A stretch of DNA of 64,000 nucleotides from Bacteroidota bacterium (GTDB taxonomy: Bacteria > Bacteroidota > Bacteroidia > Bacteroidales > JAGONC01). The position numbers were made by a program, and so were the translations under genes. Shown here in pieces: positions 1-64,000 of this stretch. The notes under the pieces were generated by a model. That model was not told the DNA's origin, made no database searches, and saw nothing but the letters and a program-made list of their open reading frames with translations. Position 1 is the first letter of the stretch. Each line of letters starts with the position of its first letter. Where the stretch lies: assembly GCA_022711405.1 (NCBI GenBank), contig JAKLFC010000001.1, positions 248,001 through 312,000 of the forward strand. The letters are read 5' to 3'.

Positions 1-1
1 T

Positions 2-361
2 AAAAAATTTTTTGGATATGCGGGGCGAGGTACCAGCGGACCCGATTATAACTATTTTGACGATGGTACCATAGCACCGTATGGAGCTATATCATCCTTG
101 CCTTTTGCTCCGGAAATCGTGTTGCCGACGGCTAGAGCGATGCTGCTGAACTATGAAGGAAAACTCTGGGGAAAATATGGCTTTTATGATTCGTTCAACC
201 TGACGGCGGGATGGGTGGATGGTGATTTCATCGGGATTGACCAGGGGCCGATGCTGATCATGATCGAAAATTTCAGGACGGGACTGGTCTGGGACTATGT
301 GATGAAGGATCCGATCGTACAGACTGGTCTGGCAAAGCTCGGTTACGAATATTTGCCGTAA
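2..361 (+). CDS. GH144-type (PF10091) glucanase, C-terminal fragment
   Basis: The gene enters from the left window edge; reading frame 2 is open from base 2 to a TAA at 359-361. The visible 119 residues match the C-terminal part of the three other GH144-like proteins in this window. They share a 'GKYGFYDSFNLTAGW' stretch, then 'IDQGPM', then 'MIENFRTGLVW'. The family (once annotated 'glucoamylase', PF10091) contains endo-beta-1,2-glucanases and sophorose-releasing exo enzymes. The N-terminus, signal peptide and catalytic centre lie outside the window. No T9SS sorting domain follows the catalytic fold, unlike the copy at 31.3-33.7 kb. The family call is firm; endo or exo action cannot be told. 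Confidence 0.85.
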   Translation, partial: KKFFGYAGRGTSGPDYNYFDDGTIAPYGAISSLPFAPEIVLPTARAMLLNYEGKLWGKYGFYDSFNLTAGWVDGDFIGIDQGPMLIMIENFRTGLVWDYVMKDPIVQTGLAKLGYEYLP

Positions 362-392
362 GAAAATTTGGCGCATGATGCTAACAAATTCT

Positions 393-501
393 TTACCGCA
401 GAGGCGCGCAGAGGGATTCACCAAGGCGCACAGAGGTTATAAGAACAAGACAATAACCCTCTGTGCGCCTCTGCGATTACCTCTGTCGCCTCTGTGGTTA
501 A
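393..501. repeat. Dispersed palindromic repeat, copy 1 (CAGAGGCG family)
   Basis: An imperfect inverted repeat of about 109 bases. The left arm carries GCAGAGGCG and CACAGAGG units; the right arm carries their complements (CCTCTGTG, CGCCTCTG) and ends in CCTCTGTGGTTAA. A second copy lies at 9765-9871. Both copies sit between co-directional genes of the locus and could form a long hairpin in RNA. Confidence 0.8.
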
Positions 502-528
502 TGAAAAATAGCTTCTGATTAGCTTTCA

Positions 529-3500
529 ATGATTAATAAAAACTTAGTAAATATGCAATTCGCTATATATAAAGAAGCCGCATTTGTTGCCCAGCTGGCC
601 ATCTTAACGACAATAACTTCAGCCCAGGTCAGGACCCTGGATGATTTTGAAAACAAGGAGGGTTGGACATTCAACAAATCCGACGGAGTTATCGTCAGCC
701 TTTCCAATGAACAGGGAATGACCGGCAACGCGATCCGGTTTGATTATGATTTCACCAAAGGCACTGGCTACGGGGGAATCCAGAAACTCTTCCCGGTGGA
801 TCTTCCGGAAAACTACGAATTCACTTTTTATGTCAGAGCAGACTCCCCTGCAAATAATTTCGAAATTAAATTTATCGACAGCACAGGAAACAATGTCTGG
901 TGGGTGAATAATCGCAACTACGATTTCCCGGAGGAATGGAAAAAGATCCGCATTAAGAATAGACATATCCAGTTCGCCTGGGGACCGGTGACGGATCAAA
1001 ACATCAGGCGCGTCGACAGGATCGAGTTTACCATTGCATCCTTTGTAGGCGGAAAGGGGACAATCTGGCTGGATGATCTCAAATTTGAGCCTCTTCCGCC
1101 CGAAACGCTGACTTATCCTGAGCCGGCTGTCACTGCATCCTCCTGTGCGAAACGCCATGCATCCTGTTTAATGACAGATCACTCGGATCTGACCTGGTGG
1201 CAGAGCCGCCAGATGAACGATCAGTGCATTGTTATTGATTTCACAATGAAAAGAGAATTTGGAGGCCTTCAGATCGAATGGCTGAAAGATCAAAATGCGG
1301 TAAGTTTTGATCTTCTCCTATCGGAAGACGGTAAGATGTGGGACAAGGCTTATTCTGTGCCATCCAATCACAGTGCTGTCAGTTTTATCCGGCTGCCGGA
1401 GGCAGAGGCAAGGTTTCTCAAAATCGACCTCAAAGAACCTATTCCAGAAAAAGGATATGCCATCAGGGAGGTTAAAATCCTGGATATCAGGAATTCCCTG
1501 ACGCCGAATGATTTTTTGATCTATGCGGCAAAAAACTCTCCCGAAGGGGATTATCCCAGGTATTTCCTTGAGCAGGCTTCCTACTGGACGATCACGGGCG
1601 TTAATAACGATGTGAAGGAAGCCATGATCAATGAAGAAGGAATGGTTGAGGTGGATAAGGCGTTGTTTTCCATTGAACCAATGATCAAAATGGATGGGAA
1701 ACTTTATAACTGGAGCAATGTCAATGCGATGCAATCCATGGGCGGTGCTGATGATCCGGATGATTTCAGTTTCGTGCCATCTGTTACCTGGAACTGCCCT
1801 GACCTTCAGTTTGAGACTGGAGTGACCGCCGGTGGCGTTGCCAACCGGAATTCCATTCTCCAGATCCAGTATGCTTTTGACAACACATCAGATCATGCAA
1901 GGGATTTTGAATTTTACCTGCTGATCCGTCCATTTCAGGTGAATCCTTATTACCAGTTTCTGAACCTTGCCGGTGGTGCCGGTAAGATCAAATCAATCAG
2001 GGAACTGACGGGAGAAAACATCGCTGTTGATGATAAGGTAATCAATTCCTGGAAAAAGTATGATTCATTCGGAGCCGTCAGCTTTGATGAAGGCGATGTG
2101 GTCGATTTATTAAGAGAAGGAGTGATGCCGCAGGAAAAAGCTGTTACTGATCAGCACGGACTGGCCAGTGGTATCATCAAATATTTATTTCACCTTGATC
2201 CCGGTGAAAAGACCCGGTTCTTCGTTACCGTACCTTTTTATACACAACAACCTGTTGGCAGCAACAGGGGTGCTGGTTATCCTGCCGATGAAATCAAAAA
2301 GGTGACGGAGTTCTGGAATGAGAAGACCGGACACATCCATTTTAACCTTCCCGCCTCGGCCGACCGGATTGTCAATACGTACAAGGCAAACCTGGCCTAC
2401 ATATTAGTCAACAGGGACAGGGTGGGGATACAGCCAGGATCCCGGTCCTATGAGCGGAGCTGGATCCGTGACGGAGCGCTGACCTCTTCCGCGCTGTTGA
2501 AATCCGGCATTGTTCCGGAGGTAAAGGATTTCATTGACTGGTACGCGGACCACCAGTACGAAAATGGTAAGGTTCCCTGTGTGGTGGATACAAGGGGGCC
2601 TGATCCTGTCCCGGAAAATGACAGTCATGGTGAATTCATTTACCTGATCCGGGAATATTTCAACTTTACGCAGGACACTGCTTTTCTCCGATCCAAAAAT
2701 AAAAACGTACTGAAAGCGGTGGAGTACATTGAATCGTTGATTGCAGAGCGGTCGACTGATCATTATAAATATGGTAACGACAGCGTCAGGGCCCATTACG
2801 GGCTGGTCCCGGAATCAATCAGCCATGAAGGTTATTCCGCCAAGCCTATGCATTCGTACTGGGATAATTTCTTCATCATGAAAGGGCTGAAAGATGCAGC
2901 GGAAATACAGAAGATCCTCAGGGAAACGGAAAATTATGAAAGGATTAAAAAAGTCCGCGATACCTTTAGGGAGAACCTGTACAATTCGCTGAACCTGGCC
3001 ATGAAGTACAGGAACATTGATTACATCCCCGGTTGTGTCGAACTGGGCGATTTTGATGCCACTTCCACCACCATTGCCCTGACTCCGTGCAATGAACTGA
3101 AAAATCTCCCCAAACCTCAGGTTTACAATACATTTGACCGCTACTATGACTTTTTCAGGAACAGGCGTGAAGGGAAGATCGACTGGGTCAACTATACGCC
3201 TTATGAGAACCGCCTGATCGGGTCCTTCATCATCCTGGATCAGCCGGAAAGAGCGCATGAACTCATCGAATTTTTCCTGGAGGATCAGCGCCCTGAGGGA
3301 TGGCATCACTGGGCCGAGGTTGTATGGAAAGATTACCGCATTCCCCGTTATATCGGCGATATGCCGCATACCTGGTGCGGAAGTGATTTCCTCAACGCAA
3401 TCCGGACCATGTTTGTTTATGAAAATGAGTATGATCAGTCTCTTGTGCTGGCTTCCGCCCTTTATCAGGACTGGATCGATGCGCCGGAGGGCATGTCGGT

Positions 3501-3738
3501 CGAGAACCTGCCGACCTACTACGGCGAGATCTCATATTTTATCAAAAATGAAGGCACCCGGTATCGGTTTTCTATTTTTGGCGATGTCAACCTTCCCGAA
3601 AACGGAATAAAGATCAAGAACTTTAACGGATCAAAAATGCCGGTGAAAGTCACTGTCAACGGTGTGGAGATCAATGATTTCACCACCCGTGAGATTCCTG
3701 TCGGGATCGTCCCCGCAGAGGTGGAGATTTATTATTAA
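529..3738 (+). CDS. Secreted six-hairpin glycosidase-like protein with N-terminal carbohydrate-binding modules
   Basis: This 1069-residue exported protein starts with a hydrophobic leader ending near 'TITSAQ'; ATG 553 is an alternative start. Residues about 35-190 look like a jelly-roll carbohydrate-binding module (CBM11-like). Residues about 195-330 look like an F5/8 type C (discoidin) domain. The C-terminal half resembles an (alpha/alpha)6 glycosidase, with 'SWIRDGALT' around residue 645 and 'DSHGEF' around residue 702 (E702), followed by a conserved-looking 'SHEGYSAKPMHSYWD' block. It superficially recalls GH15, GH63 or GH78 proteins, but I cannot assign a CAZy family. Its place between a GH144 gene and the transporter suggests a role in beta-glucan or decorated-glucan breakdown. 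Fold confidence is good; activity is unknown. Confidence 0.7.
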   Translation: MINKNLVNMQFAIYKEAAFVAQLAILTTITSAQVRTLDDFENKEGWTFNKSDGVIVSLSNEQGMTGNAIRFDYDFTKGTGYGGIQKLFPVDLPENYEFTFYVRADSPANNFEIKFIDSTGNNVWWVNNRNYDFPEEWKKIRIKNRHIQFAWGPVTDQNIRRVDRIEFTIASFVGGKGTIWLDDLKFEPLPPETLTYPEPAVTASSCAKRHASCLMTDHSDLTWWQSRQMNDQCIVIDFTMKREFGGLQIEWLKDQNAVSFDLLLSEDGKMWDKAYSVPSNHSAVSFIRLPEAEARFLKIDLKEPIPEKGYAIREVKILDIRNSLTPNDFLIYAAKNSPEGDYPRYFLEQASYWTITGVNNDVKEAMINEEGMVEVDKALFSIEPMIKMDGKLYNWSNVNAMQSMGGADDPDDFSFVPSVTWNCPDLQFETGVTAGGVANRNSILQIQYAFDNTSDHARDFEFYLLIRPFQVNPYYQFLNLAGGAGKIKSIRELTGENIAVDDKVINSWKKYDSFGAVSFDEGDVVDLLREGVMPQEKAVTDQHGLASGIIKYLFHLDPGEKTRFFVTVPFYTQQPVGSNRGAGYPADEIKKVTEFWNEKTGHIHFNLPASADRIVNTYKANLAYILVNRDRVGIQPGSRSYERSWIRDGALTSSALLKSGIVPEVKDFIDWYADHQYENGKVPCVVDTRGPDPVPENDSHGEFIYLIREYFNFTQDTAFLRSKNKNVLKAVEYIESLIAERSTDHYKYGNDSVRAHYGLVPESISHEGYSAKPMHSYWDNFFIMKGLKDAAEIQKILRETENYERIKKVRDTFRENLYNSLNLAMKYRNIDYIPGCVELGDFDATSTTIALTPCNELKNLPKPQVYNTFDRYYDFFRNRREGKIDWVNYTPYENRLIGSFIILDQPERAHELIEFFLEDQRPEGWHHWAEVVWKDYRIPRYIGDMPHTWCGSDFLNAIRTMFVYENEYDQSLVLASALYQDWIDAPEGMSVENLPTYYGEISYFIKNEGTRYRFSIFGDVNLPENGIKIKNFNGSKMPVKVTVNGVEINDFTTREIPVGIVPAEVEIYY

Positions 3739-3768
3739 AGGGAAAATATTTATTGTTAATTTAGCAAC

Positions 3769-4062
3769 ATGAGTTTGACGCAATCAGATATTGAAGCCAG
3801 ACTGAAGAAACTGCTTCCTTTCCTCAAGAATGAATATAAGGTGAGCAGAATTGGTTATTTTGGATCCTACTCAACAGGGATGCAGGATGAGCAAAGTGAT
3901 ATTGATATCCTTGTCGAATTTTCTGAACCCTGTGGTTGGAAGTTTTTTACATTGGAGAAATTACTTGAAGAAAAATTAGGCAAAGAGGTCGATCTGGTTA
4001 CTCTTTCTGCTATTAAGAAACAATTAAAGGAAACTATTTTAAAACAAGTAATATTCATTTGA
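3769..4062 (+). CDS. mntA: MNT-domain nucleotidyltransferase antitoxin (MntA-like)
   Basis: A 97-residue minimal nucleotidyltransferase. The signature 'FGSYSTG' (G32, S33) is followed by 'SDIDILVEF', giving the metal-binding pair D44/D46, with D75 in 'EVDLV' as the likely third acidic residue. In characterised HEPN/MNT modules this enzyme neutralises the HEPN RNase by adding AMP to a tyrosine of its RX4HXY motif. The next gene starts inside its stop codon (TTGA overlap), the usual two-gene arrangement. The upstream gap from the glycosidase-like gene is only 30 bases. Confidence 0.88.
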   Translation: MSLTQSDIEARLKKLLPFLKNEYKVSRIGYFGSYSTGMQDEQSDIDILVEFSEPCGWKFFTLEKLLEEKLGKEVDLVTLSAIKKQLKETILKQVIFI

Positions 4063-4418
4063 AAACTGCCAGAACTTATCTCCATTTCCTGGAAGACATA
4101 GAATTATCAATGTTAAGGATCCAGGAATATTTAAAGGATATGGACTCTATTAGTTTTAGGAAAGATTATAAAACCGTAGATGCCGTAATCAGAAATTTTG
4201 AAATAATTGGTGAAGCCACTAAGAATCTTCCCCCTGAATTCAAAGAAAAACATCACCAGCTGCCCTGGGACGAAATGTACAGGATGCGGAACAAGATCAG
4301 CCATGAATATTTTGGAGTTGATTACCAAATCTTGTGGTACATTTCCACAATTGAGATACCTAAGAATTATGAAGAATTGAGGAAAATTATCAAGAATGAA
4401 AAGGGTATCAAAGGCTAA
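4059..4418 (+). CDS. hepT: HEPN-domain ribonuclease toxin (HepT-like, DUF86)
   Basis: A 119-residue all-alpha protein of the DUF86/HepT family. The active-site motif R77-x4-H82-x-Y84 ('RNKISHEY') is intact, so both the RNase residues and the tyrosine modified by the partner are present. The start is a TTG at 4059 that overlaps the TGA of the MNT gene by four bases, implying translational coupling. The 3' end overlaps the following barrel-protein gene by 23 bases. The pair looks complete and functional. Confidence 0.88.
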   Translation: MKTARTYLHFLEDIELSMLRIQEYLKDMDSISFRKDYKTVDAVIRNFEIIGEATKNLPPEFKEKHHQLPWDEMYRMRNKISHEYFGVDYQILWYISTIEIPKNYEELRKIIKNEKGIKG

Positions 4419-5208
4419 AATCAAATTATTTATAAGTGTTCCTCTTACTCTTGTTCTTAGTTTAAGTCTTTTTGCCCAGGGGAATAAAGAATACCAGATT
4501 CTTTCCAAATATAGGAAGTGGGGAATTGTAGCAGGTCCGGTTTTATATACAAAGGGCAAAATATATCCTCACTACGGCGATTGTACATTATATAACTTTC
4601 CCATTTGGAGTTATAATGCAGGAATTGAATATGATTTCTACCCGGACAGGAAGTGGTCAATGATTACTGGAGTAAGCATTGCACTGGAACCAGTCTATAA
4701 TATTCAGACTACTTTTAAAAAAGAAGATATTTATTCACAATTCGAAGAAAATTATACCGACCAATACAAGGCATATGCTATGCCTTCTCTGTCTGCTCCA
4801 TTACAAGTCCGTTTGAATATCCAGGTAATTAAAAACATCTTCGTAAATTTCACGACAGGCATGAAAGTTAAATATTTCCCACCGGGTGAACAAGAACTTT
4901 CGGTCATATTTCATAATGCAGATGACACCGAATCCCGGGAAGAATTTTATTTGTACGCTGCCAGTCCTGAGAATTCATTCCAGGGAAGTTTCATCATTGG
5001 TACCGGATTAAGTATTGCGATTAATAAAGTGCTGCTCAAATCAAACCTGATTTACTCTGTTAATTATCAAAGCACGTTGACAGGAAACTATGAGTTCCAT
5101 AATCTTTTAACTTCACCCCCTTCTGGTGGAGATTATGAATTTACGGGAAATTATTTGGGAATGCTGTTTTCAGCAAGCATAGCCAAGAAAAAGAATAAAT
5201 CTCAATAA
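4396..5208 (+). CDS. Outer-membrane beta-barrel protein, uncharacterised
   Basis: A 270-residue protein with a signal peptide (lysine-rich start, hydrophobic core, cleavage near 'SLFAQ'). It is followed by alternating aromatic/polar strands rich in Tyr, Gly and Phe, typical of a small outer-membrane barrel (PF13568-like). A similar architecture is seen in the protein at 39750-40496. The start ATG lies inside the hepT gene. It ends eight bases before the transporter gene, so it may be co-transcribed with it. Function is not recognisable. Confidence 0.65.
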   Translation: MKRVSKAKIKLFISVPLTLVLSLSLFAQGNKEYQILSKYRKWGIVAGPVLYTKGKIYPHYGDCTLYNFPIWSYNAGIEYDFYPDRKWSMITGVSIALEPVYNIQTTFKKEDIYSQFEENYTDQYKAYAMPSLSAPLQVRLNIQVIKNIFVNFTTGMKVKYFPPGEQELSVIFHNADDTESREEFYLYAASPENSFQGSFIIGTGLSIAINKVLLKSNLIYSVNYQSTLTGNYEFHNLLTSPPSGGDYEFTGNYLGMLFSASIAKKKNKSQ

Positions 5209-5216
5209 GAACTTTT

Positions 5217-7292
5217 ATGAACGAAGCAGACCATAGTGTGGCTTGCACTACAAGACCGGATGAAAAGATCAAATTTTCGCAGATGGCCGCCTACGGCGCC
5301 GGAGGTATCATCCCCATTGCCCTTTTCAATATAGCAGGGATCATGGTGGGACTGATGGGCAACATCAGCCTGGGACTCAGCGCCTTCTGGCTGGGGCTCA
5401 TTTTGATCATCCCCCGTCTGTGGGATGCGATCTCAGATCCGATCATCGGTCATCTTTCCGATAACACCAGAACACGCTGGGGACGTCGCCGGCCCTACCT
5501 GCTGATCGGAGGACTGCTGGTCGCGCTGTTCTTTGTGGTAATGTGGTGGATACCGAAGGGTGACACGGTGCAGGCCTGGTTTCCTACAGAATCAGGATTC
5601 CAGGCGTTTCAGCTGGTCTATATCCTCATCGCCCTTCTGCTGTTCTTCACGGCTGTCAATATCTTTGAGATACCGCATGGTGCTCTAGGTATGGAGTTGA
5701 CCACCGATTACCATGCACGCACCCGTCTTTTCAGTGCCAAGAGTTTTGTCGGTAATCTGTTTGCCATGAGCACGCCCTGGCTTATCAAACTCGCCCGTCT
5801 GGAAATTTTCAGGGGCCCCGGAGGAAATGAAGCCGATGGTATGCGATATGTCGCCATCATGATCGCCGCTTTCATTATTCCGCTCTCTTTCTGGTGGTTC
5901 TTCAAATTACGCGAACCGGGATTTGTCAAGGCTGCCAGGCATGAAAAGACACCTTTCTGGAAAGATATGAAGGTGGTGGTCACCAATAACAATTTTGTCA
6001 TGCTCACCCTGACCATCTTCACCCTTGCCATGGGATTTAATTTTGTTCAGCTGCTCGGATCCTATATACCCATTTTCTATGTATTCGGTGGTGATAAGGA
6101 TGCGGGCGCCACCATGCTCGGGATCAATGGCACGGTATGGGCCATTACCGGCGTGCTTGCCGTTTTCCCTCTGAACCTGATAAGTCCGAAACTTGGCAAG
6201 CGCAATACGCTGGCTATCTCCATCATTCTGATGTGCCTTGCCCAACTATCGAAGATCGTGTGTTACAATCCTGATTATCCTTACCTGATTATCATCCCAA
6301 CGGTATTGCTATCTGCAGGAATGTTGTTCTTTTTTACACTGGGTTCTTCCATGGTGGGTGATATCTGTGACGAGGATGAACTGAAGAGGGGATACCGCTC
6401 CGAGGGTAGCTTTTACTCCATCTTCTGGTGGTTCATCAAGATGGGTACGGCGCTTGCCAGTTTTGTCGGTGGTGCTTTGATCGTATTTACGATGTTCGAT
6501 GAGATCCAGGTCACCAGGATTGATAAACTGCAGGGCAGCATCGGGGAGTTTCAGGCTGAAGTACAGGCATGGAAGGGCGATCAGGGTATCATCGGAAACA
6601 GCACCCTTGTGCTGGAAAATATAAAGAATCAATGTACGGAGGCGCTGGAGGAATCGAAAGAATATACAGCTTACCTGGAAAAGGAATCCCTGAAAAATCA
6701 GAATGGCAGTGTTATTCAAAACCAAAAGAAAGAGATGCTGATCAATGTCATGACTTCCGTCCGATCGAACATTGACCAGCTGGAGCGGTTCCGGTCAAAC
6801 CTTGAGCAAATTGGGCCTCAGCCAGAGGATTCGCTGATCAGATCGCTTGCAGCCGATGCCATTCCCCTGGCGCTTCAGATCAAGGCCGAAAAAGCAAGGA
6901 TGAGCTCCTTTGAACTCATGTCACACTTTCAGTCTAAATCCCTCGATAAGAGATACCAGCGAAAGGAAAGAAGCAAGGCACACAATGATGAACTTATCCG
7001 TAAAATCTCGATACTCAGTGGGCAGATTGCGGACATCAGTCCGGCCATGCCCCTGGATTCTCTGGATAAGCAGCTGGGGGCACTGAAAAAAGAAACGATG
7101 CCCATTACACAACAGACACCCTATACATTACTGATGATGCGCGTGGTGGAGATCGGATTGCCTCTTTTGCTGAGTATCTTTTCGATATTCTTCCTTCTGA
7201 GGTACTCACTGACAGAAAAACGGTCCCATGAGATCAAGGACCTGCTGGAGAAACGAACTTTGGAACGGCAGAGCGTAGAAAATGTAAAATGA
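5217..7292 (+). CDS. GPH-family (MelB-like) sugar:cation symporter with large coiled-coil insertion
   Basis: This 691-residue inner-membrane carrier belongs to the glycoside-pentoside-hexuronide group of the major facilitator superfamily. It shows about twelve membrane segments and the family's 'DAISDPIIGHLSDNTRTRWGRR' region early on (residues about 64-90). Typical members have about 450-500 residues. Here about 200 extra, charged, helix-forming residues (about 430-632) are inserted between the last two membrane segments. Together with the downstream GH35-like and GH94 genes it probably imports sophorose or beta-1,2-gluco-oligosaccharides for cytoplasmic phosphorolysis. The substrate is inferred from context only. 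Confidence 0.85.
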   Translation: MNEADHSVACTTRPDEKIKFSQMAAYGAGGIIPIALFNIAGIMVGLMGNISLGLSAFWLGLILIIPRLWDAISDPIIGHLSDNTRTRWGRRRPYLLIGGLLVALFFVVMWWIPKGDTVQAWFPTESGFQAFQLVYILIALLLFFTAVNIFEIPHGALGMELTTDYHARTRLFSAKSFVGNLFAMSTPWLIKLARLEIFRGPGGNEADGMRYVAIMIAAFIIPLSFWWFFKLREPGFVKAARHEKTPFWKDMKVVVTNNNFVMLTLTIFTLAMGFNFVQLLGSYIPIFYVFGGDKDAGATMLGINGTVWAITGVLAVFPLNLISPKLGKRNTLAISIILMCLAQLSKIVCYNPDYPYLIIIPTVLLSAGMLFFFTLGSSMVGDICDEDELKRGYRSEGSFYSIFWWFIKMGTALASFVGGALIVFTMFDEIQVTRIDKLQGSIGEFQAEVQAWKGDQGIIGNSTLVLENIKNQCTEALEESKEYTAYLEKESLKNQNGSVIQNQKKEMLINVMTSVRSNIDQLERFRSNLEQIGPQPEDSLIRSLAADAIPLALQIKAEKARMSSFELMSHFQSKSLDKRYQRKERSKAHNDELIRKISILSGQIADISPAMPLDSLDKQLGALKKETMPITQQTPYTLLMMRVVEIGLPLLLSIFSIFFLLRYSLTEKRSHEIKDLLEKRTLERQSVENVK

Positions 7293-7301
7293 AAAAATCG
7301 A

Positions 7302-9749
7302 ATGATGACTTTCACGATCAGGGAGGGCAATTTTTTTCATAACGGAAGGAAAGTATTCCTCAACTCCGGAGAGATACATTATTTCAGGATCAGACGTAAG
7401 TTGTGGGACATACACCTGGCAGCAGCCAGGGAGGCCGGTCTGACCACTGTCAGCACATACATCCCCTGGGCCTGGCACGAGCCACAGGAGGGTGTTTTTG
7501 ATGTTGACGGCAAATCGTGTCCGGAACGTGACCTGGCTGGATGGCTGGCAAGCTGCCACGCTCATGGATTATGTTGCATCGTGAAACCTGGTCCGTTCAT
7601 CCTCGCTGAAACAAGAGGGGCTGGCTTGCCGGAATGGTTCCTGGAACGCTTTGGTGAAGAGGTGAAGATGCGTAATCGTTCAGGTGAGATCGTTCAGAGC
7701 GATGGAGTCAGCCTGTTTCATCCGAAATACCTGGAGAAGGTCACATCGTGGTACGATCAGATCATGCCATTCATCCGTGAGCGGGAGATCTCAAATGGCG
7801 GCCCCATCATCATGATGCAGGTCTGCAATGAGATCGGCGTTTTCTCCTGGCTGGCACATCAGGCGGACTATGGCGGTACAGTCAGGGATCGTTTCATAGC
7901 CTATATGAAAGGTAGATTTGCAGATATTCAGGTGGTGAATGCATTATGGGGGACTGATTATCAGGATTTTACGCATATTGAGCTGCCTCCCGACGGCCGT
8001 CTGCCTTACACATCGAAGGGTGACCGAAGCCGGGATTATGAATGGCACTGCTTCTGGCGGACCTATTACGGTGATTACTTGCGCATGTTATCCGGCATGG
8101 CCCGCGAAAGGGGAGTGACGGTTCCTTTCTATCACAACCTCCCCGGCTGGATTTACGGCAGCGGTTATGAATTCCCGGTGAATATCACCATGTACGATGA
8201 CCTGTTCGGCGAAAAGAGTGAGATCATGTTCGGAGTGGATCATATTCCGGAGTTCGTATCACACCGCAACATGCATGATGACCGGATCATCAATGATGTC
8301 ACCCGCACCATGCAGGGAAACAAGCCCCTTTTTGCTGCGGAATTTCAGTGCGGCTCCCGCGAGTACCATGTAGTGACAAATCCCCGCGAGCTGGAACTTT
8401 TCTATAAAGCGAGCGTGGCTAACGGCCTGACAGGCTGGAACTACTATATGTTCTCACAGGGGAGGAACCCTGCACGCAGGGGTTATTCCGGATCGACATT
8501 TTACTGGTTTACCCCGCTTACACCCGAGGGACGTCGCACAAGTACCTTTCCGCTGGTGAAACGGATGAGCAGGATCATCAGGGTTTCTGAAAGCATCATC
8601 CTGGAGGCAAAACGCAAAACAGAAGTTTGCGTGCTCTTTTATCCGCCATATTATTCCACTGAGCTGGAAAGGCCGGAGGAAGGGGCTTCCGGTCTTCAGT
8701 TCGTAGCCAGCCGGATACGCAGGCCGGCTTATTTTGATGGACTGCTGAAGGTGCTCCAGGTTCTCAATGTGGATTATGATATGGCGGATTTGAGCAAAAC
8801 CTCTTCTGATTCATTGAGCAAGTACAGGCAAATATGGGCATTCTGCACCGATGAGATGAATGCGGGGGATCAGCAAATCCTGGTGGATTATGCCAGAAGC
8901 GGGGGAGACCTGGTGATCTTTCCCTGTCTTCCTGACCGGGAGATGACTCAAAAGCCCTGCACCCTCATTCGCGGGGCCCTTTCAGTGGAACCATCAGGGA
9001 AAGAGGTCATCGACTCACCATTGATCGATATCTGCGACCTGAAAGATATCAAATGTGCCAATCCGCAGGTCATTTATTCTGAAGAATCTCTGACTGGTGC
9101 GGAAATCATTGCCCGGACAATCAGGGGCACTGTCTGCGGATTTACCAAACGAATGGGGATGGGATCACTGACCCATCTGGGAACCTGGCTGGGATTTGAC
9201 ACAGAAGGGCACAAGCCCGTTTATGAATCCATTCTGATGCGGTCAGGCGCCAGATTGAGGCAGGCCTCTGCATCCAATGAGAACATTACTGTAAGAGAGC
9301 GTTTTACAGATGCCGGACAGGCCATTCTTTTCATCGGAAATTATTATAACGAGGAACAAACGGGAAACGTCACCTACACTCATCCTGAAAATGGTGAACC
9401 TGTTTCCATACCTTTTACAGGCGGCGAAATAGCATGGCCGGCCCTGCACGGAGTGCTTACACCGGTATGCATGGAGATCGCTGAGGGAATCAGCATCCTC
9501 CATAGCACCTCTGATATTCTCGAAATACAAGAAACGAATGGTCATATTGAGATCACTCTTTATGGAGAAAGAGATCTGGCAGGGGAGATCGTAATAGAAG
9601 GCTTGAATGCAGCATTGGTCGCTTCGGCCCGTATTGAAGGTCAGCCCGTCAAAGTCCTCTGGTCTGGTGATCGTATTGTATTTCTTTATAATCATATACA
9701 TAAGAAGGAAATCGTTCTTAATATTGACATTCAGCAACTGTCGACCTGA
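7302..9749 (+). CDS. GH35-like protein, candidate beta-1,2-glucosyltransferase/glucosidase
   Basis: An 815-residue protein without a signal peptide, so probably cytoplasmic. The N-terminal TIM barrel is of GH35 type ('SGEIHYFRI', 'TVSTYIPWAWHEP'). The likely acid/base E177 is in 'QVCNEIG', where GH35 beta-galactosidases usually have QVENEYG, and the likely nucleophile E347 is in 'FAAEFQCG'. GH35 proteins are mostly beta-galactosidases, but a GH35 protein in a GH144 cluster of Ignavibacterium album was shown to be a glycosyltransferase acting on beta-1,2-glucooligosaccharides. The setting here is the same, directly before a GH94 gene and after a sugar carrier. The family call is strong; the beta-1,2-specific function is inferred. 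Confidence 0.75.
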   Translation: MMTFTIREGNFFHNGRKVFLNSGEIHYFRIRRKLWDIHLAAAREAGLTTVSTYIPWAWHEPQEGVFDVDGKSCPERDLAGWLASCHAHGLCCIVKPGPFILAETRGAGLPEWFLERFGEEVKMRNRSGEIVQSDGVSLFHPKYLEKVTSWYDQIMPFIREREISNGGPIIMMQVCNEIGVFSWLAHQADYGGTVRDRFIAYMKGRFADIQVVNALWGTDYQDFTHIELPPDGRLPYTSKGDRSRDYEWHCFWRTYYGDYLRMLSGMARERGVTVPFYHNLPGWIYGSGYEFPVNITMYDDLFGEKSEIMFGVDHIPEFVSHRNMHDDRIINDVTRTMQGNKPLFAAEFQCGSREYHVVTNPRELELFYKASVANGLTGWNYYMFSQGRNPARRGYSGSTFYWFTPLTPEGRRTSTFPLVKRMSRIIRVSESIILEAKRKTEVCVLFYPPYYSTELERPEEGASGLQFVASRIRRPAYFDGLLKVLQVLNVDYDMADLSKTSSDSLSKYRQIWAFCTDEMNAGDQQILVDYARSGGDLVIFPCLPDREMTQKPCTLIRGALSVEPSGKEVIDSPLIDICDLKDIKCANPQVIYSEESLTGAEIIARTIRGTVCGFTKRMGMGSLTHLGTWLGFDTEGHKPVYESILMRSGARLRQASASNENITVRERFTDAGQAILFIGNYYNEEQTGNVTYTHPENGEPVSIPFTGGEIAWPALHGVLTPVCMEIAEGISILHSTSDILEIQETNGHIEITLYGERDLAGEIVIEGLNAALVASARIEGQPVKVLWSGDRIVFLYNHIHKKEIVLNIDIQQLST

Positions 9750-9764
9750 AATTACATTTTGTTT

Positions 9765-9871
9765 TTAACCACAGAGGCGTAAGGAGTATTCACAGAGGCG
9801 CACAGAGGAAGATAGTTCATTCATCTGATCCTCTGTGATCTCAGTGTATCCTCTGTGCGCCTCTGTGGTAA
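9765..9871. repeat. Dispersed palindromic repeat, copy 2 (CAGAGGCG family)
   Basis: The sequence begins TTAACCACAGAGGCG and ends CGCCTCTGTGGTAA, so the outer arms are inverted copies of about 14 bases, with further CACAGAGG/CCTCTGTG pairs inside. It is related to the copy at 393-501. It occupies most of the gap between the GH35-like and GH94 genes, where a hairpin could affect mRNA stability or read-through. Confidence 0.8.
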
Positions 9872-9909
9872 ATAATCCCGGTAATTGAGTACAAACGGTT
9901 AGAAAAATC

Positions 9910-12900
9910 ATGAAAATAAAGAATTCCACCGGCCTTTCCGTTGAATTTCTGGAAAATGGCGCTATTAAAAGCATTGAAGCCAATCCCATCCGCATAAGTC
10001 TCAGACCGGCGACTCCTTTTTCATCGCACGGTGCAAATCTTTATCTCAGGAAACGGTCACAAAACATTGAATACAAAGCCCTTACTGGTCCTGCAAGCAA
10101 TAGCCGTTTCAGTGTACAGGACAATGTCTATTACGCTCAGGGAAGCTGGGAAGGTATTGATTATCAAATCACTCTGCACATATCAGATAAATGCATGAGC
10201 TGGTACTATATGGTCGATCTAACGAGCCGTAATGACGAAATGATCGAGCTGGACCTGATATGTGTGCAGGATGTGGGTCTAAAGCAAACTACTGATGGAC
10301 TGGTCAATGAATATTATGTCAGTCAGTATCTTGAGCGGCGTATCATGGAGAGTGAATCCTATGGCAAGGTCGTTTGCTGCCGTCAGAACATGAAAGAGCC
10401 GACCGGTCATCCCTGGCTGATGGTCGCATGCAGGAACGGAGCCACGGCTGCCAGCACGGATGGCATGCTGTTCTATGGTAAAACATGCCGTGAGACAGGG
10501 AAGCCGGAGGGCTTGCTCGCTGGGCTGTCTGGTGGCGAATATGCAGGAGAATCGTCTGTGATCGCCCTGCAGGAAAAACCATTCATGCTGGTTTCCCGGG
10601 AACATCACAGGAGCGTTTTTATTTTCACATACCTGGCTGACCATCCGCTCCCAACCTCTGCTATGGATATAGACCGGTTGCCTGATCTTTTGGCGGAAGT
10701 TGAAGAAACGGTTGCTGCTCCGTCAATGGGTCAATGGTTGGCACCCACCAGGAATCTGTTCAACACTTCTGCTTTTCTTCCTGTGGAGGATCTCAATGAA
10801 GGTGAATTAGTCGAGTTTTTTGGAAGCAACCGGAGGCATTCCGAAAAAGAAGGGAACCGGTTACTGTCTTTTTTCTGCCGGCAACACGATCATGTGGTAC
10901 TGCGGGAAAAGGAGATCATGGCCGACCGGCCTCATGGGCACATCATGCAGGCCAGGGCAGGATGTGTGCCGGACGAAAATATACTGTCTGCCACCTCGTT
11001 TGCAGCAGGAATCTTCAACTCACATCTGTCACAGGGGAACACCAATTTTAATGTTCTATTATCCATCTGCACAAGCCAGTTCAACCTGGGACTGGAAGCC
11101 GGGCAGAGGATCTTTGTGCACATCGGGGGAAAATATTATTTGCTGGGAGTTCCTTCTGCGTTCGAAATGGGCCTGAATCATTGCCGTTGGATCTATAAAT
11201 CCGGTGAATACTGCTTTCAGGTACGGACCTGGACGTCAAAGAGGGTTCCGCAGGTGAATACCGACTTTAAGGTGATCAGGGGAAAGCCTTTGGAACTGAT
11301 CCTCACCCATGATTTTGATCCTTTAAATGGATGGAAGGTGACTTCAGGTAGTACCAGCAGCGAATTTAAAGCCGCCCCTTCAAAAAGGAGCATGATCGCT
11401 TCCAAATTTCCAAGGGCACAATTCAGGATAGCGATCAACCCTCCTGGGTCAACCTGCAAGCCATATGGTGACGAGGCGTTGTATGAAGATCGAAACCATC
11501 ATGGCAGCACTTTGTTCGTGCTCAGGGTGGATCAGACATCTGATTTCTGCATGAGCTTTATTGGTGAAGTGTGTTCAGCACAGGATGCCATTAAGGTGGA
11601 AGATGGAGATAAGCAATGGCTTGCGGATTGCCAGGATGCCGGTTCTACCTGGAATGAACTCAGTTTAAACCTATTCCTGCATGGAGACCAGCCGGACATT
11701 GCTGCCGTGAGGGAGATACTGCCCTGGTATGGGATGAATGCGCTCACTCATTATTTAACCCCTTACGGGCTGGAACAATTCAGCGGGGCAGCCTGGGGAA
11801 CACGCGATGTGGCTCAGGGTCCGCTTGATCTGCTCCTGACCATGGGAAGGTATGAGGATGCACGGCAGGTACTGAAGATCATTTTTTCCAATCAGAATCC
11901 GGATGGAGGCTGGCCACAATGGTGGATGTTCGATCGTTACCAGCATATACGGGCCGACAGCTCCCATGGGGATATCTTTTACTGGTGCCTGATTGCCCTG
12001 GCAGACTATATCAAAGTCACCGGAGACATGTCCATTCTGGAAGAGGTACTGCCCTACTATTCAGGGAAAGAAAGCGATCAGGCTGAACGGACACCTCTCA
12101 GCGAACACGTTGAGCGCCTTATCCGCATGGTCATCCGCTCCTTCATTCCCGGAACTGCACTGGTACCATTCGATGGCGGCGACTGGAACGATTCCCTTCA
12201 GCCGTTCAGCAAAGAACTGGCTCAGCGCATGATCTCGAGCTGGACCGTGGAAATGAATTACCAGGCATTCAACGAGTATCTTCATGTGTATGAAAAGATG
12301 GGCAATGAAGGCAAAGCAGGGGAATTGCTGTCAATCTGTGAGGATATCAGGGCTGATTTCAATAAATTCCTGATCAGGGATGGGATTGTTGCCGGATACG
12401 GATTGGCGGAGGCGGATGGCAGTATCCACGTATTGCTGCACCCCTCAGACGGTAGAACCGGTATCCGCTACGGCATTTTACCAATGGAACGAGGTATTGT
12501 CAGCGGTATCTTCAGTCGCGAACAGGCTTTTTATCATCGGGAACTTATTGAAAATCATCTGAAAGGACCTGACGGAGCGCGGTTAATGGATCGACCGTTG
12601 AAATACAAAGGAGGAATCCAGGAAATTTTCCAGCGGGCGGAAAGCAGTACTCATTTTGGCCGGGAGATCGGGCTTATGTACGTACATGAACACATCCGTT
12701 ACGCAGAATCCCTGGCCCGTACCGGCGAGGCTGATGCCTTTGTGAAGGCACTCCGGCAGGCGATCCCGGTTGGGTACAGGGATGTTGTGCCCTGCGGCGA
12801 TATCCGTCAAGCCAACTGCTATTACAGCAGCTCCGATGTCGCCTTCCGGAATCGTTTTGAGGCTGATGATCGTTACGATGATGTCAAAGCCGGGAAAATA

Positions 12901-13254
12901 ATCCTTAGAGGCGGCTGGCGGGTATACTCCAGCGGTCCGGGTATTTATATCAGCCTGATCGTGACCGGGCTGCTGGGATTGAGGATTGGAGATGGGAATG
13001 TCATTATCGATCCTGTGATGCCGGATTCGCTGGATGGATTATCCGTTTCCATTGATTTTCTTGGCCGAAGGATCCGGTTCAACTATTCCGTCAAAGAGGG
13101 CAATTATAGTCCTAAAGCTATTTCAATCAATGGCACAGGCATCCACTTCACCTTGGAAGATAATCCCTTTCGTCAGGGTGGTGCGGTCATTGACAAGGAT
13201 CAGTTTACCGAGAAACTGGGACTGCAGGAAAATGTTATAGCGATACGGCTATAG
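9910..13254 (+). CDS. GH94 phosphorylase, probable 1,2-beta-oligoglucan phosphorylase
   Basis: A 1114-residue cytoplasmic protein (no signal peptide). Its length fits 1,2-beta-oligoglucan phosphorylases (about 1,100 residues) rather than cellobiose phosphorylases (about 800). The GH94 catalytic signature 'GDWND' is present, with D758-W-N-D761 at bases 12181-12192, after 'FDG'. A second family block is 'WGTRDVAQGPLDLLLTMGRY'. Such enzymes use phosphate to release alpha-glucose 1-phosphate from beta-1,2-glucooligosaccharides, which suits a bacterium importing them through the upstream carrier. Laminaribiose- or cellodextrin-type specificity cannot be strictly excluded, but GH144 neighbours make the beta-1,2 assignment likely. 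Confidence 0.85.
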   Translation: MKIKNSTGLSVEFLENGAIKSIEANPIRISLRPATPFSSHGANLYLRKRSQNIEYKALTGPASNSRFSVQDNVYYAQGSWEGIDYQITLHISDKCMSWYYMVDLTSRNDEMIELDLICVQDVGLKQTTDGLVNEYYVSQYLERRIMESESYGKVVCCRQNMKEPTGHPWLMVACRNGATAASTDGMLFYGKTCRETGKPEGLLAGLSGGEYAGESSVIALQEKPFMLVSREHHRSVFIFTYLADHPLPTSAMDIDRLPDLLAEVEETVAAPSMGQWLAPTRNLFNTSAFLPVEDLNEGELVEFFGSNRRHSEKEGNRLLSFFCRQHDHVVLREKEIMADRPHGHIMQARAGCVPDENILSATSFAAGIFNSHLSQGNTNFNVLLSICTSQFNLGLEAGQRIFVHIGGKYYLLGVPSAFEMGLNHCRWIYKSGEYCFQVRTWTSKRVPQVNTDFKVIRGKPLELILTHDFDPLNGWKVTSGSTSSEFKAAPSKRSMIASKFPRAQFRIAINPPGSTCKPYGDEALYEDRNHHGSTLFVLRVDQTSDFCMSFIGEVCSAQDAIKVEDGDKQWLADCQDAGSTWNELSLNLFLHGDQPDIAAVREILPWYGMNALTHYLTPYGLEQFSGAAWGTRDVAQGPLDLLLTMGRYEDARQVLKIIFSNQNPDGGWPQWWMFDRYQHIRADSSHGDIFYWCLIALADYIKVTGDMSILEEVLPYYSGKESDQAERTPLSEHVERLIRMVIRSFIPGTALVPFDGGDWNDSLQPFSKELAQRMISSWTVEMNYQAFNEYLHVYEKMGNEGKAGELLSICEDIRADFNKFLIRDGIVAGYGLAEADGSIHVLLHPSDGRTGIRYGILPMERGIVSGIFSREQAFYHRELIENHLKGPDGARLMDRPLKYKGGIQEIFQRAESSTHFGREIGLMYVHEHIRYAESLARTGEADAFVKALRQAIPVGYRDVVPCGDIRQANCYYSSSDVAFRNRFEADDRYDDVKAGKIILRGGWRVYSSGPGIYISLIVTGLLGLRIGDGNVIIDPVMPDSLDGLSVSIDFLGRRIRFNYSVKEGNYSPKAISINGTGIHFTLEDNPFRQGGAVIDKDQFTEKLGLQENVIAIRL

Positions 13255-13273
13255 GGAATTTTTAGCTATGTTA

Positions 13274-13340
13274 ATCCCCTACGGGGAATGTAATTTTTTG
13301 GTGATACCTATTTTCTACAAGACTAAAACCGCTACGCGGT
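13274..13340. repeat. Left outer palindromes (CCCC-TAC-GGGG and ACCGC-TAC-GCGGT)
   Basis: Two perfect short palindromes: TCCCC-TAC-GGGGA at 13275-13287 and ACCGC-TAC-GCGGT at 13328-13340. The bases between them (CTACAAGACTAAA) resemble the CTACAATACTAAA tag that precedes palindromes on the right side. Confidence 0.85.
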
Positions 13341-13354
13341 AATACATTAGGTTT

Positions 13355-13554
13355 GATTCCCCTCCCTTGCCCGTAGGGCATATAGTATTGTAGGTTGTTG
13401 TCCGGATTCCCCTCCCTTGCCCGTAGTGCATATAGTATTGTAGGATGTTGTCCGGATTCCCCTCCCTTGCCCGTAGGGCATATAGTATTGTAGGATGTTG
13501 TCCGGATTCCCCTCCCTTGCCCGTAGGGCATATAGTATTGTAGCAGGTTGTCCG
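13355..13554. repeat. Four tandem 50-bp units, each carrying TGCCC-GTA-GGGCA
   Basis: Units at 13355-13404, 13405-13454, 13455-13504 and 13505-13554 each begin GATTCCCCTCCC and end TTGTCCG, with few substitutions. Unit 2 has GTAGTGCA in place of GTAGGGCA, which breaks its stem. There are no unique spacers, so this is not a CRISPR array. Period 50 is not a multiple of three, so open frames across it are artefacts. Confidence 0.95.
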
Positions 13555-13566
13555 AATGATTCCAAT

Positions 13567-13579
13567 ACCCCGTAGGGGT
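13567..13579. repeat. Palindrome ACCCC-GTA-GGGGT abutting the transposase stop
   Basis: A perfect 13-base palindrome whose last base is part of the transposase stop codon (TTA on the plus strand at 13579-13581). It is the inner left member of the symmetric set; its inner right partner is at 14119-14131. Confidence 0.85.
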
Positions 13580-14049
13580 TAAACAATTCCCAAAAAATCA
13601 AACAAATAGCATTCATCAAATTCGATTGAATAATTCTTAAGGAATTGAATATACTCCGTTCTGAATGTTGATTTTTCATGATGCCTTTCCTGGTTTTGAA
13701 TATAAGCGTAAACAATTTCCAACTGCGATCTGCTGCAGGAAAAAGCCCCATATCCCTCCTGCCAGGCAAATTTTTCCTTGCAAAGTTTTTCTTTGTTAAT
13801 AAACAGAGAAGAATTTCTTTTAATGCCTTGCACAGTATCAGAGATTGAAATGGATGGATTTAATCCTATCAGGATGTGGACATGATCGGCTACACCATTG
13901 ACAATGATCGATTTGTGTTTCATTGTGGAGATAATACCGCTAATGTATTCGAATATTCTGCTTCTGAAGTCCTTGGTTAGTGCAGCATCCCTGCATTTGA
14001 CTGCAAAAACCAGGTGAACGTATAACTGGGTGTATGTTCCTGGTTTCAT
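13579..14049 (-). CDS. Y1 (HUH) transposase, REP-associated / IS200-like
   Basis: A 156-residue protein of the Transposase_17 (IS200/RAYT) family. It begins 'GTYTQLYVHLVFAVK', has the HUH metal-binding motif in 'ADHVHILIGL', and has a likely catalytic tyrosine in 'VYAYIQNQERHH'. These enzymes cut and join single-stranded DNA at hairpins. No accessory tnpB is present, and the gene is flanked on both sides by matched short palindromes, which fits a domesticated RAYT better than a free IS200. The reading frame is intact, so activity is possible. Confidence 0.88.
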   Translation of the reverse strand: MKPGTYTQLYVHLVFAVKCRDAALTKDFRSRIFEYISGIISTMKHKSIIVNGVADHVHILIGLNPSISISDTVQGIKRNSSLFINKEKLCKEKFAWQEGYGAFSCSRSQLEIVYAYIQNQERHHEKSTFRTEYIQFLKNYSIEFDECYLFDFLGIV

Positions 14050-14118
14050 GATATGTTTTTATTGTTAATACGGAAAGAAGCAAAATGTACCCGGTCAAAA
14101 TGAAATTTTTTTTGTTTA

Positions 14119-14275
14119 TCCCCTACGGGGAATTAAATGTTATCATTCGTATTATTCTACAATACTAAATGCCCTACGGGCAAAGGGATGGGATGGGGGA
14201 AATGGTAACTACAATACTTAATACCCTACGGGTAAATGGATGGAATGGAAAATATGGCTAAATGCCCTACGGGCA
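14119..14275. repeat. Right inner palindromes with TAC loop
   Basis: TCCCC-TAC-GGGGA at 14119-14131, TGCCC-TAC-GGGCA at 14170-14182, TACCC-TAC-GGGTA at 14222-14234 and TGCCC-TAC-GGGCA at 14263-14275. Two are preceded by CTACAATACT tags and three are followed by a G/A-rich tail (GGGATGGGATGG-like). These are complementary to the 50-bp units on the left. The change from GCCC/GGGC to ACCC/GGGT keeps pairing. Confidence 0.85.
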
Positions 14276-14319
14276 AATGGATGGGATGGGGGATAAAATC
14301 CCGTCATTTACTTGGAATT

Positions 14320-14387
14320 ACCGCGTAGCGGTTATACTATTGTAGACGAATGACGTATAAACAAAATGTTTCATTCCCCGTAGGGGA
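14320..14387. repeat. Right outer palindromes (ACCGC-GTA-GCGGT and TCCCC-GTA-GGGGA)
   Basis: Perfect palindromes at 14320-14332 and 14375-14387. They are the reverse complements, in mirrored order, of the left outer pair at 13275-13287 and 13328-13340. Confidence 0.85.
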
Positions 14388-14477
14388 TAAACCAATAATG
14401 ATCAATCGTTATTTTCGTATAAAGCCGTAATTTTAATGTTTCATTGCATCCCCTAAGACTATTACCACACATCGTAT

Positions 14478-15914
14478 ATGATTAAGATATTTAAAAAGAT
14501 CCTGATCACGGTCAACCTGGCATTTGTGATCTGCTTGTCGGTACATGCACAAAAGCATCTGGAAAGAACTGGAACCAGCGGCGATTCCATCCCTGTTACC
14601 GGTATCGTCTCCGGCATTCCCGATTCGTCCTTGCTGGATATCGTTCAACGCCAGACATTCCGTTATTTCTGGCATTATGCACATCCGGTCAGCGGCCTGG
14701 CCCGCGAGCGGAGCGATACCGTCCTGGCAGAACATTACTGGGATTACATTAATGAAGCCTGGGATGAACCGAATTTCAGCAAAACGCTTTTCGGACCTGA
14801 TGCCTGTGCGATCGGAGGAACCGGATTCGGTATCATGGCTACCATCGTGGCGGTGGAAAGAGGATGGATCGAAAGGGCTACTGCCGTACGCCGCCTTGTG
14901 CAGATTGCCGATTTTCTGGCCAACGCGGACTGCTTTCATGGCATCTATCCCCATTTCATGGACGGCCGAACCGGAAGAACCATCAAATTCGATCGCCTCG
15001 ACGATGCGGCGGACCTGGTGGAAACCTCCTACCTCCTGATGGGATTCCTGTGCGCCAGGGAATACTTTGATGCGGATTCACCGATCGAAGTATACCTTAG
15101 GAACCGGATCACCAAAATGTGGAATGTTGCCAACTGGAACTGGCATACCAACGGTGAAAAAAAACTTTACTGGCACTGGAGCCCCAACAACGGCTTCGAT
15201 ATGAACTTCCCTATCTGGGGATGGAACGAATGCCTGATTACGTATATCTTGGCAGCATCCTCTCCGTTTCATGCCATCTCTAAAGATGTATACGACGGAA
15301 GCTGGGTGGGGAGCAGCGGTTTTAAGAACGGAAGATCCTATTATGGTATCACTCTACCACTGGGCAACTACGATTGGGGAGGACCCCTGTTCTTTGAGCA
15401 TTATACGTTCATGGGCATTGATCCCAGGGACCTGAAGGACTCGCTGGGAATTGACTACTTTGAGCAGGTCCGCAGCCATACCCTGATCAACAGGGCCTAT
15501 TGCATCGATAATCCGAAAAACTACAAGGATTACGGCGAAAATTGCTGGGGGCTTACGGCAGGCGACAGTTACAAGGGTTATGTTGCTCATTGCCCGGAGG
15601 TGGACTTCGGGGTCATTCAACCCACAGCGGCACTATCCTCGTTTCCCTATGCTCCTGAATATTCGATGCAGGTGCTCAAACACTTCTATTTTGATCTTGG
15701 AGATAAGATCTGGAGCGAATACGGATTTGTCGATGGATTCAGTGAAACACACAACTGGTACGCGAAAAGCCACCTGGCGATTGACCAGGGCCCCATTGTG
15801 GTGATGATTGAGAACTACCGAACGGGTCTCCTGTGGGAACTTTTCATGCAGATCCCGGATATACAGAAGGGATTGATAAAGCTTGGTTTCGAAAGCCCAT
15901 GGATGAAAAAATAA
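14478..15914 (+). CDS. Secreted GH144-type beta-1,2-glucanase (single domain)
   Basis: A 478-residue protein with a Sec signal peptide (cleavage near 'SVHAQ') and one (alpha/alpha)6 barrel of the PF10091/GH144 family. Family blocks visible are 'YFWHYAHPVSGLARERS', 'IGGTGFGIMA', 'ADLVETSYLLMG' (E182, conserved in all complete copies here) and the C-terminal 'IDQGPIVVMIENYRTGLLWE'. Its size matches characterised single-domain enzymes that make sophorose or short beta-1,2-glucooligosaccharides. The next gene is a larger paralogue a few bases downstream, probably in one transcript. Whether it is endo- or exo-acting is not visible. Confidence 0.88.
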   Translation: MIKIFKKILITVNLAFVICLSVHAQKHLERTGTSGDSIPVTGIVSGIPDSSLLDIVQRQTFRYFWHYAHPVSGLARERSDTVLAEHYWDYINEAWDEPNFSKTLFGPDACAIGGTGFGIMATIVAVERGWIERATAVRRLVQIADFLANADCFHGIYPHFMDGRTGRTIKFDRLDDAADLVETSYLLMGFLCAREYFDADSPIEVYLRNRITKMWNVANWNWHTNGEKKLYWHWSPNNGFDMNFPIWGWNECLITYILAASSPFHAISKDVYDGSWVGSSGFKNGRSYYGITLPLGNYDWGGPLFFEHYTFMGIDPRDLKDSLGIDYFEQVRSHTLINRAYCIDNPKNYKDYGENCWGLTAGDSYKGYVAHCPEVDFGVIQPTAALSSFPYAPEYSMQVLKHFYFDLGDKIWSEYGFVDGFSETHNWYAKSHLAIDQGPIVVMIENYRTGLLWELFMQIPDIQKGLIKLGFESPWMKK

Positions 15915-15951
15915 TTGTCAATTGTCAATGGTAGATTGTCGAAGTTCTAAT

Positions 15952-18102
15952 ATGTCTGGTAAATTATTGCTTATCGCTTGTCTTTGTTTTTCAATGCTTC
16001 TTAAGGCACAGGAATATGAACACTCTTACTCCATTTTTACCAACAGCTCCATGCCTGAAGATCATTTCTTCAGCCATACATCGTACACCGGCGGTTCAAC
16101 GATAGAGAGCAACAATGGTAAAATACCGGTAAGTGAAACGTTCTTTCATACTCCTGACAACGCCCTTGAATTGCGATACCGTAGTCATGCAGACGGGAAA
16201 TGGGATGCCACAGTTTACCGTTCAGGTAAGAGGGGAATGGATCACTTCGAAAAACCTGCATTTTTATCACTTTGGGTGTTTAGTCTATCTGAAACCATGA
16301 CTGAAAATGACCTTCCCCTGATTCGGTTGATGTCGGAAGACAGCAGCTTATCATCGGGTCTCAGCATTGTCACGCTGAATGCGAATGAGTGGCAACGCAT
16401 GTTGATACCCCTCGACCTGTTCGGAAATATTGACCGGGATCATCCTGAAAATACAATAGGTATCGTTTTTTCTCAGCAGGTAAATGCAGATGCGGAACTT
16501 CACACTCTCTATGTGGATGATATAGAGTTTATGGCCGAAAAACCAGCTCATTCAATTATCCTCAAACCAGAAATCAAGGATGCAAAAGGTTATGCCATGC
16601 ATGTCGATATTAACTGGCCACAGATCACCGATCCCAATGTCCACCTGGTAAAAATTTATCGTTCCTGCGATGGATCGATCTATCAGCCAGCAGGAATCCA
16701 GCAACCATTTATCAACCGTTTTGCCGATTTCACGGGAGAAACCGGAAAAAATTATTCGTACCTGATCACTTTTCTGAACAGCAGTTATGAAGAAAGTGAG
16801 TTTTCTGAACCGGTCAGTGCTTCAACCCGAGTGATGAGCAACGATGAGTTGCTGACGATGGTCCAGGAAACCTCGTTCCGCTATTACTGGGAAGGGTCAG
16901 AAGCTACCAGCGGCATGGCCAGGGAAAACATTCCCGGCCGGCACAACATGGTCGCAACAGGTGCTTCCGGCTTTGGGATCATGGCGCTCATCGTCGGAAC
17001 CGAAAGGGGATTCATTTCAAGGGAAGAGTCCGTCGAGCGCTTCTTAAAGATCCTCAGGTTTCTGGAAGGAGCACAAAAGTTTCATGGAGCCTTTCCACAT
17101 TTTATGGATGGTCCTTCCGGAAAGGTTGAACCCTTTTTCGGCCTCCGGGATAACGGTGCCGATCTTGTGGAGACTTCTTTTTTAATGGAGGGCATCCTTG
17201 CCGCCCGTCAGTATTTTTCAAGGGATGACGAACAGGAAAGGCTGATCAGGCAAAAGATAACAGGTATCTGGGAGGGTGTTGAATACGATTGGTTCCGGCG
17301 TTACCGGGATGGTGATTATCTTTTCTGGCACTGGTCCCCGGATCAGGGATGGATCATCGATCACCGGCTGATCGGCTGGAACGAGACCATGGTCGTTTAC
17401 CTGCTGGCCATCGCTTCTCCCACGCACCCTGTCCCTGCAAGCATGTACTACACCGGCTGGGCAAGTCAGGGCCATATCGCCCAAACATACCGGTCCCGCT
17501 GGGGACAATCCACCGATGGGGACATGTATACCAACGGTAATACATATTATGGAATCACACTGGATGTCGGCGTCAACAATGGCGGCCCGTTATTTTTTAC
17601 GCATTATTCCTATCTGGCATACGATCCTCATTTCATTACGGACCGGTATACGAATTATTTTGTTAATAATCAGAATATTGCAAAGATTAATTACCGTTAT
17701 TGCTTAAATAATCCAAAAGGATTTAAGGGGTACGGTGAGGATGGCTGGGGATTGACCGCCAGCGATGGGCCCTTTGATTACTCTGCTGACGAGCCGGTGA
17801 TCCGGCAGGATCACGGGAAGCTGACTCCCACCGGGGCTATCAGCTCTTTCCCTTATACCCCTGAAGAATCCATGAAGGCATTGAAGAACTATTATTTCAA
17901 CTATGGTCATTTTCTCTGGGGAGAATATGGATTCAGGGATGCCTTTAGCCTGACTGCAAACTGGTGCTCGGAGATCTATATGGGGCTCAACCAGGCTCCC
18001 ATGACCGTGATGATCGAGAATTACCGCACAGGACTCATCTGGAAGCTGTTCATGCAGGATCCGGAGATACAGGAGGGGCTCAGAAAGTTGGAAGCAGAAT
18101 GA
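15952..18102 (+). CDS. Secreted multidomain GH144-type beta-1,2-glucanase
   Basis: The frame is open from a TTG at 15922, but ATG 15952 gives a clean signal peptide (cleavage near 'LLKAQE'), so it is preferred, giving 716 residues. Residues about 25-190 form a jelly-roll carbohydrate-binding-like domain ending in 'LYVDDIEFM'. A fibronectin-III-like domain follows (about 200-290), then the GH144 barrel with 'ADLVETSFLMEG' (E407) and C-terminal 'MIENYRTGLIWK'. The layout equals that of the copy at 31.3-33.7 kb but without a T9SS tail, so it may stay in the periplasm. Its 3' end overlaps the convergent GH5 gene by 23 bases. Confidence 0.87.
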   Translation: MSGKLLLIACLCFSMLLKAQEYEHSYSIFTNSSMPEDHFFSHTSYTGGSTIESNNGKIPVSETFFHTPDNALELRYRSHADGKWDATVYRSGKRGMDHFEKPAFLSLWVFSLSETMTENDLPLIRLMSEDSSLSSGLSIVTLNANEWQRMLIPLDLFGNIDRDHPENTIGIVFSQQVNADAELHTLYVDDIEFMAEKPAHSIILKPEIKDAKGYAMHVDINWPQITDPNVHLVKIYRSCDGSIYQPAGIQQPFINRFADFTGETGKNYSYLITFLNSSYEESEFSEPVSASTRVMSNDELLTMVQETSFRYYWEGSEATSGMARENIPGRHNMVATGASGFGIMALIVGTERGFISREESVERFLKILRFLEGAQKFHGAFPHFMDGPSGKVEPFFGLRDNGADLVETSFLMEGILAARQYFSRDDEQERLIRQKITGIWEGVEYDWFRRYRDGDYLFWHWSPDQGWIIDHRLIGWNETMVVYLLAIASPTHPVPASMYYTGWASQGHIAQTYRSRWGQSTDGDMYTNGNTYYGITLDVGVNNGGPLFFTHYSYLAYDPHFITDRYTNYFVNNQNIAKINYRYCLNNPKGFKGYGEDGWGLTASDGPFDYSADEPVIRQDHGKLTPTGAISSFPYTPEESMKALKNYYFNYGHFLWGEYGFRDAFSLTANWCSEIYMGLNQAPMTVMIENYRTGLIWKLFMQDPEIQEGLRKLEAE

Positions 18103-20803
18103 TTTTCCTTGTCACATGACCTGATTCTGTCGAGAGATCCAGAAAGTAAATGCCGGGTTTGATCCGTGTGTTGTCAATCCGTTTACTGAAAGATAATGTA
18201 CTGGCAATTTCGTAATTGAAAATGGTATTCCCTTTCAAATCAAAGAGGGTACAGTTGACTGGAGTCCTCTCACAAAACTCAGCTTCCACTTGGAAATAGT
18301 CGTTGGAGGGATTGGGAAAGATCCGGATATCTTTCAGCTGGGGGATTTCATTTATATCTTCAAGTATATGGATCTCGAACCAGTTTATATTGTACTCTCC
18401 TGACAGGGAATACAACCTGAGCGTATAGTCTCCCTGGGGCAGGTTCATGGTAAATTCCTGGGTCGTCCATGCCTGCCAGCCTCCAGTTCCCTTGAAGTAA
18501 ATCGTTTTAACGGAGGTGAATTCATTTCCATTTCCCAACCGTATGGAAATGCTTCCGTTTGAATAAAGCGATGCCACGCGGAAACTGAATGCATATTCAC
18601 GGGGCCAGGGTACGGAGATGTAATAATCCAGGTAGTCTCCGTTGTTGGCATAACCTGTATTTTGTCCTCCACCGACATCTGAGCAATCTTCCAGCTGGAA
18701 GCCTGAGTTCACATCAAAATCCTCGGCCTGTATCAAGGCCGGAACAAGGATTCGTGTGGGTAAGTTATTGATAACTTGTTTGTTATAAAAGTTCTGCAAC
18801 AATTGCCCGCTGCTGACCACCGAATTGCCAGTGTATGAAATGGTCACTGTATTACCGTATCTGATCGTATCATTGAGCTGTATGATCACCCGGTAATCCA
18901 ATTCTGGATCGATGAAAAGGGTATCAATTTCGGACAGGTCTCCATTCACATCAACCTCAAAACCATGGTCTTCTTCAGTGAATGATGTTATTGGTTTATT
19001 GAGCGTCAGGATTATGGCGGTTCCTTCACCATTCGTCACCCCTGAAATGAATTCAAAAGGGACAGAATTCACAGAAACCGGGTCGAGAAAATTGAAAAAG
19101 CTGACATTTGATCCGCCTTGATCGAAATAGAATCTTATTCTGTTCTCACCGGCTGGGATAATGACATGTTCAATGGTTGATGAGAGCCAGCTTTGCCAGC
19201 CACCCGTGATTGGTAGCTGGTGCTGCGGGCAGACATCGGTTCCGTTTACCTCAAGATGTACAATACCCGGAGTTGATTGAGCGGCGGACCTTATGAGCAC
19301 CTGGTAGGCAGCTGCACTGTCGCTGTAAATAGTATATTGTAGCCATTCGTTGTCCTTCGTCCACCCGATATTGAAGCCATTACCGGCCGGATGATCATCG
19401 TAACACCGTTCAATGTCAACTCCGTCGTTACGATATAACCAGCCTTCGTTCCAGTTCGTATACACATTGGTGTTAAGACGGTAATTTGCCGTATCTGCAT
19501 CCCAGTATGCTGATGAGCATCTGCCAAGGTCATAGTCAGCCATGTTGACAGGGTCACTGACGGAGCGTATGTTGAACGGGATCGTGGATGCGCTGTGAGG
19601 CTGCCTTATCATGGCATCGATCACATCGCGCTGTACGGTGCAATTTTCAATACGATGATTATCGGCCCAGTCAAGTACGGCCATAAATGCCTGGTCAGCT
19701 GTCATGGTCGGAAAACCGGATTGCCAGAAAGATATCAGATCGTTATAGGTTGAGCTCTCAGGTACCATCAGCACATTATTGATCCCGGCTTTTTTCACCG
19801 GCCACCATGACCATCCGATCTTATTTTCCTCGGCAAGTTTAATCAGGTCGGTGAACCAGGAATTGGAATTTTCACCTGTTTCGCCCAGCCATATCGGCAT
19901 CTGGTGAGTATTTCTTAAATTGATCATCCACTGAATGGATTCCTGTGTGTTATAGTTCCAGTATTTATGAAAACTACAGACCATGTTATCATCCCAGGGA
20001 GGGGCCAGACCTGTGTAATCGTTGGCGAACCAGTTCCCTTCGATAATGATGATGTGGTTTGGGTCCACTTCACGGATCGCAGTGGTAATGTCAATATAGG
20101 TCTGCCGCAGCAGGGTTCCCCCGGGCAGGTCCCAGTTCGGTTCATTGATCAGGTCGTACCCACCCATCCATGGTTCCTCAGCGTATCGCCCGGCAAGTTT
20201 TTTCCACAACGCCACCGTCTTGCGCCGGTTTTCAGCACTTTCCCACAAAGACGGAAAATCAGGGTCGTAATCCGAGATGTTCCGGTCGTGCCCCTGTCCA
20301 CCCGGTGCACCATGAAGGTCCAGAATCAGATACATCTCATTGTCGCTGCACCAGGCGAGAAGGCTGTCGATGCGGACAAACCCATCTTCCATCCAGGTGT
20401 CCTGCCCCGTAACAGGTTCTTTCTCAATGGGAAGCGTGAACCACTTGTAGTGCATGGCGACCCTGACACTGTTGAATCCCCACACTTTCATGGAGTCAAC
20501 GTCCCTTCGGGTGAAATGATTGTTCAACCAGGTATCATAGAAGATTTCCGTATTTTGTTCCCCGATGGTTTCCGTAAGTAAATCCCGGAACTGCGTATGC
20601 GTACCGGCAAAATCGGCTGTTTTCATCATGTACCCCTCGTTCAGAAGCCAGTTTCCTGTTCCGATCCCCCGTAAGATCACTTCCGTGCCAGTTCCATCAT
20701 AAATGTATTTTCCACTGGCATGAAGATATCCCTGGGCAAAGGATTCCGATGGAAAAATAATGGACAGTAAGGATGTCAAAAAGTAAAAGATCCGTTTATT
20801 CAT
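18080..20803 (-). CDS. Secreted GH5 glycanase with two CBM6-like modules and T9SS tail
   Basis: The start ATG 20803 (signal peptide 'MNKRIFYF...SFAQ') is chosen over upstream in-frame codons, giving 907 residues. The GH5 domain (about 20-370) has acid/base E221 in 'LINEPNW' and nucleophile E308 in 'WLGETGEN'. CBM6-like modules follow at about 400-565 ('NEGWLYRNDGVDIE', 'WLQYTI') and about 675-800 ('QAEDFD', 'GDYLDYYI'), separated by an Ig-like stretch. The last 80 residues form a type A T9SS sorting domain ('RIFPNPSNDYF'). It is probably cell-surface or released. GH5 covers many beta-glucan activities, so the linkage it cuts is open. Confidence 0.85.
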   Translation of the reverse strand: MNKRIFYFLTSLLSIIFPSESFAQGYLHASGKYIYDGTGTEVILRGIGTGNWLLNEGYMMKTADFAGTHTQFRDLLTETIGEQNTEIFYDTWLNNHFTRRDVDSMKVWGFNSVRVAMHYKWFTLPIEKEPVTGQDTWMEDGFVRIDSLLAWCSDNEMYLILDLHGAPGGQGHDRNISDYDPDFPSLWESAENRRKTVALWKKLAGRYAEEPWMGGYDLINEPNWDLPGGTLLRQTYIDITTAIREVDPNHIIIIEGNWFANDYTGLAPPWDDNMVCSFHKYWNYNTQESIQWMINLRNTHQMPIWLGETGENSNSWFTDLIKLAEENKIGWSWWPVKKAGINNVLMVPESSTYNDLISFWQSGFPTMTADQAFMAVLDWADNHRIENCTVQRDVIDAMIRQPHSASTIPFNIRSVSDPVNMADYDLGRCSSAYWDADTANYRLNTNVYTNWNEGWLYRNDGVDIERCYDDHPAGNGFNIGWTKDNEWLQYTIYSDSAAAYQVLIRSAAQSTPGIVHLEVNGTDVCPQHQLPITGGWQSWLSSTIEHVIIPAGENRIRFYFDQGGSNVSFFNFLDPVSVNSVPFEFISGVTNGEGTAIILTLNKPITSFTEEDHGFEVDVNGDLSEIDTLFIDPELDYRVIIQLNDTIRYGNTVTISYTGNSVVSSGQLLQNFYNKQVINNLPTRILVPALIQAEDFDVNSGFQLEDCSDVGGGQNTGYANNGDYLDYYISVPWPREYAFSFRVASLYSNGSISIRLGNGNEFTSVKTIYFKGTGGWQAWTTQEFTMNLPQGDYTLRLYSLSGEYNINWFEIHILEDINEIPQLKDIRIFPNPSNDYFQVEAEFCERTPVNCTLFDLKGNTIFNYEIASTLSFSKRIDNTRIKPGIYFLDLSTESGHVTRKIILLPTF

Positions 20804-20886
20804 GGTATGATGATTTGATTTGCCTGATGACAGGCAAACAGGAACAGAAGAAATCACAGGCTGAATACGAAATGATCCGGGGAGTA

Positions 20887-21225
20887 TCAGTTCAGCGATT
20901 TGAGGTTCTCCAGTGCTTCGGGTGTGTATTTATGCACATTCCCCACGATGCTGCACGTCTCCAGCAGCTCACATTCGGCACAGGTCTGAAATCCTTTAGA
21001 CCTGGCACATAGCCTTATTTCGCATGTTTCGACATGAGAAATTTTTACACCGGGCTCCCTGCAGCCGGTGCAATTAATCATTTCAGGAGTAATGCCTGAT
21101 GCATTGTACTCTGTGGTCCATTTTTCAGCAGTTTTCGCACGCAGGTCATCATCATTGGCCATCGTGGCGATGTAGGCATCACAGGTGGCACAGTTCAATC
21201 CACAGCAGGAGATTAGTTTTTTCAT
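20887..21225 (-). CDS. DUF3795 cysteine-rich protein
   Basis: A 112-residue small protein with paired cysteines ('CCGLNCATCDAY', 'CTGCREPG', 'CEIRLCARSKGFQTCAECELLETC'), characteristic of DUF3795 (PF12675). The cysteine spacing suggests zinc or another metal site. ATG 21225 is preferred to the TTG at 21234. No function is established. It lies upstream of the GH5 gene on the same strand but is separated from the phosphatase gene behind it by about 50 bases. Confidence 0.82.
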   Translation of the reverse strand: MKKLISCCGLNCATCDAYIATMANDDDLRAKTAEKWTTEYNASGITPEMINCTGCREPGVKISHVETCEIRLCARSKGFQTCAECELLETCSIVGNVHKYTPEALENLKSLN

Positions 21226-21275
21226 ATTTTTCAATTAATGAGTACAAAAGTATTCATTTCCTGGTTTTCGGGATC

Positions 21276-22667
21276 CTACTTCATCACTTTATCTATGACA
21301 ATTATAGTGATATCATCTTCAAAGGATTGTTTATGCGTTCTGCCTGACCAGGCTTCCAACTGGCCAGTGAAATTGTCGATTACCGAGCGAGCTGTATCGG
21401 AGGCATGTGTTTCGAAAAAAGAGGTCAGACGTTTTATTCCATAGAGCTCTCCTGTTTTATTACTCGCCTCGGTGATCCCATCGGTGTAAAGAACAAGCCT
21501 GTCGCTTTCCCCTATGTGAATGGTCTCATTCGTGTACGATGCGTTCGGGATGGGGCCTATTGCAGTCCCATGGAGAGAACATGTTTGCCACTGTTTCTCC
21601 TTTGATTTCCAGAGGAGGGGGGGCGGATGTCCAGCATTTGCGTAACGAAATTCTCCATTGTCAATGTCGATGTAGATACAACATGCCGTGATGAAAGAGT
21701 ATTCCATGTTTCCCTGCAGTATAGTGTTGATCTCTGTAAGCACCTTGGCAGGGTCGGGCAGGTGTTTCATCTGGGATGTAAAAGCTATCTTAAGCATCGA
21801 GGCAATTAATGCAGCCCCGACCCCATGTCCTGATACATCGGCAATTAAGATACCGACATTGTCCTCTTCATCGGTTTGGATATCATAAAAGTCACCCGCA
21901 ACAGTGGACATCGGAATATATTTCGCAGCGAATTCTACTCTCCCGGGCAACGGAAGTCCGGCAGGAAGAATGGCGTATTGAATTCGCCTGGCTATTTCTA
22001 TCTCCTGCTCGATAGCAAGCAGTTTTTTTTCACCAGTGAAGAAGTGATGTCCGGCAATAAAGGCCAGGCCAATGGAAAATATCAGTAGACCCGTATGCTC
22101 GAGATGGATTTCCCAGGGGAGGAAGCCCATAAAGGTCATTTGATCATGTCCTATTGTTACCAGGAGGATGATGAAAACGATCCGAATGACCTTGAGTTCG
22201 ATATCATGCTTCCTTTTGATGAAAACAAGATTAATAGCCCACACAAGACACCACAGAATCACCGCAACCGGATGGTAGGAAGGAGTACTTATGGAAACTT
22301 CGCGGAACAGATCCAAAGCAATAACGACCAAGGCATAAGCCACGACGGTGCGGAAAACCCACAACATCGAATTGTAGATTCCGGATCCGAAGTAGAGGAC
22401 AAAAAAGGCAGCTATCGGAATCGCAATGAGATAGGAGAGCAGTCTTTCGAAATAGGGCTGTGTGAAGGGAAATCCTACCAGTACCTGCATTGTCGGTGTC
22501 TGTGCAAGCCAGCGTATCCCGTAAATCAAACAGAAGAGACCGAAACTGAGCAGTGATAGTTCCTTTCTTTTCCAGCGATAAATCACGATAGCAATGGCAA
22601 TCAACCCGACAAACGTGATGAACATTCCGTTTGTGATACCCCAGAATTCGGTTTCGAAAATATTCAT
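21276..22667 (-). CDS. Membrane-bound SpoIIE/PP2C-type serine phosphatase
   Basis: A 463-residue protein. The first 210 residues hold about seven hydrophobic segments, forming a membrane sensor region. A short helical linker ('EQEIEIARRIQYAILP') typical of RsbU/SpoIIE proteins follows, then a PP2C-like domain with metal-binding acidic residues in 'VAGDFYDI', 'IADVSGHGVGAALIASM' and 'YTDGITEA'. Such proteins usually dephosphorylate an anti-sigma-factor antagonist; no partner gene is visible here. Its start overlaps the stop of the VOC lipoprotein gene by four bases (ATGA), so the two are translationally coupled. Confidence 0.88.
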   Translation of the reverse strand: MNIFETEFWGITNGMFITFVGLIAIAIVIYRWKRKELSLLSFGLFCLIYGIRWLAQTPTMQVLVGFPFTQPYFERLLSYLIAIPIAAFFVLYFGSGIYNSMLWVFRTVVAYALVVIALDLFREVSISTPSYHPVAVILWCLVWAINLVFIKRKHDIELKVIRIVFIILLVTIGHDQMTFMGFLPWEIHLEHTGLLIFSIGLAFIAGHHFFTGEKKLLAIEQEIEIARRIQYAILPAGLPLPGRVEFAAKYIPMSTVAGDFYDIQTDEEDNVGILIADVSGHGVGAALIASMLKIAFTSQMKHLPDPAKVLTEINTILQGNMEYSFITACCIYIDIDNGEFRYANAGHPPPLLWKSKEKQWQTCSLHGTAIGPIPNASYTNETIHIGESDRLVLYTDGITEASNKTGELYGIKRLTSFFETHASDTARSVIDNFTGQLEAWSGRTHKQSFEDDITIIVIDKVMK

Positions 22668-23206
22668 TTTGTGGTCGGACCTCCCATTTTTGTAAGCACG
22701 CTGTCAACAGGTTCCCAGAGCTCGATCTTGTTGCCTTCCATGTCCATAATGTGAACGAATTTTCCGTATTCATAACGTTCAATTGTATCCACCACGGTCA
22801 CTCCTTTGGCTTTCAGCCTGGTAACAAGACCTTCAATGTTCTGTACACGGTAATTTATCATGAACTCCCTTGTAGACGGCGCAAAATATTCATGGCCCTT
22901 TTTAAATGGACTCCATTGCAGGTAATTAATCTCCTCCGGCCGGTTTGCGTTTCTGAATTCAAAACTCGATCCCCATTCATTGACGGCAAGTCCCAGGTTT
23001 ACCGCATACCATTCCCTGAGTTTGGAGGGATCATCCGAAAAAAAGAAGATACCCCCGATTCCGGTCACTTTGGGAATCGTATCATCCGCTGAATTCACAT
23101 TCCCAGCAGCATAGTTGTTATCCTTTATCTCGTCCGTTTTTGTATGGGTCGTATGACAGGATATCAGTAAGTTCAAAAAGAGGAAAAGGATGGTAATTCG
23201 TTTCAT
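22664..23206 (-). CDS. VOC-family (glyoxalase-like) lipoprotein
   Basis: A 180-residue protein. The N-terminus has a lipoprotein signal with lipobox 'LLISC'. From about residue 45 there is one vicinal-oxygen-chelate domain ('IGGIFFFSDDP', 'WYAVNLGL', 'IMDMEGNKIELWEP'), including the final metal-site glutamate. Periplasmic lipid-anchored VOC proteins are unusual compared with cytoplasmic glyoxalases. It is translationally coupled to the downstream phosphatase gene. Substrate unknown. Confidence 0.82.
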   Translation of the reverse strand: MKRITILFLFLNLLISCHTTHTKTDEIKDNNYAAGNVNSADDTIPKVTGIGGIFFFSDDPSKLREWYAVNLGLAVNEWGSSFEFRNANRPEEINYLQWSPFKKGHEYFAPSTREFMINYRVQNIEGLVTRLKAKGVTVVDTIERYEYGKFVHIMDMEGNKIELWEPVDSVLTKMGGPTTK

Positions 23207-23373
23207 TGTATCGGCAAATTTTCACCATAAACGCTACTGATCAGTAAAAAAGGAAGCAATTATCCATGCGTTACACCCGTAAAATTACAGAGATTTTAAT
23301 TCGTGGATCATTGTTGACCAATTATAATCCATATACTACCACTTGACAATAATTCTTTTAATTGCATCCTCTA

Positions 23374-23406
23374 TTGCCTCAAACTCATTCAAATTGACTA
23401 AATTTG
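23374..23406 (+). promoter_or_regulatory. Bacteroidota-type promoter before the GH31 gene
   Basis: The -7 box TAAATTTG (23399-23406) matches TAnnTTTG, with a TTG (23374-23376) 22 bases upstream. It lies 36 bases before ATG 23443, which argues against the TTG start at 23404. Confidence 0.6.
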
Positions 23407-23442
23407 ACATTCCAATACCTTCATATATTCACCTTACCCTCT

Positions 23443-25950
23443 ATGAAATATCTTTCCAGCCATCGGCTTCTGTTCATATTGATTTCGTTCATCCTGGCTA
23501 TTTCGGCCACCACCGCCCAGGTCACCAGCATCGGCCCCATTATCGACTGGAAACATACGATCTCCGGACTTGAAGGCAGGACTGTGAACGCGTGGTTCAG
23601 GATTCAGGTTTGCAATGATCACGTTATCCGGGTGAGGGTATCATTGGACCAGGATATGAATGACTTCTCCTATGTGCTGTTGGATCAGGAAAATCAGGAG
23701 CTCACCGAATTCTCACTGAAAACGATTGGCAGCCATTCTCTCCTGCTGGAAACTGATGCCATCGACGTAGAAATCGAAAAAACGCCTGCCTTCCGGGTGA
23801 TCTTCCGAAATAAGAATGGGAAAGTGATCAACGAGGATGTTCCGGGGCAGGGATTCGGGACCAGCTTTATCGGACAGAGGTCAACATTGTACAAAAAGCT
23901 TTTTCCGGATGAACGTTTTGTGGGACTGGGTGAGGTGCTGGGCAACCTCGACAAGCGAGGTATGGCGTTTACGTTGAACAATACGGATACCTACAAATAC
24001 GGCGATCCACGGTTGCCGATGTATGTCAGCATCCCTTTTTATATCGGGATCCATGACGGAGAAGCGTACGGTCTGTTTTATCACAACAGCTACCGTACTT
24101 TTTTCAATTTTGGTGTATCTGCACCTGATTTTGCCTCCATCACTGCGGAGGGCGGCGATGTGGACTATTTTTTTATCTATGATGATGATATCGGGAAGAT
24201 CCTTTACCAATATACTACCATGACCGGCCGGATGCCGCTGCCGCCCCTCTGGAGTCTGGGCTATCACCAGAGCCGCTGCAGCTATTTTCCACAGCAGAAT
24301 GTAAAAATTCTGGCAGAAATTTTTCGTGCAAAGAACATCCCCATTGATTGCATTGTGCTGGACGCAGATTACCTTCATGAGTATGAACCGTTTCGTATTA
24401 ATATACAACGTTTTCCCGACCTGCCTGGGCTGACCGCGTACCTGAAATCATTGAATCTGGAGGTGACAGCCTCCGTGAATCCGGGCATTAAGCTGGATTC
24501 TTCCTACCATGCCTATCTGGATGGTCTGGAAAATGATGTTTTTGTGAAATACTCAGACGGAAGCCTTTATACCGCAGATATTGCCCCCAGTACGAATCAT
24601 TTTGTCGATTTTACGAATCCCCGGGCGCGTGAATGGTGGATAGATCACATGAGATTCCTGCCCGAAAATGGCATCCATGGCTACTGGAACGACATGAATG
24701 AACCCGCGGTGGGAGGGAGTTACCTGCCGGATAACCTCTGGTTCGATTTCGACGGTCACGGAGCCAGTGCACTGGAAGCAAAGAACCTGTATGGGATGCT
24801 GATGGCCCGCAGCAGTTTTGAATCGGCACTGAAATACGGTGGCGACAGCCGACCCTTTGTGCTCACACGCTCCGGATTTGCGGGGGTTCAACGTTATGCA
24901 GCCGTCTGGACCGGCGACAACACAGCCAAGGATGAGTATCTGCTGGGTGGCGCTCTGCTGAACGCACAACTGGGTCTATCAGGACTTCCTTTTGTTGGGG
25001 ACGACATCGGAGGTTATATTGGAAATACCCCCAAAGATCTGTTCATCCGGTGGATCCAGGTGGGTGTGTTCGAACCTTTTACACGTAACCATAAGGAAGC
25101 CTTTGCACTGGCCAATGAGCCCTGGAGCTATGGCGAGGAGGCGGAAGCCATTGCCAGGGAATTCATCGGATTTCGTTACAGGCTGATGCCATATCTCTAT
25201 TCCAAATTCTTCGAGGCCACCCGCACCGGGATGCCCATTGTGAGAAGCCTGTGCATAAATGATCCCTTCGTTGACCAGGTATATGATCATTTGTACCAGT
25301 ACCAGTTCTTGTGCGGTGATGCCATCCTGGTGGTGCCGGTGACAAGCTCAGAGAAAATCAAGAAATTCTACTTGCCGCAAGGGATGTGGTACGACATGTT
25401 ATCCGATGAGTTGCTGGAAGGAAATCAGGAACTTATGCGGCAATGTCCGATCCATGAAATACCGCTTTTCGTGAAGGCCTCCTCCGTGATCCCGATGCAA
25501 AGCCTTATTCAGTCCACAAAAGAAAAACCTGGCGATACGCTTTTTGTTCATTTTTATCATGGACCTGAATCCCATGACTTTGACTATTATGAAGATGACG
25601 GGATTACCATGGATTACAGGGTGGGAGATTATTTCAGGCGAATCATCCGTCTGGATCCTGAAAACGACCGGGTGGTCTTTTCGCCGGTGGAAGGGAATTA
25701 TCAGACCACATTTAAATTCATCCAGTGCCTCTTTCATGGTTTCGATGGAAAAATGAACGAGATCAAGGTGAACGGACAGGCGCTAGCTTTATCCCGCGGA
25801 TATTCTCCCTTGCTGGATGGATTACGGTATCTGGAGGATCTTTATGATCCTGATTATTATAAATCGTTGATAAATAGCGGGGTAAGGAGGAGTGTTCTGG
25901 TCACCACCTTTTCAAATGTTGTAGAAGAAATAATATTAACATGGCAATGA
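23443..25950 (+). CDS. Secreted GH31 alpha-glucosidase-like enzyme
   Basis: An 835-residue protein with a signal peptide (cleavage near 'ATTAQ'). It has the full GH31 layout: an N-terminal beta-sandwich, a TIM barrel with nucleophile D417 in 'YWNDMNEPAVGG' and acid/base D492 in 'WTGDNTA', then C-terminal beta domains ('DYYEDDG'). GH31 enzymes mostly cleave alpha-glucosides or alpha-xylosides, which is unexpected in a beta-1,2-glucan locus and hints at a substrate with alpha-linked side groups or at a mixed locus. It is followed 16 bases later by the GH43-like gene and likely heads an operon with it, the SGNH and GH3 genes. Confidence 0.9.
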   Translation: MKYLSSHRLLFILISFILAISATTAQVTSIGPIIDWKHTISGLEGRTVNAWFRIQVCNDHVIRVRVSLDQDMNDFSYVLLDQENQELTEFSLKTIGSHSLLLETDAIDVEIEKTPAFRVIFRNKNGKVINEDVPGQGFGTSFIGQRSTLYKKLFPDERFVGLGEVLGNLDKRGMAFTLNNTDTYKYGDPRLPMYVSIPFYIGIHDGEAYGLFYHNSYRTFFNFGVSAPDFASITAEGGDVDYFFIYDDDIGKILYQYTTMTGRMPLPPLWSLGYHQSRCSYFPQQNVKILAEIFRAKNIPIDCIVLDADYLHEYEPFRINIQRFPDLPGLTAYLKSLNLEVTASVNPGIKLDSSYHAYLDGLENDVFVKYSDGSLYTADIAPSTNHFVDFTNPRAREWWIDHMRFLPENGIHGYWNDMNEPAVGGSYLPDNLWFDFDGHGASALEAKNLYGMLMARSSFESALKYGGDSRPFVLTRSGFAGVQRYAAVWTGDNTAKDEYLLGGALLNAQLGLSGLPFVGDDIGGYIGNTPKDLFIRWIQVGVFEPFTRNHKEAFALANEPWSYGEEAEAIAREFIGFRYRLMPYLYSKFFEATRTGMPIVRSLCINDPFVDQVYDHLYQYQFLCGDAILVVPVTSSEKIKKFYLPQGMWYDMLSDELLEGNQELMRQCPIHEIPLFVKASSVIPMQSLIQSTKEKPGDTLFVHFYHGPESHDFDYYEDDGITMDYRVGDYFRRIIRLDPENDRVVFSPVEGNYQTTFKFIQCLFHGFDGKMNEIKVNGQALALSRGYSPLLDGLRYLEDLYDPDYYKSLINSGVRRSVLVTTFSNVVEEIILTWQ

Positions 25951-25966
25951 TGCCATATTTTTATAG

Positions 25967-27739
25967 ATGAAATTTATTGGTTTGCATATGAATAGAATAA
26001 AAGTCTGCCTTGTTATAACGTTGCTGTTCCCAATCCAGCTGAATCTCGTGGCCCAGCAAAAGACCTATTGCAATCCGGTCAATATTGACTACGGCTATAC
26101 CCCGATCCCGAATTTTACCGAATGGGGAAAGCACCGTGCCACGGCAGATCCGGTGATTGTGAACTACAAGGGAGACTACTACTTGTTTTCAACGAATCAA
26201 TGGGGCTATTGGTGGAGCGAGGATATGATCGAATGGAACTTCGTCCCGCGCAAATTCCTCCGTCCGTGGAATGAAGGCTATGATGAACTCTGCGCTCCGG
26301 CTGTGGGCATTATCGGCGATACCATGCTGGTATTCGGCTCTACATACACCAGCGAGTTTACGATCTGGATGAGTACAAATCCCAGGGAAGATGAATGGAA
26401 ACCCCTGGTGGAAAAGTTTACCATCGGGGGTTGGGATCCTGCTTTTTTCACCGATGATGACGGACGCTTCTATATGTATAATGGCAGCAGCAACCAGTAC
26501 CCTATCTATGGAGTCGAACTCAGCCGTAGGACCTTTCAACCCATGTCAGCCCGCAGGGAGATGTACATCCTTGAACCCTGGCAGTACGGTTGGCAGCGCT
26601 TTGGAGAACACATGGACAACACCTTTCTGGATCCCTTTATTGAGGGTGCCTGGATGACAAAGCACGATGGCCGGTATTATCTGCAGTATGGCGCCCCGGG
26701 AACTGAATTCAGCGGTTATGCCGACGGGGTGGTGGTGGGCACCGATCCTCTTTTCAGGAATGCCACAGCACCCCAGCCGATGCCCTTCAGCTTCAAGCCC
26801 GGCGGGTTTGCACGCGGTGCAGGCCATGGAGCAACTTTCCAGGATACCTGGGGCAACTTCTGGCATGTTTCCACCATGGCGATTTCCGTCAAGAACAATT
26901 TTGAGCGGAGGATTGGTATCTGGCCTGCCGGCTTCGATCAGGAGGGTGTTATGTATTGCAATACCGCATTCGGAGATTATCCTACCTATCTTCCGGCAGG
27001 AGAGGAAGATCACCTGGAAAGCCGCTTCACGGGATGGATGCTGCTGAATTATCAGAAACCTGTCACTGTTTCCTCAACCTTTGGAGCATATCAGGCCAAT
27101 TACGCTGTCGATGAGAACATCAGGACCTACTGGTCGGCTGCTACCGGAAACGATGGTGAGTGGATCCAGTCGGACCTGGGTGAGCTTTCAACCGTTTATG
27201 CCATTCAGGTCAACTATGCAGATCAGGATGCCGAATTTTTGGGCAAATCCAGCGGAGTGTACCACCAGTATGTGATCTATGAGTCGACCGACGGGAAAAA
27301 CTGGAAGGTATTGGTCAATAAAGACAGAAATAGAGCGGATGTGCCGCATGATTATATTGAACTGAAAAAACCAAAGGAAACACGCTACCTCAAGCTGGTG
27401 AACATTCACATGCCAACGGGTAAATTTGCCATCAGCGGATTTCGTATCTTTGGCCACGGCTCGGGTAAGAAACCAGGGGCCGTGGAAGAATTCACCGCGC
27501 TCAGGACAGAGAAGGATAAACGCAGTGCATGGCTGAAATGGTGCCCGGTGGACAATGCATACGCTTACAATATTTACATGGGCACGGAACCCGGTAAGCT
27601 TTATAACTGCATCATGGTGCACGGCGCCAATGAGTACTGGCTCAAGACCATGGACAGTGAGGCAACGTATTATTTTACGATCGAAGCGATCAATGAAAAC
27701 GGGATAAGCGACCGCTATCCGCTGGTGAAGTCAGAATAA
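25967..27739 (+). CDS. Secreted GH43-like protein with F5/8 type C and FnIII-like domains
   Basis: A 590-residue protein; ATG 25988 is an alternative start with a tighter signal peptide. The five-bladed propeller (about 30-340) shows GH43-type acidic positions: D in 'ATADPVIVNY', D in 'GGWDPAFFTDDDG' and E in 'FIEGAWMTKHDG'. A discoidin (F5/8C) domain at about 365-500 and a fibronectin-like domain at about 510-590 follow. GH43 enzymes usually remove arabinose, xylose or galactose, so it may act on side chains. The specific activity cannot be read from the sequence. Confidence 0.8.
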   Translation: MKFIGLHMNRIKVCLVITLLFPIQLNLVAQQKTYCNPVNIDYGYTPIPNFTEWGKHRATADPVIVNYKGDYYLFSTNQWGYWWSEDMIEWNFVPRKFLRPWNEGYDELCAPAVGIIGDTMLVFGSTYTSEFTIWMSTNPREDEWKPLVEKFTIGGWDPAFFTDDDGRFYMYNGSSNQYPIYGVELSRRTFQPMSARREMYILEPWQYGWQRFGEHMDNTFLDPFIEGAWMTKHDGRYYLQYGAPGTEFSGYADGVVVGTDPLFRNATAPQPMPFSFKPGGFARGAGHGATFQDTWGNFWHVSTMAISVKNNFERRIGIWPAGFDQEGVMYCNTAFGDYPTYLPAGEEDHLESRFTGWMLLNYQKPVTVSSTFGAYQANYAVDENIRTYWSAATGNDGEWIQSDLGELSTVYAIQVNYADQDAEFLGKSSGVYHQYVIYESTDGKNWKVLVNKDRNRADVPHDYIELKKPKETRYLKLVNIHMPTGKFAISGFRIFGHGSGKKPGAVEEFTALRTEKDKRSAWLKWCPVDNAYAYNIYMGTEPGKLYNCIMVHGANEYWLKTMDSEATYYFTIEAINENGISDRYPLVKSE

Positions 27740-27746
27740 CCTAACA

Positions 27747-28424
27747 ATGATCAGGATGCTGAAACTTCGGCCGGGTATCTCCATCATTCTCTTATTGTGC
27801 ATTTACAGCGGATTTGCACAGGATCCTGAGTATCCATTTGCATCCGATATCCGTAAGTTTATCGAAAATGACAGAATTGATCCTCCGCCGCTGGATGCTA
27901 TTCTATTCGTGGGAAGCTCATCCTTCACCCTCTGGAAGGATGTGCAGGATTATTTCCCAGGCTATCCCATCATCAACAGGGGATTTGGAGGATCCACCTT
28001 ACCCGATCTGAACCATTACGCCGACCAGATCATCCTGCCGTATCACCCGAAGCAGATCGTGATCTATTGCGGTGAAAACGACATCGCATCAAGTGATACC
28101 ATGACTGCTGACATCGTGGCTTTAAGGTTCATCAGCCTCTTTACCCTGATCCGGTCGCGGCTCCCTGATGTAAGGATAACTTACATTTCGATGAAACCCA
28201 GCCCCAGCCGGTGGCACCTGGCAGATACGTTTATCCTGGCCAATCAGATGATCAGGGAGTATCTTGGTTCACAGACAAATACTGCTTTTGTGAACATCTG
28301 GGACAAAATGCTGAAGGTGGATCATCTGCCGGATTCCAGCCTGTACCTTGAGGATATGTTGCACATGAATCCGAAAGGATACAGGATATGGCAGGCATCC
28401 ATACAACCTGAATTAATCCATTAA
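27747..28424 (+). CDS. Secreted SGNH/GDSL hydrolase (candidate carbohydrate esterase)
   Basis: A 225-residue protein with a signal peptide (cleavage near 'SGFAQ'). SGNH blocks are present: the nucleophile serine in 'FVGSSSFTLW', the glycine in 'RGFGGST', the asparagine in 'GENDIA', and the D-x-x-H pair in 'DMLHMNPKGY'. Many such proteins remove acetyl or other ester groups from glycans. Bacterial beta-1,2-glucans can carry succinyl or phosphoglycerol groups, so a de-esterifying role is plausible but inferred. It lies between the GH43-like and GH3 genes with gaps of 7 and 11 bases. Confidence 0.82.
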   Translation: MIRMLKLRPGISIILLLCIYSGFAQDPEYPFASDIRKFIENDRIDPPPLDAILFVGSSSFTLWKDVQDYFPGYPIINRGFGGSTLPDLNHYADQIILPYHPKQIVIYCGENDIASSDTMTADIVALRFISLFTLIRSRLPDVRITYISMKPSPSRWHLADTFILANQMIREYLGSQTNTAFVNIWDKMLKVDHLPDSSLYLEDMLHMNPKGYRIWQASIQPELIH

Positions 28425-28435
28425 TCCATCATACA

Positions 28436-30733
28436 ATGAAATTTAAATTTTTTTTACTGGGATCTCTCATCCCACTTATGATTCTGACCACCTGTACTCA
28501 AAAGATAGATGATCCTGTCAAAGGGGATATGACCACTTTCATCGATGGTCTGATGAAAAGGATGACCCTTCAGGAAAAGATCGGCCAGCTGAACCTGCCG
28601 GGTTCAGGGGATATCATCACCGGGCAGACATCCAACTCTGACATAGGGAAAAGGATCAAAGATGGCCAGGTCGGCGGATTGCTGAACATCAAATCGGTGG
28701 ATAAGATCCGTGATGTGCAGAAAGTGGCTGTGGAGGAGAGCCGTCTTGGCATTCCGCTGATCTTCGGAATGGATGTTATTCACGGATATCAGACTACGTT
28801 TCCCATTCCACTCGGTCTTGCCAGCAGTTTCGATATGGCCCTGATCGAACAAAGTGCCCGCGTTGCAGCGGTGGAAGCCAGCGCTGACGGAATATGCTGG
28901 GCTTTTTCACCAATGGTTGATATTGCACGTGATCCCCGTTGGGGAAGGATTGCCGAAGGAGCAGGGGAGGACCCTTACCTGGGTTCCCGTGTGGCAGAAG
29001 CCTATGTACGTGGATACCAGGGTGATGATCTGGCAAAAAACAATACCATCCTTGCCTGTGTCAAACATTATGCGCTTTATGGCGCTGCGGAGGCCGGGCG
29101 CGATTACAATACGACCGATATGAGCCGGATCCGGATGTTCAATGAATATCTGCCTCCTTATCATGCAGCTGTGAAGGCAGGTGTGGGGAGTGTGATGACA
29201 TCCTTCAACGAAGTCGACGGCATACCTGCGACGGGGAACCGGTGGCTCATGACGGAAGTGCTACGTGATCAATGGGATTTCAACGGTTTTGTAGTGACTG
29301 ATTACACCGCCATCAATGAAATGATAGCCCATGGAATGGGTGACCTGCAGACCGTCTCTGCGTTGGCCCTGAAAGCAGGGGTTGATATGGATATGATTGG
29401 AGAAGGATTCCTTACTACACTGGAACAATCACTGAAGGAAGGCAAGATAACCCAGGCCGGGATCGATCAGGCCTGCCGTCGTATCCTGGAGGCCAAATAT
29501 AAACTCGGGCTCTTTGAAGATCCTTACCGGTATTGTGATACGAGTCGCCCGGGTACTGACATTGCCACAGGGGAGCATAACCGTATCGCCCGGGAAACAG
29601 CCGCTCAAACGTTTGTATTGCTTAAGAACGAAGATCAGCTCCTGCCTCTGAACGACAAAGGAAGGATCGCTCTTGTGGGACCACTTGCTGACAGCAGGGA
29701 TAACATGGCTGGTATGTGGAGCGTAGCCGTTGATCATGATGAGTCCGTTACGGTGCTGGAAGGATTTAAGGAGGCGGTTGGTGACAGGGCCGGGATCCTT
29801 TACGCTAAAGGAAGTAACATCGTTGATGATAAGGACCTGGATAGCTGGATCAGTACCTGGGGCAGGCCAACGATGGATACAGTAAGGACTGCCGGCGAAC
29901 TGAGGAAAGAAGCCGTCGCTGTGGCGTCGAAATGCGATGTCATTGTTGCTGTCATGGGAGAAGCTGCCGAAATGAGCGGCGAAAGCTCATGCCGTTCCGA
30001 TATCTCCCTGCCTGGAAGCCAGCGGCAGTTACTGGAAGCATTGCTGGAGACCGGCAAACCGGTCGTTTTGGTCCTCTTCACAGGCAGACCCTTGACCTTA
30101 ACCTGGGAACAAAAACATATCCCCGCCATCCTCAATGTATGGTTTGGAGGTACACAGGCCGGCAATGCCATCGCAGATGTGATCTTTGGCAAGGTCAATC
30201 CTTCGGGCAAACTGCCGGTTACTTTCCCGCAACAGGTGGGACAGATACCGTTGTATTATAACCATAAGAGCACTGGACGGCCCCTGGAAGAAGGCGACTG
30301 GTACCAGAAGTACCGCTCCAATTACCTGGATGTCACCAACGATCCGCTCTATCCTTTTGGATTTGGCCTGAGCTTTACAAGGTTTGGCTATGGTGACCTG
30401 GTATTGGATAAAACACGGCTTACCGGTGAACAGACGTTGACTGCCAGCATCGAGGTTACCAACACAGGTGCTATTGATGGGGCCGAGATCGTTCAGCTTT
30501 ATATCCGCGACCTGGTGGGGAGCATCACGCGGCCGGTGAAAGAGCTTAAAGGATTTCAGAAGGTATTCATCAAAGCCGGCGAAACACGGACTGTCAGCTT
30601 CACCATCACTCCGGAAGACCTTAAATTTTACAATTATAACCTGGTTTATGACTGGGAGCCGGGAGAGTTCGTCATCATGGTAGGAGGCAATTCGAGGGAT
30701 GTGGAATCGGCTTCCATTATTTGGGAAAAATAG
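28436..30733 (+). CDS. GH3 beta-glucosidase lipoprotein
   Basis: A 765-residue protein with a lipoprotein signal (lipobox near 'LTTC'), placing it in the periplasm or on a membrane surface. The GH3 N-domain has 'FGMDVIHGYQTTFPIP', 'KHYALYGAAEAGRDYN' and nucleophile D289 in 'GFVVTDYTA'. The C-domain has 'GEAAEMSGESSCRSDI' with the likely acid/base glutamate, then a fibronectin-III-like end. Bacteroides homologues of this layout in GH144-containing loci prefer sophorose and beta-1,2-glucooligosaccharides. It would supply glucose from products of the GH144 enzymes. Confidence 0.9.
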   Translation: MKFKFFLLGSLIPLMILTTCTQKIDDPVKGDMTTFIDGLMKRMTLQEKIGQLNLPGSGDIITGQTSNSDIGKRIKDGQVGGLLNIKSVDKIRDVQKVAVEESRLGIPLIFGMDVIHGYQTTFPIPLGLASSFDMALIEQSARVAAVEASADGICWAFSPMVDIARDPRWGRIAEGAGEDPYLGSRVAEAYVRGYQGDDLAKNNTILACVKHYALYGAAEAGRDYNTTDMSRIRMFNEYLPPYHAAVKAGVGSVMTSFNEVDGIPATGNRWLMTEVLRDQWDFNGFVVTDYTAINEMIAHGMGDLQTVSALALKAGVDMDMIGEGFLTTLEQSLKEGKITQAGIDQACRRILEAKYKLGLFEDPYRYCDTSRPGTDIATGEHNRIARETAAQTFVLLKNEDQLLPLNDKGRIALVGPLADSRDNMAGMWSVAVDHDESVTVLEGFKEAVGDRAGILYAKGSNIVDDKDLDSWISTWGRPTMDTVRTAGELRKEAVAVASKCDVIVAVMGEAAEMSGESSCRSDISLPGSQRQLLEALLETGKPVVLVLFTGRPLTLTWEQKHIPAILNVWFGGTQAGNAIADVIFGKVNPSGKLPVTFPQQVGQIPLYYNHKSTGRPLEEGDWYQKYRSNYLDVTNDPLYPFGFGLSFTRFGYGDLVLDKTRLTGEQTLTASIEVTNTGAIDGAEIVQLYIRDLVGSITRPVKELKGFQKVFIKAGETRTVSFTITPEDLKFYNYNLVYDWEPGEFVIMVGGNSRDVESASIIWEK

Positions 30734-30755
30734 TCTGGCTTTAATTTGCTACCGA

Positions 30756-30796
30756 TAGTTGCATTTAATTGCAAATTGTATTAGTTTTGCAACTAA
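30756..30796 (+). promoter_or_regulatory. Promoter with overlapping operator of the ParD/RelE-type module
   Basis: The -7 box TAGTTTTG (30782-30789) has a TTG 20 bases upstream (30759-30761). Inverted copies TAGTTGCA (30756-30763) and TGCAACTA (30788-30795) overlap both boxes, and a second inverted repeat TTAGTT-TTGC-AACTAA covers 30781-30796. This is the layout expected for autorepression by the antitoxin or the complex. Confidence 0.65.
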
Positions 30797-30806
30797 AATT
30801 ATATTT

Positions 30807-31034
30807 ATGGCTACTGCTGTTAGAATATCCGATGATTTGATTAAATCAGCCAGAAAGGTCAGTAAAGTTGAGAATCGTTCCTTGACTGGTCAAATTGAAT
30901 ACTGGGCGAAAATCGGTCAGATTGCGGAAGAGAACCCGGAGTTGAGTTTTAAATTGATCAAGGAAATCCTCCTGGGATTAGAGGATATTGAGGCTGGTGA
31001 ATTCAGTGAATACCAATTGAATGAACCCGGATGA
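30807..31034 (+). CDS. ParD-like antitoxin
   Basis: A 75-residue protein starting at ATG 30807. The longer frame from 30759 would run through the promoter box, so it is rejected. The N-terminus 'AVRISDDLIKSARK' looks like a ribbon-helix-helix DNA-binding segment; 'TGQIEYWAKIG' is typical of the ParD-like family. The C-terminal acidic part would wrap the toxin. The gene overlaps the toxin gene by four bases (ATGA). Confidence 0.82.
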   Translation: MATAVRISDDLIKSARKVSKVENRSLTGQIEYWAKIGQIAEENPELSFKLIKEILLGLEDIEAGEFSEYQLNEPG

Positions 31035-31312
31035 AAATCATTCAATCAGGTTTATTTGAACGGAAGGTCAAGAGACTGAATGATCGTCAGAAAGCTCAGC
31101 TGGATGATGCAATCAGGAATATTCTTAGAAATCCTTCTTCCGGAGAACAGAAAAAAGGAGACCTCAAAATGGTTTTTATATATAAATTCCACATCGACAG
31201 AACTTTATATTTACTCGCCTACACATACACTCCTGAGTCATTGAAACTGATCATGCTGGGCCCTCACGAGAATTATTATTCTGAACTGAAAAGATATTTA
31301 AAAAGAAGGTGA
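31031..31312 (+). CDS. RelE/ParE-family toxin
   Basis: A 93-residue basic protein of the RelE/ParE fold ('FERKVKRLNDRQKAQLDDAI', 'KGDLKMVFIYKF', 'LLAYTY', 'LGPHENYYSELKRY'). Proteins of this fold are either ribosome-dependent mRNA nucleases or gyrase poisons; the sequence does not decide between them. It is coupled to the antitoxin gene. It ends six bases before the convergent GH144 gene. Confidence 0.85.
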   Translation: MKIIQSGLFERKVKRLNDRQKAQLDDAIRNILRNPSSGEQKKGDLKMVFIYKFHIDRTLYLLAYTYTPESLKLIMLGPHENYYSELKRYLKRR

Positions 31313-31317
31313 TCCTA

Positions 31318-33720
31318 CTATTTGATCAATTTGATGAATCCAGTATTCCCTGTAGCGTCAACAATCGTCATGATGTATACTCCCCGGTGAATGTGTTCTG
31401 AGGGGAAATTTATCTGGCCAGCCGGGACATTTTCTGCGGAGAGGACAACCTGCCCTGTACTATTATGCACAGAGATCCTTTTTAATTCAGTTTTTGATTC
31501 AAGATGGATGAAGCTGGCAAATGGATTGGGGTGAACAGATATTTCTGTATGAAAGTCTTGTTCATCGATCGCAAAGGGATCATCCACGAAGCCGATAGCC
31601 GTGAGGGCCGGCCCGATCTCCGGATTCGCCATGAATTTCTCCCACAGTAAACCGCTGCGGTGGTTCTCGATCATGCAGATGATGGGCCCCTGATCGATGG
31701 CCAGGTATGAATCAGCGTACCAGTTTTGCTGTACATTGAAGGCATCGTAAAAACCAAAGGGTCCCCAGAGATCTGCGCCGCGATCACGGTAAAAATACTT
31801 CAGGGCATCCATTGATTCTTTGGGAGTATAGGGCATGGACGATAATGCTGCTGAGGGAGTTATGGTACCGTTATCGCGTGAGGTGATGGGTTCATGGACG
31901 CCGTATCCGGATGGATCATCGCTGGCAGTCAGGCCCCAGCAGGAGGCGCTGTAATTGGGATAATTTTCCGGATTGTCGATACAGTACGCCTGGTTGATCA
32001 GGCTCATGTTTTTATTGTTATTGAAGTAATTAGTATACTTATCTTTAATATTCCTGGGATCAAATCCAAGAAAAGAGTAATGGGCAAAGAAAAGCGGGCC
32101 GCCGTAATCCCAGCCCACATCCAGTTTATATCCATAAAATGTTTTTCCGTTTTTATAGTATGAGCTTCCTGCCCAGCCTGTTTCCCACAGGCTGGAAGGG
32201 ACTCCATGTGTGGGAGATGCGGTGGCAAGTATGTAAACAATCATGGCTTCGTTGTATCCCCTGACCGTCATATTCATCTGCCAGCCGTAGTTGGGAGACC
32301 AGTGCCAGTAGAGGACGCTGCTGCCGCTGCGCCGGTACCAGTCCCATTCCATCGTTTCCCAGAGCTGGGTGATCGTTTCTCTGATGGCTTGCTCATCGGA
32401 TGTAGCCTGATCAAAATACTGGCGGACAGCCAGAAGTCCCTGGAACATGAATGCGGTTTCGACCAGATCACCCCCATCGTCATACGTACTGAACGGTACT
32501 ACATTGCCTGTGTTGCCATTCATCCAGTGCGGCCATGCACCATGGAACCTGTCCGCGGCACTGAGGAAGTTCAGGACCGTAAGCATCCGTTCGATGCCCT
32601 GCTGGCGAGTGATAAATCCTCTTTCTATCCCGACAAGGATAGCCATGACTCCGAACCCTGAACCACCGGTTGTGACCACATCTCCGGAGCTGTTTCGCTC
32701 ACGGGCCAATCCGCTGACAGGGTGGGCGAAATCCCAGAAATAACGGAAAGTAGATTCTTCAACCATTTCCATTAATTCATCGTCCGTATTGTCATATGTG
32801 CCCGTTACCACCGGATCTGTGAAGCCGGAAGGCTGATTGGCATCATTCAGCGCGTTGATCTTATACTGGAAGCTTAGATTTGACCCCAGCGACCTGACGA
32901 AGTCTGAGTAGTAATTCACCGATTTGCCGGAGATACCCGTTTTATGCCAGGATGTCCCGTTATCGGTTGACCTGAAGATTTCATAGCCATGGAGGTTGGC
33001 TTCCGTGTTGGGATTCCAGTGCAGGTACACATGGCTGTCATATCCTTTAGCTGTCAGCCCTGCCGGCGTGCTGACCGGTGGGGAGCTACCGTCCCCGACC
33101 TGGGCCCTGACATCATCGATGAAAAGAATATGCTCTGTGTCATCTGTCAGGTTTTGACCCCAGCCTACCGTTTTGATCTTTGTGAAGTCAACGGGATCGC
33201 CCGCAGATGTGAAGAGGTCCATCGGAACTGCGATGCGGATCCACATGTCAGGGGGAAGATCATCGGAATAAGGTGTCAGACTGTACTGCGTGGAAGTTGT
33301 ATTGTTAATGTCTTCCAGGAAAACAGTCGGAAGATTCTCTTTTGCCAGGCCATCAGGTGAATAAAGATAGAACGACAGTGTGTCGGTCTGTGAAATATCG
33401 TTGGCGGTCCAATCCAATCCTGCAGCGATGGCATGCCAGTAGCCGCCGGGAACCGAGCGCCAGTGAAGCCGCAGTGAGTTCATACCCTGTTGCGCCGAAG
33501 TAGCTGTTTCGACCGGGAAACGGTGGCTGTCGTATCCTGCAAGTTCAAGATAGCTGGGCGTGGTCAGTACCAGCCAGCTGAAATCATAATAATTGTCCAG
33601 AGGACTGTCCTGGAAGTAGTAATAGGTCTGGCCCTGGGCGTGGGTCCAGATAAGGAAGGAGAGGAGAAAGGAGAGAGGAGAGAGGAGAAAGGAGAAAGAG
33701 GGGAGGGAGGACCGTTTCAT
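31318..33720 (-). CDS. Surface GH144-type beta-1,2-glucanase with T9SS tail
   Basis: ATG 33720 ('MKRSSLPSF') is preferred to ATG 33741; the protein then has 800 residues. Its leader is a low-complexity Ser/Phe/Leu stretch. Domains in order are a jelly-roll binding domain (about 35-200), a fibronectin-III-like domain (about 215-300), the GH144 barrel with 'GDLVETAFMFQG' (E421) and 'IDQGPIICMIENHRSGLLWE', and a C-terminal T9SS sorting domain ('SVHPNPFASFIHLES'). The T9SS tail marks it as the exported, probably cell-surface enzyme that would start polymer breakdown. It follows the SusC/D-LamG operon on the same strand but has its own promoter behind a terminator. Confidence 0.88.
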   Translation of the reverse strand: MKRSSLPSFSFLLSPLSFLLSFLIWTHAQGQTYYYFQDSPLDNYYDFSWLVLTTPSYLELAGYDSHRFPVETATSAQQGMNSLRLHWRSVPGGYWHAIAAGLDWTANDISQTDTLSFYLYSPDGLAKENLPTVFLEDINNTTSTQYSLTPYSDDLPPDMWIRIAVPMDLFTSAGDPVDFTKIKTVGWGQNLTDDTEHILFIDDVRAQVGDGSSPPVSTPAGLTAKGYDSHVYLHWNPNTEANLHGYEIFRSTDNGTSWHKTGISGKSVNYYSDFVRSLGSNLSFQYKINALNDANQPSGFTDPVVTGTYDNTDDELMEMVEESTFRYFWDFAHPVSGLARERNSSGDVVTTGGSGFGVMAILVGIERGFITRQQGIERMLTVLNFLSAADRFHGAWPHWMNGNTGNVVPFSTYDDGGDLVETAFMFQGLLAVRQYFDQATSDEQAIRETITQLWETMEWDWYRRSGSSVLYWHWSPNYGWQMNMTVRGYNEAMIVYILATASPTHGVPSSLWETGWAGSSYYKNGKTFYGYKLDVGWDYGGPLFFAHYSFLGFDPRNIKDKYTNYFNNNKNMSLINQAYCIDNPENYPNYSASCWGLTASDDPSGYGVHEPITSRDNGTITPSAALSSMPYTPKESMDALKYFYRDRGADLWGPFGFYDAFNVQQNWYADSYLAIDQGPIICMIENHRSGLLWEKFMANPEIGPALTAIGFVDDPFAIDEQDFHTEISVHPNPFASFIHLESKTELKRISVHNSTGQVVLSAENVPAGQINFPSEHIHRGVYIMTIVDATGNTGFIKLIK
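33650..33710. repeat. Purine-rich (GGAGA)n-like tract inside the GH144 signal peptide region
   Basis: About 60 bases of almost pure A/G on the plus strand (GGAGAAAGGAGAGAGGAGAG-like), pyrimidines on the coding strand. They encode repeats of Ser-Phe-Leu-Leu in the leader of the GH144 gene at 31318-33720. Confidence 0.8.
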
Positions 33721-33758
33721 TGGTAAGGGATATTGATTCATGTTGTGATGGATTTGTA

Positions 33759-33788
33759 CAAAATTAATTATTTAGCTGTCAAAGACAA
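33759..33788 (-). promoter_or_regulatory. Bacteroidota-type promoter for the T9SS GH144 gene
   Basis: On the minus strand a TAATTTTG -7 box (33766-33759) has a TTG (33788-33786) 19 bases upstream. It lies between the terminator of the Sus operon and the GH144 start. Confidence 0.55.
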
Positions 33789-33803
33789 CCAACCGTATGA
33801 AAA

Positions 33804-33844
33804 GAGAAAACCCCGGGAGCATCCTTATGTCCCGGGGTTTTCTC
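33804..33844 (-). terminator. Intrinsic terminator of the SusC/D-LamG operon
   Basis: A perfect 14-bp stem, GAGAAAACCCCGGG at 33804-33817 with its complement at 33831-33844, and a 13-base loop. On the minus strand the stem ends in a T-rich run. It sits 18 bases after the LamG stop codon. Confidence 0.85.
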
Positions 33845-33861
33845 AAAGTCGACTTTAATCG

Positions 33862-34911
33862 TTATTTAACTGAATAGAGGCTGTACACTTCACTCCCGGT
33901 GAGGGCCCGTGTGAACATGTGCATCTCATCGTACAGACTTAGGTCTGAGTAGTGCTCCCAGTACCCGAAATTGGGCATGCCGGAGCCAATGGAGATGGAG
34001 GTGCAGTTGGCCCAGGAGATCTTGGCATCGATGTCCTGTTCCTTTACCACTGCTCCGTCCACGTAAATGGCGGCATGTGTCGTGGAGATCGTAATGGCAA
34101 TATGCATCCAGTCCTGAGTTGGAGGTATTGTGACGAACGGATTCATCCAGACCTCAACTTCCCCGATGCCGAAATTCAATCCAAGGTTCTGGTTATCGCC
34201 ACTGTTTTCGTGGAACATCCGAAGACCTGAATTTCTGCTATCGCCCGGGGGGCTGATCGCAAGGATACCGCCTCTTGGAGGTGTAGCATTGATTTTATAC
34301 CAGAAGGCCACGCTAAATTCATCTGTCATGACTTCTGTTGCCGGAAATGTCAGGTAGGCATCCGTGGCACCTGCATAGGCACTTTTAACTTTTCCTTCAG
34401 CAAAGCCAGGAGAACCCACAATGCCGGCTTCTTCACCCGAGATGAAGTCAAGATAATTATCATTAAAGGAGAAGTATAATGCTTCTCCATCCATGGGTAT
34501 GTACCCTTCACCGGTAATTTTCTTGAAGCTTACCGATTTCGGATCGCTTGTTTTGCCAGTTTTGTCGGTTGCGACCACGGTCAGGGTATGATCTCCGTCA
34601 GCCACTTCGCATTGGCATTCGATAACAGCTCTCCTGTAATCTTTGAAGGAGTTGAACGAGGCAACCTGGGCTCCATCCAGTTGAATGACCACGGAACCGA
34701 GCTCGATATCATCGGTCGCGACCAGTTTCACGGTGACCAACGCAACCGTATCGACCACGGGTTCACCTTCCTCAGGAAAATTGATCGTCACCTGGGGTTT
34801 TGAGACATCGTTGGCGATGGGCACTTCGTTGATGGGATCTAGGTAATCCTCGCAGGATACCGCCAGCAATGCCACCAGAAAGCATGTAATTATAGTTTTT
34901 ATAGGTTTCAT
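33862..34911 (-). CDS. LamG-domain surface lipoprotein (SusE/F position)
   Basis: A 349-residue lipoprotein (lipobox 'LLAVSC'). An Ig-like domain at about 40-130 ('VTINFPEEGEPV', 'GDHTLTVVATD') is followed by a LamG/concanavalin-like lectin domain at about 145-349 ('ALYFSFNDN', 'DEFSVAFWYK', 'AIYVDG'). It is the third gene after susC and susD, where Bacteroidota loci usually encode surface glycan-binding proteins. A binding rather than catalytic role is likely. Ligand unknown. Confidence 0.82.
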   Translation of the reverse strand: MKPIKTIITCFLVALLAVSCEDYLDPINEVPIANDVSKPQVTINFPEEGEPVVDTVALVTVKLVATDDIELGSVVIQLDGAQVASFNSFKDYRRAVIECQCEVADGDHTLTVVATDKTGKTSDPKSVSFKKITGEGYIPMDGEALYFSFNDNYLDFISGEEAGIVGSPGFAEGKVKSAYAGATDAYLTFPATEVMTDEFSVAFWYKINATPPRGGILAISPPGDSRNSGLRMFHENSGDNQNLGLNFGIGEVEVWMNPFVTIPPTQDWMHIAITISTTHAAIYVDGAVVKEQDIDAKISWANCTSISIGSGMPNFGYWEHYSDLSLYDEMHMFTRALTGSEVYSLYSVK

Positions 34912-34943
34912 TTTTTTATGATTTTAACAGTTCATATGCGTAA

Positions 34944-36485
34944 TTATTTCTGAAGGATTGGAAGCTGGTCCACCTGGTTTTGCGGGTAGGGGAGGAATGT
35001 CTTGGTTGCCATATCAAATCCTGTCCTGCCGTCGTAGTTCAATTCGTCTGACCTACCAAGCCTTACCATGTCGAAAAAGCGTGTGCCCCATTCCATGGCA
35101 AGTTCGGCAAACTTTTCATCCATCACCTGGTCATTGGTCACGCCACTAAGATTTGATAAACCGGCCCTTGACCTTACCGCATTTACAGCTGCATCTGCAG
35201 AACCTGCGTTACCGGATGCACCCTGGGTAAGCGCTTCGGCGTACATGAGCAGTATTTCTGCATAACGGATACAGGTGAAGTTTTTATTGGTCCCATAGCT
35301 CGTTCTGCCAGGTGTCAGCTGATCGGACGGAAGGTAATGTTTTCCGCTGGCAAACATTTCACGGGCAAAATCATTGATAACATCCCCGGAACGTGTGGTA
35401 TTGGAAATCCATGAAGGCAGGGTGGTATATTTGGGATCTTTCTTAATCTCCGAAATCCCTCTGGGTGTGAAAAGTACGCTGGTCTCCAGTCGAATGGTTT
35501 CACCCCGGTCGAGCATGAATTTGATCCATTTCATGCTTGGTTCCCAGAATCCCCAGCCGTCACCGGCACCTGCTACCTTGGGTGTCCAGCCCTGAGGGCC
35601 AAAGAATGCATACAGATAGTAATAATTGTCGCCCGATGGTTGCCCCAGGTCGGAATACTGCATTTCCATCAGGTTTTCATCACTCAGCTTCCCTTTGATC
35701 TTGAAAAGTTCATAGAAATCAGTCTCAAGTTCGAATTTACCGGAACTGATAATTTCACCCGTAGCATTCGCGACATTCTGATAATTCTTAAGTTCGAGAT
35801 TGGCAAGGGCCTTCACGGCCAGTGCAGTATATTTTGTAACGCCGCCGGGTAAATCCGTACGCTCATTTGGCCTGAGAGCGGGCAGGTTCGGTATGGCTTC
35901 GTCCATCCAGTCGGAGATCATCTGCATGATCTCGTCCTTGGTGGATAATCCTGCAACCAGCAATTCAGACGGATCGGAACTTGGTGGGACGGGCAACGCG
36001 CCCCAAACGCGACTGACCTGGAACAGCCACCAGGCTTTCAGGACTTTTGCCTCGGAAATGTACTGGTTAGCAAGTTTCTGGTCAGCACCGGCATCGGCAT
36101 AAAGTGTTACCTGCTCAATCGCCGAGTTCGCGATGAACATGCTCTGATAGTAATTCTGCCAGAGCGAATTATACATCCAGTAATCCTTGTTGTAATTATA
36201 CTTGTCGGTCTCAGCAAAATCCTGCTGGTCGCCTTCACCACCTGCATTGACATCGTCACCCCGAACAGAGATCAGCGGGAAATTTTCCCAGCCCATGTCG
36301 ACAAGGTTTAATCGTTGATACGCACCAATGAGAGGCAGTTTCATATTGCTGCTGATGGTGTAATCGGTTTCCTCTGTAAATAATTTATTTTCAGGTGGTT
36401 CATCGAGATACTTTTCACACCCGGTATATGCAAATAAAAATAACAGAGCCCCAATGATGAATGATAGAAATTTATATGGTTTCAT
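34944..36485 (-). CDS. SusD-family glycan-binding lipoprotein
   Basis: A 513-residue RagB/SusD protein. The lipoprotein signal ends in 'YTGC' followed by 'EKYLDEPPENKLF', typical of the family. Tetratricopeptide-like helices and a C-terminal segment 'AELAMEWGTRFFDMVRLGR' are also family hallmarks. It caps the SusC channel and binds oligosaccharides at the cell surface. It lies 19 bases downstream of susC in the same operon. Confidence 0.95.
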   Translation of the reverse strand: MKPYKFLSFIIGALLFLFAYTGCEKYLDEPPENKLFTEETDYTISSNMKLPLIGAYQRLNLVDMGWENFPLISVRGDDVNAGGEGDQQDFAETDKYNYNKDYWMYNSLWQNYYQSMFIANSAIEQVTLYADAGADQKLANQYISEAKVLKAWWLFQVSRVWGALPVPPSSDPSELLVAGLSTKDEIMQMISDWMDEAIPNLPALRPNERTDLPGGVTKYTALAVKALANLELKNYQNVANATGEIISSGKFELETDFYELFKIKGKLSDENLMEMQYSDLGQPSGDNYYYLYAFFGPQGWTPKVAGAGDGWGFWEPSMKWIKFMLDRGETIRLETSVLFTPRGISEIKKDPKYTTLPSWISNTTRSGDVINDFAREMFASGKHYLPSDQLTPGRTSYGTNKNFTCIRYAEILLMYAEALTQGASGNAGSADAAVNAVRSRAGLSNLSGVTNDQVMDEKFAELAMEWGTRFFDMVRLGRSDELNYDGRTGFDMATKTFLPYPQNQVDQLPILQK

Positions 36486-36504
36486 GAGTATTTTGGTTTA
36501 AGGA

Positions 36505-39500
36505 TTAGAATTTGACATTCAGGCCTATGGTATAGATCGCTGCGACAGGATAGGTCTGTGAATCCCATCCATTGGCAACTTCAGGTGTAAAACCATTATA
36601 TTTGAACAGTGACAGTGGGCGTTCCGCTGTGAAATAGATCCTGGTTACAGGGAAATTCCCGTTCAGCCATGCACTGCTGTTCAATGTGTATCCCAGCTGG
36701 ATGTTCTGAATACGGAAAAAGGACCCGTCTTCAACAAAATAATCGCTCATTTTTTGGTTCCATCCCCTTCTCAGGCCTGCTGATGAGGGGTATTTGTCGG
36801 AAGTTCCTTCGCCATGCCAGCGGTTTTCTGCCAGATCGGCGTCTACATTACCGTCAGAAGTCCAGATGATTTCACCACGTTTGCGGTTGAGTACCTTATT
36901 GCCGGTCTGACCGTAGACGCTCAACGAGAAGTCGAGTCCATGGTATTTGATTCCGATGTTACCTCCGTAGATAAAGCTGGGAAAATAGGAACCCAGGATG
37001 ACACGGTCATCATCATCGATCTTTCCGTCATTGTTCTGGTCCTTATATTTGAAATCACCAGGGACAAGTCCGTTTTCAACCGCCACCGGATCGTTCAGGA
37101 TTTCCTGTTCGTTCTGATATACCCCGACGACCTCACGACCGTAGAAGGCCATCAGCGGTTCTCCCACATAGGTGCGCTGGCGGAATTCGGCTGTTCCTCC
37201 GTCGATGTATTCCTGACCATAAAGGTCTTTTGCCTCATTTTTCAGGGTGGAGATGTTGGCTCCTACGTTGTAGGTGAAGTTGTCATTGATTTTGTTGGTC
37301 CAGTCGAGTGCCAGTTCAATACCCGAGTTGCGGATGGTTCCCACCGGTTTGAGGACGCTGCTACCCACAGAGGGAATCATCACCGGAATGGCTGCATTTT
37401 TGGTATCTCGCGTATACCAATCGAAGTCCGCTGATAGTCTTTCATCAAGAAATCTTGCTGTGAATCCGATATTGGTTTCTTCGGTCAGTTCCCACTTGAG
37501 TTCCGAATAATCACTGGAGACAACGGTTCCATAATAAATGGTTCCTCCCATGGTAGTGGATATAACACTGGTTGTATAGGCTCCGTCACTGGCCTGTATT
37601 TTATCGTTACCGAGTCTTCCCCAGCTTGCTCTGAGCTTGAGAAAGTCGACCACATTATTCCCTTTCAGGAATTTTTCTTCTGAGATCACCCAGCCTGCAC
37701 CGACCGTCGGGAAGTATCCCCATGTTTCCTGGTATTTGTTGCTGCCATCTGCACGGAACGTGGCATATAGAAGATACCTGTTATTGTAATTGTAAGCTAC
37801 CCTGCCGAAATAGGACATGCCATATTCCCGCAGTCCTCCGTCAGATACTGCTTCGCTCACGATGGCAGTTGCCTGATCGATGTACCAGGACTGCTCCATA
37901 TCAGTAGGGAAATCCTTGCCCTGAGCAGTAAGCAGCTGGGACCCTTCATCCCGGAATGAGGTGCCGGCCATTACGGTCAGATTATGGTTCCCGAATTCCT
38001 CAGTGAAGGTGAGGACATTGTCCCAGATATTGTTGTTGTAGTTAGTAAGTGCCCTCGTAATGGTCGCATCAGGATTCTGGAAACCGTCGTCAATGTACCA
38101 GGGTAGATTGACCACTCTTTGATCGATTGACTGGAAGGCATAATTATAGGTCGTTTTGAAGGTTAGGGTTTTGGGAATAAGATTGAACTCGAGGTAGAAA
38201 TTAGAGGTCAATTTCTTTATTTTCATCCGGTCGATATTAAAATCCATGGAAGGGAACGGATTCTGACCGGCTCTGTAACCTATGGAGCGGGCGCTTGAAT
38301 AATTCGTAGGCCAGGCTTCGGTATTCAGGTCATCATATACAGGCATCACCGGAACGGCAAAATATGCATCGTTCCAGGCATTGTATGGAGCATTGTACTT
38401 CAATGCATTGCTGAAAATGAGATTACCCCCGATGGTAAGCCAGTCTGTGGCTTTGATGTCCAGTTTTGTGCGCAGATTGAAACGTTCATATTTGTTTTCC
38501 ATATCCATGATCCCATCCTGTAGGAAATAGTTACCGCCAATGGAGTACTTGGCTTTCTCCGTTCCGCCGGAAAAATCAAGACTGTGATTGGTGATCGGTG
38601 CAGGGCGGAGTATTTCACTGTACCAGTCAGTATTCGGCTCGGGGATACTCGGGTCAATGCGGCTTCTCCCATAACGCTGCATGGCATTCTGAATAAATGT
38701 TGCATCAGCCTCCCATCCTGATTCCATGGCCATTGTGGTGAACTGCTGAGAGTTGGACATTTTGACGACGTTCTGGGCAATCTGGTAACCGAAGTATCCA
38801 TCATAGGTGATCTGAGTCTTCTGGTTAAAGGCGCCTGATTTGGTCTCAATAAGTACAACTCCGTTGGCGGCTCTCACTCCGTAAATGGCCGCGGCAGAGG
38901 CATCTTTCATGACCGACATGGAAGCGATATCCGATGGGTTCAGGAAGTCGATGTTATCAAAGAACATCCCGTCGACGACGTAAAGAGGTTCAGTATCTCT
39001 CCCCGAGAAAGAACCGATACCCCTGATTCTTACGGTCGGCTGATCTCCCGGAGCTCCGCTGGTCACCACCTGCAATCCGGCCACCTTTCCCTGTAAAGCC
39101 TGGATAGGCTGCGAAGCAACAGTCTTTGTCAGATCTTCGGCTTTGACCGTCGCAATGGAGGATGTAAGGTCTTTGACTTTCGTACTGCCATATCCGACAA
39201 CTACCACTCCCTCCAGCGAGGTTCTGGTGGGAGACAGCTGAAAGTTGTAAACACTCTCACTGCCAATGGCCACTTCCTGGGTGTCAAAGCCAACGAAACT
39301 TACAACCAGTGTGTTATCCTCAGGACTAACCTGCAAACTGTATCTTCCGTCCAAATCGGTGGCTGTCCCTTTTGCGGTGCCTTTGATCAGTACGGTCGCC
39401 CCTGGTAAGGTTTCATTCGTCTCCTGATCAGTAATTGTACCCGTGATGGTTCTTTCCTGACCGAATGCGATCATACCGGCAAATGCCAGTAAAAGCAACA

Positions 39501-39552
39501 ATATGCTTTTTAGCTGGCTGAATGCCTGTATTTTGGGTAGATAATTCTTCAT
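36505..39552 (-). CDS. SusC-family TonB-dependent outer-membrane transporter
   Basis: A 1015-residue protein. A signal peptide ending near 'MIAFGQ' is followed by a carboxypeptidase-D-regulatory-like domain ('TITGTITDQETNETLPGATV'). Next comes a plug domain with 'VRIRGIGSF' and the SusC signature 'PLYVVDGM', then a 22-strand barrel ending in 'YTIGLNVKF' with a C-terminal aromatic residue. It imports oligosaccharides using TonB energy, together with the SusD lid. No N-terminal STN domain is visible, so sigma/anti-sigma signalling through it is unlikely. No hybrid two-component or SusR-type regulator was found in the window. Confidence 0.96.
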   Translation of the reverse strand: MKNYLPKIQAFSQLKSILLLLLAFAGMIAFGQERTITGTITDQETNETLPGATVLIKGTAKGTATDLDGRYSLQVSPEDNTLVVSFVGFDTQEVAIGSESVYNFQLSPTRTSLEGVVVVGYGSTKVKDLTSSIATVKAEDLTKTVASQPIQALQGKVAGLQVVTSGAPGDQPTVRIRGIGSFSGRDTEPLYVVDGMFFDNIDFLNPSDIASMSVMKDASAAAIYGVRAANGVVLIETKSGAFNQKTQITYDGYFGYQIAQNVVKMSNSQQFTTMAMESGWEADATFIQNAMQRYGRSRIDPSIPEPNTDWYSEILRPAPITNHSLDFSGGTEKAKYSIGGNYFLQDGIMDMENKYERFNLRTKLDIKATDWLTIGGNLIFSNALKYNAPYNAWNDAYFAVPVMPVYDDLNTEAWPTNYSSARSIGYRAGQNPFPSMDFNIDRMKIKKLTSNFYLEFNLIPKTLTFKTTYNYAFQSIDQRVVNLPWYIDDGFQNPDATITRALTNYNNNIWDNVLTFTEEFGNHNLTVMAGTSFRDEGSQLLTAQGKDFPTDMEQSWYIDQATAIVSEAVSDGGLREYGMSYFGRVAYNYNNRYLLYATFRADGSNKYQETWGYFPTVGAGWVISEEKFLKGNNVVDFLKLRASWGRLGNDKIQASDGAYTTSVISTTMGGTIYYGTVVSSDYSELKWELTEETNIGFTARFLDERLSADFDWYTRDTKNAAIPVMIPSVGSSVLKPVGTIRNSGIELALDWTNKINDNFTYNVGANISTLKNEAKDLYGQEYIDGGTAEFRQRTYVGEPLMAFYGREVVGVYQNEQEILNDPVAVENGLVPGDFKYKDQNNDGKIDDDDRVILGSYFPSFIYGGNIGIKYHGLDFSLSVYGQTGNKVLNRKRGEIIWTSDGNVDADLAENRWHGEGTSDKYPSSAGLRRGWNQKMSDYFVEDGSFFRIQNIQLGYTLNSSAWLNGNFPVTRIYFTAERPLSLFKYNGFTPEVANGWDSQTYPVAAIYTIGLNVKF

Positions 39553-39636
39553 AGTGTTGTTTTTTTGTTTAAATAATTGACTTTATGGAAGATATATAGA
39601 TAATAATTGAATTTTTTTGAAAGATTAAAATTAAAT

Positions 39637-39670
39637 CAAATATAGGTGTTTGGATAGAGTGATGATCAAA
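39637..39670 (-). promoter_or_regulatory. susC promoter
   Basis: On the minus strand the -7 box TATATTTG (39644-39637) matches TAnnTTTG, with TTTG (39670-39667) 22 bases upstream. The leader to the susC ATG is about 80 bases and A/T-rich. Confidence 0.65.
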
Positions 39671-39749
39671 ATTTTTACTGAAAAAATATGACCGTCAGGC
39701 ATCTCATATTCGGAAGAATATCTATTTTTATATTCATCTTAATTTTCCT

Positions 39750-40496
39750 ATGAAAAGAGCGGTATTTCTTTATTTTGGGCTTCTTATCTTTTTCTCTGTC
39801 AGGTTGTCGGCACAGGAAGAGAAAATGATCTTTGTGGAATATAATACCAGCTCCTGGGGCTACAGGGGCGGATTGCTGTTACCCGTCTTAAGGGCTGGCA
39901 GTGATAATCCTGCCCTGTATAAAGGTGATTCAGTGTCGTATGATATCAATGATCACCCGGGTTTCAAACCTGGCTTTTCCTTCGGCGTGTTCTATGAGAC
40001 ACGAATCGTACAATCGTTCTATCTGCAGATGGAGGTGAATTACCAATGGTACCAGTACAGGCTGGATTATACGGAGAATCTTAAGGATGAATATAATACC
40101 ATGTATGATGCCGATTATAACCTGAGAAGTTCATCCATTTTCGTCCCCTTACTTCCCAAGTTCAGGTTCGGAAACAAATATAAAATATACCTGATGGCAG
40201 GGCCTTATATCAATGTTCCATTTTCGCCTCATACCTCTGGAAAGATTGTCGTTGAAAAAGAGGAAGCCGCCGGAAAGGTCACTTCAAGCGTAATAAGCGA
40301 TGAGTCTATCGGTAAGAAACCGGAAAAGCTGGAATACGGTCTGATCGGTGCGGTTGGAGTAAAAGTGCCCCTCAAGACGGATGATCTGATCATTGAAATG
40401 AGGTATGGCGGTAGTCTGAATGATATTGTCAAGGATCCGAACCTGAGAGGGCAGGTATTTTCTCTCCACCTCGGAATTATCAAAGTGCTCAAGTGA
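39750..40496 (+). CDS. Outer-membrane beta-barrel protein (PF13568-like)
   Basis: A 248-residue protein with a signal peptide (cleavage near 'RLSAQ') and alternating strands of a small barrel ('GFSFGVFYETRIVQSFYLQMEVNYQW' region, 'YKIYLMAGPYINVPF', 'GLIGAVGVKVPL'). It is divergent from susC and convergent with the DUF6599 gene. Such barrel proteins are common in Bacteroidota and mostly lack known functions. Confidence 0.75.
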   Translation: MKRAVFLYFGLLIFFSVRLSAQEEKMIFVEYNTSSWGYRGGLLLPVLRAGSDNPALYKGDSVSYDINDHPGFKPGFSFGVFYETRIVQSFYLQMEVNYQWYQYRLDYTENLKDEYNTMYDADYNLRSSSIFVPLLPKFRFGNKYKIYLMAGPYINVPFSPHTSGKIVVEKEEAAGKVTSSVISDESIGKKPEKLEYGLIGAVGVKVPLKTDDLIIEMRYGGSLNDIVKDPNLRGQVFSLHLGIIKVLK

Positions 40497-40508
40497 TGTC
40501 CAGGCAGA

Positions 40509-41348
40509 TCACTTATCGGAGAATAGCTCAAGGTAAGGGTGCAGTGAACTCATCTCCTTTTGATCTCCAGTCATAAAAAGGACGCTGCCAGCTCCGATCG
40601 CTTTTTTATAAACGGCCAGTTCAGGGTTATTATCATGATATTCATCCAGCTTATTAAGAAAGTCAGCCTGATTCGTACTGTCTGCAAATCCGATCCGAGC
40701 CAGGACCGGCATTGATCGCTCATCTTCCACAGGCAATGCGTAGAGCGTAAAATTTTCATACGATTCAAACAGATCCGACAGGGATGGGAATCCATTCATC
40801 AGCCCCAGCTTCCCTCTGATGCATCTCAGCTGACCCTGTGCATCCTTCAGCGTAAAAGGTTCAGGCAAAAAGAAGGCATCAGACCGTATTTCATCTGATA
40901 ACTCTTTGAGCCATTCTATTCCGCATTGGGTCGCAGCAGGGGTTCCCTCCTGGTCAGATATGATCAGATAGTGATCACCCACTACAGCGAGGATCTGATA
41001 AGGGGAAATGCAGTGAAATACCTGCAGTGAATCGTTCAGCCCGCAGCGGAAGCGGTTGACTGAGAAGATCCCGAAAGCTGCCACGGGATCTGTCATGCAG
41101 TAAGCTTCGATCTTCAGCAGATGATCCCTGAACATCACTTCCTGCACATACACCCGCTCAAAGCCGTACTCCATGTAGATGTCCGCCCCGCCGTCAATAT
41201 ATCCCCATAAACCGGAACGTTCATATACACGCGTGCTGATCACTTCCAGTCCACGGACCGGATCGGTGCTGATCGGGAAAAGATCTTCCTGCCCCCACAG
41301 GCCCGTGGCAGCCAGTCCAATCAAAACCAATAACGAAATACGCCTCAT
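40509..41348 (-). CDS. DUF6599-like exported protein
   Basis: A 279-residue protein with a signal peptide (cleavage near 'GLWGQ'). The stretches 'LWGYIDGGADIYMEYGF', 'DPVAAFGIFSVNR' and 'AIGAGSVLFMTG' resemble the DUF6599 family. Its neighbour on the same strand is a DUF362 protein, separated by a short tandem repeat. Function unknown. Confidence 0.6.
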   Translation of the reverse strand: MRRISLLVLIGLAATGLWGQEDLFPISTDPVRGLEVISTRVYERSGLWGYIDGGADIYMEYGFERVYVQEVMFRDHLLKIEAYCMTDPVAAFGIFSVNRFRCGLNDSLQVFHCISPYQILAVVGDHYLIISDQEGTPAATQCGIEWLKELSDEIRSDAFFLPEPFTLKDAQGQLRCIRGKLGLMNGFPSLSDLFESYENFTLYALPVEDERSMPVLARIGFADSTNQADFLNKLDEYHDNNPELAVYKKAIGAGSVLFMTGDQKEMSSLHPYLELFSDK

Positions 41349-41370
41349 GCATTCAACAAATTAAACCAAT

Positions 41371-41450
41371 AACCATGAATAACCATGAATGACTACGAAT
41401 GACCATGAATGACTACGAACAACTAAGAATGACCACCAATGACCAGTTAT
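41371..41450. repeat. Degenerate 10-bp tandem repeat (about 8 units)
   Basis: Units such as AACCATGAAT, GACTACGAAT, GACCATGAAT and GACCACCAAT follow one another in register. They fill most of the 112-base gap between the DUF6599 and DUF362 genes. No reading frame or hairpin explains them. Confidence 0.85.
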
Positions 41451-41460
41451 GATCCATTCC

Positions 41461-42639
41461 TTACGTCAGATTCACCACTGCAACGTCAATCCGATCCAGA
41501 TCAGCAATCCCAAGCCCCAGTTCCTGCGCCATGTTCATGAAGTCCCTGGCCTTTGGCTTGTCTTCGGTCTGGATGCCCTCGGCGATCCTTTTCTTTAAAA
41601 CGATCTCGTAGCCAATCCTGTCGACAGCCACCGGATCCGATCCCAGGAGCAGTGTCTTGAATTCTGTGATGAACTGCGGATTGGCCCCCGGCCCTCCGTT
41701 GAAACACCCGCGGATGCCGTCGGCGATGTTCAGCACTACCTTGTCGCGGACCGGAGGAAATGCACATACCTGTGCGCAGGTCTCGCTCCACAGGTCCTTA
41801 TGCAGCCGGCCCGTATTGCTGATGCATCCGTAGGCCAGGTTTTTGAGGCAGAGGGTCACCGACGCCCCCGCATTTTTTAAAATCGGAATATTGATGATCT
41901 TATCCACCTGCTGGGTGCAGATCTTGCTGAAGTAGGAGTATTTTCCGCTGTTGACCATATAGGGAAGCGTATAGGCATCATATTCCTCCTCCACGTCGGC
42001 CCAGTAATACCAGTCTTTATCGATCATTTTTTCGCCGTACAGCAAACCGTCGGGGCCGTAAAACGAGCCGCTGGCATCCTGCTGTTCGGTTCCAGTAATT
42101 ACGATGCCTGGATAATTCTCCTGAGTGAAGCCTGTTTCATGAAGCTCGAACTCGCGCCGGTCCCAGATCACGATATGGTCCATCGGGATCCCGGCTTCCC
42201 CGAGCTGGCTGATCACGGCTCTGACAAGCTGGTGGCTTGTCGTCAGTACCTTGCCTGCCACAGGGTTGACCTTCAGCCCGATCTTGTCCGATGGAGTAAC
42301 AAACTGCAGCCAGGCCTCAGAAAGGGTCTCTGCTCCGGAAAGTTCCAGCATGCCCCTGCGGAGCATTTCGTACGCCGCTGCCTGATCCGGCTCGTTGTTC
42401 ACCACACAGTTTTCATGTACAACCTGTACAACCTTACCCGGATATTTACCCGGCATGGATTCCGCTGTACGACCGTAGGCCATCGCATCCTGGATATTGG
42501 TGGATGGTTTTACCTGTTCCTGTGGTTCCCGGGCAAATCCTTTACCGGGGATCAACGATGATAGTGCGGCACCTATACCGCCTGCTGCAGCCAGGTTAAA
42601 AAAGCTCCTCCGGCTTAGCTGATGCTGTTTCCTGCTCAT
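41461..42639 (-). CDS. Tat-exported DUF362 protein
   Basis: A 392-residue protein. The N-terminus has a twin-arginine signal ('LSRRSFFNLAAAGG'), so it is probably exported folded. The remainder matches DUF362 (PF04015): 'DKIGLKVNPVAG', 'HIVIWDRREFEL', 'INIPILKNAGASVTLCLKNLAYG', 'ADGIRGCFNGGPG' and 'GSDPVAVDRIGYEI'. Tat export suggests a cofactor, but no classical ferredoxin cysteine cluster is present. Biochemical role unknown. Confidence 0.85.
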   Translation of the reverse strand: MSRKQHQLSRRSFFNLAAAGGIGAALSSLIPGKGFAREPQEQVKPSTNIQDAMAYGRTAESMPGKYPGKVVQVVHENCVVNNEPDQAAAYEMLRRGMLELSGAETLSEAWLQFVTPSDKIGLKVNPVAGKVLTTSHQLVRAVISQLGEAGIPMDHIVIWDRREFELHETGFTQENYPGIVITGTEQQDASGSFYGPDGLLYGEKMIDKDWYYWADVEEEYDAYTLPYMVNSGKYSYFSKICTQQVDKIINIPILKNAGASVTLCLKNLAYGCISNTGRLHKDLWSETCAQVCAFPPVRDKVVLNIADGIRGCFNGGPGANPQFITEFKTLLLGSDPVAVDRIGYEIVLKKRIAEGIQTEDKPKARDFMNMAQELGLGIADLDRIDVAVVNLT

Positions 42640-42665
42640 AATATATCTTATTTTTAGTGACGTGT

Positions 42666-42673
42666 CAAATATA
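42666..42673 (-). promoter_or_regulatory. Putative -7 box for the DUF362 gene
   Basis: TATATTTG on the minus strand, 26 bases upstream of the ATG. It is divergent from and close to the ffh -7 box. No convincing -33 element was seen. Confidence 0.4.
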
Positions 42674-42706
42674 CTAAAAGCCTGGTTCCAATCCGTTAGA
42701 ATGTAT

Positions 42707-42714
42707 TATTTTTG
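42707..42714 (+). promoter_or_regulatory. Putative -7 box for ffh
   Basis: TATTTTTG (TAnnTTTG), 33 bases before ATG 42748. It overlaps the alternative TTG start at 42712 and so supports the downstream ATG. Confidence 0.5.
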
Positions 42715-42747
42715 CCAATTGAAAAATACATTGAATTCAATAGGAAC

Positions 42748-44091
42748 ATGTTTGAAAGTTTAAGCGACCGGCTCGACAGGGCATTCAAGATCCTCAAGGG
42801 ACAGGGATATATCACCGAAATCAATGTGGCGGAGACTCTGAAGGATGTGCGGAAAGCCTTGCTGGATGCCGATGTGAGTTTCAGGATCGCCAAACAGTTC
42901 ACCGACCAGATCAAGGAGAAGGCCATGGGACAGAAGATCCTCACAGCCGTATCTCCGGGTCAGCTTATGATCAAACTCGTCCACGATGAGCTGGTCCTTC
43001 TCATGGGCAGCGATAAGGCAGATATTGATCTGAAAGGCACACCCTGTGTCATACTGATTGCTGGCCTGAATGGTTCAGGTAAAACTACCTTCAGTGCAAA
43101 GCTGGCCAATTACCTGAAATCAAAAAGAGGCAGAAGACCCTTGCTGGTAGCGGGTGATGTGTACCGGCCTGCTGCCATCGAACAGCTGAAAGTGCTGGGT
43201 GGTCAGGTCAATGTGGATGTATATACGGAAGAAGACTCGAAGGAACCCGTCAGGATCGCGCGAAGAGCCATCACCTTTGCCCGGGAAAAGGGATACAACA
43301 CCGTGATCATTGATACAGCAGGCCGCCTTGCCCTTGATGAGGAAATGATGAACGAGATAGCTGACATCCAGCGGGAGGTCAGTCCCCAGGAAACGCTCTT
43401 TGTAGTGGATGCCATGACCGGACAGGACGCTGTGAATACTGCAAAAGCATTCAACGACCGGCTGGATTACGACGGAGTGGTGCTGACCAAACTGGATGGC
43501 GATACCAGGGGAGGAGCTGCCCTGACCATCAGGGCGGTGGTAAACAAACCGATCAAATTTGTGGGAATTGGTGAAAAAATGGAGGCCATCGACCTGTTCT
43601 ATCCCAACAGGATGGCTGACAGAATACTGGGAATGGGCGACATTGTTTCACTGGTCGAAAAAGCCCAGGAGCAATTCGATGAGGAAGAAGCCAGGAAACT
43701 TCAGAAGAAGATCGCTAAAAACCAGTTCGATTTCAATGATTTTCTTTCCCAGATCAAGCAGATCAAAAAGATGGGTAACGTCAAGGACCTGATGAGCATG
43801 ATACCGGGCGTGGGCAAAGCCCTGCGGGATGTTGACCTGGATGATAATGCCTTCAAGAGTATCGAAGCGATCATTTATTCCATGACACCCCAGGAAAGGA
43901 TGGATCCGGAGCTGCTGAACGGAAGCCGCCGCAAGCGGATCTCCTCGGGAAGCGGTACATCCGTTCAGGAGGTGAACCGGTTGATCAAACAGTTTGAGGA
44001 TACCAGGAAAATGATGCGCAAGATGACCGAAAACAAGGGGAAGAATATGATGCAGGTAATGCGTAATTCCAGGACTATGCGCAGGAGATGA
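42748..44091 (+). CDS. ffh: Signal recognition particle protein Ffh
   Basis: A 447-residue SRP54 GTPase starting 'MFESLSDRLDRAF'. The N-domain helices are followed by the G-domain with P-loop 'GLNGSGKTT', 'DTAGRL' and 'TKLDGD', then the methionine-rich M-domain ('MGNVKDLMSMIPG', 'MRKMTENKGKNMMQVM') that binds 4.5S RNA and signal sequences. It targets nascent membrane proteins to FtsY. The length is normal. folD follows 41 bases downstream. Confidence 0.98.
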   Translation: MFESLSDRLDRAFKILKGQGYITEINVAETLKDVRKALLDADVSFRIAKQFTDQIKEKAMGQKILTAVSPGQLMIKLVHDELVLLMGSDKADIDLKGTPCVILIAGLNGSGKTTFSAKLANYLKSKRGRRPLLVAGDVYRPAAIEQLKVLGGQVNVDVYTEEDSKEPVRIARRAITFAREKGYNTVIIDTAGRLALDEEMMNEIADIQREVSPQETLFVVDAMTGQDAVNTAKAFNDRLDYDGVVLTKLDGDTRGGAALTIRAVVNKPIKFVGIGEKMEAIDLFYPNRMADRILGMGDIVSLVEKAQEQFDEEEARKLQKKIAKNQFDFNDFLSQIKQIKKMGNVKDLMSMIPGVGKALRDVDLDDNAFKSIEAIIYSMTPQERMDPELLNGSRRKRISSGSGTSVQEVNRLIKQFEDTRKMMRKMTENKGKNMMQVMRNSRTMRRR

Positions 44092-44132
44092 GATCCCCCT
44101 TTTCATAAAATAGTGCAATTTAATCTCAATTC

Positions 44133-45014
44133 ATGGAACTGATTGACGGAAAAAAGGTGGCTGAGGAAATGCGTGCGGATATCGCCCGGCAGGTAGCTAA
44201 ATGCATCGACGAGGATGGAACCGCGCCTCATCTTGCCGCCATTCTCGTCGGAGATGATCCCCCCAGTCAAACGTATGTAAGAAACAAGGAAAAAGCCTGC
44301 CAGGAAGTCGGCTTTATCTCATCGGTTTATAAATATCCTTCCAGCTTTGCCGAAAGTGAGCTTCTGAAGGTCGTTGATTTTATCAACAAGGACAATGATA
44401 TACACGGGTTGATCGTCCAGCTTCCCCTGCCTGGCCACATACACGCTGAAAAAATCATTCGTGCCATCGATCCGGCCAAGGATGTGGATGGCTTTCACCC
44501 TGTGAACGTTGGTAATATGGTGCAGGGACTGCCTTCCTACCTTCCTGCAACTCCCTTTGGGATCCTCAGACTGCTTGAATATTACAGTATTGAAACAGAC
44601 GGAAAACATTGTGTGGTGCTGGGAAGAAGCAATATTGTGGGAACACCGGTAAGCATTCTCCTCTCACGTAAAAGCTATCCTGGCAATTGCACCGTGACCC
44701 TCTGCCATTCGAAAACGCGCGACCTGGCCAGTATCTGCCGTCAGGCCGACATACTGATCGCTGCCATTGGCCAGCCTCATTTTGTAAAGGCAGATATGGT
44801 CAGGGAGGGTGCAGTGGTCATCGATGTGGGCATACACCGCATCCCGGATGCCTCCAAAACCTCTGGTTATCAACTGACCGGGGATGTCGACTTCCCGGAA
44901 GTATCCAAAAAGGCGGGCTATATTACCCCCGTACCCGGAGGTGTCGGTCCCATGACCATTGTGGCATTGCTCAGCAATACACTGAAGGCGTTCAAAAAAG
45001 AGATCTATCCTTGA
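44133..45014 (+). CDS. folD: FolD methylene-THF dehydrogenase/cyclohydrolase
   Basis: A 293-residue bifunctional enzyme that converts 5,10-methylene-THF to 10-formyl-THF. Visible motifs are the catalytic lysine region 'TYVRNKEKACQEVG', 'GLIVQLPLPGH', 'DPAKDVDGFHPVN', the dinucleotide-binding 'VLGRSNIVGTP' and 'TPVPGGVGPMT'. Its stop overlaps the TTG start of queE by four bases. Confidence 0.98.
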   Translation: MELIDGKKVAEEMRADIARQVAKCIDEDGTAPHLAAILVGDDPPSQTYVRNKEKACQEVGFISSVYKYPSSFAESELLKVVDFINKDNDIHGLIVQLPLPGHIHAEKIIRAIDPAKDVDGFHPVNVGNMVQGLPSYLPATPFGILRLLEYYSIETDGKHCVVLGRSNIVGTPVSILLSRKSYPGNCTVTLCHSKTRDLASICRQADILIAAIGQPHFVKADMVREGAVVIDVGIHRIPDASKTSGYQLTGDVDFPEVSKKAGYITPVPGGVGPMTIVALLSNTLKAFKKEIYP

Positions 45015-45643
45015 ATCATTATTCGCCTGAACAGCTGGAGCAGGGAACCCTGCTGCCTCTCATGGAAGAGTTCTATTCGCTCCAGGGGGAGGGGATCCAT
45101 TCGGGAAAGCCTGCGTATTTTGTCCGCATCGGAGGCTGCGATGTGGGATGCTACTGGTGCGATGTGAAGGAATCATGGAATCCGGAGATCCATCCCCTTA
45201 CATCTGCTGACCTGATCGTCAGAAATGCAGCGGCATGCCCTGCCAGGGCAATCGTGGTGACCGGAGGAGAACCCCTTATGTACAACCTGGATTACCTCTG
45301 CAGTGAACTCAAAAAGCGAAACATCCTTACCTATCTTGAAACATCCGGGGCTTACCCGCTGACCGGGGCCTGGGACTGGATATGCCTGTCGCCTAAAAAG
45401 AAAAAGGAACCACTGGCACCCCTTTATTCCCTCGCCAATGAACTGAAGGTGATCATTTTTGAAAATGATGATTTTGAATGGGCAGAAGACAATGCCCGGA
45501 AGGTGGCCCAGGGATGCCACCTGCTCCTGCAACCGGAGTGGAGCCGCCGGAAGGAGATGATGCCACGGGTGATCGATTATGTCAAAACGCATACAGACTG
45601 GCGCATTTCACTTCAGAGTCATAAATACATGGGCATTCCATGA
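45011..45643 (+). CDS. queE: 7-carboxy-7-deazaguanine synthase QueE
   Basis: A 210-residue radical SAM enzyme of queuosine synthesis. The C-x3-C-x2-C cluster is C43-C47-C50 ('CDVGCYWC'), with 'EFYSLQGEGIHSGKPA' before it and 'VVTGGEPL' after it. The frame is open far upstream inside folD, but family similarity begins just after TTG 45011, which overlaps the folD stop (TTGA). ATG 45062 would trim the N-terminus and is less likely. No other queuosine genes are in the window. Confidence 0.9.
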   Translation: MNHYSPEQLEQGTLLPLMEEFYSLQGEGIHSGKPAYFVRIGGCDVGCYWCDVKESWNPEIHPLTSADLIVRNAAACPARAIVVTGGEPLMYNLDYLCSELKKRNILTYLETSGAYPLTGAWDWICLSPKKKKEPLAPLYSLANELKVIIFENDDFEWAEDNARKVAQGCHLLLQPEWSRRKEMMPRVIDYVKTHTDWRISLQSHKYMGIP

Positions 45644-45659
45644 TGAAAACCCTCCCGAG

Positions 45660-47612
45660 ATGACATCTCTGAAAACAATTTTCTTCCTCGTGTTATCGGT
45701 CTTACTGGTGATATCTTACCAAACCAGTGGACAAAAGGAGCTCACCCCGGCTTCCCGTAAGGCTCAGAAAGCCTACCGTGAGGCTGAGAAGCATTTCATT
45801 GCCCAGAATTATGAGGCTGCACTTCCCTGTGCCCTCAGGGCCGTTGAACTCGATGACAGGTTCCCAGAAGCGTATCTGTTGCTGGGAGACCTTTACCAGG
45901 AAATGGGGGAATCCTTGAAATCCATCGGTTCCTATAAAAAGGCGTCAGAAATTGATCCTGACTTTTATCCTGCAGCCAGGTTGCTGGCCGGTAAGCTGGA
46001 ATTGAAGGCAGGACTTTACGCAGAGGCAAAACATGATCTGCTGCTGTATCTGGACAGGGGTGGTTTACTTCAGGATGATCTCAGTCAGGTCGCTGCATTG
46101 CTGGAGAGGTGTGATTTTGCCCTGAATAGTATAGCTCACCCTGTTCCGTTCTCGCCCGAGAACCTGGGTCCTCATATAAATTCCTCCTTTGATGAATACA
46201 TCAATGCGATCACGCTCGACAAGAATGAGGTGTACCTGACTGTCGGCACGAGGGCTGATTCACAGAATGTCTATGAGCTCCGCCGGGAAGACTTTTACCT
46301 TTCCCGCTACAGCGATGGTGGCTGGGAACAAAGGGAGCCGCTGGGCCCCCCCATGAATACACCGGAAAATGAAGGAGCACTGTTCATTTCCCCCGATGGC
46401 AGATACCTTTTGTTCTCAGCATGCAACAAGCCTGACGGCTACGGAAGCTGTGATATATACATCTCCTTCCGGAAGAATGACCACTGGGGTGAGCCAGCCA
46501 ACCTTGGACCGGTGATCAACTCAGCCTACTGGGAGACTCAGCCTTGCCTGGGATCCGACGGCCGGACTCTTTTTTTTGTCAGCAACCGTCCTGGTGGCAG
46601 GGGGGGATCCGATATCTGGTACTCCAGGTACCTTCCGGGCGAACAATGGAGCATTCCTGCAAACGCGGGAGATTCGGTGAACACGCAGGAGGATGAGATG
46701 TCACCCTTCTTTCATCCTGATAACCAATCGCTGTATTTTTCTTCGAGGGGACATACGGGAATGGGGGGGTATGATCTGTTCCTGTCCAGGAAGGTACAGG
46801 CAGATCAATGGTCTCAACCAGAGAATCTTGGATATCCCATCAATACCCTGGCCGATGAAATCAATCTGGTTGTGGAGGCGTCGGGTACCAGGGCATATAT
46901 CTCTTCGGACAAACTCGGAGGATTCGGGGGAATTGATATTTACAGCTTCGAACTGTACCCCGCTGTCAGACCCCGACCGGTCACCTACATGAAAGGAGTG
47001 GTAATGGATGCCGAATCCTCGCTACCAGTAGCGGCCGGATTTGACCTTTCCGATCTTGAGACTGGCACTACAGTCATCGAATCGTTCTCAGATCCTGAAA
47101 CGGGTGCTTTTTTGCTTTCCCTGCCTGCTGAGAAGGACTATGCGCTTCATGTGACTGCGGACGGATATGCCTTTTATTCGGAACATATTGCCTTGCGCGG
47201 CGTTCATACGATCCTGGATCCCTTTCTTGTGAACATTGACCTGCAGCCCATCAAGCCTGACAAGGTGGTCGTCATGAAAAATATTTTTTTCGAAACGGAT
47301 CAGTATGTCCTTAAAGATGAATCGATTGCAGAATTGACAAGATTAATCGTCTTCCTGAAGGAAAACATGGGGGTGAGCATTGAAATCCGGGGCCATACCG
47401 ACCAGGTAGGCACCAGGGAATACAATGACCAGCTTTCCCTGCAGCGTGCTCGTTCGGTGTATCAGTATCTTATTGACCACGGCATTGACGAGGGGCGGTT
47501 ACAGTATCACGGATATGGATTCGCTATGCCGGTTGCCACCAATGATACAGAAGAGGGGCGCCGTATGAACCGGAGGACCGAATTCAGGATCCTGGAAAAT
47601 CGCGCTCCCTGA
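45660..47612 (+). CDS. OmpA-family protein with TPR and PD40 propeller
   Basis: ATG 45660 gives a clean signal peptide (cleavage near 'YQTSGQ') and 650 residues. The order is TPR repeats (about 35-130), WD40-like PD40 propeller repeats (about 170-420, 'LFISPDGRYLLFSA', 'PFFHPDNQSLYFSS'), a carboxypeptidase-regulatory-like domain (about 440-530) and a C-terminal OmpA peptidoglycan-binding domain ('IEIRGHTDQVGTREYN', 'RRMNRRTEF'). The layout resembles PorE-type T9SS-associated lipoproteins and gliding-related proteins, but there is no lipobox. It is probably a periplasmic, peptidoglycan-linked envelope protein. Confidence 0.85.
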   Translation: MTSLKTIFFLVLSVLLVISYQTSGQKELTPASRKAQKAYREAEKHFIAQNYEAALPCALRAVELDDRFPEAYLLLGDLYQEMGESLKSIGSYKKASEIDPDFYPAARLLAGKLELKAGLYAEAKHDLLLYLDRGGLLQDDLSQVAALLERCDFALNSIAHPVPFSPENLGPHINSSFDEYINAITLDKNEVYLTVGTRADSQNVYELRREDFYLSRYSDGGWEQREPLGPPMNTPENEGALFISPDGRYLLFSACNKPDGYGSCDIYISFRKNDHWGEPANLGPVINSAYWETQPCLGSDGRTLFFVSNRPGGRGGSDIWYSRYLPGEQWSIPANAGDSVNTQEDEMSPFFHPDNQSLYFSSRGHTGMGGYDLFLSRKVQADQWSQPENLGYPINTLADEINLVVEASGTRAYISSDKLGGFGGIDIYSFELYPAVRPRPVTYMKGVVMDAESSLPVAAGFDLSDLETGTTVIESFSDPETGAFLLSLPAEKDYALHVTADGYAFYSEHIALRGVHTILDPFLVNIDLQPIKPDKVVVMKNIFFETDQYVLKDESIAELTRLIVFLKENMGVSIEIRGHTDQVGTREYNDQLSLQRARSVYQYLIDHGIDEGRLQYHGYGFAMPVATNDTEEGRRMNRRTEFRILENRAP

Positions 47613-47646
47613 TCGGGAAAGGACATCACCTCCACGAATATTATGA

Positions 47647-47654
47647 TATATTTG
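47647..47654 (+). promoter_or_regulatory. Putative -7 box for the agmatinase operon
   Basis: TATATTTG, 43 bases before the ATG. No clear -33 TTG at the usual distance. Confidence 0.45.
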
Positions 47655-47696
47655 TATTTTAATTGATATCACCAGTAAATTATTCTGACTACAACG

Positions 47697-48545
47697 ATGA
47701 ATTTTGCAGATATACCTGATGAGTACGCCTCTTATGAAAAGGCCAGGATCGTAGTGTTACCGGTTCCTTATGATGCCACAAGTACATGGATCAAGGGGGC
47801 TGACAAGGGACCCGATGCGATCATTATAGCTGCATCGAACATGGAACTGTATGACATTGAAACTGAAAGCCAGGTCTTTGAAAAGGGTATCTTTCTTGCC
47901 AGACCCATTCACCAGAAGGAAGATCCGAAAAAGATGGTGAACGCAGTCTATGAAAAAGTGAAGCATTATATCGATGAAGAAAAATTCATCGTCCTTTTAG
48001 GCGGTGAGCATTCAGTTACCATTGGCTCCGTGATTGCCCATGCAGAGCGCTTCAATGAGTTATGTGTCCTGCAGCTGGATGCCCATACAGACCTTCGGCA
48101 CGAATATCTCAACAGCATTTATAACCATGCCTGTGTCATGGCCAGGGTAAGAGAGCTTTGCCCAGTGATCCAGGTTGGTATCCGAAGTATGGATATCTCC
48201 GAGACTCCTCTTCTGGTCAGAGAAAATCTATTTCTTGCAGAAAATATTGTTAACAGGAACGACTGGATGGATAAAGTGGTGGGACGTCTGTCAAAGAATG
48301 TGTATATAACGATTGATCTGGATGTCTTTGACCCTTCCATCATGCCCTCCACCGGAACCCCCGAGCCGGGTGGGCTGCTCTGGTACGAGGTGGTGGACCT
48401 GCTCAGGAAGGTAGCCGCGAAAAGGAATATCGTTGGATTTGATGTGGTGGAGCTCTGTCCCAGTGAGGTCAACAAGGCACCGGACTTCCTGGCTGCCAAA
48501 CTAATATATAAGCTTCTGAGCTATAAATATTGTCTAACATCCTAA
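47697..48545 (+). CDS. speB: Agmatinase (ureohydrolase family)
   Basis: A 282-residue binuclear manganese ureohydrolase. The metal ligands are present in 'GGEHSVT', 'QLDAHTDLR' and 'DLDVFDP'. It converts agmatine to putrescine and urea. It is followed 15 bases later by a deoxyhypusine-synthase homologue, which places both in polyamine metabolism. The arginine decarboxylase often found upstream in this phylum is not in the window. Guanidinobutyrase-type specificity cannot be excluded. Confidence 0.92.
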   Translation: MNFADIPDEYASYEKARIVVLPVPYDATSTWIKGADKGPDAIIIAASNMELYDIETESQVFEKGIFLARPIHQKEDPKKMVNAVYEKVKHYIDEEKFIVLLGGEHSVTIGSVIAHAERFNELCVLQLDAHTDLRHEYLNSIYNHACVMARVRELCPVIQVGIRSMDISETPLLVRENLFLAENIVNRNDWMDKVVGRLSKNVYITIDLDVFDPSIMPSTGTPEPGGLLWYEVVDLLRKVAAKRNIVGFDVVELCPSEVNKAPDFLAAKLIYKLLSYKYCLTS

Positions 48546-48560
48546 TTCATTGAATGGTAT

Positions 48561-49583
48561 ATGAAGAAAAAAGAGTTACTGAAAGAGCCCATCGAACATA
48601 TCGATTTTAAATCGTTCGATGCAACTCCCATCATTGATGCAATGGCTAAGATGTCATTCTCTTCGAGGGATACGGCGAACGCCGCTCATATTTTTAACCG
48701 CATGCTGGCAGATGCCACCTGCACCAACTGGCTGACGCTGGCCGGAAGTACGAGCGCCGGGGGGTGTATGCAGGTTTATGTGGATATGATAAAATGCAAC
48801 ATGATCGATGCGATCATAGCCACTGGAGCGTCTATCGTGGATATGGATTTCTTCGAGGCGATCGGATTCCGCCACTACAGGGGTACTCCTTTCATCAACG
48901 ACCGGCAACTGAGGGACCTTTACATCGACCGTATTTATGATACGTTCATTGATGAGCAGGAACTGCAGGAGTGCGATAATACTATCCGCAAAATTGCTGA
49001 ATCACTACCACCTCGTCCCTATTCCTCCCGTGAATTCATCCGGGAGATGGGACGCTACCTTACCAGGCATTCAATCAAGAAAGATTCTCTGGTACAGGTA
49101 GCCTTCGAACATAATGTTCCCATATTTTGCCCTGCATTCACCGACAGCAGCGCAGGTTTCGGACTTGTGCTCCATCAGTGGGACCACCCGGATACGCATC
49201 TCTCCATCGATTCGGTCAAGGATTTCCTGGAACTGACCAAAATCAAGCTCAACGCGGAGAATAGCGGACTTCTGATGATAGGCGGCGGTGTGCCCAAGAA
49301 CTTTGCCCAGGATACCGTGGTTTGCGCCGAGGTGCTTGGCAAAGAGGTCCCCATGCATCAGTATGCAATCCAGATCACGGTTGCAGACGTCCGCGACGGC
49401 GCCTGCTCCAGTTCAACGTTGAAGGAGGCCTCCTCATGGGGCAAAGTTGATACGGTCTACGAACAGATGGTCTTTGCCGAAGCCACCACCGTCCTGCCGC
49501 TGATTGCAAGCTATGTGTTTCATCAGGGTGAATGGAAGAAGCGCCGTAAAAGAGAATGGGCAAAGATGCTGGATGAGGCATGA
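48561..49583 (+). CDS. Deoxyhypusine synthase-like protein
   Basis: A 340-residue NAD-dependent DHS-family protein. The reactive lysine of DHS is conserved as K295 in 'SSWGKV', with 'GGGVPKNF' and 'TSAGG' nucleotide-binding segments. Bacteria lack eIF5A, so the protein-modifying role of the eukaryotic enzyme does not apply. Related bacterial proteins have been tied to polyamine (homospermidine/spermidine-type) synthesis. Operon placement after speB, which would supply putrescine, supports that view here. Family sure, substrate inferred. Confidence 0.88.
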   Translation: MKKKELLKEPIEHIDFKSFDATPIIDAMAKMSFSSRDTANAAHIFNRMLADATCTNWLTLAGSTSAGGCMQVYVDMIKCNMIDAIIATGASIVDMDFFEAIGFRHYRGTPFINDRQLRDLYIDRIYDTFIDEQELQECDNTIRKIAESLPPRPYSSREFIREMGRYLTRHSIKKDSLVQVAFEHNVPIFCPAFTDSSAGFGLVLHQWDHPDTHLSIDSVKDFLELTKIKLNAENSGLLMIGGGVPKNFAQDTVVCAEVLGKEVPMHQYAIQITVADVRDGACSSSTLKEASSWGKVDTVYEQMVFAEATTVLPLIASYVFHQGEWKKRRKREWAKMLDEA

Positions 49584-49631
49584 TGGTAAGGAATTCCTCT
49601 GTAAATGATCACGTCATTTGCAGAAAATGTA

Positions 49632-49639
49632 TATCTTTG
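49632..49639 (+). promoter_or_regulatory. -7 box for thrS
   Basis: TATCTTTG ends 17 bases before ATG 49657, so the mRNA leader would be only about 10 bases. It lies inside the longer open frame from 49618, which argues against that start. Confidence 0.5.
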
Positions 49640-49656
49640 CACCCAATTTTCAAAAA

Positions 49657-51603
49657 ATGGATCATCCAATCAATATTACTTTTCCTGACAAATCAGTTAA
49701 GAAATATCCAAGGGGCGTCACAGGTCTCGAGATTGCCGGTGGAATCAGTGAAGGGCTTGCCAGGAATGTTTTATCGGTGAAAGTCAACGAGGAAGTCTGG
49801 GATGCCACACGTCCGATCACGTTTGATGCGCATATACGGTTGCTCACCTGGAATGATGATGAGGGTAAGGCGACCATGTGGCACTCTTCCGCCCATCTGA
49901 TGGCAGAAGCCATTGAAAATCTTTACCCTGGAGTCAAATTCGGAATAGGTCCTGATATAGAGAATGGATTTTATTACGACATTGATTTTGTTGATTATTC
50001 GATATCAGAGAACGATTTCAAAAAGATAGAGGAAAAAATGCTGGCCCTTGCCAGGGAAAAACAGACCTTTATCAGGAAAGAAGTCACAAAGGACGAAGCT
50101 GTTGAATATTTCACCCATAAAAAGGATCCCTATAAACTGGAATTGATCCGGGATCTTCAGGACGGACAGATCACCTTTTACTCTTCAGGCCAATTCATTG
50201 ATCTCTGCAGGGGACCACATCTTCCTGACACATCCCCCATCAAAGCCATCAAATTGCTTAGCCTGGCAGGGGCATACTGGCGTGGCGATGTCACCCGCAA
50301 ACAACTTACGCGGATATACGGGATTACATTCCCCAAACAGAAGGAACTTGACGATTACCTGGTCCTCATCGAGGAGGCAAAAAAAAGGGACCATCGCCGC
50401 ATCGGCCGCGAGATGGAACTTTTTACCTTTTCCGATTCCGTTGGATCGGGTCTGCCCTTATGGTTGCCAAGAGGTGCACAGCTGAGGGAACGGCTTGAAT
50501 TCTTCCTGAAGAAATTGCAGAAGGAAGCCGGGTATGTACAGGTGATCACCCCTCACATCGGTAATGTCAATCTTTATAAGATATCCGGTCACTTCGATAA
50601 ATACGGCAAGGATTCCTTTCAACCCATCAGTACACCCGAGGAGGGCGAACAGTTTTTTCTGAAACCGATGAACTGTCCCCACCACTGCGAGATTTACCGT
50701 GACAAGCCAAGGTCCTATAAAGATCTTCCGTTGCGAATGGCCGAATTCGGGACCGTTTACCGTTATGAGCAACATGGCGAACTGCACGGTCTGACACGTG
50801 TCAGGGGTTTCACGCAGGATGACGCGCATATCTTCTGTACCCCTGAACAGCTGAAAGAAGAATTCATCGGTGTGATCGGGATCGTGATGAAGATATTCAG
50901 GGCTCTTGACTTCAAGGAATTCATCACACAGATTTCGCTGCGCGACCCCGAAAACAGGGAGAAATACATCGGATCGGACGAAAACTGGGAAAAAGCAGAG
51001 CAGGCCATCCTGGAAGTCGCCAGGGAGAAGGACCTTCCGAATACTACGGTCGTTTACGGCGAGGCGGCATTCTACGGCCCTAAGATGGATTTTATGGTCA
51101 GGGATGCCCTGGGAAGGAAATGGCAGCTCGGAACCATCCAGGTAGATTATAACCTTCCCGAACGGTTCGATCTGGAATATGTGGGCAACGACAACCAGCG
51201 ACACCGTCCCATCATGATCCACCGCGCACCCTTTGGTTCCTTGGAACGTTTTGTGGCCGTTCTGATCGAACACACAGCCGGCAAGTTTCCGATCTGGCTG
51301 GCCCCGGACCAGGCTATCATACTGCCAATCAGTGAAAAATACCATGATTATTCGAAAAAAGTTTTAGAATTGCTGAATAATTACGAAATTCGCGGCCGCA
51401 TTGACGAACGGAACGAAAAGATCGGTAAGAAGATTCGGGACGCTGAACTGATGAAGATTCCCTATATGCTTATCGTGGGAGAGAAAGAAGCGGAACAGGA
51501 GATGTTGTCAGTACGCAAACAAGGTGCTGGCGACCTGGGCGCTTTCACCGTGAATCAGTTCGCTGATATGATCAGGGAAGAAATTCAGGAACTTTTTGGC
51601 TAA
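49657..51603 (+). CDS. thrS: Threonyl-tRNA synthetase
   Basis: A 648-residue class II synthetase starting '[13 protein letters not shown]'. The order is an N-terminal TGS domain, an editing (SAD) domain with '[10 protein letters not shown]', a catalytic core with zinc ligands in '[10 protein letters not shown]' and motif 2 '[18 protein letters not shown]', and a C-terminal anticodon-binding domain. The length is normal. It heads the conserved thrS-infC-rpmI-rplT group. Confidence 0.98.
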
Positions 51604-51649
51604 AACTGAAAAAAAGAGCCAGGTTCCTTTATTATTATTAACCAAATAT

Positions 51650-51665
51650 AGGAGGAAAACATATA
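51650..51665 (+). promoter_or_regulatory. Strong Shine-Dalgarno and AUA start of infC
   Basis: AGGAGGAAA (51650-51658) is far stronger than other ribosome sites in this window. At the usual distance behind it the only in-frame near-cognate codon is ATA at 51663; the first standard start (GTG 51675) is about 17 bases from the site. This decides the start in favour of AUA. Confidence 0.55.
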
Positions 51666-52223
51666 GCTGCACTAGTGAATGGATCCGGGGGGAGATTTAC
51701 TCCTGCACGGAAACCCAAAGAGGATAAGCACCGGATCAATGAACGGATCAATGCACCTGTTGTACGGGTGGTAGGTGAAAATATTCAACAGGGAATCTAC
51801 AGCATTAAAGAAGCCCTGGACATTGCCTATAACCTCGGGCTTGACCTGGTAGAGATCTCGCCCACCGCGAATCCACCGGTCTGCAAGGTGATCGATTATA
51901 AAAAGTTTCTGTACGAGCTGAAGAAAAAACAAAAGGAGATCAAAGCCAAAACAGCCAAAGTGATCGTTAAAGAGATCAGGTTGGGACCCAATACAGATGA
52001 TCACGACTTTAACTTCAAACTAAAGCATGCCATCAAATTCCTTCAGGAAGGGGCAAAGGTCAAAGTGGACGTTTTCTTCAGGGGAAGATCCATCGTATAC
52101 AAGGATCAGGGAGAGCTCATCATGCTGAGATTTGCCAGCGAACTGGCCGACTACGGTAAAGTAGAAAAGCTGCCCCTGCTGGAAGGTAAAAGAATGATCA
52201 TGATCATCGCACCGAAAAAATAA
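51663..52223 (+). CDS. infC: Translation initiation factor IF-3
   Basis: A 186-residue protein if started at ATA 51663 (182 from GTG 51675). The N-domain '[18 protein letters not shown]', linker '[15 protein letters not shown]' and C-domain '[18 protein letters not shown]' are all typical. IF-3 rejects non-AUG start codons, and infC genes of several bacteria use rare AUU/AUC-type starts for self-control; the layout here suggests the same with AUA. It is followed by rpmI after 21 bases. Confidence 0.95.
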
Positions 52224-52244
52224 ATCAACATAAATATACCGGAA

Positions 52245-52439
52245 ATGCCAAAGATGAAAACCAAGTCCGGCGCCAAGAAGCGATTTTCCTTCACTGGAAC
52301 CGGCAAACTCAAACGCAAGCACGCTTACAAAAGCCACATTCTGACGAAGAAGACCAACAAAAGGAAACGTAACCTGGGTTACGCCACCGTGGTCGATAAG
52401 GCAGATGCCAGCACCGTAAAACAGATGCTTGCCAGCTAA
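52245..52439 (+). CDS. rpmI: Ribosomal protein bL35
   Basis: A 64-residue, strongly basic protein ('[14 protein letters not shown]', '[12 protein letters not shown]') of normal bL35 length, located between infC and rplT as in most bacteria. Confidence 0.97.
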
Positions 52440-52515
52440 TAAACATTGTATCACTTGCTGTCAGCCCCAAAGAGTCCTGAAATATGGAACGCTGAAGCAA
52501 TAATCAGATTTCATC

Positions 52516-52863
52516 ATGCCAAGATCAGTAAATGCAGTAGCATCGCACCAGAGAAAAAAGAAGATTTACTCCCGGGTAAAAGGTCAGTTCGGACGCCGGA
52601 AAAATGTCCTGACGGTAGCCAAGAATGCCCACGACAAAAGCCTTGGATATGCCTACCGGGACAGGCGTAACAAGAAAAGAAGCTTCAGGGGATTATGGAT
52701 CATCCGTATCAATGCCGGTGCCCGGCAGCACGGACTGTCCTACTCAGCCCTGATAGGACTTCTCGATAAAAAGAACATTCAGCTCAACCGGAAAGTGCTG
52801 GCCGACCTGGCCATGAACCAGCCGGAGACATTCAAGGCTGTTGTGGACGCCGCAAAAGCGTAA
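52516..52863 (+). CDS. rplT: Ribosomal protein bL20
   Basis: A 115-residue protein with '[16 protein letters not shown]', '[12 protein letters not shown]' and '[13 protein letters not shown]'; standard bL20. The 76-base gap after rpmI could hold a leader structure, but I see no clear hairpin. It ends seven bases before the convergent Ycf48-like gene, with no obvious terminator between. Confidence 0.97.
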
Positions 52864-52870
52864 GGGGATC

Positions 52871-54079
52871 CTAAGGAATTATCACTACACAGCTTCCTGA
52901 CATACCTTTCTGTGACACACGAATGGTCACCGGTCCTTTCATTCCGTTCAAGGGTATCTGTAACTCATTGCTTTTGAGGCTCATATCTCTGAAAAGAAGA
53001 TGGCCGGCCTGATCATAGATCTCCATGGTAAGATCGGTTCCGGTGCAGAAGGGATCCTCCAGCCGAATATTCAGCCTCTCGATGGCAGGATTCGGAAAGA
53101 CAACGATCCTGTCTGATATATCAATTTCCTGAAGGCCTGTGCCGCCGCCGTCCGTCGTCCTGTACACCAGACCGCTGCTTCCGACGACCCAGCCATGCTG
53201 TGCATCCGTAAAATAAATGGCGGAAAAGGCTGCGCTGTTCTCCGCCTGCAGCTGCAATTCCCAATTCATTCCTGCATTCCCTGTATAATAGATGTACTTC
53301 TCGGTCAGCGCCCATCCCTGCATATCGTTGATAAAAAAGAGATCCGTCACGTTTCCTGATCCTTCGGGAAGCAACTGCTCCGACCAGGTGTCTCCCACGT
53401 CATCCGTGTACATGACCATACTGCCGGTTCCTGCCCATCCCCGGTAAGGACTGATGAAAAATACACAATAGGTCAGATCGTCAATGGGCAAAGGGAAATC
53501 TGTCCATTCGATCCCGCCGTTTTGAGTATGAGAAAGCCAGCCGAAGTTATAACTTCCTGCTATCCAGCCATTGTTAACATCCGTAAAGGAAACCGACAGC
53601 AGGGACTGCTCCACACCTGCAAACTGATATTGCCATTTCTCTCCACCGTCAAACGTGTGAAAAATAATCCCAAGATCACCAACGATCCATCCATTGAGTG
53701 GATTACAGAACATGATGTCTGTCAGGCCCTGTGCGATCGGGAAGTTAGCCGCCGACCAGTTTTCCCCCTTGTTGTCCGTTCTCAGCATGGTTCCTGAACT
53801 CCCGACGACCCATCCTGTGGTGTCATCCGAAAACCAGATCCCCTGGAAAAAACTGGTCGTGGCTCCCGGCTGTATCTCCCAGAGTATTCCTCCATCAGCG
53901 GTATGCAATATGGTGCCCGAATTTCCAACGGTCCATCCTTCCAGCGAATCGATGAAAAAAACATCGTTCAGGTCTTTTACGACCCCGGAGGACATCTTTT
54001 CCCAGCCTCGTTGCGCAGAAATGCTTCCACAGACGACCAGGCCAAGCAGCATGAGGGTGATCTTTTGTTTGATTTTCAT
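52871..54079 (-). CDS. Ycf48/BNR-like propeller protein with T9SS tail
   Basis: A 402-residue exported protein (signal near 'SISAQ'). It has repeated blades of the photosystem-assembly/Ycf48-like type: 'GWTVGNSGTILHTADGG', 'GWVVGSSGTMLRTD', 'GWIVGDLGIIFHTFDGG' and 'GWVVGSSGLVYRTTDGG'. The C-terminus is a T9SS sorting domain ('VVFPNPAIERLNI'). The fold is common among secreted Bacteroidota proteins with no photosynthetic role; function unknown. Confidence 0.88.
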   Translation of the reverse strand: MKIKQKITLMLLGLVVCGSISAQRGWEKMSSGVVKDLNDVFFIDSLEGWTVGNSGTILHTADGGILWEIQPGATTSFFQGIWFSDDTTGWVVGSSGTMLRTDNKGENWSAANFPIAQGLTDIMFCNPLNGWIVGDLGIIFHTFDGGEKWQYQFAGVEQSLLSVSFTDVNNGWIAGSYNFGWLSHTQNGGIEWTDFPLPIDDLTYCVFFISPYRGWAGTGSMVMYTDDVGDTWSEQLLPEGSGNVTDLFFINDMQGWALTEKYIYYTGNAGMNWELQLQAENSAAFSAIYFTDAQHGWVVGSSGLVYRTTDGGGTGLQEIDISDRIVVFPNPAIERLNIRLEDPFCTGTDLTMEIYDQAGHLLFRDMSLKSNELQIPLNGMKGPVTIRVSQKGMSGSCVVIIP

Positions 54080-54105
54080 AGTAATGCTCCTGTCATTCTG
54101 ACTAG

Positions 54106-55515
54106 TTACCTTTCTTTTCTGCCAATGATCTCCTGAATCCCTTCGGTAAGTATATTCTTGCCAATTATGTATTTATTCCTGTCGAGCAGATATATGACCG
54201 GTGAACTGTGCACGTCGTACAGATCGTGAAAATCAGGGGTCAGGCTCAGATACCCATTGACGTTGATCCACTCCAATCCATTTTTCCTAATGTAGCTTTT
54301 CCATTCAGTCATCGAGGTATCGATACAAACGGCATAGATTTCCATGTCATAGATACCCCTGTATTCTTCATAGAACTGTTTCAGCACCGGGGTTTCTTTC
54401 TGGCAAAAGCTGCAATCCGTATCCCAGAAATACAGCACAGTATATTTATGCTCAACTGCATAGAGCGAAACAGGGATATCATTTGTATCAAGGAGGATCA
54501 TCAGAGGTGCAGCTTTCCCAATCAGCAGAGGCTCCAGGGCTTCCGAACGCCTGATGACGTTTTGCCGGATGGATTCGTTGATGAACGCGGCTTTCCCCGT
54601 CTTAAAATAGGCATTGGCTATGTATACAAAGACGGCATCGTATCCCATGATCTTTGAACGTTCATATTTCTGGGTGAAGTACCAGATCAGGTATTCATAG
54701 ACCTTCTGGCTCGGGCTTACCCTTTCAAGGATCGTTGTGATCGCCCTGGATATTGAATCAGGAACCGGGTAGATCAGATCATCCATGTATTTTTCCATCC
54801 TTGGATGAAACAGGGGAGTATGCAGCAGCCGGGCATCGGTCAGGTCGAAATGATCCCAGTAATGATCCCTGTACTCACGCAAAAGATACATCCTGTCAGA
54901 TGTATCGGACTGTTTATTCAATATTTCGCTCATATCCGGTTCCATCGAGGCTAACAGGAACGTGCCGAAGAAAGTGTCGCGGTAGGAGTCAATCAACTTT
55001 TTCTGATGAAGAACAACCTCTTTGTCAATACTTCGGATTGTTTCCTGGATATCTGCTTTATTGTTTTCATTCACCGAATCAACTCGCATTAAAAAGCCCA
55101 GTGAATCAACGAGTTTTCGCTGTCGGCCCAGGTAAGCCACATAATCAAAAAACAACTGGTTCTCTTTTGAACCTCTGACGTTAATGTGATCCAGCCATTG
55201 TAAGGTGTCGGTCTCGATCCGGAACCTCGTTGCGTCGCTGACCATGAAATCAAGGTATTTATTTTTTGACTGGCCTGCCACCATGTACATCCCTTTGTCA
55301 AGAGATCCATTGCCTTCAAATACAAAAGATCCATCCCTGACACAGGCGGTATCCACAAGATAGGTTTTATCCCCTGTGTACTCAACAAGGTAGCATACGG
55401 TATCCTGAAGATTATTGACAGTGAATGAAATGTGATAACCTTGCTGGCTGAAGACATATGGAATAAAAAAGATGATCAGGGATGCACATACGGTGATGAA
55501 TCTTTTGTATTCCAT
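54106..55515 (-). CDS. TlpA-like thioredoxin-fold protein with DUF4369-like N-domain
   Basis: ATG 55515 ('MEYKRFITV') gives a signal peptide ending near 'YVFSQ' and 469 residues. The N-terminal part (about 25-120, 'FTVNNLQDTVCYLVEY') resembles DUF4369, the middle is helical (DUF5106-like), and the C-terminus is a thioredoxin domain with the redox motif CSFC in 'WDTDCSFCQKETP'. It is probably a periplasmic thiol-disulfide reductase. It is the same strand as, and 26 bases upstream of, the Ycf48-like gene. Confidence 0.87.
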   Translation of the reverse strand: MEYKRFITVCASLIIFFIPYVFSQQGYHISFTVNNLQDTVCYLVEYTGDKTYLVDTACVRDGSFVFEGNGSLDKGMYMVAGQSKNKYLDFMVSDATRFRIETDTLQWLDHINVRGSKENQLFFDYVAYLGRQRKLVDSLGFLMRVDSVNENNKADIQETIRSIDKEVVLHQKKLIDSYRDTFFGTFLLASMEPDMSEILNKQSDTSDRMYLLREYRDHYWDHFDLTDARLLHTPLFHPRMEKYMDDLIYPVPDSISRAITTILERVSPSQKVYEYLIWYFTQKYERSKIMGYDAVFVYIANAYFKTGKAAFINESIRQNVIRRSEALEPLLIGKAAPLMILLDTNDIPVSLYAVEHKYTVLYFWDTDCSFCQKETPVLKQFYEEYRGIYDMEIYAVCIDTSMTEWKSYIRKNGLEWINVNGYLSLTPDFHDLYDVHSSPVIYLLDRNKYIIGKNILTEGIQEIIGRKER

Positions 55516-55603
55516 ATTCCGGCTTTTCTGGATGCTGAAGGTTGCAGGTTTCAATGGTCAATCCCGGATAGGAGGGAATGAACTCTGATGTTTCAATGGA
55601 GTG

Positions 55604-55611
55604 CAAATTTA
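55604..55611 (-). promoter_or_regulatory. Putative -7 box for the TlpA-like gene
   Basis: TAAATTTG on the minus strand, 88 bases upstream of ATG 55515. No clear -33 partner. Confidence 0.4.
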
Positions 55612-55697
55612 CAATTTTCACCTGAGGTAACCTGAATTCGTGTACATTTGATATGAACAGAGAAAGGATTCTTAAAATTCAATAAAGAATAATCTTT

Positions 55698-56198
55698 ATG
55701 ATAATTTTAAAAAGGAAAAGTATAGTTAACTCTTTAAGAAGTTTTAGTTTATTGTTTTCATTTTTTTGTTTAAATACAAATATTTATTCAATTGATAATA
55801 AGGATCTTATTTTAAACGATAGGGTAAGGGATCTGGAATATTTTACAAACCTGATGGAATTCGCTTCAGGTTTGCTAATTATCCTCTGTCTGGCGCTTGC
55901 CACGCTTCTTATCATCAGCGCTGGAAAGAACAGGAGGAAAGATCGCCTCCTTGATCACTATGAAACAGATCACAGCCTTACCCTTCAAAATGGCAGCCCT
56001 GCTAAGGTCAAACAACAGAGCCCGGGAGTCGCCGGCACCAGTGTGACAGAAAGCAGCAATGAACAGGCAGACAGGAAAATTGCAAGCCTTGAGAAGGAAC
56101 TGAACATCCTTCGGAATAAGCTGGAGCAGGAGCAGGAACTTCGTAGAAAAATGGAAAATGAGATTGCAGACTTGCTATCGCGGATGAAGAGAAACTGA
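55698..56198 (+). CDS. Small membrane protein with C-terminal coiled coil, uncharacterised
   Basis: A 166-residue protein. It has an N-terminal hydrophobic leader (about 14-30), a membrane segment at about 57-75 ('GLLIILCLALATLLIISAG'), a low-complexity linker rich in Ser, Gln and Gly, and a charged coiled coil at about 125-166 ('KIASLEKELNILRNKLEQEQ'). The gene is lower in GC at its start than its neighbours. It ends directly beside the 3' end of the convergent tRNA-Leu. No family recognised. Confidence 0.6.
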   Translation: MIILKRKSIVNSLRSFSLLFSFFCLNTNIYSIDNKDLILNDRVRDLEYFTNLMEFASGLLIILCLALATLLIISAGKNRRKDRLLDHYETDHSLTLQNGSPAKVKQQSPGVAGTSVTESSNEQADRKIASLEKELNILRNKLEQEQELRRKMENEIADLLSRMKRN

Positions 56199-56287
56199 TG
56201 GTGCCCAAGACAAGACTCGAACTTGCACGACCTTGAACGGTCACTAGACCCTGAATCTAGCGCGTCTACCAATTCCGCCACTTGGGC
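56199..56287 (-). tRNA. tRNA-Leu (CAG), CCA encoded
   Basis: On the minus strand the gene runs from GCCCAAGTGGCGGAATTGG to TCTTGGGCACCA. It has a 7-bp acceptor stem, a long variable arm (class II) and anticodon loop TTCAGGG with anticodon CAG. The 3' CCA is encoded. Confidence 0.93.
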
Positions 56288-56292
56288 TCTTG

Positions 56293-56376
56293 TGCCCAGG
56301 ACAAGAATCGAACTTGCACGACCTAACGGTCACTACCCCCTCAAAGTAGCGTGTCTACCAGTTCCACCACCTGGGC
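56293..56376 (-). tRNA. tRNA-Leu (GAG), CCA not encoded
   Basis: On the minus strand the gene runs from GCCCAGGTGGTGGAACTGG to GTCCTGGGCA. It has a class II variable arm and anticodon loop TTGAGGG with anticodon GAG. The bases after the discriminator are CAA, so CCA must be added. It lies five bases upstream of the tRNA-Leu (CAG). Confidence 0.93.
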
Positions 56377-56500
56377 AAAATTGAGGTGCAAATATATAAA
56401 AAAAAATATCACCGGATCATGGATGAATTATTTTATGTCAGGAGCATTCGTTACTGCTCAAATTTTTATTTTTATTTGCAAACGGAAAGGAGATCAGTAT

Positions 56501-58060
56501 ATGCTGACTACAAAAGATCACGAACAGATTCTTTCCCGAGGGGCTGATATCAGGAGTGTCCTTGATCAGTTATCCCGGTTCAGGGAAGGATTTCCATTTA
56601 TGAACCTGACAGCCCCTGCAACCCTTGGTAACGGGATCATCCGGTTGGGCGGTGATGAGGTCAGGGATCTTGCCAGATCGTACGATGAGGTGAAAAGAGG
56701 GCTCCGTATCCTTAAATTTGTGCCGGCATCCGGAGCGGCAACCAGGATGTTCCGGGATCTTTTTGAATTTCAGTCCGATCCGGAAGCCTCTGCTTCGACG
56801 ATGGATCATAAAGGCCTGGCTGAGAAATATCCGTTCGTTGCAGCCTTCATCTCAGAGCTGGACCGTTTTGCCTTTACCGGGCAACTGCGTGATGCAGTCC
56901 GGAAACAGGGAAAGGATCTCCACATCCTGCTGGATGATCATGATTACCGGACGGTGATCCGTTATCTGCTCGATCCTGTGGGATTGAATTATGCTTCATT
57001 GCCCAAAGGACTGATCAGCTTCCACAGGTACCCGGATGAGGTCCGTACTGCCCTGGAGGAACACCTGGTGGAGGGGGCGGATTATTGCAGGGGTGATGAT
57101 GGAACGGTCCTTTTGCATTTTACCGTTTCCCCTGAGCATATGGAAGCTTTTAAAAGCCTTATTGACAGGGTAAGGGGGATCTACGAAAAGCGCTATCATG
57201 TGACGTACAGCGTGGACTTTTCGGTCCAGAAAGCATCTACAGACACCCTGGCCGTGGATATGAACAATGAACCTTTCCGGAATCCGGATGGAAGCCTGCT
57301 GTTCAGGCCGGCAGGTCACGGTGCACTTATTGAGAATCTCAATGACCTGAATGCCGATGTGATTTTTATTAAAAACATCGACAACATCGTACCTGATCAC
57401 CTGAAACCGGAAAACTCTCTCTATAAGAAAGCCCTGGGAGGATACCTGTTGAACCTGCGCAAAAGCATTTTTTCCTTCCTTAAGAAGCTGGAAGATACTG
57501 ACCTTACTGGATCCGAATTGCAGGAAATTGAGATTTTTGCCAGAGACCGGTTATTTATTGACACGAAGTTCCTGGAAGGATTGGATGCTGAAACCAGAAA
57601 GCGGGAGCTGTACAGGGCTCTCAACAGGCCGGTCAGGATCTGCGGAATGGTCAGGAATGAAGGCGAGCCCGGTGGCGGACCTTTCTGGGTGAAAAATGTA
57701 AATGGGAAGGTAAGTCTTCAGGTGGTGGAATCATCCCAGGTCAATATGGCGGATCATGAGCAGAAAATGCATTTTCAGAAAGCAACGCATTTCAATCCTG
57801 TTGATCTGGTTTGCCTCATCAGGGATCATCATGGGAATAAGTTCGACCTGACTCGATATGTGGATGAATCCACTGGCTTCATCACCAAAAAGTCAAAGGA
57901 TGGAAGAGAACTCAGGGCCATGGAGCTGCCAGGCTTATGGAATGGGGCCATGGCTGACTGGATAACCGTCTTTGCAGAGGTTCCCCTGATCACGTTCAAC
58001 CCTGTGAAAACCGTTAATGACCTGCTCCGAAAAGAACATCAGGTCAGCCTGGGGCATTAA
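56501..58060 (+). CDS. DUF4301 protein, nucleotidyltransferase-like
   Basis: A 519-residue protein. ATG 56501 is preceded by AAGGAGA; the open frame further upstream runs back into the tRNA genes and is rejected. 'LKFVPASGAATRMFRDL' near residues 75-95 resembles the nucleotide-binding loop of sugar-nucleotidyltransferases. 'SVQKASTDTLAVD', 'GHGALIENLNDL' and 'IFIKNIDNI' are DUF4301 (PF14134) blocks reminiscent of UTP-glucose-1-phosphate-type enzymes. A nucleotidyltransferase role is inferred, not shown. Confidence 0.82.
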   Translation: MLTTKDHEQILSRGADIRSVLDQLSRFREGFPFMNLTAPATLGNGIIRLGGDEVRDLARSYDEVKRGLRILKFVPASGAATRMFRDLFEFQSDPEASASTMDHKGLAEKYPFVAAFISELDRFAFTGQLRDAVRKQGKDLHILLDDHDYRTVIRYLLDPVGLNYASLPKGLISFHRYPDEVRTALEEHLVEGADYCRGDDGTVLLHFTVSPEHMEAFKSLIDRVRGIYEKRYHVTYSVDFSVQKASTDTLAVDMNNEPFRNPDGSLLFRPAGHGALIENLNDLNADVIFIKNIDNIVPDHLKPENSLYKKALGGYLLNLRKSIFSFLKKLEDTDLTGSELQEIEIFARDRLFIDTKFLEGLDAETRKRELYRALNRPVRICGMVRNEGEPGGGPFWVKNVNGKVSLQVVESSQVNMADHEQKMHFQKATHFNPVDLVCLIRDHHGNKFDLTRYVDESTGFITKKSKDGRELRAMELPGLWNGAMADWITVFAEVPLITFNPVKTVNDLLRKEHQVSLGH

Positions 58061-58074
58061 AGGTCAGGATTTCA

Positions 58075-59106
58075 TCAGGAACGCAGGCTCCGGGAATAGG
58101 GTGCGACCGTGTAACCTGAATAGTCATGGTTCAGATACTTAAAATAACCGCTGATGGCTATCATGGCTGCATTGTCGGTCGTATATTCGAACTTCGGTAC
58201 GAATACCTGCCAGCCACGCGTTAGCGTTTGATCCGTTACAGCCTGCCTTAGCGATGAGTTGGCCGACACGCCTCCTGCAATAGCGACGTCGGTGATCTTT
58301 GTCTGCCTTACCGCTTTCATCAGATTATCCATCAGGATGTCAACGATATGTTGTTGCATGGAGGCGCACAGATCCGCCATATTTTCTTCAACGAAGCCGG
58401 GATTCTCCTTTAAACGGTCGCGGACAAAGTAAAGAAAAGAGGTCTTAAGTCCGCTGAAGCTGAAATCAAGCCCGCTGATGCGGGGCTTTGGGAACCGGAA
58501 CGCCGATGGATTGCCGGTTTTGGCCAGCCTGTCGATATAGGGACCACCGGGGTAGGGCAGACCCAGGATCTTAGCTGCCTTGTCGAATGCTTCACCGGCG
58601 GCATCGTCAATGGTCCGGCCAATGATCTCCATATCGAAGTAATCCCTGATGAGGCCAATTTGTGTATGTCCCCCGGAAACGGTCAGGCATAAAAAGGGAA
58701 AGGAGGGCACTGCAGAAGATGAACCAGGTTCACGGATGAAATGGGCAAGGACATGTGCTTCAAGATGATCCACCTCGATCAGAGGGATGGACAGCCCCAG
58801 AGAAAAAGCTTTGGCGAAAGAAGTACCCACCAGCAGTGATCCCAGCAGTCCCGGACCCCTTGTGAAAGAAACAGCATGGATTTGATTTTTCTTTATATTT
58901 GCTTTATCCAAAGCAGCATGGATTACGGGAATGATATTCTGCTGATGTGACCGGGATGCCAACTCGGGAACAACGCCTCCATAGTATGTGTGAACGTCCT
59001 GGTTGGCAATAATATTGGACAGCAGCTGATCGTTTCGGATCACGGCCGCAGATGTATCATCACAGGAGGATTCTATCCCAAGGATAAAAATATCTTTTCC
59101 TGCCAT
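58075..59106 (-). CDS. tsaD: tRNA N6-threonylcarbamoyladenosine transferase TsaD
   Basis: A 343-residue ASKHA-fold enzyme that completes the t6A37 modification. Motifs are 'LGIESSCDDTSAAV', 'SFTRGPGLLGSL', the metal-binding 'DHLEAHVLAH', 'TVSGGHT' and 'AIAGGVSANS'. ATG 59106 fits the family N-terminus; ATG 59115 adds three residues. The longer frame from 59187 would run into tamB and is rejected. It starts 10 bases from the divergent tamB start. Confidence 0.97.
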   Translation of the reverse strand: MAGKDIFILGIESSCDDTSAAVIRNDQLLSNIIANQDVHTYYGGVVPELASRSHQQNIIPVIHAALDKANIKKNQIHAVSFTRGPGLLGSLLVGTSFAKAFSLGLSIPLIEVDHLEAHVLAHFIREPGSSSAVPSFPFLCLTVSGGHTQIGLIRDYFDMEIIGRTIDDAAGEAFDKAAKILGLPYPGGPYIDRLAKTGNPSAFRFPKPRISGLDFSFSGLKTSFLYFVRDRLKENPGFVEENMADLCASMQQHIVDILMDNLMKAVRQTKITDVAIAGGVSANSSLRQAVTDQTLTRGWQVFVPKFEYTTDNAAMIAISGYFKYLNHDYSGYTVAPYSRSLRS

Positions 59107-59116
59107 CGGAAACATA

Positions 59117-62100
59117 TTGAAGAACAAAGGTATTAAAAATAGGATATTCAGGATCATACTGTACCTGGTACTGATCCTCCTGCTCATCCCGGTCCTGATA
59201 TCGGGCCTTCTTCAGATCGGGCCTGTACAGACGTATGTGGCAAAGAAAGTGGCCATTTACCTTTCCGGAAAAACAGGGTCTGAAATATCCATTGATAAAC
59301 TATCCATCGCCAATTTCACCGATATCGTACTGGAACATCTGGTCATCCTCGATCACCGCGACAGCCTTTTGCTGAATGTCGGAGGTCTGACGGCCGACAT
59401 AGGCCGGATCCGTTTGAGGGATCATTCCCTCACCATAAACAGCATTCTGGCCGAAGAGATGGATTTCCGGCTGAAAAAGTATGAATCGGAAAACCGCTTG
59501 AATCTCACACAGTTCCTGTCCTTCTTTTCATCCGGCGACACAGCAGCCAGCAAGGCAGCAAAACCATGGACCATCACCTGCAATGCCCTGGAAGTTGTCG
59601 ATGGACATTTCAGCCTCAAGGATGATAACAAGGTCAACTCCCCCCGGCCATGGGTAAATTTTTCCGACCTGGATCTGGACTCCCTGAATGTATATGTGAA
59701 CCAGATCAACATAATAGGAGACACGATCTCCGGTCAAATCAACCGGCTGCAATTTTATGACAAATCAGGTCTGGATCTCAGGGCATTGAATACACAGTTT
59801 GAAATCGGCCCGGGTTTCATTCATGCGTATCATACCCTGATGCGAACCAATGATTCGGAACTTGACTTTGACCTTGCCTTTGAATTTGACAATTTCGGTG
59901 CTTTTTCCGATTTTCTGCACAAGGTCGATATCCGTTCCGACATCCGCGCTTCCTCGCTTGCGTCAAGAGATCTTGCTTATTTTGTCCCTGCTTTGATCAA
60001 GTTGTCGCACAAATTGGACCTGAGCGGTGAAGTCAGAGGAACCGTTTCCAATTTGAAAATAAGGAACCTGTTTTTGTTTTACGGAAAGATGACCAATCTT
60101 TACGGGGATATTTCGATGAATGGTCTGCCGGATGTGAGAGAAACCTTTATCCACATGAAGATCAGGGATTGCAATACATGCATGTCTGATATTCAACAGC
60201 TGCTGGCAGAGGGCGTCTCGCCAGCTACCGTATTGCCGGCGAACCTTTCTCCACTCGGGACTGTCCATTTTGCAGGCCGTTTCACAGGCTTTATCAACGA
60301 TTTTGTTTCTTTCGCTGATTTCCGGACTGACCTTGGGACCATCTCCACCGATCTTGAGCTTCAGGCTACCCCCTCCAGGAAAGATATCCAGTACAAAGGA
60401 AAGCTCATCGCCCGGCAATTCGACGTGGGTACGATCAGTAAAATGCAGGATAAACTGGGACTGATATCGCTGCAGGCAGAGATCACCGGAAGCGGCACAA
60501 CCAAGCAGCACGCCAGCATTCAGATCGATGGCACCATCGATTCCGTCGATATCAATTCCCACCGTTACCGTGACATCTACCTGAACGGGATTTTCAACGA
60601 TCAGCTATTCAATGGGATAGCCAATGTCGACGATCCTTTCCTTCGACTGACCTTCAAAGGATTGATTGATTTAAAGGGCAAAATACCGCAATTTGATTTT
60701 CTTGCCCGGATCAGTGATGCCCGCCTTCAGGAAATAGGCCTGATAGACTCATTGGGTATTTTATCCACACGGATGACCATGAAAATAGGCGGTACGAGCA
60801 TCGACAGCACCTTTGGACAAATAAAACTTGACAGCACCGTTTTTATTACGCGTCATTCTTATTTTACGATGGACCGCTTCATGCTTACTGCGTCCCAGGA
60901 GGGAACTGCCGACAAATCGATCGAGCTCGAGTCTGATTACATTGATGCCTTCATGAAGGGGAATTTCCTGCTGGGTCAGCTGTATCCTGCCCTGGGAAAG
61001 ATCATCAGTCCCCATGTCTCCGCCTTCAGAAAGGATACAGTGCCCCCTGCCGAACCCCTGAAAGAACAGGATTTCAGGTTTCATGTTGATCTCAAGAACA
61101 CCAGGCCCATCACGGAGCTGCTACTCCCTGACCTATCCGTAGCGCCGGGAACGGTCATTACGGGTTCATTTAACCTGCAGAATTCTGACATACAATTGAA
61201 TATGAAGTCAGGAGGCCTTTCTTATAAAAAACTGAATCTCTTTGATTTCATGACAGATGCCAGAACATCCCCTGATGGCCTGGCATGGAGCGTGAAAACA
61301 GGGGCACTGAGCCTGGAAGACTCCCGCCCTGAATCATCAGCGCCCAATTTACTGGAGAACATGCTTTTATCCTGTGATATCAGGCATGACACTCTTTCCC
61401 TGGGGATTCTGTGGGATGATACAAAAGACCCGGACATCAACAAGGGAAGCCTTTCCACTCAGCTTGATCTGGCCGCTTTGCCTGAACTCAAAGGCCGCAT
61501 CACAGGTGGATCTTTTATTGTGAATGGTTCGCCCTGGAAAATAGCTCCGGGTAACTTTTTCGATGTGGATTCCTCGTACATCAGGATCGATCATCTGGAT
61601 ATTACAGGAGAACAACAGCAGATGGTCATCAATGGTGTGATATCTTCTGATCCTCAGGATATCATGGAGGTGAGCTTTAATCCTTTTGACCTGGCCAACC
61701 TGCAGCCTGTTCTCCGAAAATCGGGATTTAGCTTCGAGGGGATGATCTTTGGAAAAGCAGCCATAGCCAGTGTGTTTAAAAATCCCTCCCTGATCTCCGA
61801 CCTGACGGTTAAAGATTTTACACTGAATGACGAATTGCTGGGCGATCTTCAGGTAAAGACCGACTGGGACAACACCAGCAAAAAGATCAATACATTCGGC
61901 GAGATCACCCATACGGGTAATAATACGACGGTCAGGGTGGTCACTCTGAAAGGATTCTATGCACCTGACTCCGATCAGGAGAATTTCGATTTCAGCATAG
62001 CAATGGATAATTTAAAGGTCAAACCCATCGGCCAATTCCTCAAAGGGATCTTCAGCGACTTTGGCGGCTACGCCACAGGTAATCTTTACCTGAAGGGAAA

Positions 62101-63595
62101 AAAGGAACATCCCTTTTTCACGGGCCAGATAAATGTACGCCGCGGGCAGCTTCGTGTCAATTTTCTCAATACCCGATACACGTTTTCTGACAACATCTAT
62201 TTTGAACCCGACCTGATTGGATTCAGGTCCATGACCTTCAATGATACGCTTGGAAATTCAGGCATACTCAGCGGAGGGATATCACATCGTTTTTTCAAGG
62301 ATTTCGCGCTCGATCTTGAGATCCAGACCTCTGACCTGCTCGGAATCAACACGACGGTCTTACAAAGCCCCTATTTTTATGGCACGGGCGTGGCGACGGG
62401 AAAAGTCACCATAAAAGGTCCGGCAAACAACCTGGCGTTTGATATTGTGGCAACCACCGAGCAGGGTACGGCCATGTATCTGCCGATCAGCTACACAGCT
62501 GATGTTTCGGATCATCCTTATATTGCATTTGTGAGTCAGATGGATACGGTTGAAAGCACTGAAGTCCAAACGCGTCAGCAAACCGGCGGAATAGATCTGA
62601 GCCTGGCCGTTCAGGTCACAGATGAAGCCACCATGCAAATTTTTCTTCCCACCCAGATGGGAAACATAAAGGTCAGGGGCAACGGGCTCATCCGTCTGAA
62701 TATGGTCCCCTCCGGTGAATTGGGACTGAGCGGTACCTATGTGATGGAAAGCGGCACATTTTATTTTACGCTCAAAAACCTGATCAGCCGTACGTTCCAT
62801 ATACAATCAGGCAGCACCATCTCCTGGAGTGGCGATATGTACGATGCAGACATCAGCCTGAAAGCCATTTACCAGGTGAAACCTTCTCTGAGCACACTTC
62901 CGGCAACAGCCCTTTCAGATTCTTCTTTTTACAACCAGAGAATACCAGTCAACTGCGTGATCGGCTTGACAGGCGACCTGTTCAATCCTACCATTCGGTT
63001 TGGACTGGAAATGCCGGATGTCCGCGAAGAAGCCATCCGGACATTTGTATACAACTCCATCGATACTACCAATGAAGCCCAGCTCAACCAACAGATGCTG
63101 TCGTTGCTCGTGCTCAACAGCTTCAGTCTGAATACAGGCTCCAGTATCGCTGGCAGCGTGGGTATCAGCTCTTATGACCTGCTGGCTAATCAGTTGAACA
63201 GCTGGCTGTCACAGATCAGCGATGACTTTGATATCGGCGTGAATTACGAGAAAGGGGATGCCATGACTCCCGAACAAATGGAAGTGGCCCTTTCCACTCA
63301 GCTTTTCAATGATAGGGTGAATGTGAGCGGAAACTTTGGCGTGGGAAATTATAACAATTCCGAAAAAACCAGCAATATTGTAGGTGACGTTCTTGTAGAG
63401 GCCAAGATCACCAAAGATGGCCGGCTCAAGCTCAGGGCATACAACAAGACCAATACGTACGACCTGTTCAACGATAATGCTCCCTACACCCAGGGCGTGG
63501 GATTATCCTACCGAAATGAGTTCAACAAGATAAAGGAGATTTTCCAGAGTAAGCGTAAAAAAAAGAACAAGGATGAGAAGAACAACCAACCATGA
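59117..63595 (+). CDS. tamB: TamB/DUF490-type translocation and assembly protein
   Basis: A 1492-residue protein with a TTG start, an N-terminal membrane anchor ('IILYLVLILLLIPVLISGLL') and long repetitive beta-sheet sequence. It ends in a DUF490/TamB C-terminal domain ('YVMESGTFYFTLKNLISRTFHIQSGSTISWSG' region, 'VGLSYRNEFN'). These proteins form a hydrophobic groove across the periplasm and help lipid transport or outer-membrane protein assembly. There is no nearby Omp85 partner. The TTG is the only start that keeps the anchor. Confidence 0.92.
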   Translation: MKNKGIKNRIFRIILYLVLILLLIPVLISGLLQIGPVQTYVAKKVAIYLSGKTGSEISIDKLSIANFTDIVLEHLVILDHRDSLLLNVGGLTADIGRIRLRDHSLTINSILAEEMDFRLKKYESENRLNLTQFLSFFSSGDTAASKAAKPWTITCNALEVVDGHFSLKDDNKVNSPRPWVNFSDLDLDSLNVYVNQINIIGDTISGQINRLQFYDKSGLDLRALNTQFEIGPGFIHAYHTLMRTNDSELDFDLAFEFDNFGAFSDFLHKVDIRSDIRASSLASRDLAYFVPALIKLSHKLDLSGEVRGTVSNLKIRNLFLFYGKMTNLYGDISMNGLPDVRETFIHMKIRDCNTCMSDIQQLLAEGVSPATVLPANLSPLGTVHFAGRFTGFINDFVSFADFRTDLGTISTDLELQATPSRKDIQYKGKLIARQFDVGTISKMQDKLGLISLQAEITGSGTTKQHASIQIDGTIDSVDINSHRYRDIYLNGIFNDQLFNGIANVDDPFLRLTFKGLIDLKGKIPQFDFLARISDARLQEIGLIDSLGILSTRMTMKIGGTSIDSTFGQIKLDSTVFITRHSYFTMDRFMLTASQEGTADKSIELESDYIDAFMKGNFLLGQLYPALGKIISPHVSAFRKDTVPPAEPLKEQDFRFHVDLKNTRPITELLLPDLSVAPGTVITGSFNLQNSDIQLNMKSGGLSYKKLNLFDFMTDARTSPDGLAWSVKTGALSLEDSRPESSAPNLLENMLLSCDIRHDTLSLGILWDDTKDPDINKGSLSTQLDLAALPELKGRITGGSFIVNGSPWKIAPGNFFDVDSSYIRIDHLDITGEQQQMVINGVISSDPQDIMEVSFNPFDLANLQPVLRKSGFSFEGMIFGKAAIASVFKNPSLISDLTVKDFTLNDELLGDLQVKTDWDNTSKKINTFGEITHTGNNTTVRVVTLKGFYAPDSDQENFDFSIAMDNLKVKPIGQFLKGIFSDFGGYATGNLYLKGKKEHPFFTGQINVRRGQLRVNFLNTRYTFSDNIYFEPDLIGFRSMTFNDTLGNSGILSGGISHRFFKDFALDLEIQTSDLLGINTTVLQSPYFYGTGVATGKVTIKGPANNLAFDIVATTEQGTAMYLPISYTADVSDHPYIAFVSQMDTVESTEVQTRQQTGGIDLSLAVQVTDEATMQIFLPTQMGNIKVRGNGLIRLNMVPSGELGLSGTYVMESGTFYFTLKNLISRTFHIQSGSTISWSGDMYDADISLKAIYQVKPSLSTLPATALSDSSFYNQRIPVNCVIGLTGDLFNPTIRFGLEMPDVREEAIRTFVYNSIDTTNEAQLNQQMLSLLVLNSFSLNTGSSIAGSVGISSYDLLANQLNSWLSQISDDFDIGVNYEKGDAMTPEQMEVALSTQLFNDRVNVSGNFGVGNYNNSEKTSNIVGDVLVEAKITKDGRLKLRAYNKTNTYDLFNDNAPYTQGVGLSYRNEFNKIKEIFQSKRKKKNKDEKNNQP
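59125..59132 (-). promoter_or_regulatory. -7 box for tsaD inside the tamB coding start
   Basis: TACCTTTG on the minus strand (CAAAGGTA on plus), 18 bases upstream of ATG 59106. Its position supports that start and means the promoter overlaps the first codons of tamB. Confidence 0.45.
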
Positions 63596-63597
63596 AA

Positions 63598-64000
63598 TGA
63601 AACTCACTGCCGCTCTCATAATAGCTTTTCTGGCCTGCTGGCATGCAGCTTTCTCCCAGATCATCATAATCCGTGAAGATATGCCTGATGTGGGGGATAC
63701 CATACGGCTAAGTTCGACCATCACGACGGGTGATATCGATTACTCGCTGACGGGCGAAGACTATCTGTGGGACTTTTCGACCCTGGTACCGGTTACGCAG
63801 CAGATCGATACTTTTGTGAGTGTTTCATCCACTCCATTCATTTACAGGCTGATATTCACTTCCTCCGTTGCCACCATTGCCAGGTCTGAGCCCGACGTGG
63901 ATTTCATTCCGGATTATCCTGTGACAGATGTGTTTACCTATTTCAAAGAAACGGATAACGAATTTCATGAGGCGGGAGTGGCCCTCACCCTGTCAGGTAT
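63598..64000 (+). CDS. Secreted protein, N-terminal fragment, uncharacterised
   Basis: The frame is open from ATG 63598, three bases after the tamB stop, to the window end (134 codons). A clear signal peptide ('MKLTAALIIAFLACWHAAFSQ') is followed by beta-rich sequence ('GDTIRLSSTITTGDIDYSLT', 'DYLWDFSTL'). This style is common in Bacteroidota secreted proteins with a T9SS tail, but the C-terminus is outside the window. It probably forms an operon with tamB. Confidence 0.7.

Follow-up and report, generated by a model that had tools for sequence, protein, structure and literature searches.

Hairpin arrays with a fixed YTAC position flank TnpAY1 subclass 1.2 genes and are candidate targets of the transposase

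Introduction

In the window analysed here (the whole stretch of DNA, 64 kb in length), a gene for a Y1 HUH transposase (tnpA) lies in the middle of an array of short palindromes, and the order of the palindromes on its left is the mirror image of the order on its right. The locus raises the question of which family this transposase belongs to, whether the palindromes are its substrates, and what the mirror order reflects. In the original prediction it was read as a RAYT with its own substrate hairpins, in an unusual symmetric layout with a fixed loop. According to Quentin et al. 2018 (PMC6006769), TnpAY1 subclass 1.2, which is found in Bacteroidetes and Cyanobacteria, lacks REPs and, in general, IS200-type end structures.

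Results

The window protein belongs with IS200/IS605-type TnpA, subclass 1.2

The tnpA open reading frame (13579-14049, minus strand) codes for a protein of 156 aa, which matched the Pfam family Y1_Tnp (PF01797) with an E-value of 2.5e-28 and scored above the cut-off of the NCBIfam IS200/IS605 model NF033573 (78.4 bits, cut-off 55). Its motifs, DHVH, WQ and YIQNQERHH, are the signature of subclass 1.2, and the Y---Q--HH motif was present in 83 of the 84 relatives collected. The structure of the protein was predicted with a mean pLDDT of 83.5; when this model was used in a structure search, IS608, ISDra2 and other IS200 transposases came first, the nearest solved folds being IS608 and ISDra2 TnpA bound to hairpin ends. 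By its motifs, NCBIfam score and fold, the window protein belongs with IS200/IS605-type TnpA, subclass 1.2. That it is instead a true RAYT/TnpAREP (class 2) with REP sequences is extremely improbable. The flanking hairpins, the dispersed inverted pairs and the gene-specific hairpin class described below are indeed REPtron-like, but the protein stays below the cut-off of the NCBIfam REP-associated model REP_Tyr_transpos (21.7 bits, cut-off 80), its tyrosine motif is YxxxQxxHH and not YxxNP, GTAG at the 5′ foot of the stem is not the rule, and the RAYT structure 4er8 ranked 30 in the structure search, after the IS200-type folds. RAYT membership, and with it the name given in the original prediction, was ruled out by motifs and models, and RAYTs were retained as an analogy of mechanism. 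TIRYTs resemble the window locus in having a Y1 gene within inverted repeats, but most of them belong to class 2.1, and they have GGGGWSAS repeats and a tail resembling a helix-turn-helix (Di Nocera et al. 2013, PMC3733652); membership was rejected, since the window protein has the class 1 motif and its repeats are CCCCTACGGGG hairpins.

Thirteen hairpins surround tnpA in mirror order

The array and tnpA are flanked by a glycoside-phosphorylase gene (9910-13254) and a glucoamylase-like gene (14478-15914). We found 13 hairpins in 13270-14392, 12 of which have a perfect 5-bp stem (starts at 13275, 13328, 13368, 13468, 13518, 13567, 14119, 14170, 14222, 14263, 14320 and 14375), and the 13th, at 13418 (TGCCC-GTA-GTGCA), has a single stem mismatch. 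All of them have a 3-nt loop that reads TAC on one strand and GTA on its complement, in agreement with the at least twelve palindromes of varied stem and TAC/GTA loop that had been predicted. The stem classes were labelled B (CCCC), C (CCGC) and A (GCCC, once ACCC), a prime denoting the reversed orientation, and all four stems that had been named as compensated changes are present.

The order along the locus is B C A′ A′ A′ A′ B′ (tnpA) B A A A C′ B′. Read from the outside inwards, the left side has CCCC, CCGC, four times GCCC and CCCC, and the right side has CCCC, CCGC, three times GCCC/ACCC and CCCC, with all orientations reversed relative to the left; the mirror order held, with four copies of the repeated class on the left versus three on the right. 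The left block (13269-13586) starts with an outer untagged hairpin B (TCCCC-TAC-GGGGA, 13275-13287, plus strand) and a hairpin C (13315-13340, plus strand) that consists of a CTAC tag at 13315-13318 and of the palindrome ACCGC-TAC-GCGGT at 13328-13340. These are followed by four 50-bp tandem repeats (13355-13554), each with one A′ hairpin and its tag on the minus strand: the first (13368-13393) is TGCCC-TAC-GGGCA with the tag CTACAATACT, the second (13418-13443) is the one with the stem mismatch and reads TGCCCGTAGTGCA on the plus strand, and the third and fourth lie at 13468-13493 and 13518-13543. The block ends with an inner untagged B′ (ACCCC-TAC-GGGGT on the minus strand, 13567-13579), which overlaps tnpA by one base, the last of its stop codon. 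The right block (14113-14392) has, on the plus strand, an inner untagged B (14119-14131), a tagged A (14157-14182, with CTAC at 14157-14160 and the hairpin at 14170-14182), a tagged A variant (TACCC-TAC-GGGTA with the tag CTACAATACT, 14209-14234) and an A without YTAC tag (14263-14275); on the minus strand a tagged C′ (ACCGC-TAC-GCGGT, 14320-14345) and an outer untagged B′ (14375-14387) complete it. The outermost 38 nt of the locus are 84% complementary. The flanks of tnpA carry 11 hairpins in 915 nt versus 0.25 expected from dinucleotide shuffles, and just scattered short TAC/GTA hairpins were found in the remainder of the window.

Hairpin arrays flank most related genes

Relatives were collected from 393 genomes of the same order, 195 of which had a match at 1e-20, together with 21 from named genomes. 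The cultured Flavobacterium ustbae T13 also carries a relative (locus L104). Hairpins with GC-rich 5-bp stems were then counted within 450 nt on each side of tnpA at 94 loci, a few of which are near-duplicates (the most obvious ones were removed before the later counts), and 373 were found versus 27.2 expected from dinucleotide-preserving shuffles. With this strict detector, at least three hairpins were present at 56 of the 94 loci, and hairpins lay on both sides of the gene at 42. The hairpin layout is the norm for this transposase subclass and not a local oddity, so that what had been taken for an unusual arrangement recurs around related transposases. The loop is fixed within the close lineage of the window, but among other lineages it varies (TAC, TTC, TAAC, TGC, TCC and others), and the stems vary too. 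Immediately upstream of one relative, a tnpA 68% identical to that of the window (locus L071, genome G046, contig C116), a 26-nt tandem array holds eight C′ hairpins.

The distal hairpins carry YTAC at a fixed distance

In 133 of 384 hairpins, YTAC (CTAC or TTAC) on the strand with the T-first loop started exactly 13 nt 5′ of the stem; the second most frequent YTAC offset was seen in 11 hairpins, and none of 500 shuffles gave more than 12 at a single offset. For GTAR on the same strand, the best offset (-3) accounted for just 15 of the 384. The hairpins with YTAC at -13 are the distal ones, and at least one tagged hairpin was present at 61 of the 80 hairpin-bearing loci when YTAT was counted too. 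The consensus of the tagged hairpins was YTA(C/T)(A/C)A...T...-stem, with T at -4 in 92%.

The pairing of the stems was analysed in several ways. When tags were sought irrespective of stems, 83 of the 170 were followed by a perfect 5-bp stem, versus about 0.2% by chance. With a genome pattern that left the stem free (S, i.e., C or G), 121 of the 123 matches listed were complementary (91 of 93 after the removal of duplicates), where independence of the two sides would give about one in eight. Among 34 diverse modules both sides had changed in 59 cells versus 12.4 in shuffles; these modules had been picked for perfect stems, and the tag-first and stem-free tests are the independent ones. The YTAC tag did not covary with the bases at the foot of the stem, so that guide pairing in the style of IS608 is unsupported here.

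The orientation of the hairpins, assigned from the loop, is tied to the gene. With tnpA read from left to right, the T-first loop was on the opposite strand in 46 hairpins versus 3 within 75 nt upstream of the gene, and on the same strand in 53 versus 6 within 75 nt downstream, and the preference flipped at distances of more than about 225 nt upstream and 150 nt downstream. As a check of orientation that does not depend on the loop, a T-first loop was found in 134 of the 149 hairpins having YTAC at -13. Of 113 hairpins in first position next to tnpA, 79 were untagged, and of 70 in second position, 49 were tagged; the spacing between neighbours was 48-56 nt in 118 of 197 pairs. Between neighbours on the T-loop strand, the step was from untagged to tagged in 64 cases, from tagged to tagged in 38, from untagged to untagged in 22, and from tagged to untagged in only 3. 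The recurrent layout, full or partial, is > >t <t < (tnpA) > >t <t <, where t marks the tagged hairpin, i.e., a gene between two self-inverted blocks, and the mirror order arises because tnpA sits between these blocks. An inner mirror was seen in 34 of the 69 loci with enough flank, and in 30 of the 69 at least one strand carried T-loop hairpins both to the left and to the right of tnpA; in 12 of these 30, both strands did.

Loop and stem-foot base follow the transposase phylogeny

A quick tree of 84 transposases required 26 changes of the loop class (shuffled mean 38, minimum 35) and 15 changes of the stem-foot base (shuffled mean 33, minimum 27). Loop and foot base thus follow the transposase phylogeny. 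In the single-contig genome G195, two tnpA genes adjoin different hairpin classes (TAC at locus L077, TTC at locus L121), and in the window genome (G000) each of the three remaining Y1 genes is likewise accompanied by hairpins, which are of other classes (loci L019, L020 and L021). Two of these (L019, contig C17:16708-17049, and L020, C17:20480-20818) are more distant Y1 genes related to subclass 1.2, 3.8 kb apart, and their flanking hairpins, CGGGC-TTYA-GCCCG, form another class.

These data bear on the idea that the hairpins are host elements, i.e., terminators, mRNA stabilisers or protein-binding sites, among which a transposase gene merely inserted. The window array does occupy the space between two genes, and hairpins occur in some genomes without a Y1 gene (see below), but the hairpin class tracks the transposase phylogeny, the two tnpA genes of G195 have different classes next to them, and the orientation is tied to the gene. 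In addition, an Rfam scan of 13000-14700 gave no family (two sub-threshold chance matches only), and no consistent run of T was seen after the hairpins in a position table. We regard a host origin as very improbable.

Dispersed copies, congeners and genomes lacking the gene

In the window genome the tagged pattern was matched 23 times, and 17 of these matches, in about nine clusters, lay outside the window locus. Further copies in the host genome, lacking tnpA, and pairing in opposite orientation, which the original prediction had proposed to look for, were therefore found. The clearest clusters are A′-B′-20 nt-B-C at C3:79.6k (where B′ is degenerate) and C3:103k, and C′-B′-B-A-A-A-A at C29:138.7k. 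Several dispersed copies (L216 and L218 in contigs C28 and C12 of G000, L205 and L206 in the congener G179) have, in place of the central hairpin pair, a single long palindrome, CCCCTCCCC-loop-GGGGAGGGG, which lies about 52 nt from a tagged hairpin. A second repeat, AAATTCCAAATTCCAGGATCCAAAGTCCAA... (about 55 nt), borders or lies next to several hairpin clusters and a tnpA of contig C17 (e.g., C3:79508-79565 and C3:79790-79847 of G000, locus L068); three congeners have about 76-94 matches to it per genome.

Among the 393 genomes, 36 had the tagged pattern, which detects the TAC class only, and a reversed control pattern gave almost nothing. A relative of the transposase was present in 30 of these 36 genomes versus 165 of the 357 others (Fisher p = 1.6e-5, kinship ignored), so that the hairpins are not equally frequent in genomes that lack it. 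Six hairpin-positive genomes had no close relative, and two of them (G048 and G312) had no Y1 gene at all, which indicates that the hairpins can outlast the enzyme. In the single-contig genome G312, six tagged GCCCC-TAC-GGGGC hairpins are spread over five sites (locus L221, C1:2077000-2078300).

At the site of the window locus, the congener G075 has B-A-...-C′-B′ without tnpA, and G179 has a decayed A...C′ remnant only. The half-block of G075 agrees with the right half-block of the window at 69 of 77 positions and with the left one at 53 of 79. The difference between G000 and G075 switches in hairpin B and not at YTAC, and excision at YTAC as its cause is unsupported. Loss of one block and tnpA by recombination between direct copies and gain of these sequences both fit, and given the switch at hairpin B, ordinary recombination between direct copies explains the difference equally well. 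At the C29 and C3:79k sites, congeners have the same gene without adjoining hairpins; no junction marking the exact boundary of insertion could be read from these two empty sites, where the surrounding order differs.

The locus could also be a decaying or atypical IS200/IS605 element, the hairpins being subterminal ends that were multiplied by slippage or local duplication and have no present function. In its favour are the IS200/IS605 score of the protein, the 50-bp tandem repeats and uneven copy numbers, which suggest slippage, and the stop codons present in several relatives of the window tnpA. Against this, the copies of tnpA within a genome are diverged and not near-identical (the window genome has four Y1 genes, the others being 46% and about 39% identical to the window tnpA), the arrays are symmetric and do not consist of a single left end and a single right end on the same strand, and the YTAC distance and the sequence of the blocks are conserved throughout the bacterial order and also outside it. 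We consider this explanation unlikely.

Discussion

The locus is quite probably a REPtron-like unit for TnpAY1 subclass 1.2, whose TnpA would bind folded hairpins of single-stranded DNA and probably nick at YTAC. The part of the original prediction that is well supported is that of a Y1 transposase with its own substrate hairpins, in that arrays flank most related genes, and the hairpins are almost certainly targets of TnpA. Binding, YTAC as the cut site, and movement are what we infer from the arrays, the position and polarity rules, the compensated pairing, the dispersed copies without tnpA, the presence or absence in congeners and the covariation with phylogeny, which were observed directly. 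TnpA is expected to bind the strand of the hairpins with the T-first loop once it is single-stranded, like IS608 and ISDra2 TnpA; in both, the T of the loop is contacted by TnpA (PMC8266576). On this strand, the half-block consists of an untagged B, about 25 nt, YTAC, 9 nt and a tagged A; the half-block and its inverted copy make up the full block, and tnpA between two such blocks gives the mirror order. Probably, TnpA acts like the IS200/IS605 enzymes, nicking 3′ of YTAC and joining strands in single-stranded DNA, and this would let hairpin units with or without tnpA copy, move, expand in tandem and be deleted.

The comparison with IS200/IS605 elements (IS608, ISDra2) extends to the TnpA fold, the catalytic residues and the combination of a hairpin with a tetranucleotide. 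IS608 inserts 3′ of TTAC (PMC5934647), which is one form of YTAC, and the position of YTAC here would fit a cut 3′ of the tetranucleotide near the left hairpin, as in that family. Unlike those elements, the loci described here have no single asymmetric left and right end, no tnpB next to the gene and no near-identical copies, and the mirrored arrays put modules on both strands. The most speculative part of our proposal is that the half-block resembles the circle joint of IS200/IS605 elements, the untagged hairpin upstream of YTAC corresponding to the right-end hairpin and the tagged one to the left-end hairpin. Should this analogy hold, either strand could carry a full pair of joints flanking tnpA, the gene being placed between self-inverted blocks, and it is conceivable, if rather doubtful, that two cuts at YTAC and rejoining regenerate the joint both in the chromosome and in a circle. 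We found no description of such a strand-symmetric, site-regenerating transposition of single strands.

With RAYTs and their REPtrons, the loci share a single-copy Y1 gene flanked by short palindromes, dispersed inverted pairs, and a palindrome class of its own for each gene. They differ in the class 1 protein, the lack of a GTAG foot, the 5-bp stems, the T-first loop, the YTAC 13 nt away and the two kinds of hairpins in fixed order. The copy numbers also differ: REPs linked to RAYTs occur in hundreds of copies, whereas the hairpins analysed here are low in number, in the tens. The system is thus REPtron-like in behaviour and IS200-like in protein, and a standard member of neither group. The sequences share with subclass 1.2 (PMC6006769) the motifs DH[VI]H, WQ and YxxxQxxHH, a length of about 150 aa, the occurrence in Bacteroidetes and the low number of diverged copies per genome; they depart from it in having, at most loci, hairpin arrays with a fixed YTAC position. 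The hairpins contradict a descriptive trait of the subclass (the lack of REPs or ends), and not its sequence definition. Later literature on REPs of subclass 1.2 was not found in a search that was thin on subscription papers and preprints.

For subclass 1.2, which was described in 2018 without IS ends or REPs, a candidate substrate with precise rules (a T-first loop, a 5-bp stem, YTAC at -13, and a fixed order of two kinds of hairpins) is now at hand. Dozens of natural variants, in which the loop and the foot base shift along the transposase tree, make the recognition of hairpins directly testable, and the hairpins of subclass 1.2 provide a point of comparison for how REP systems arose from IS200-like elements.
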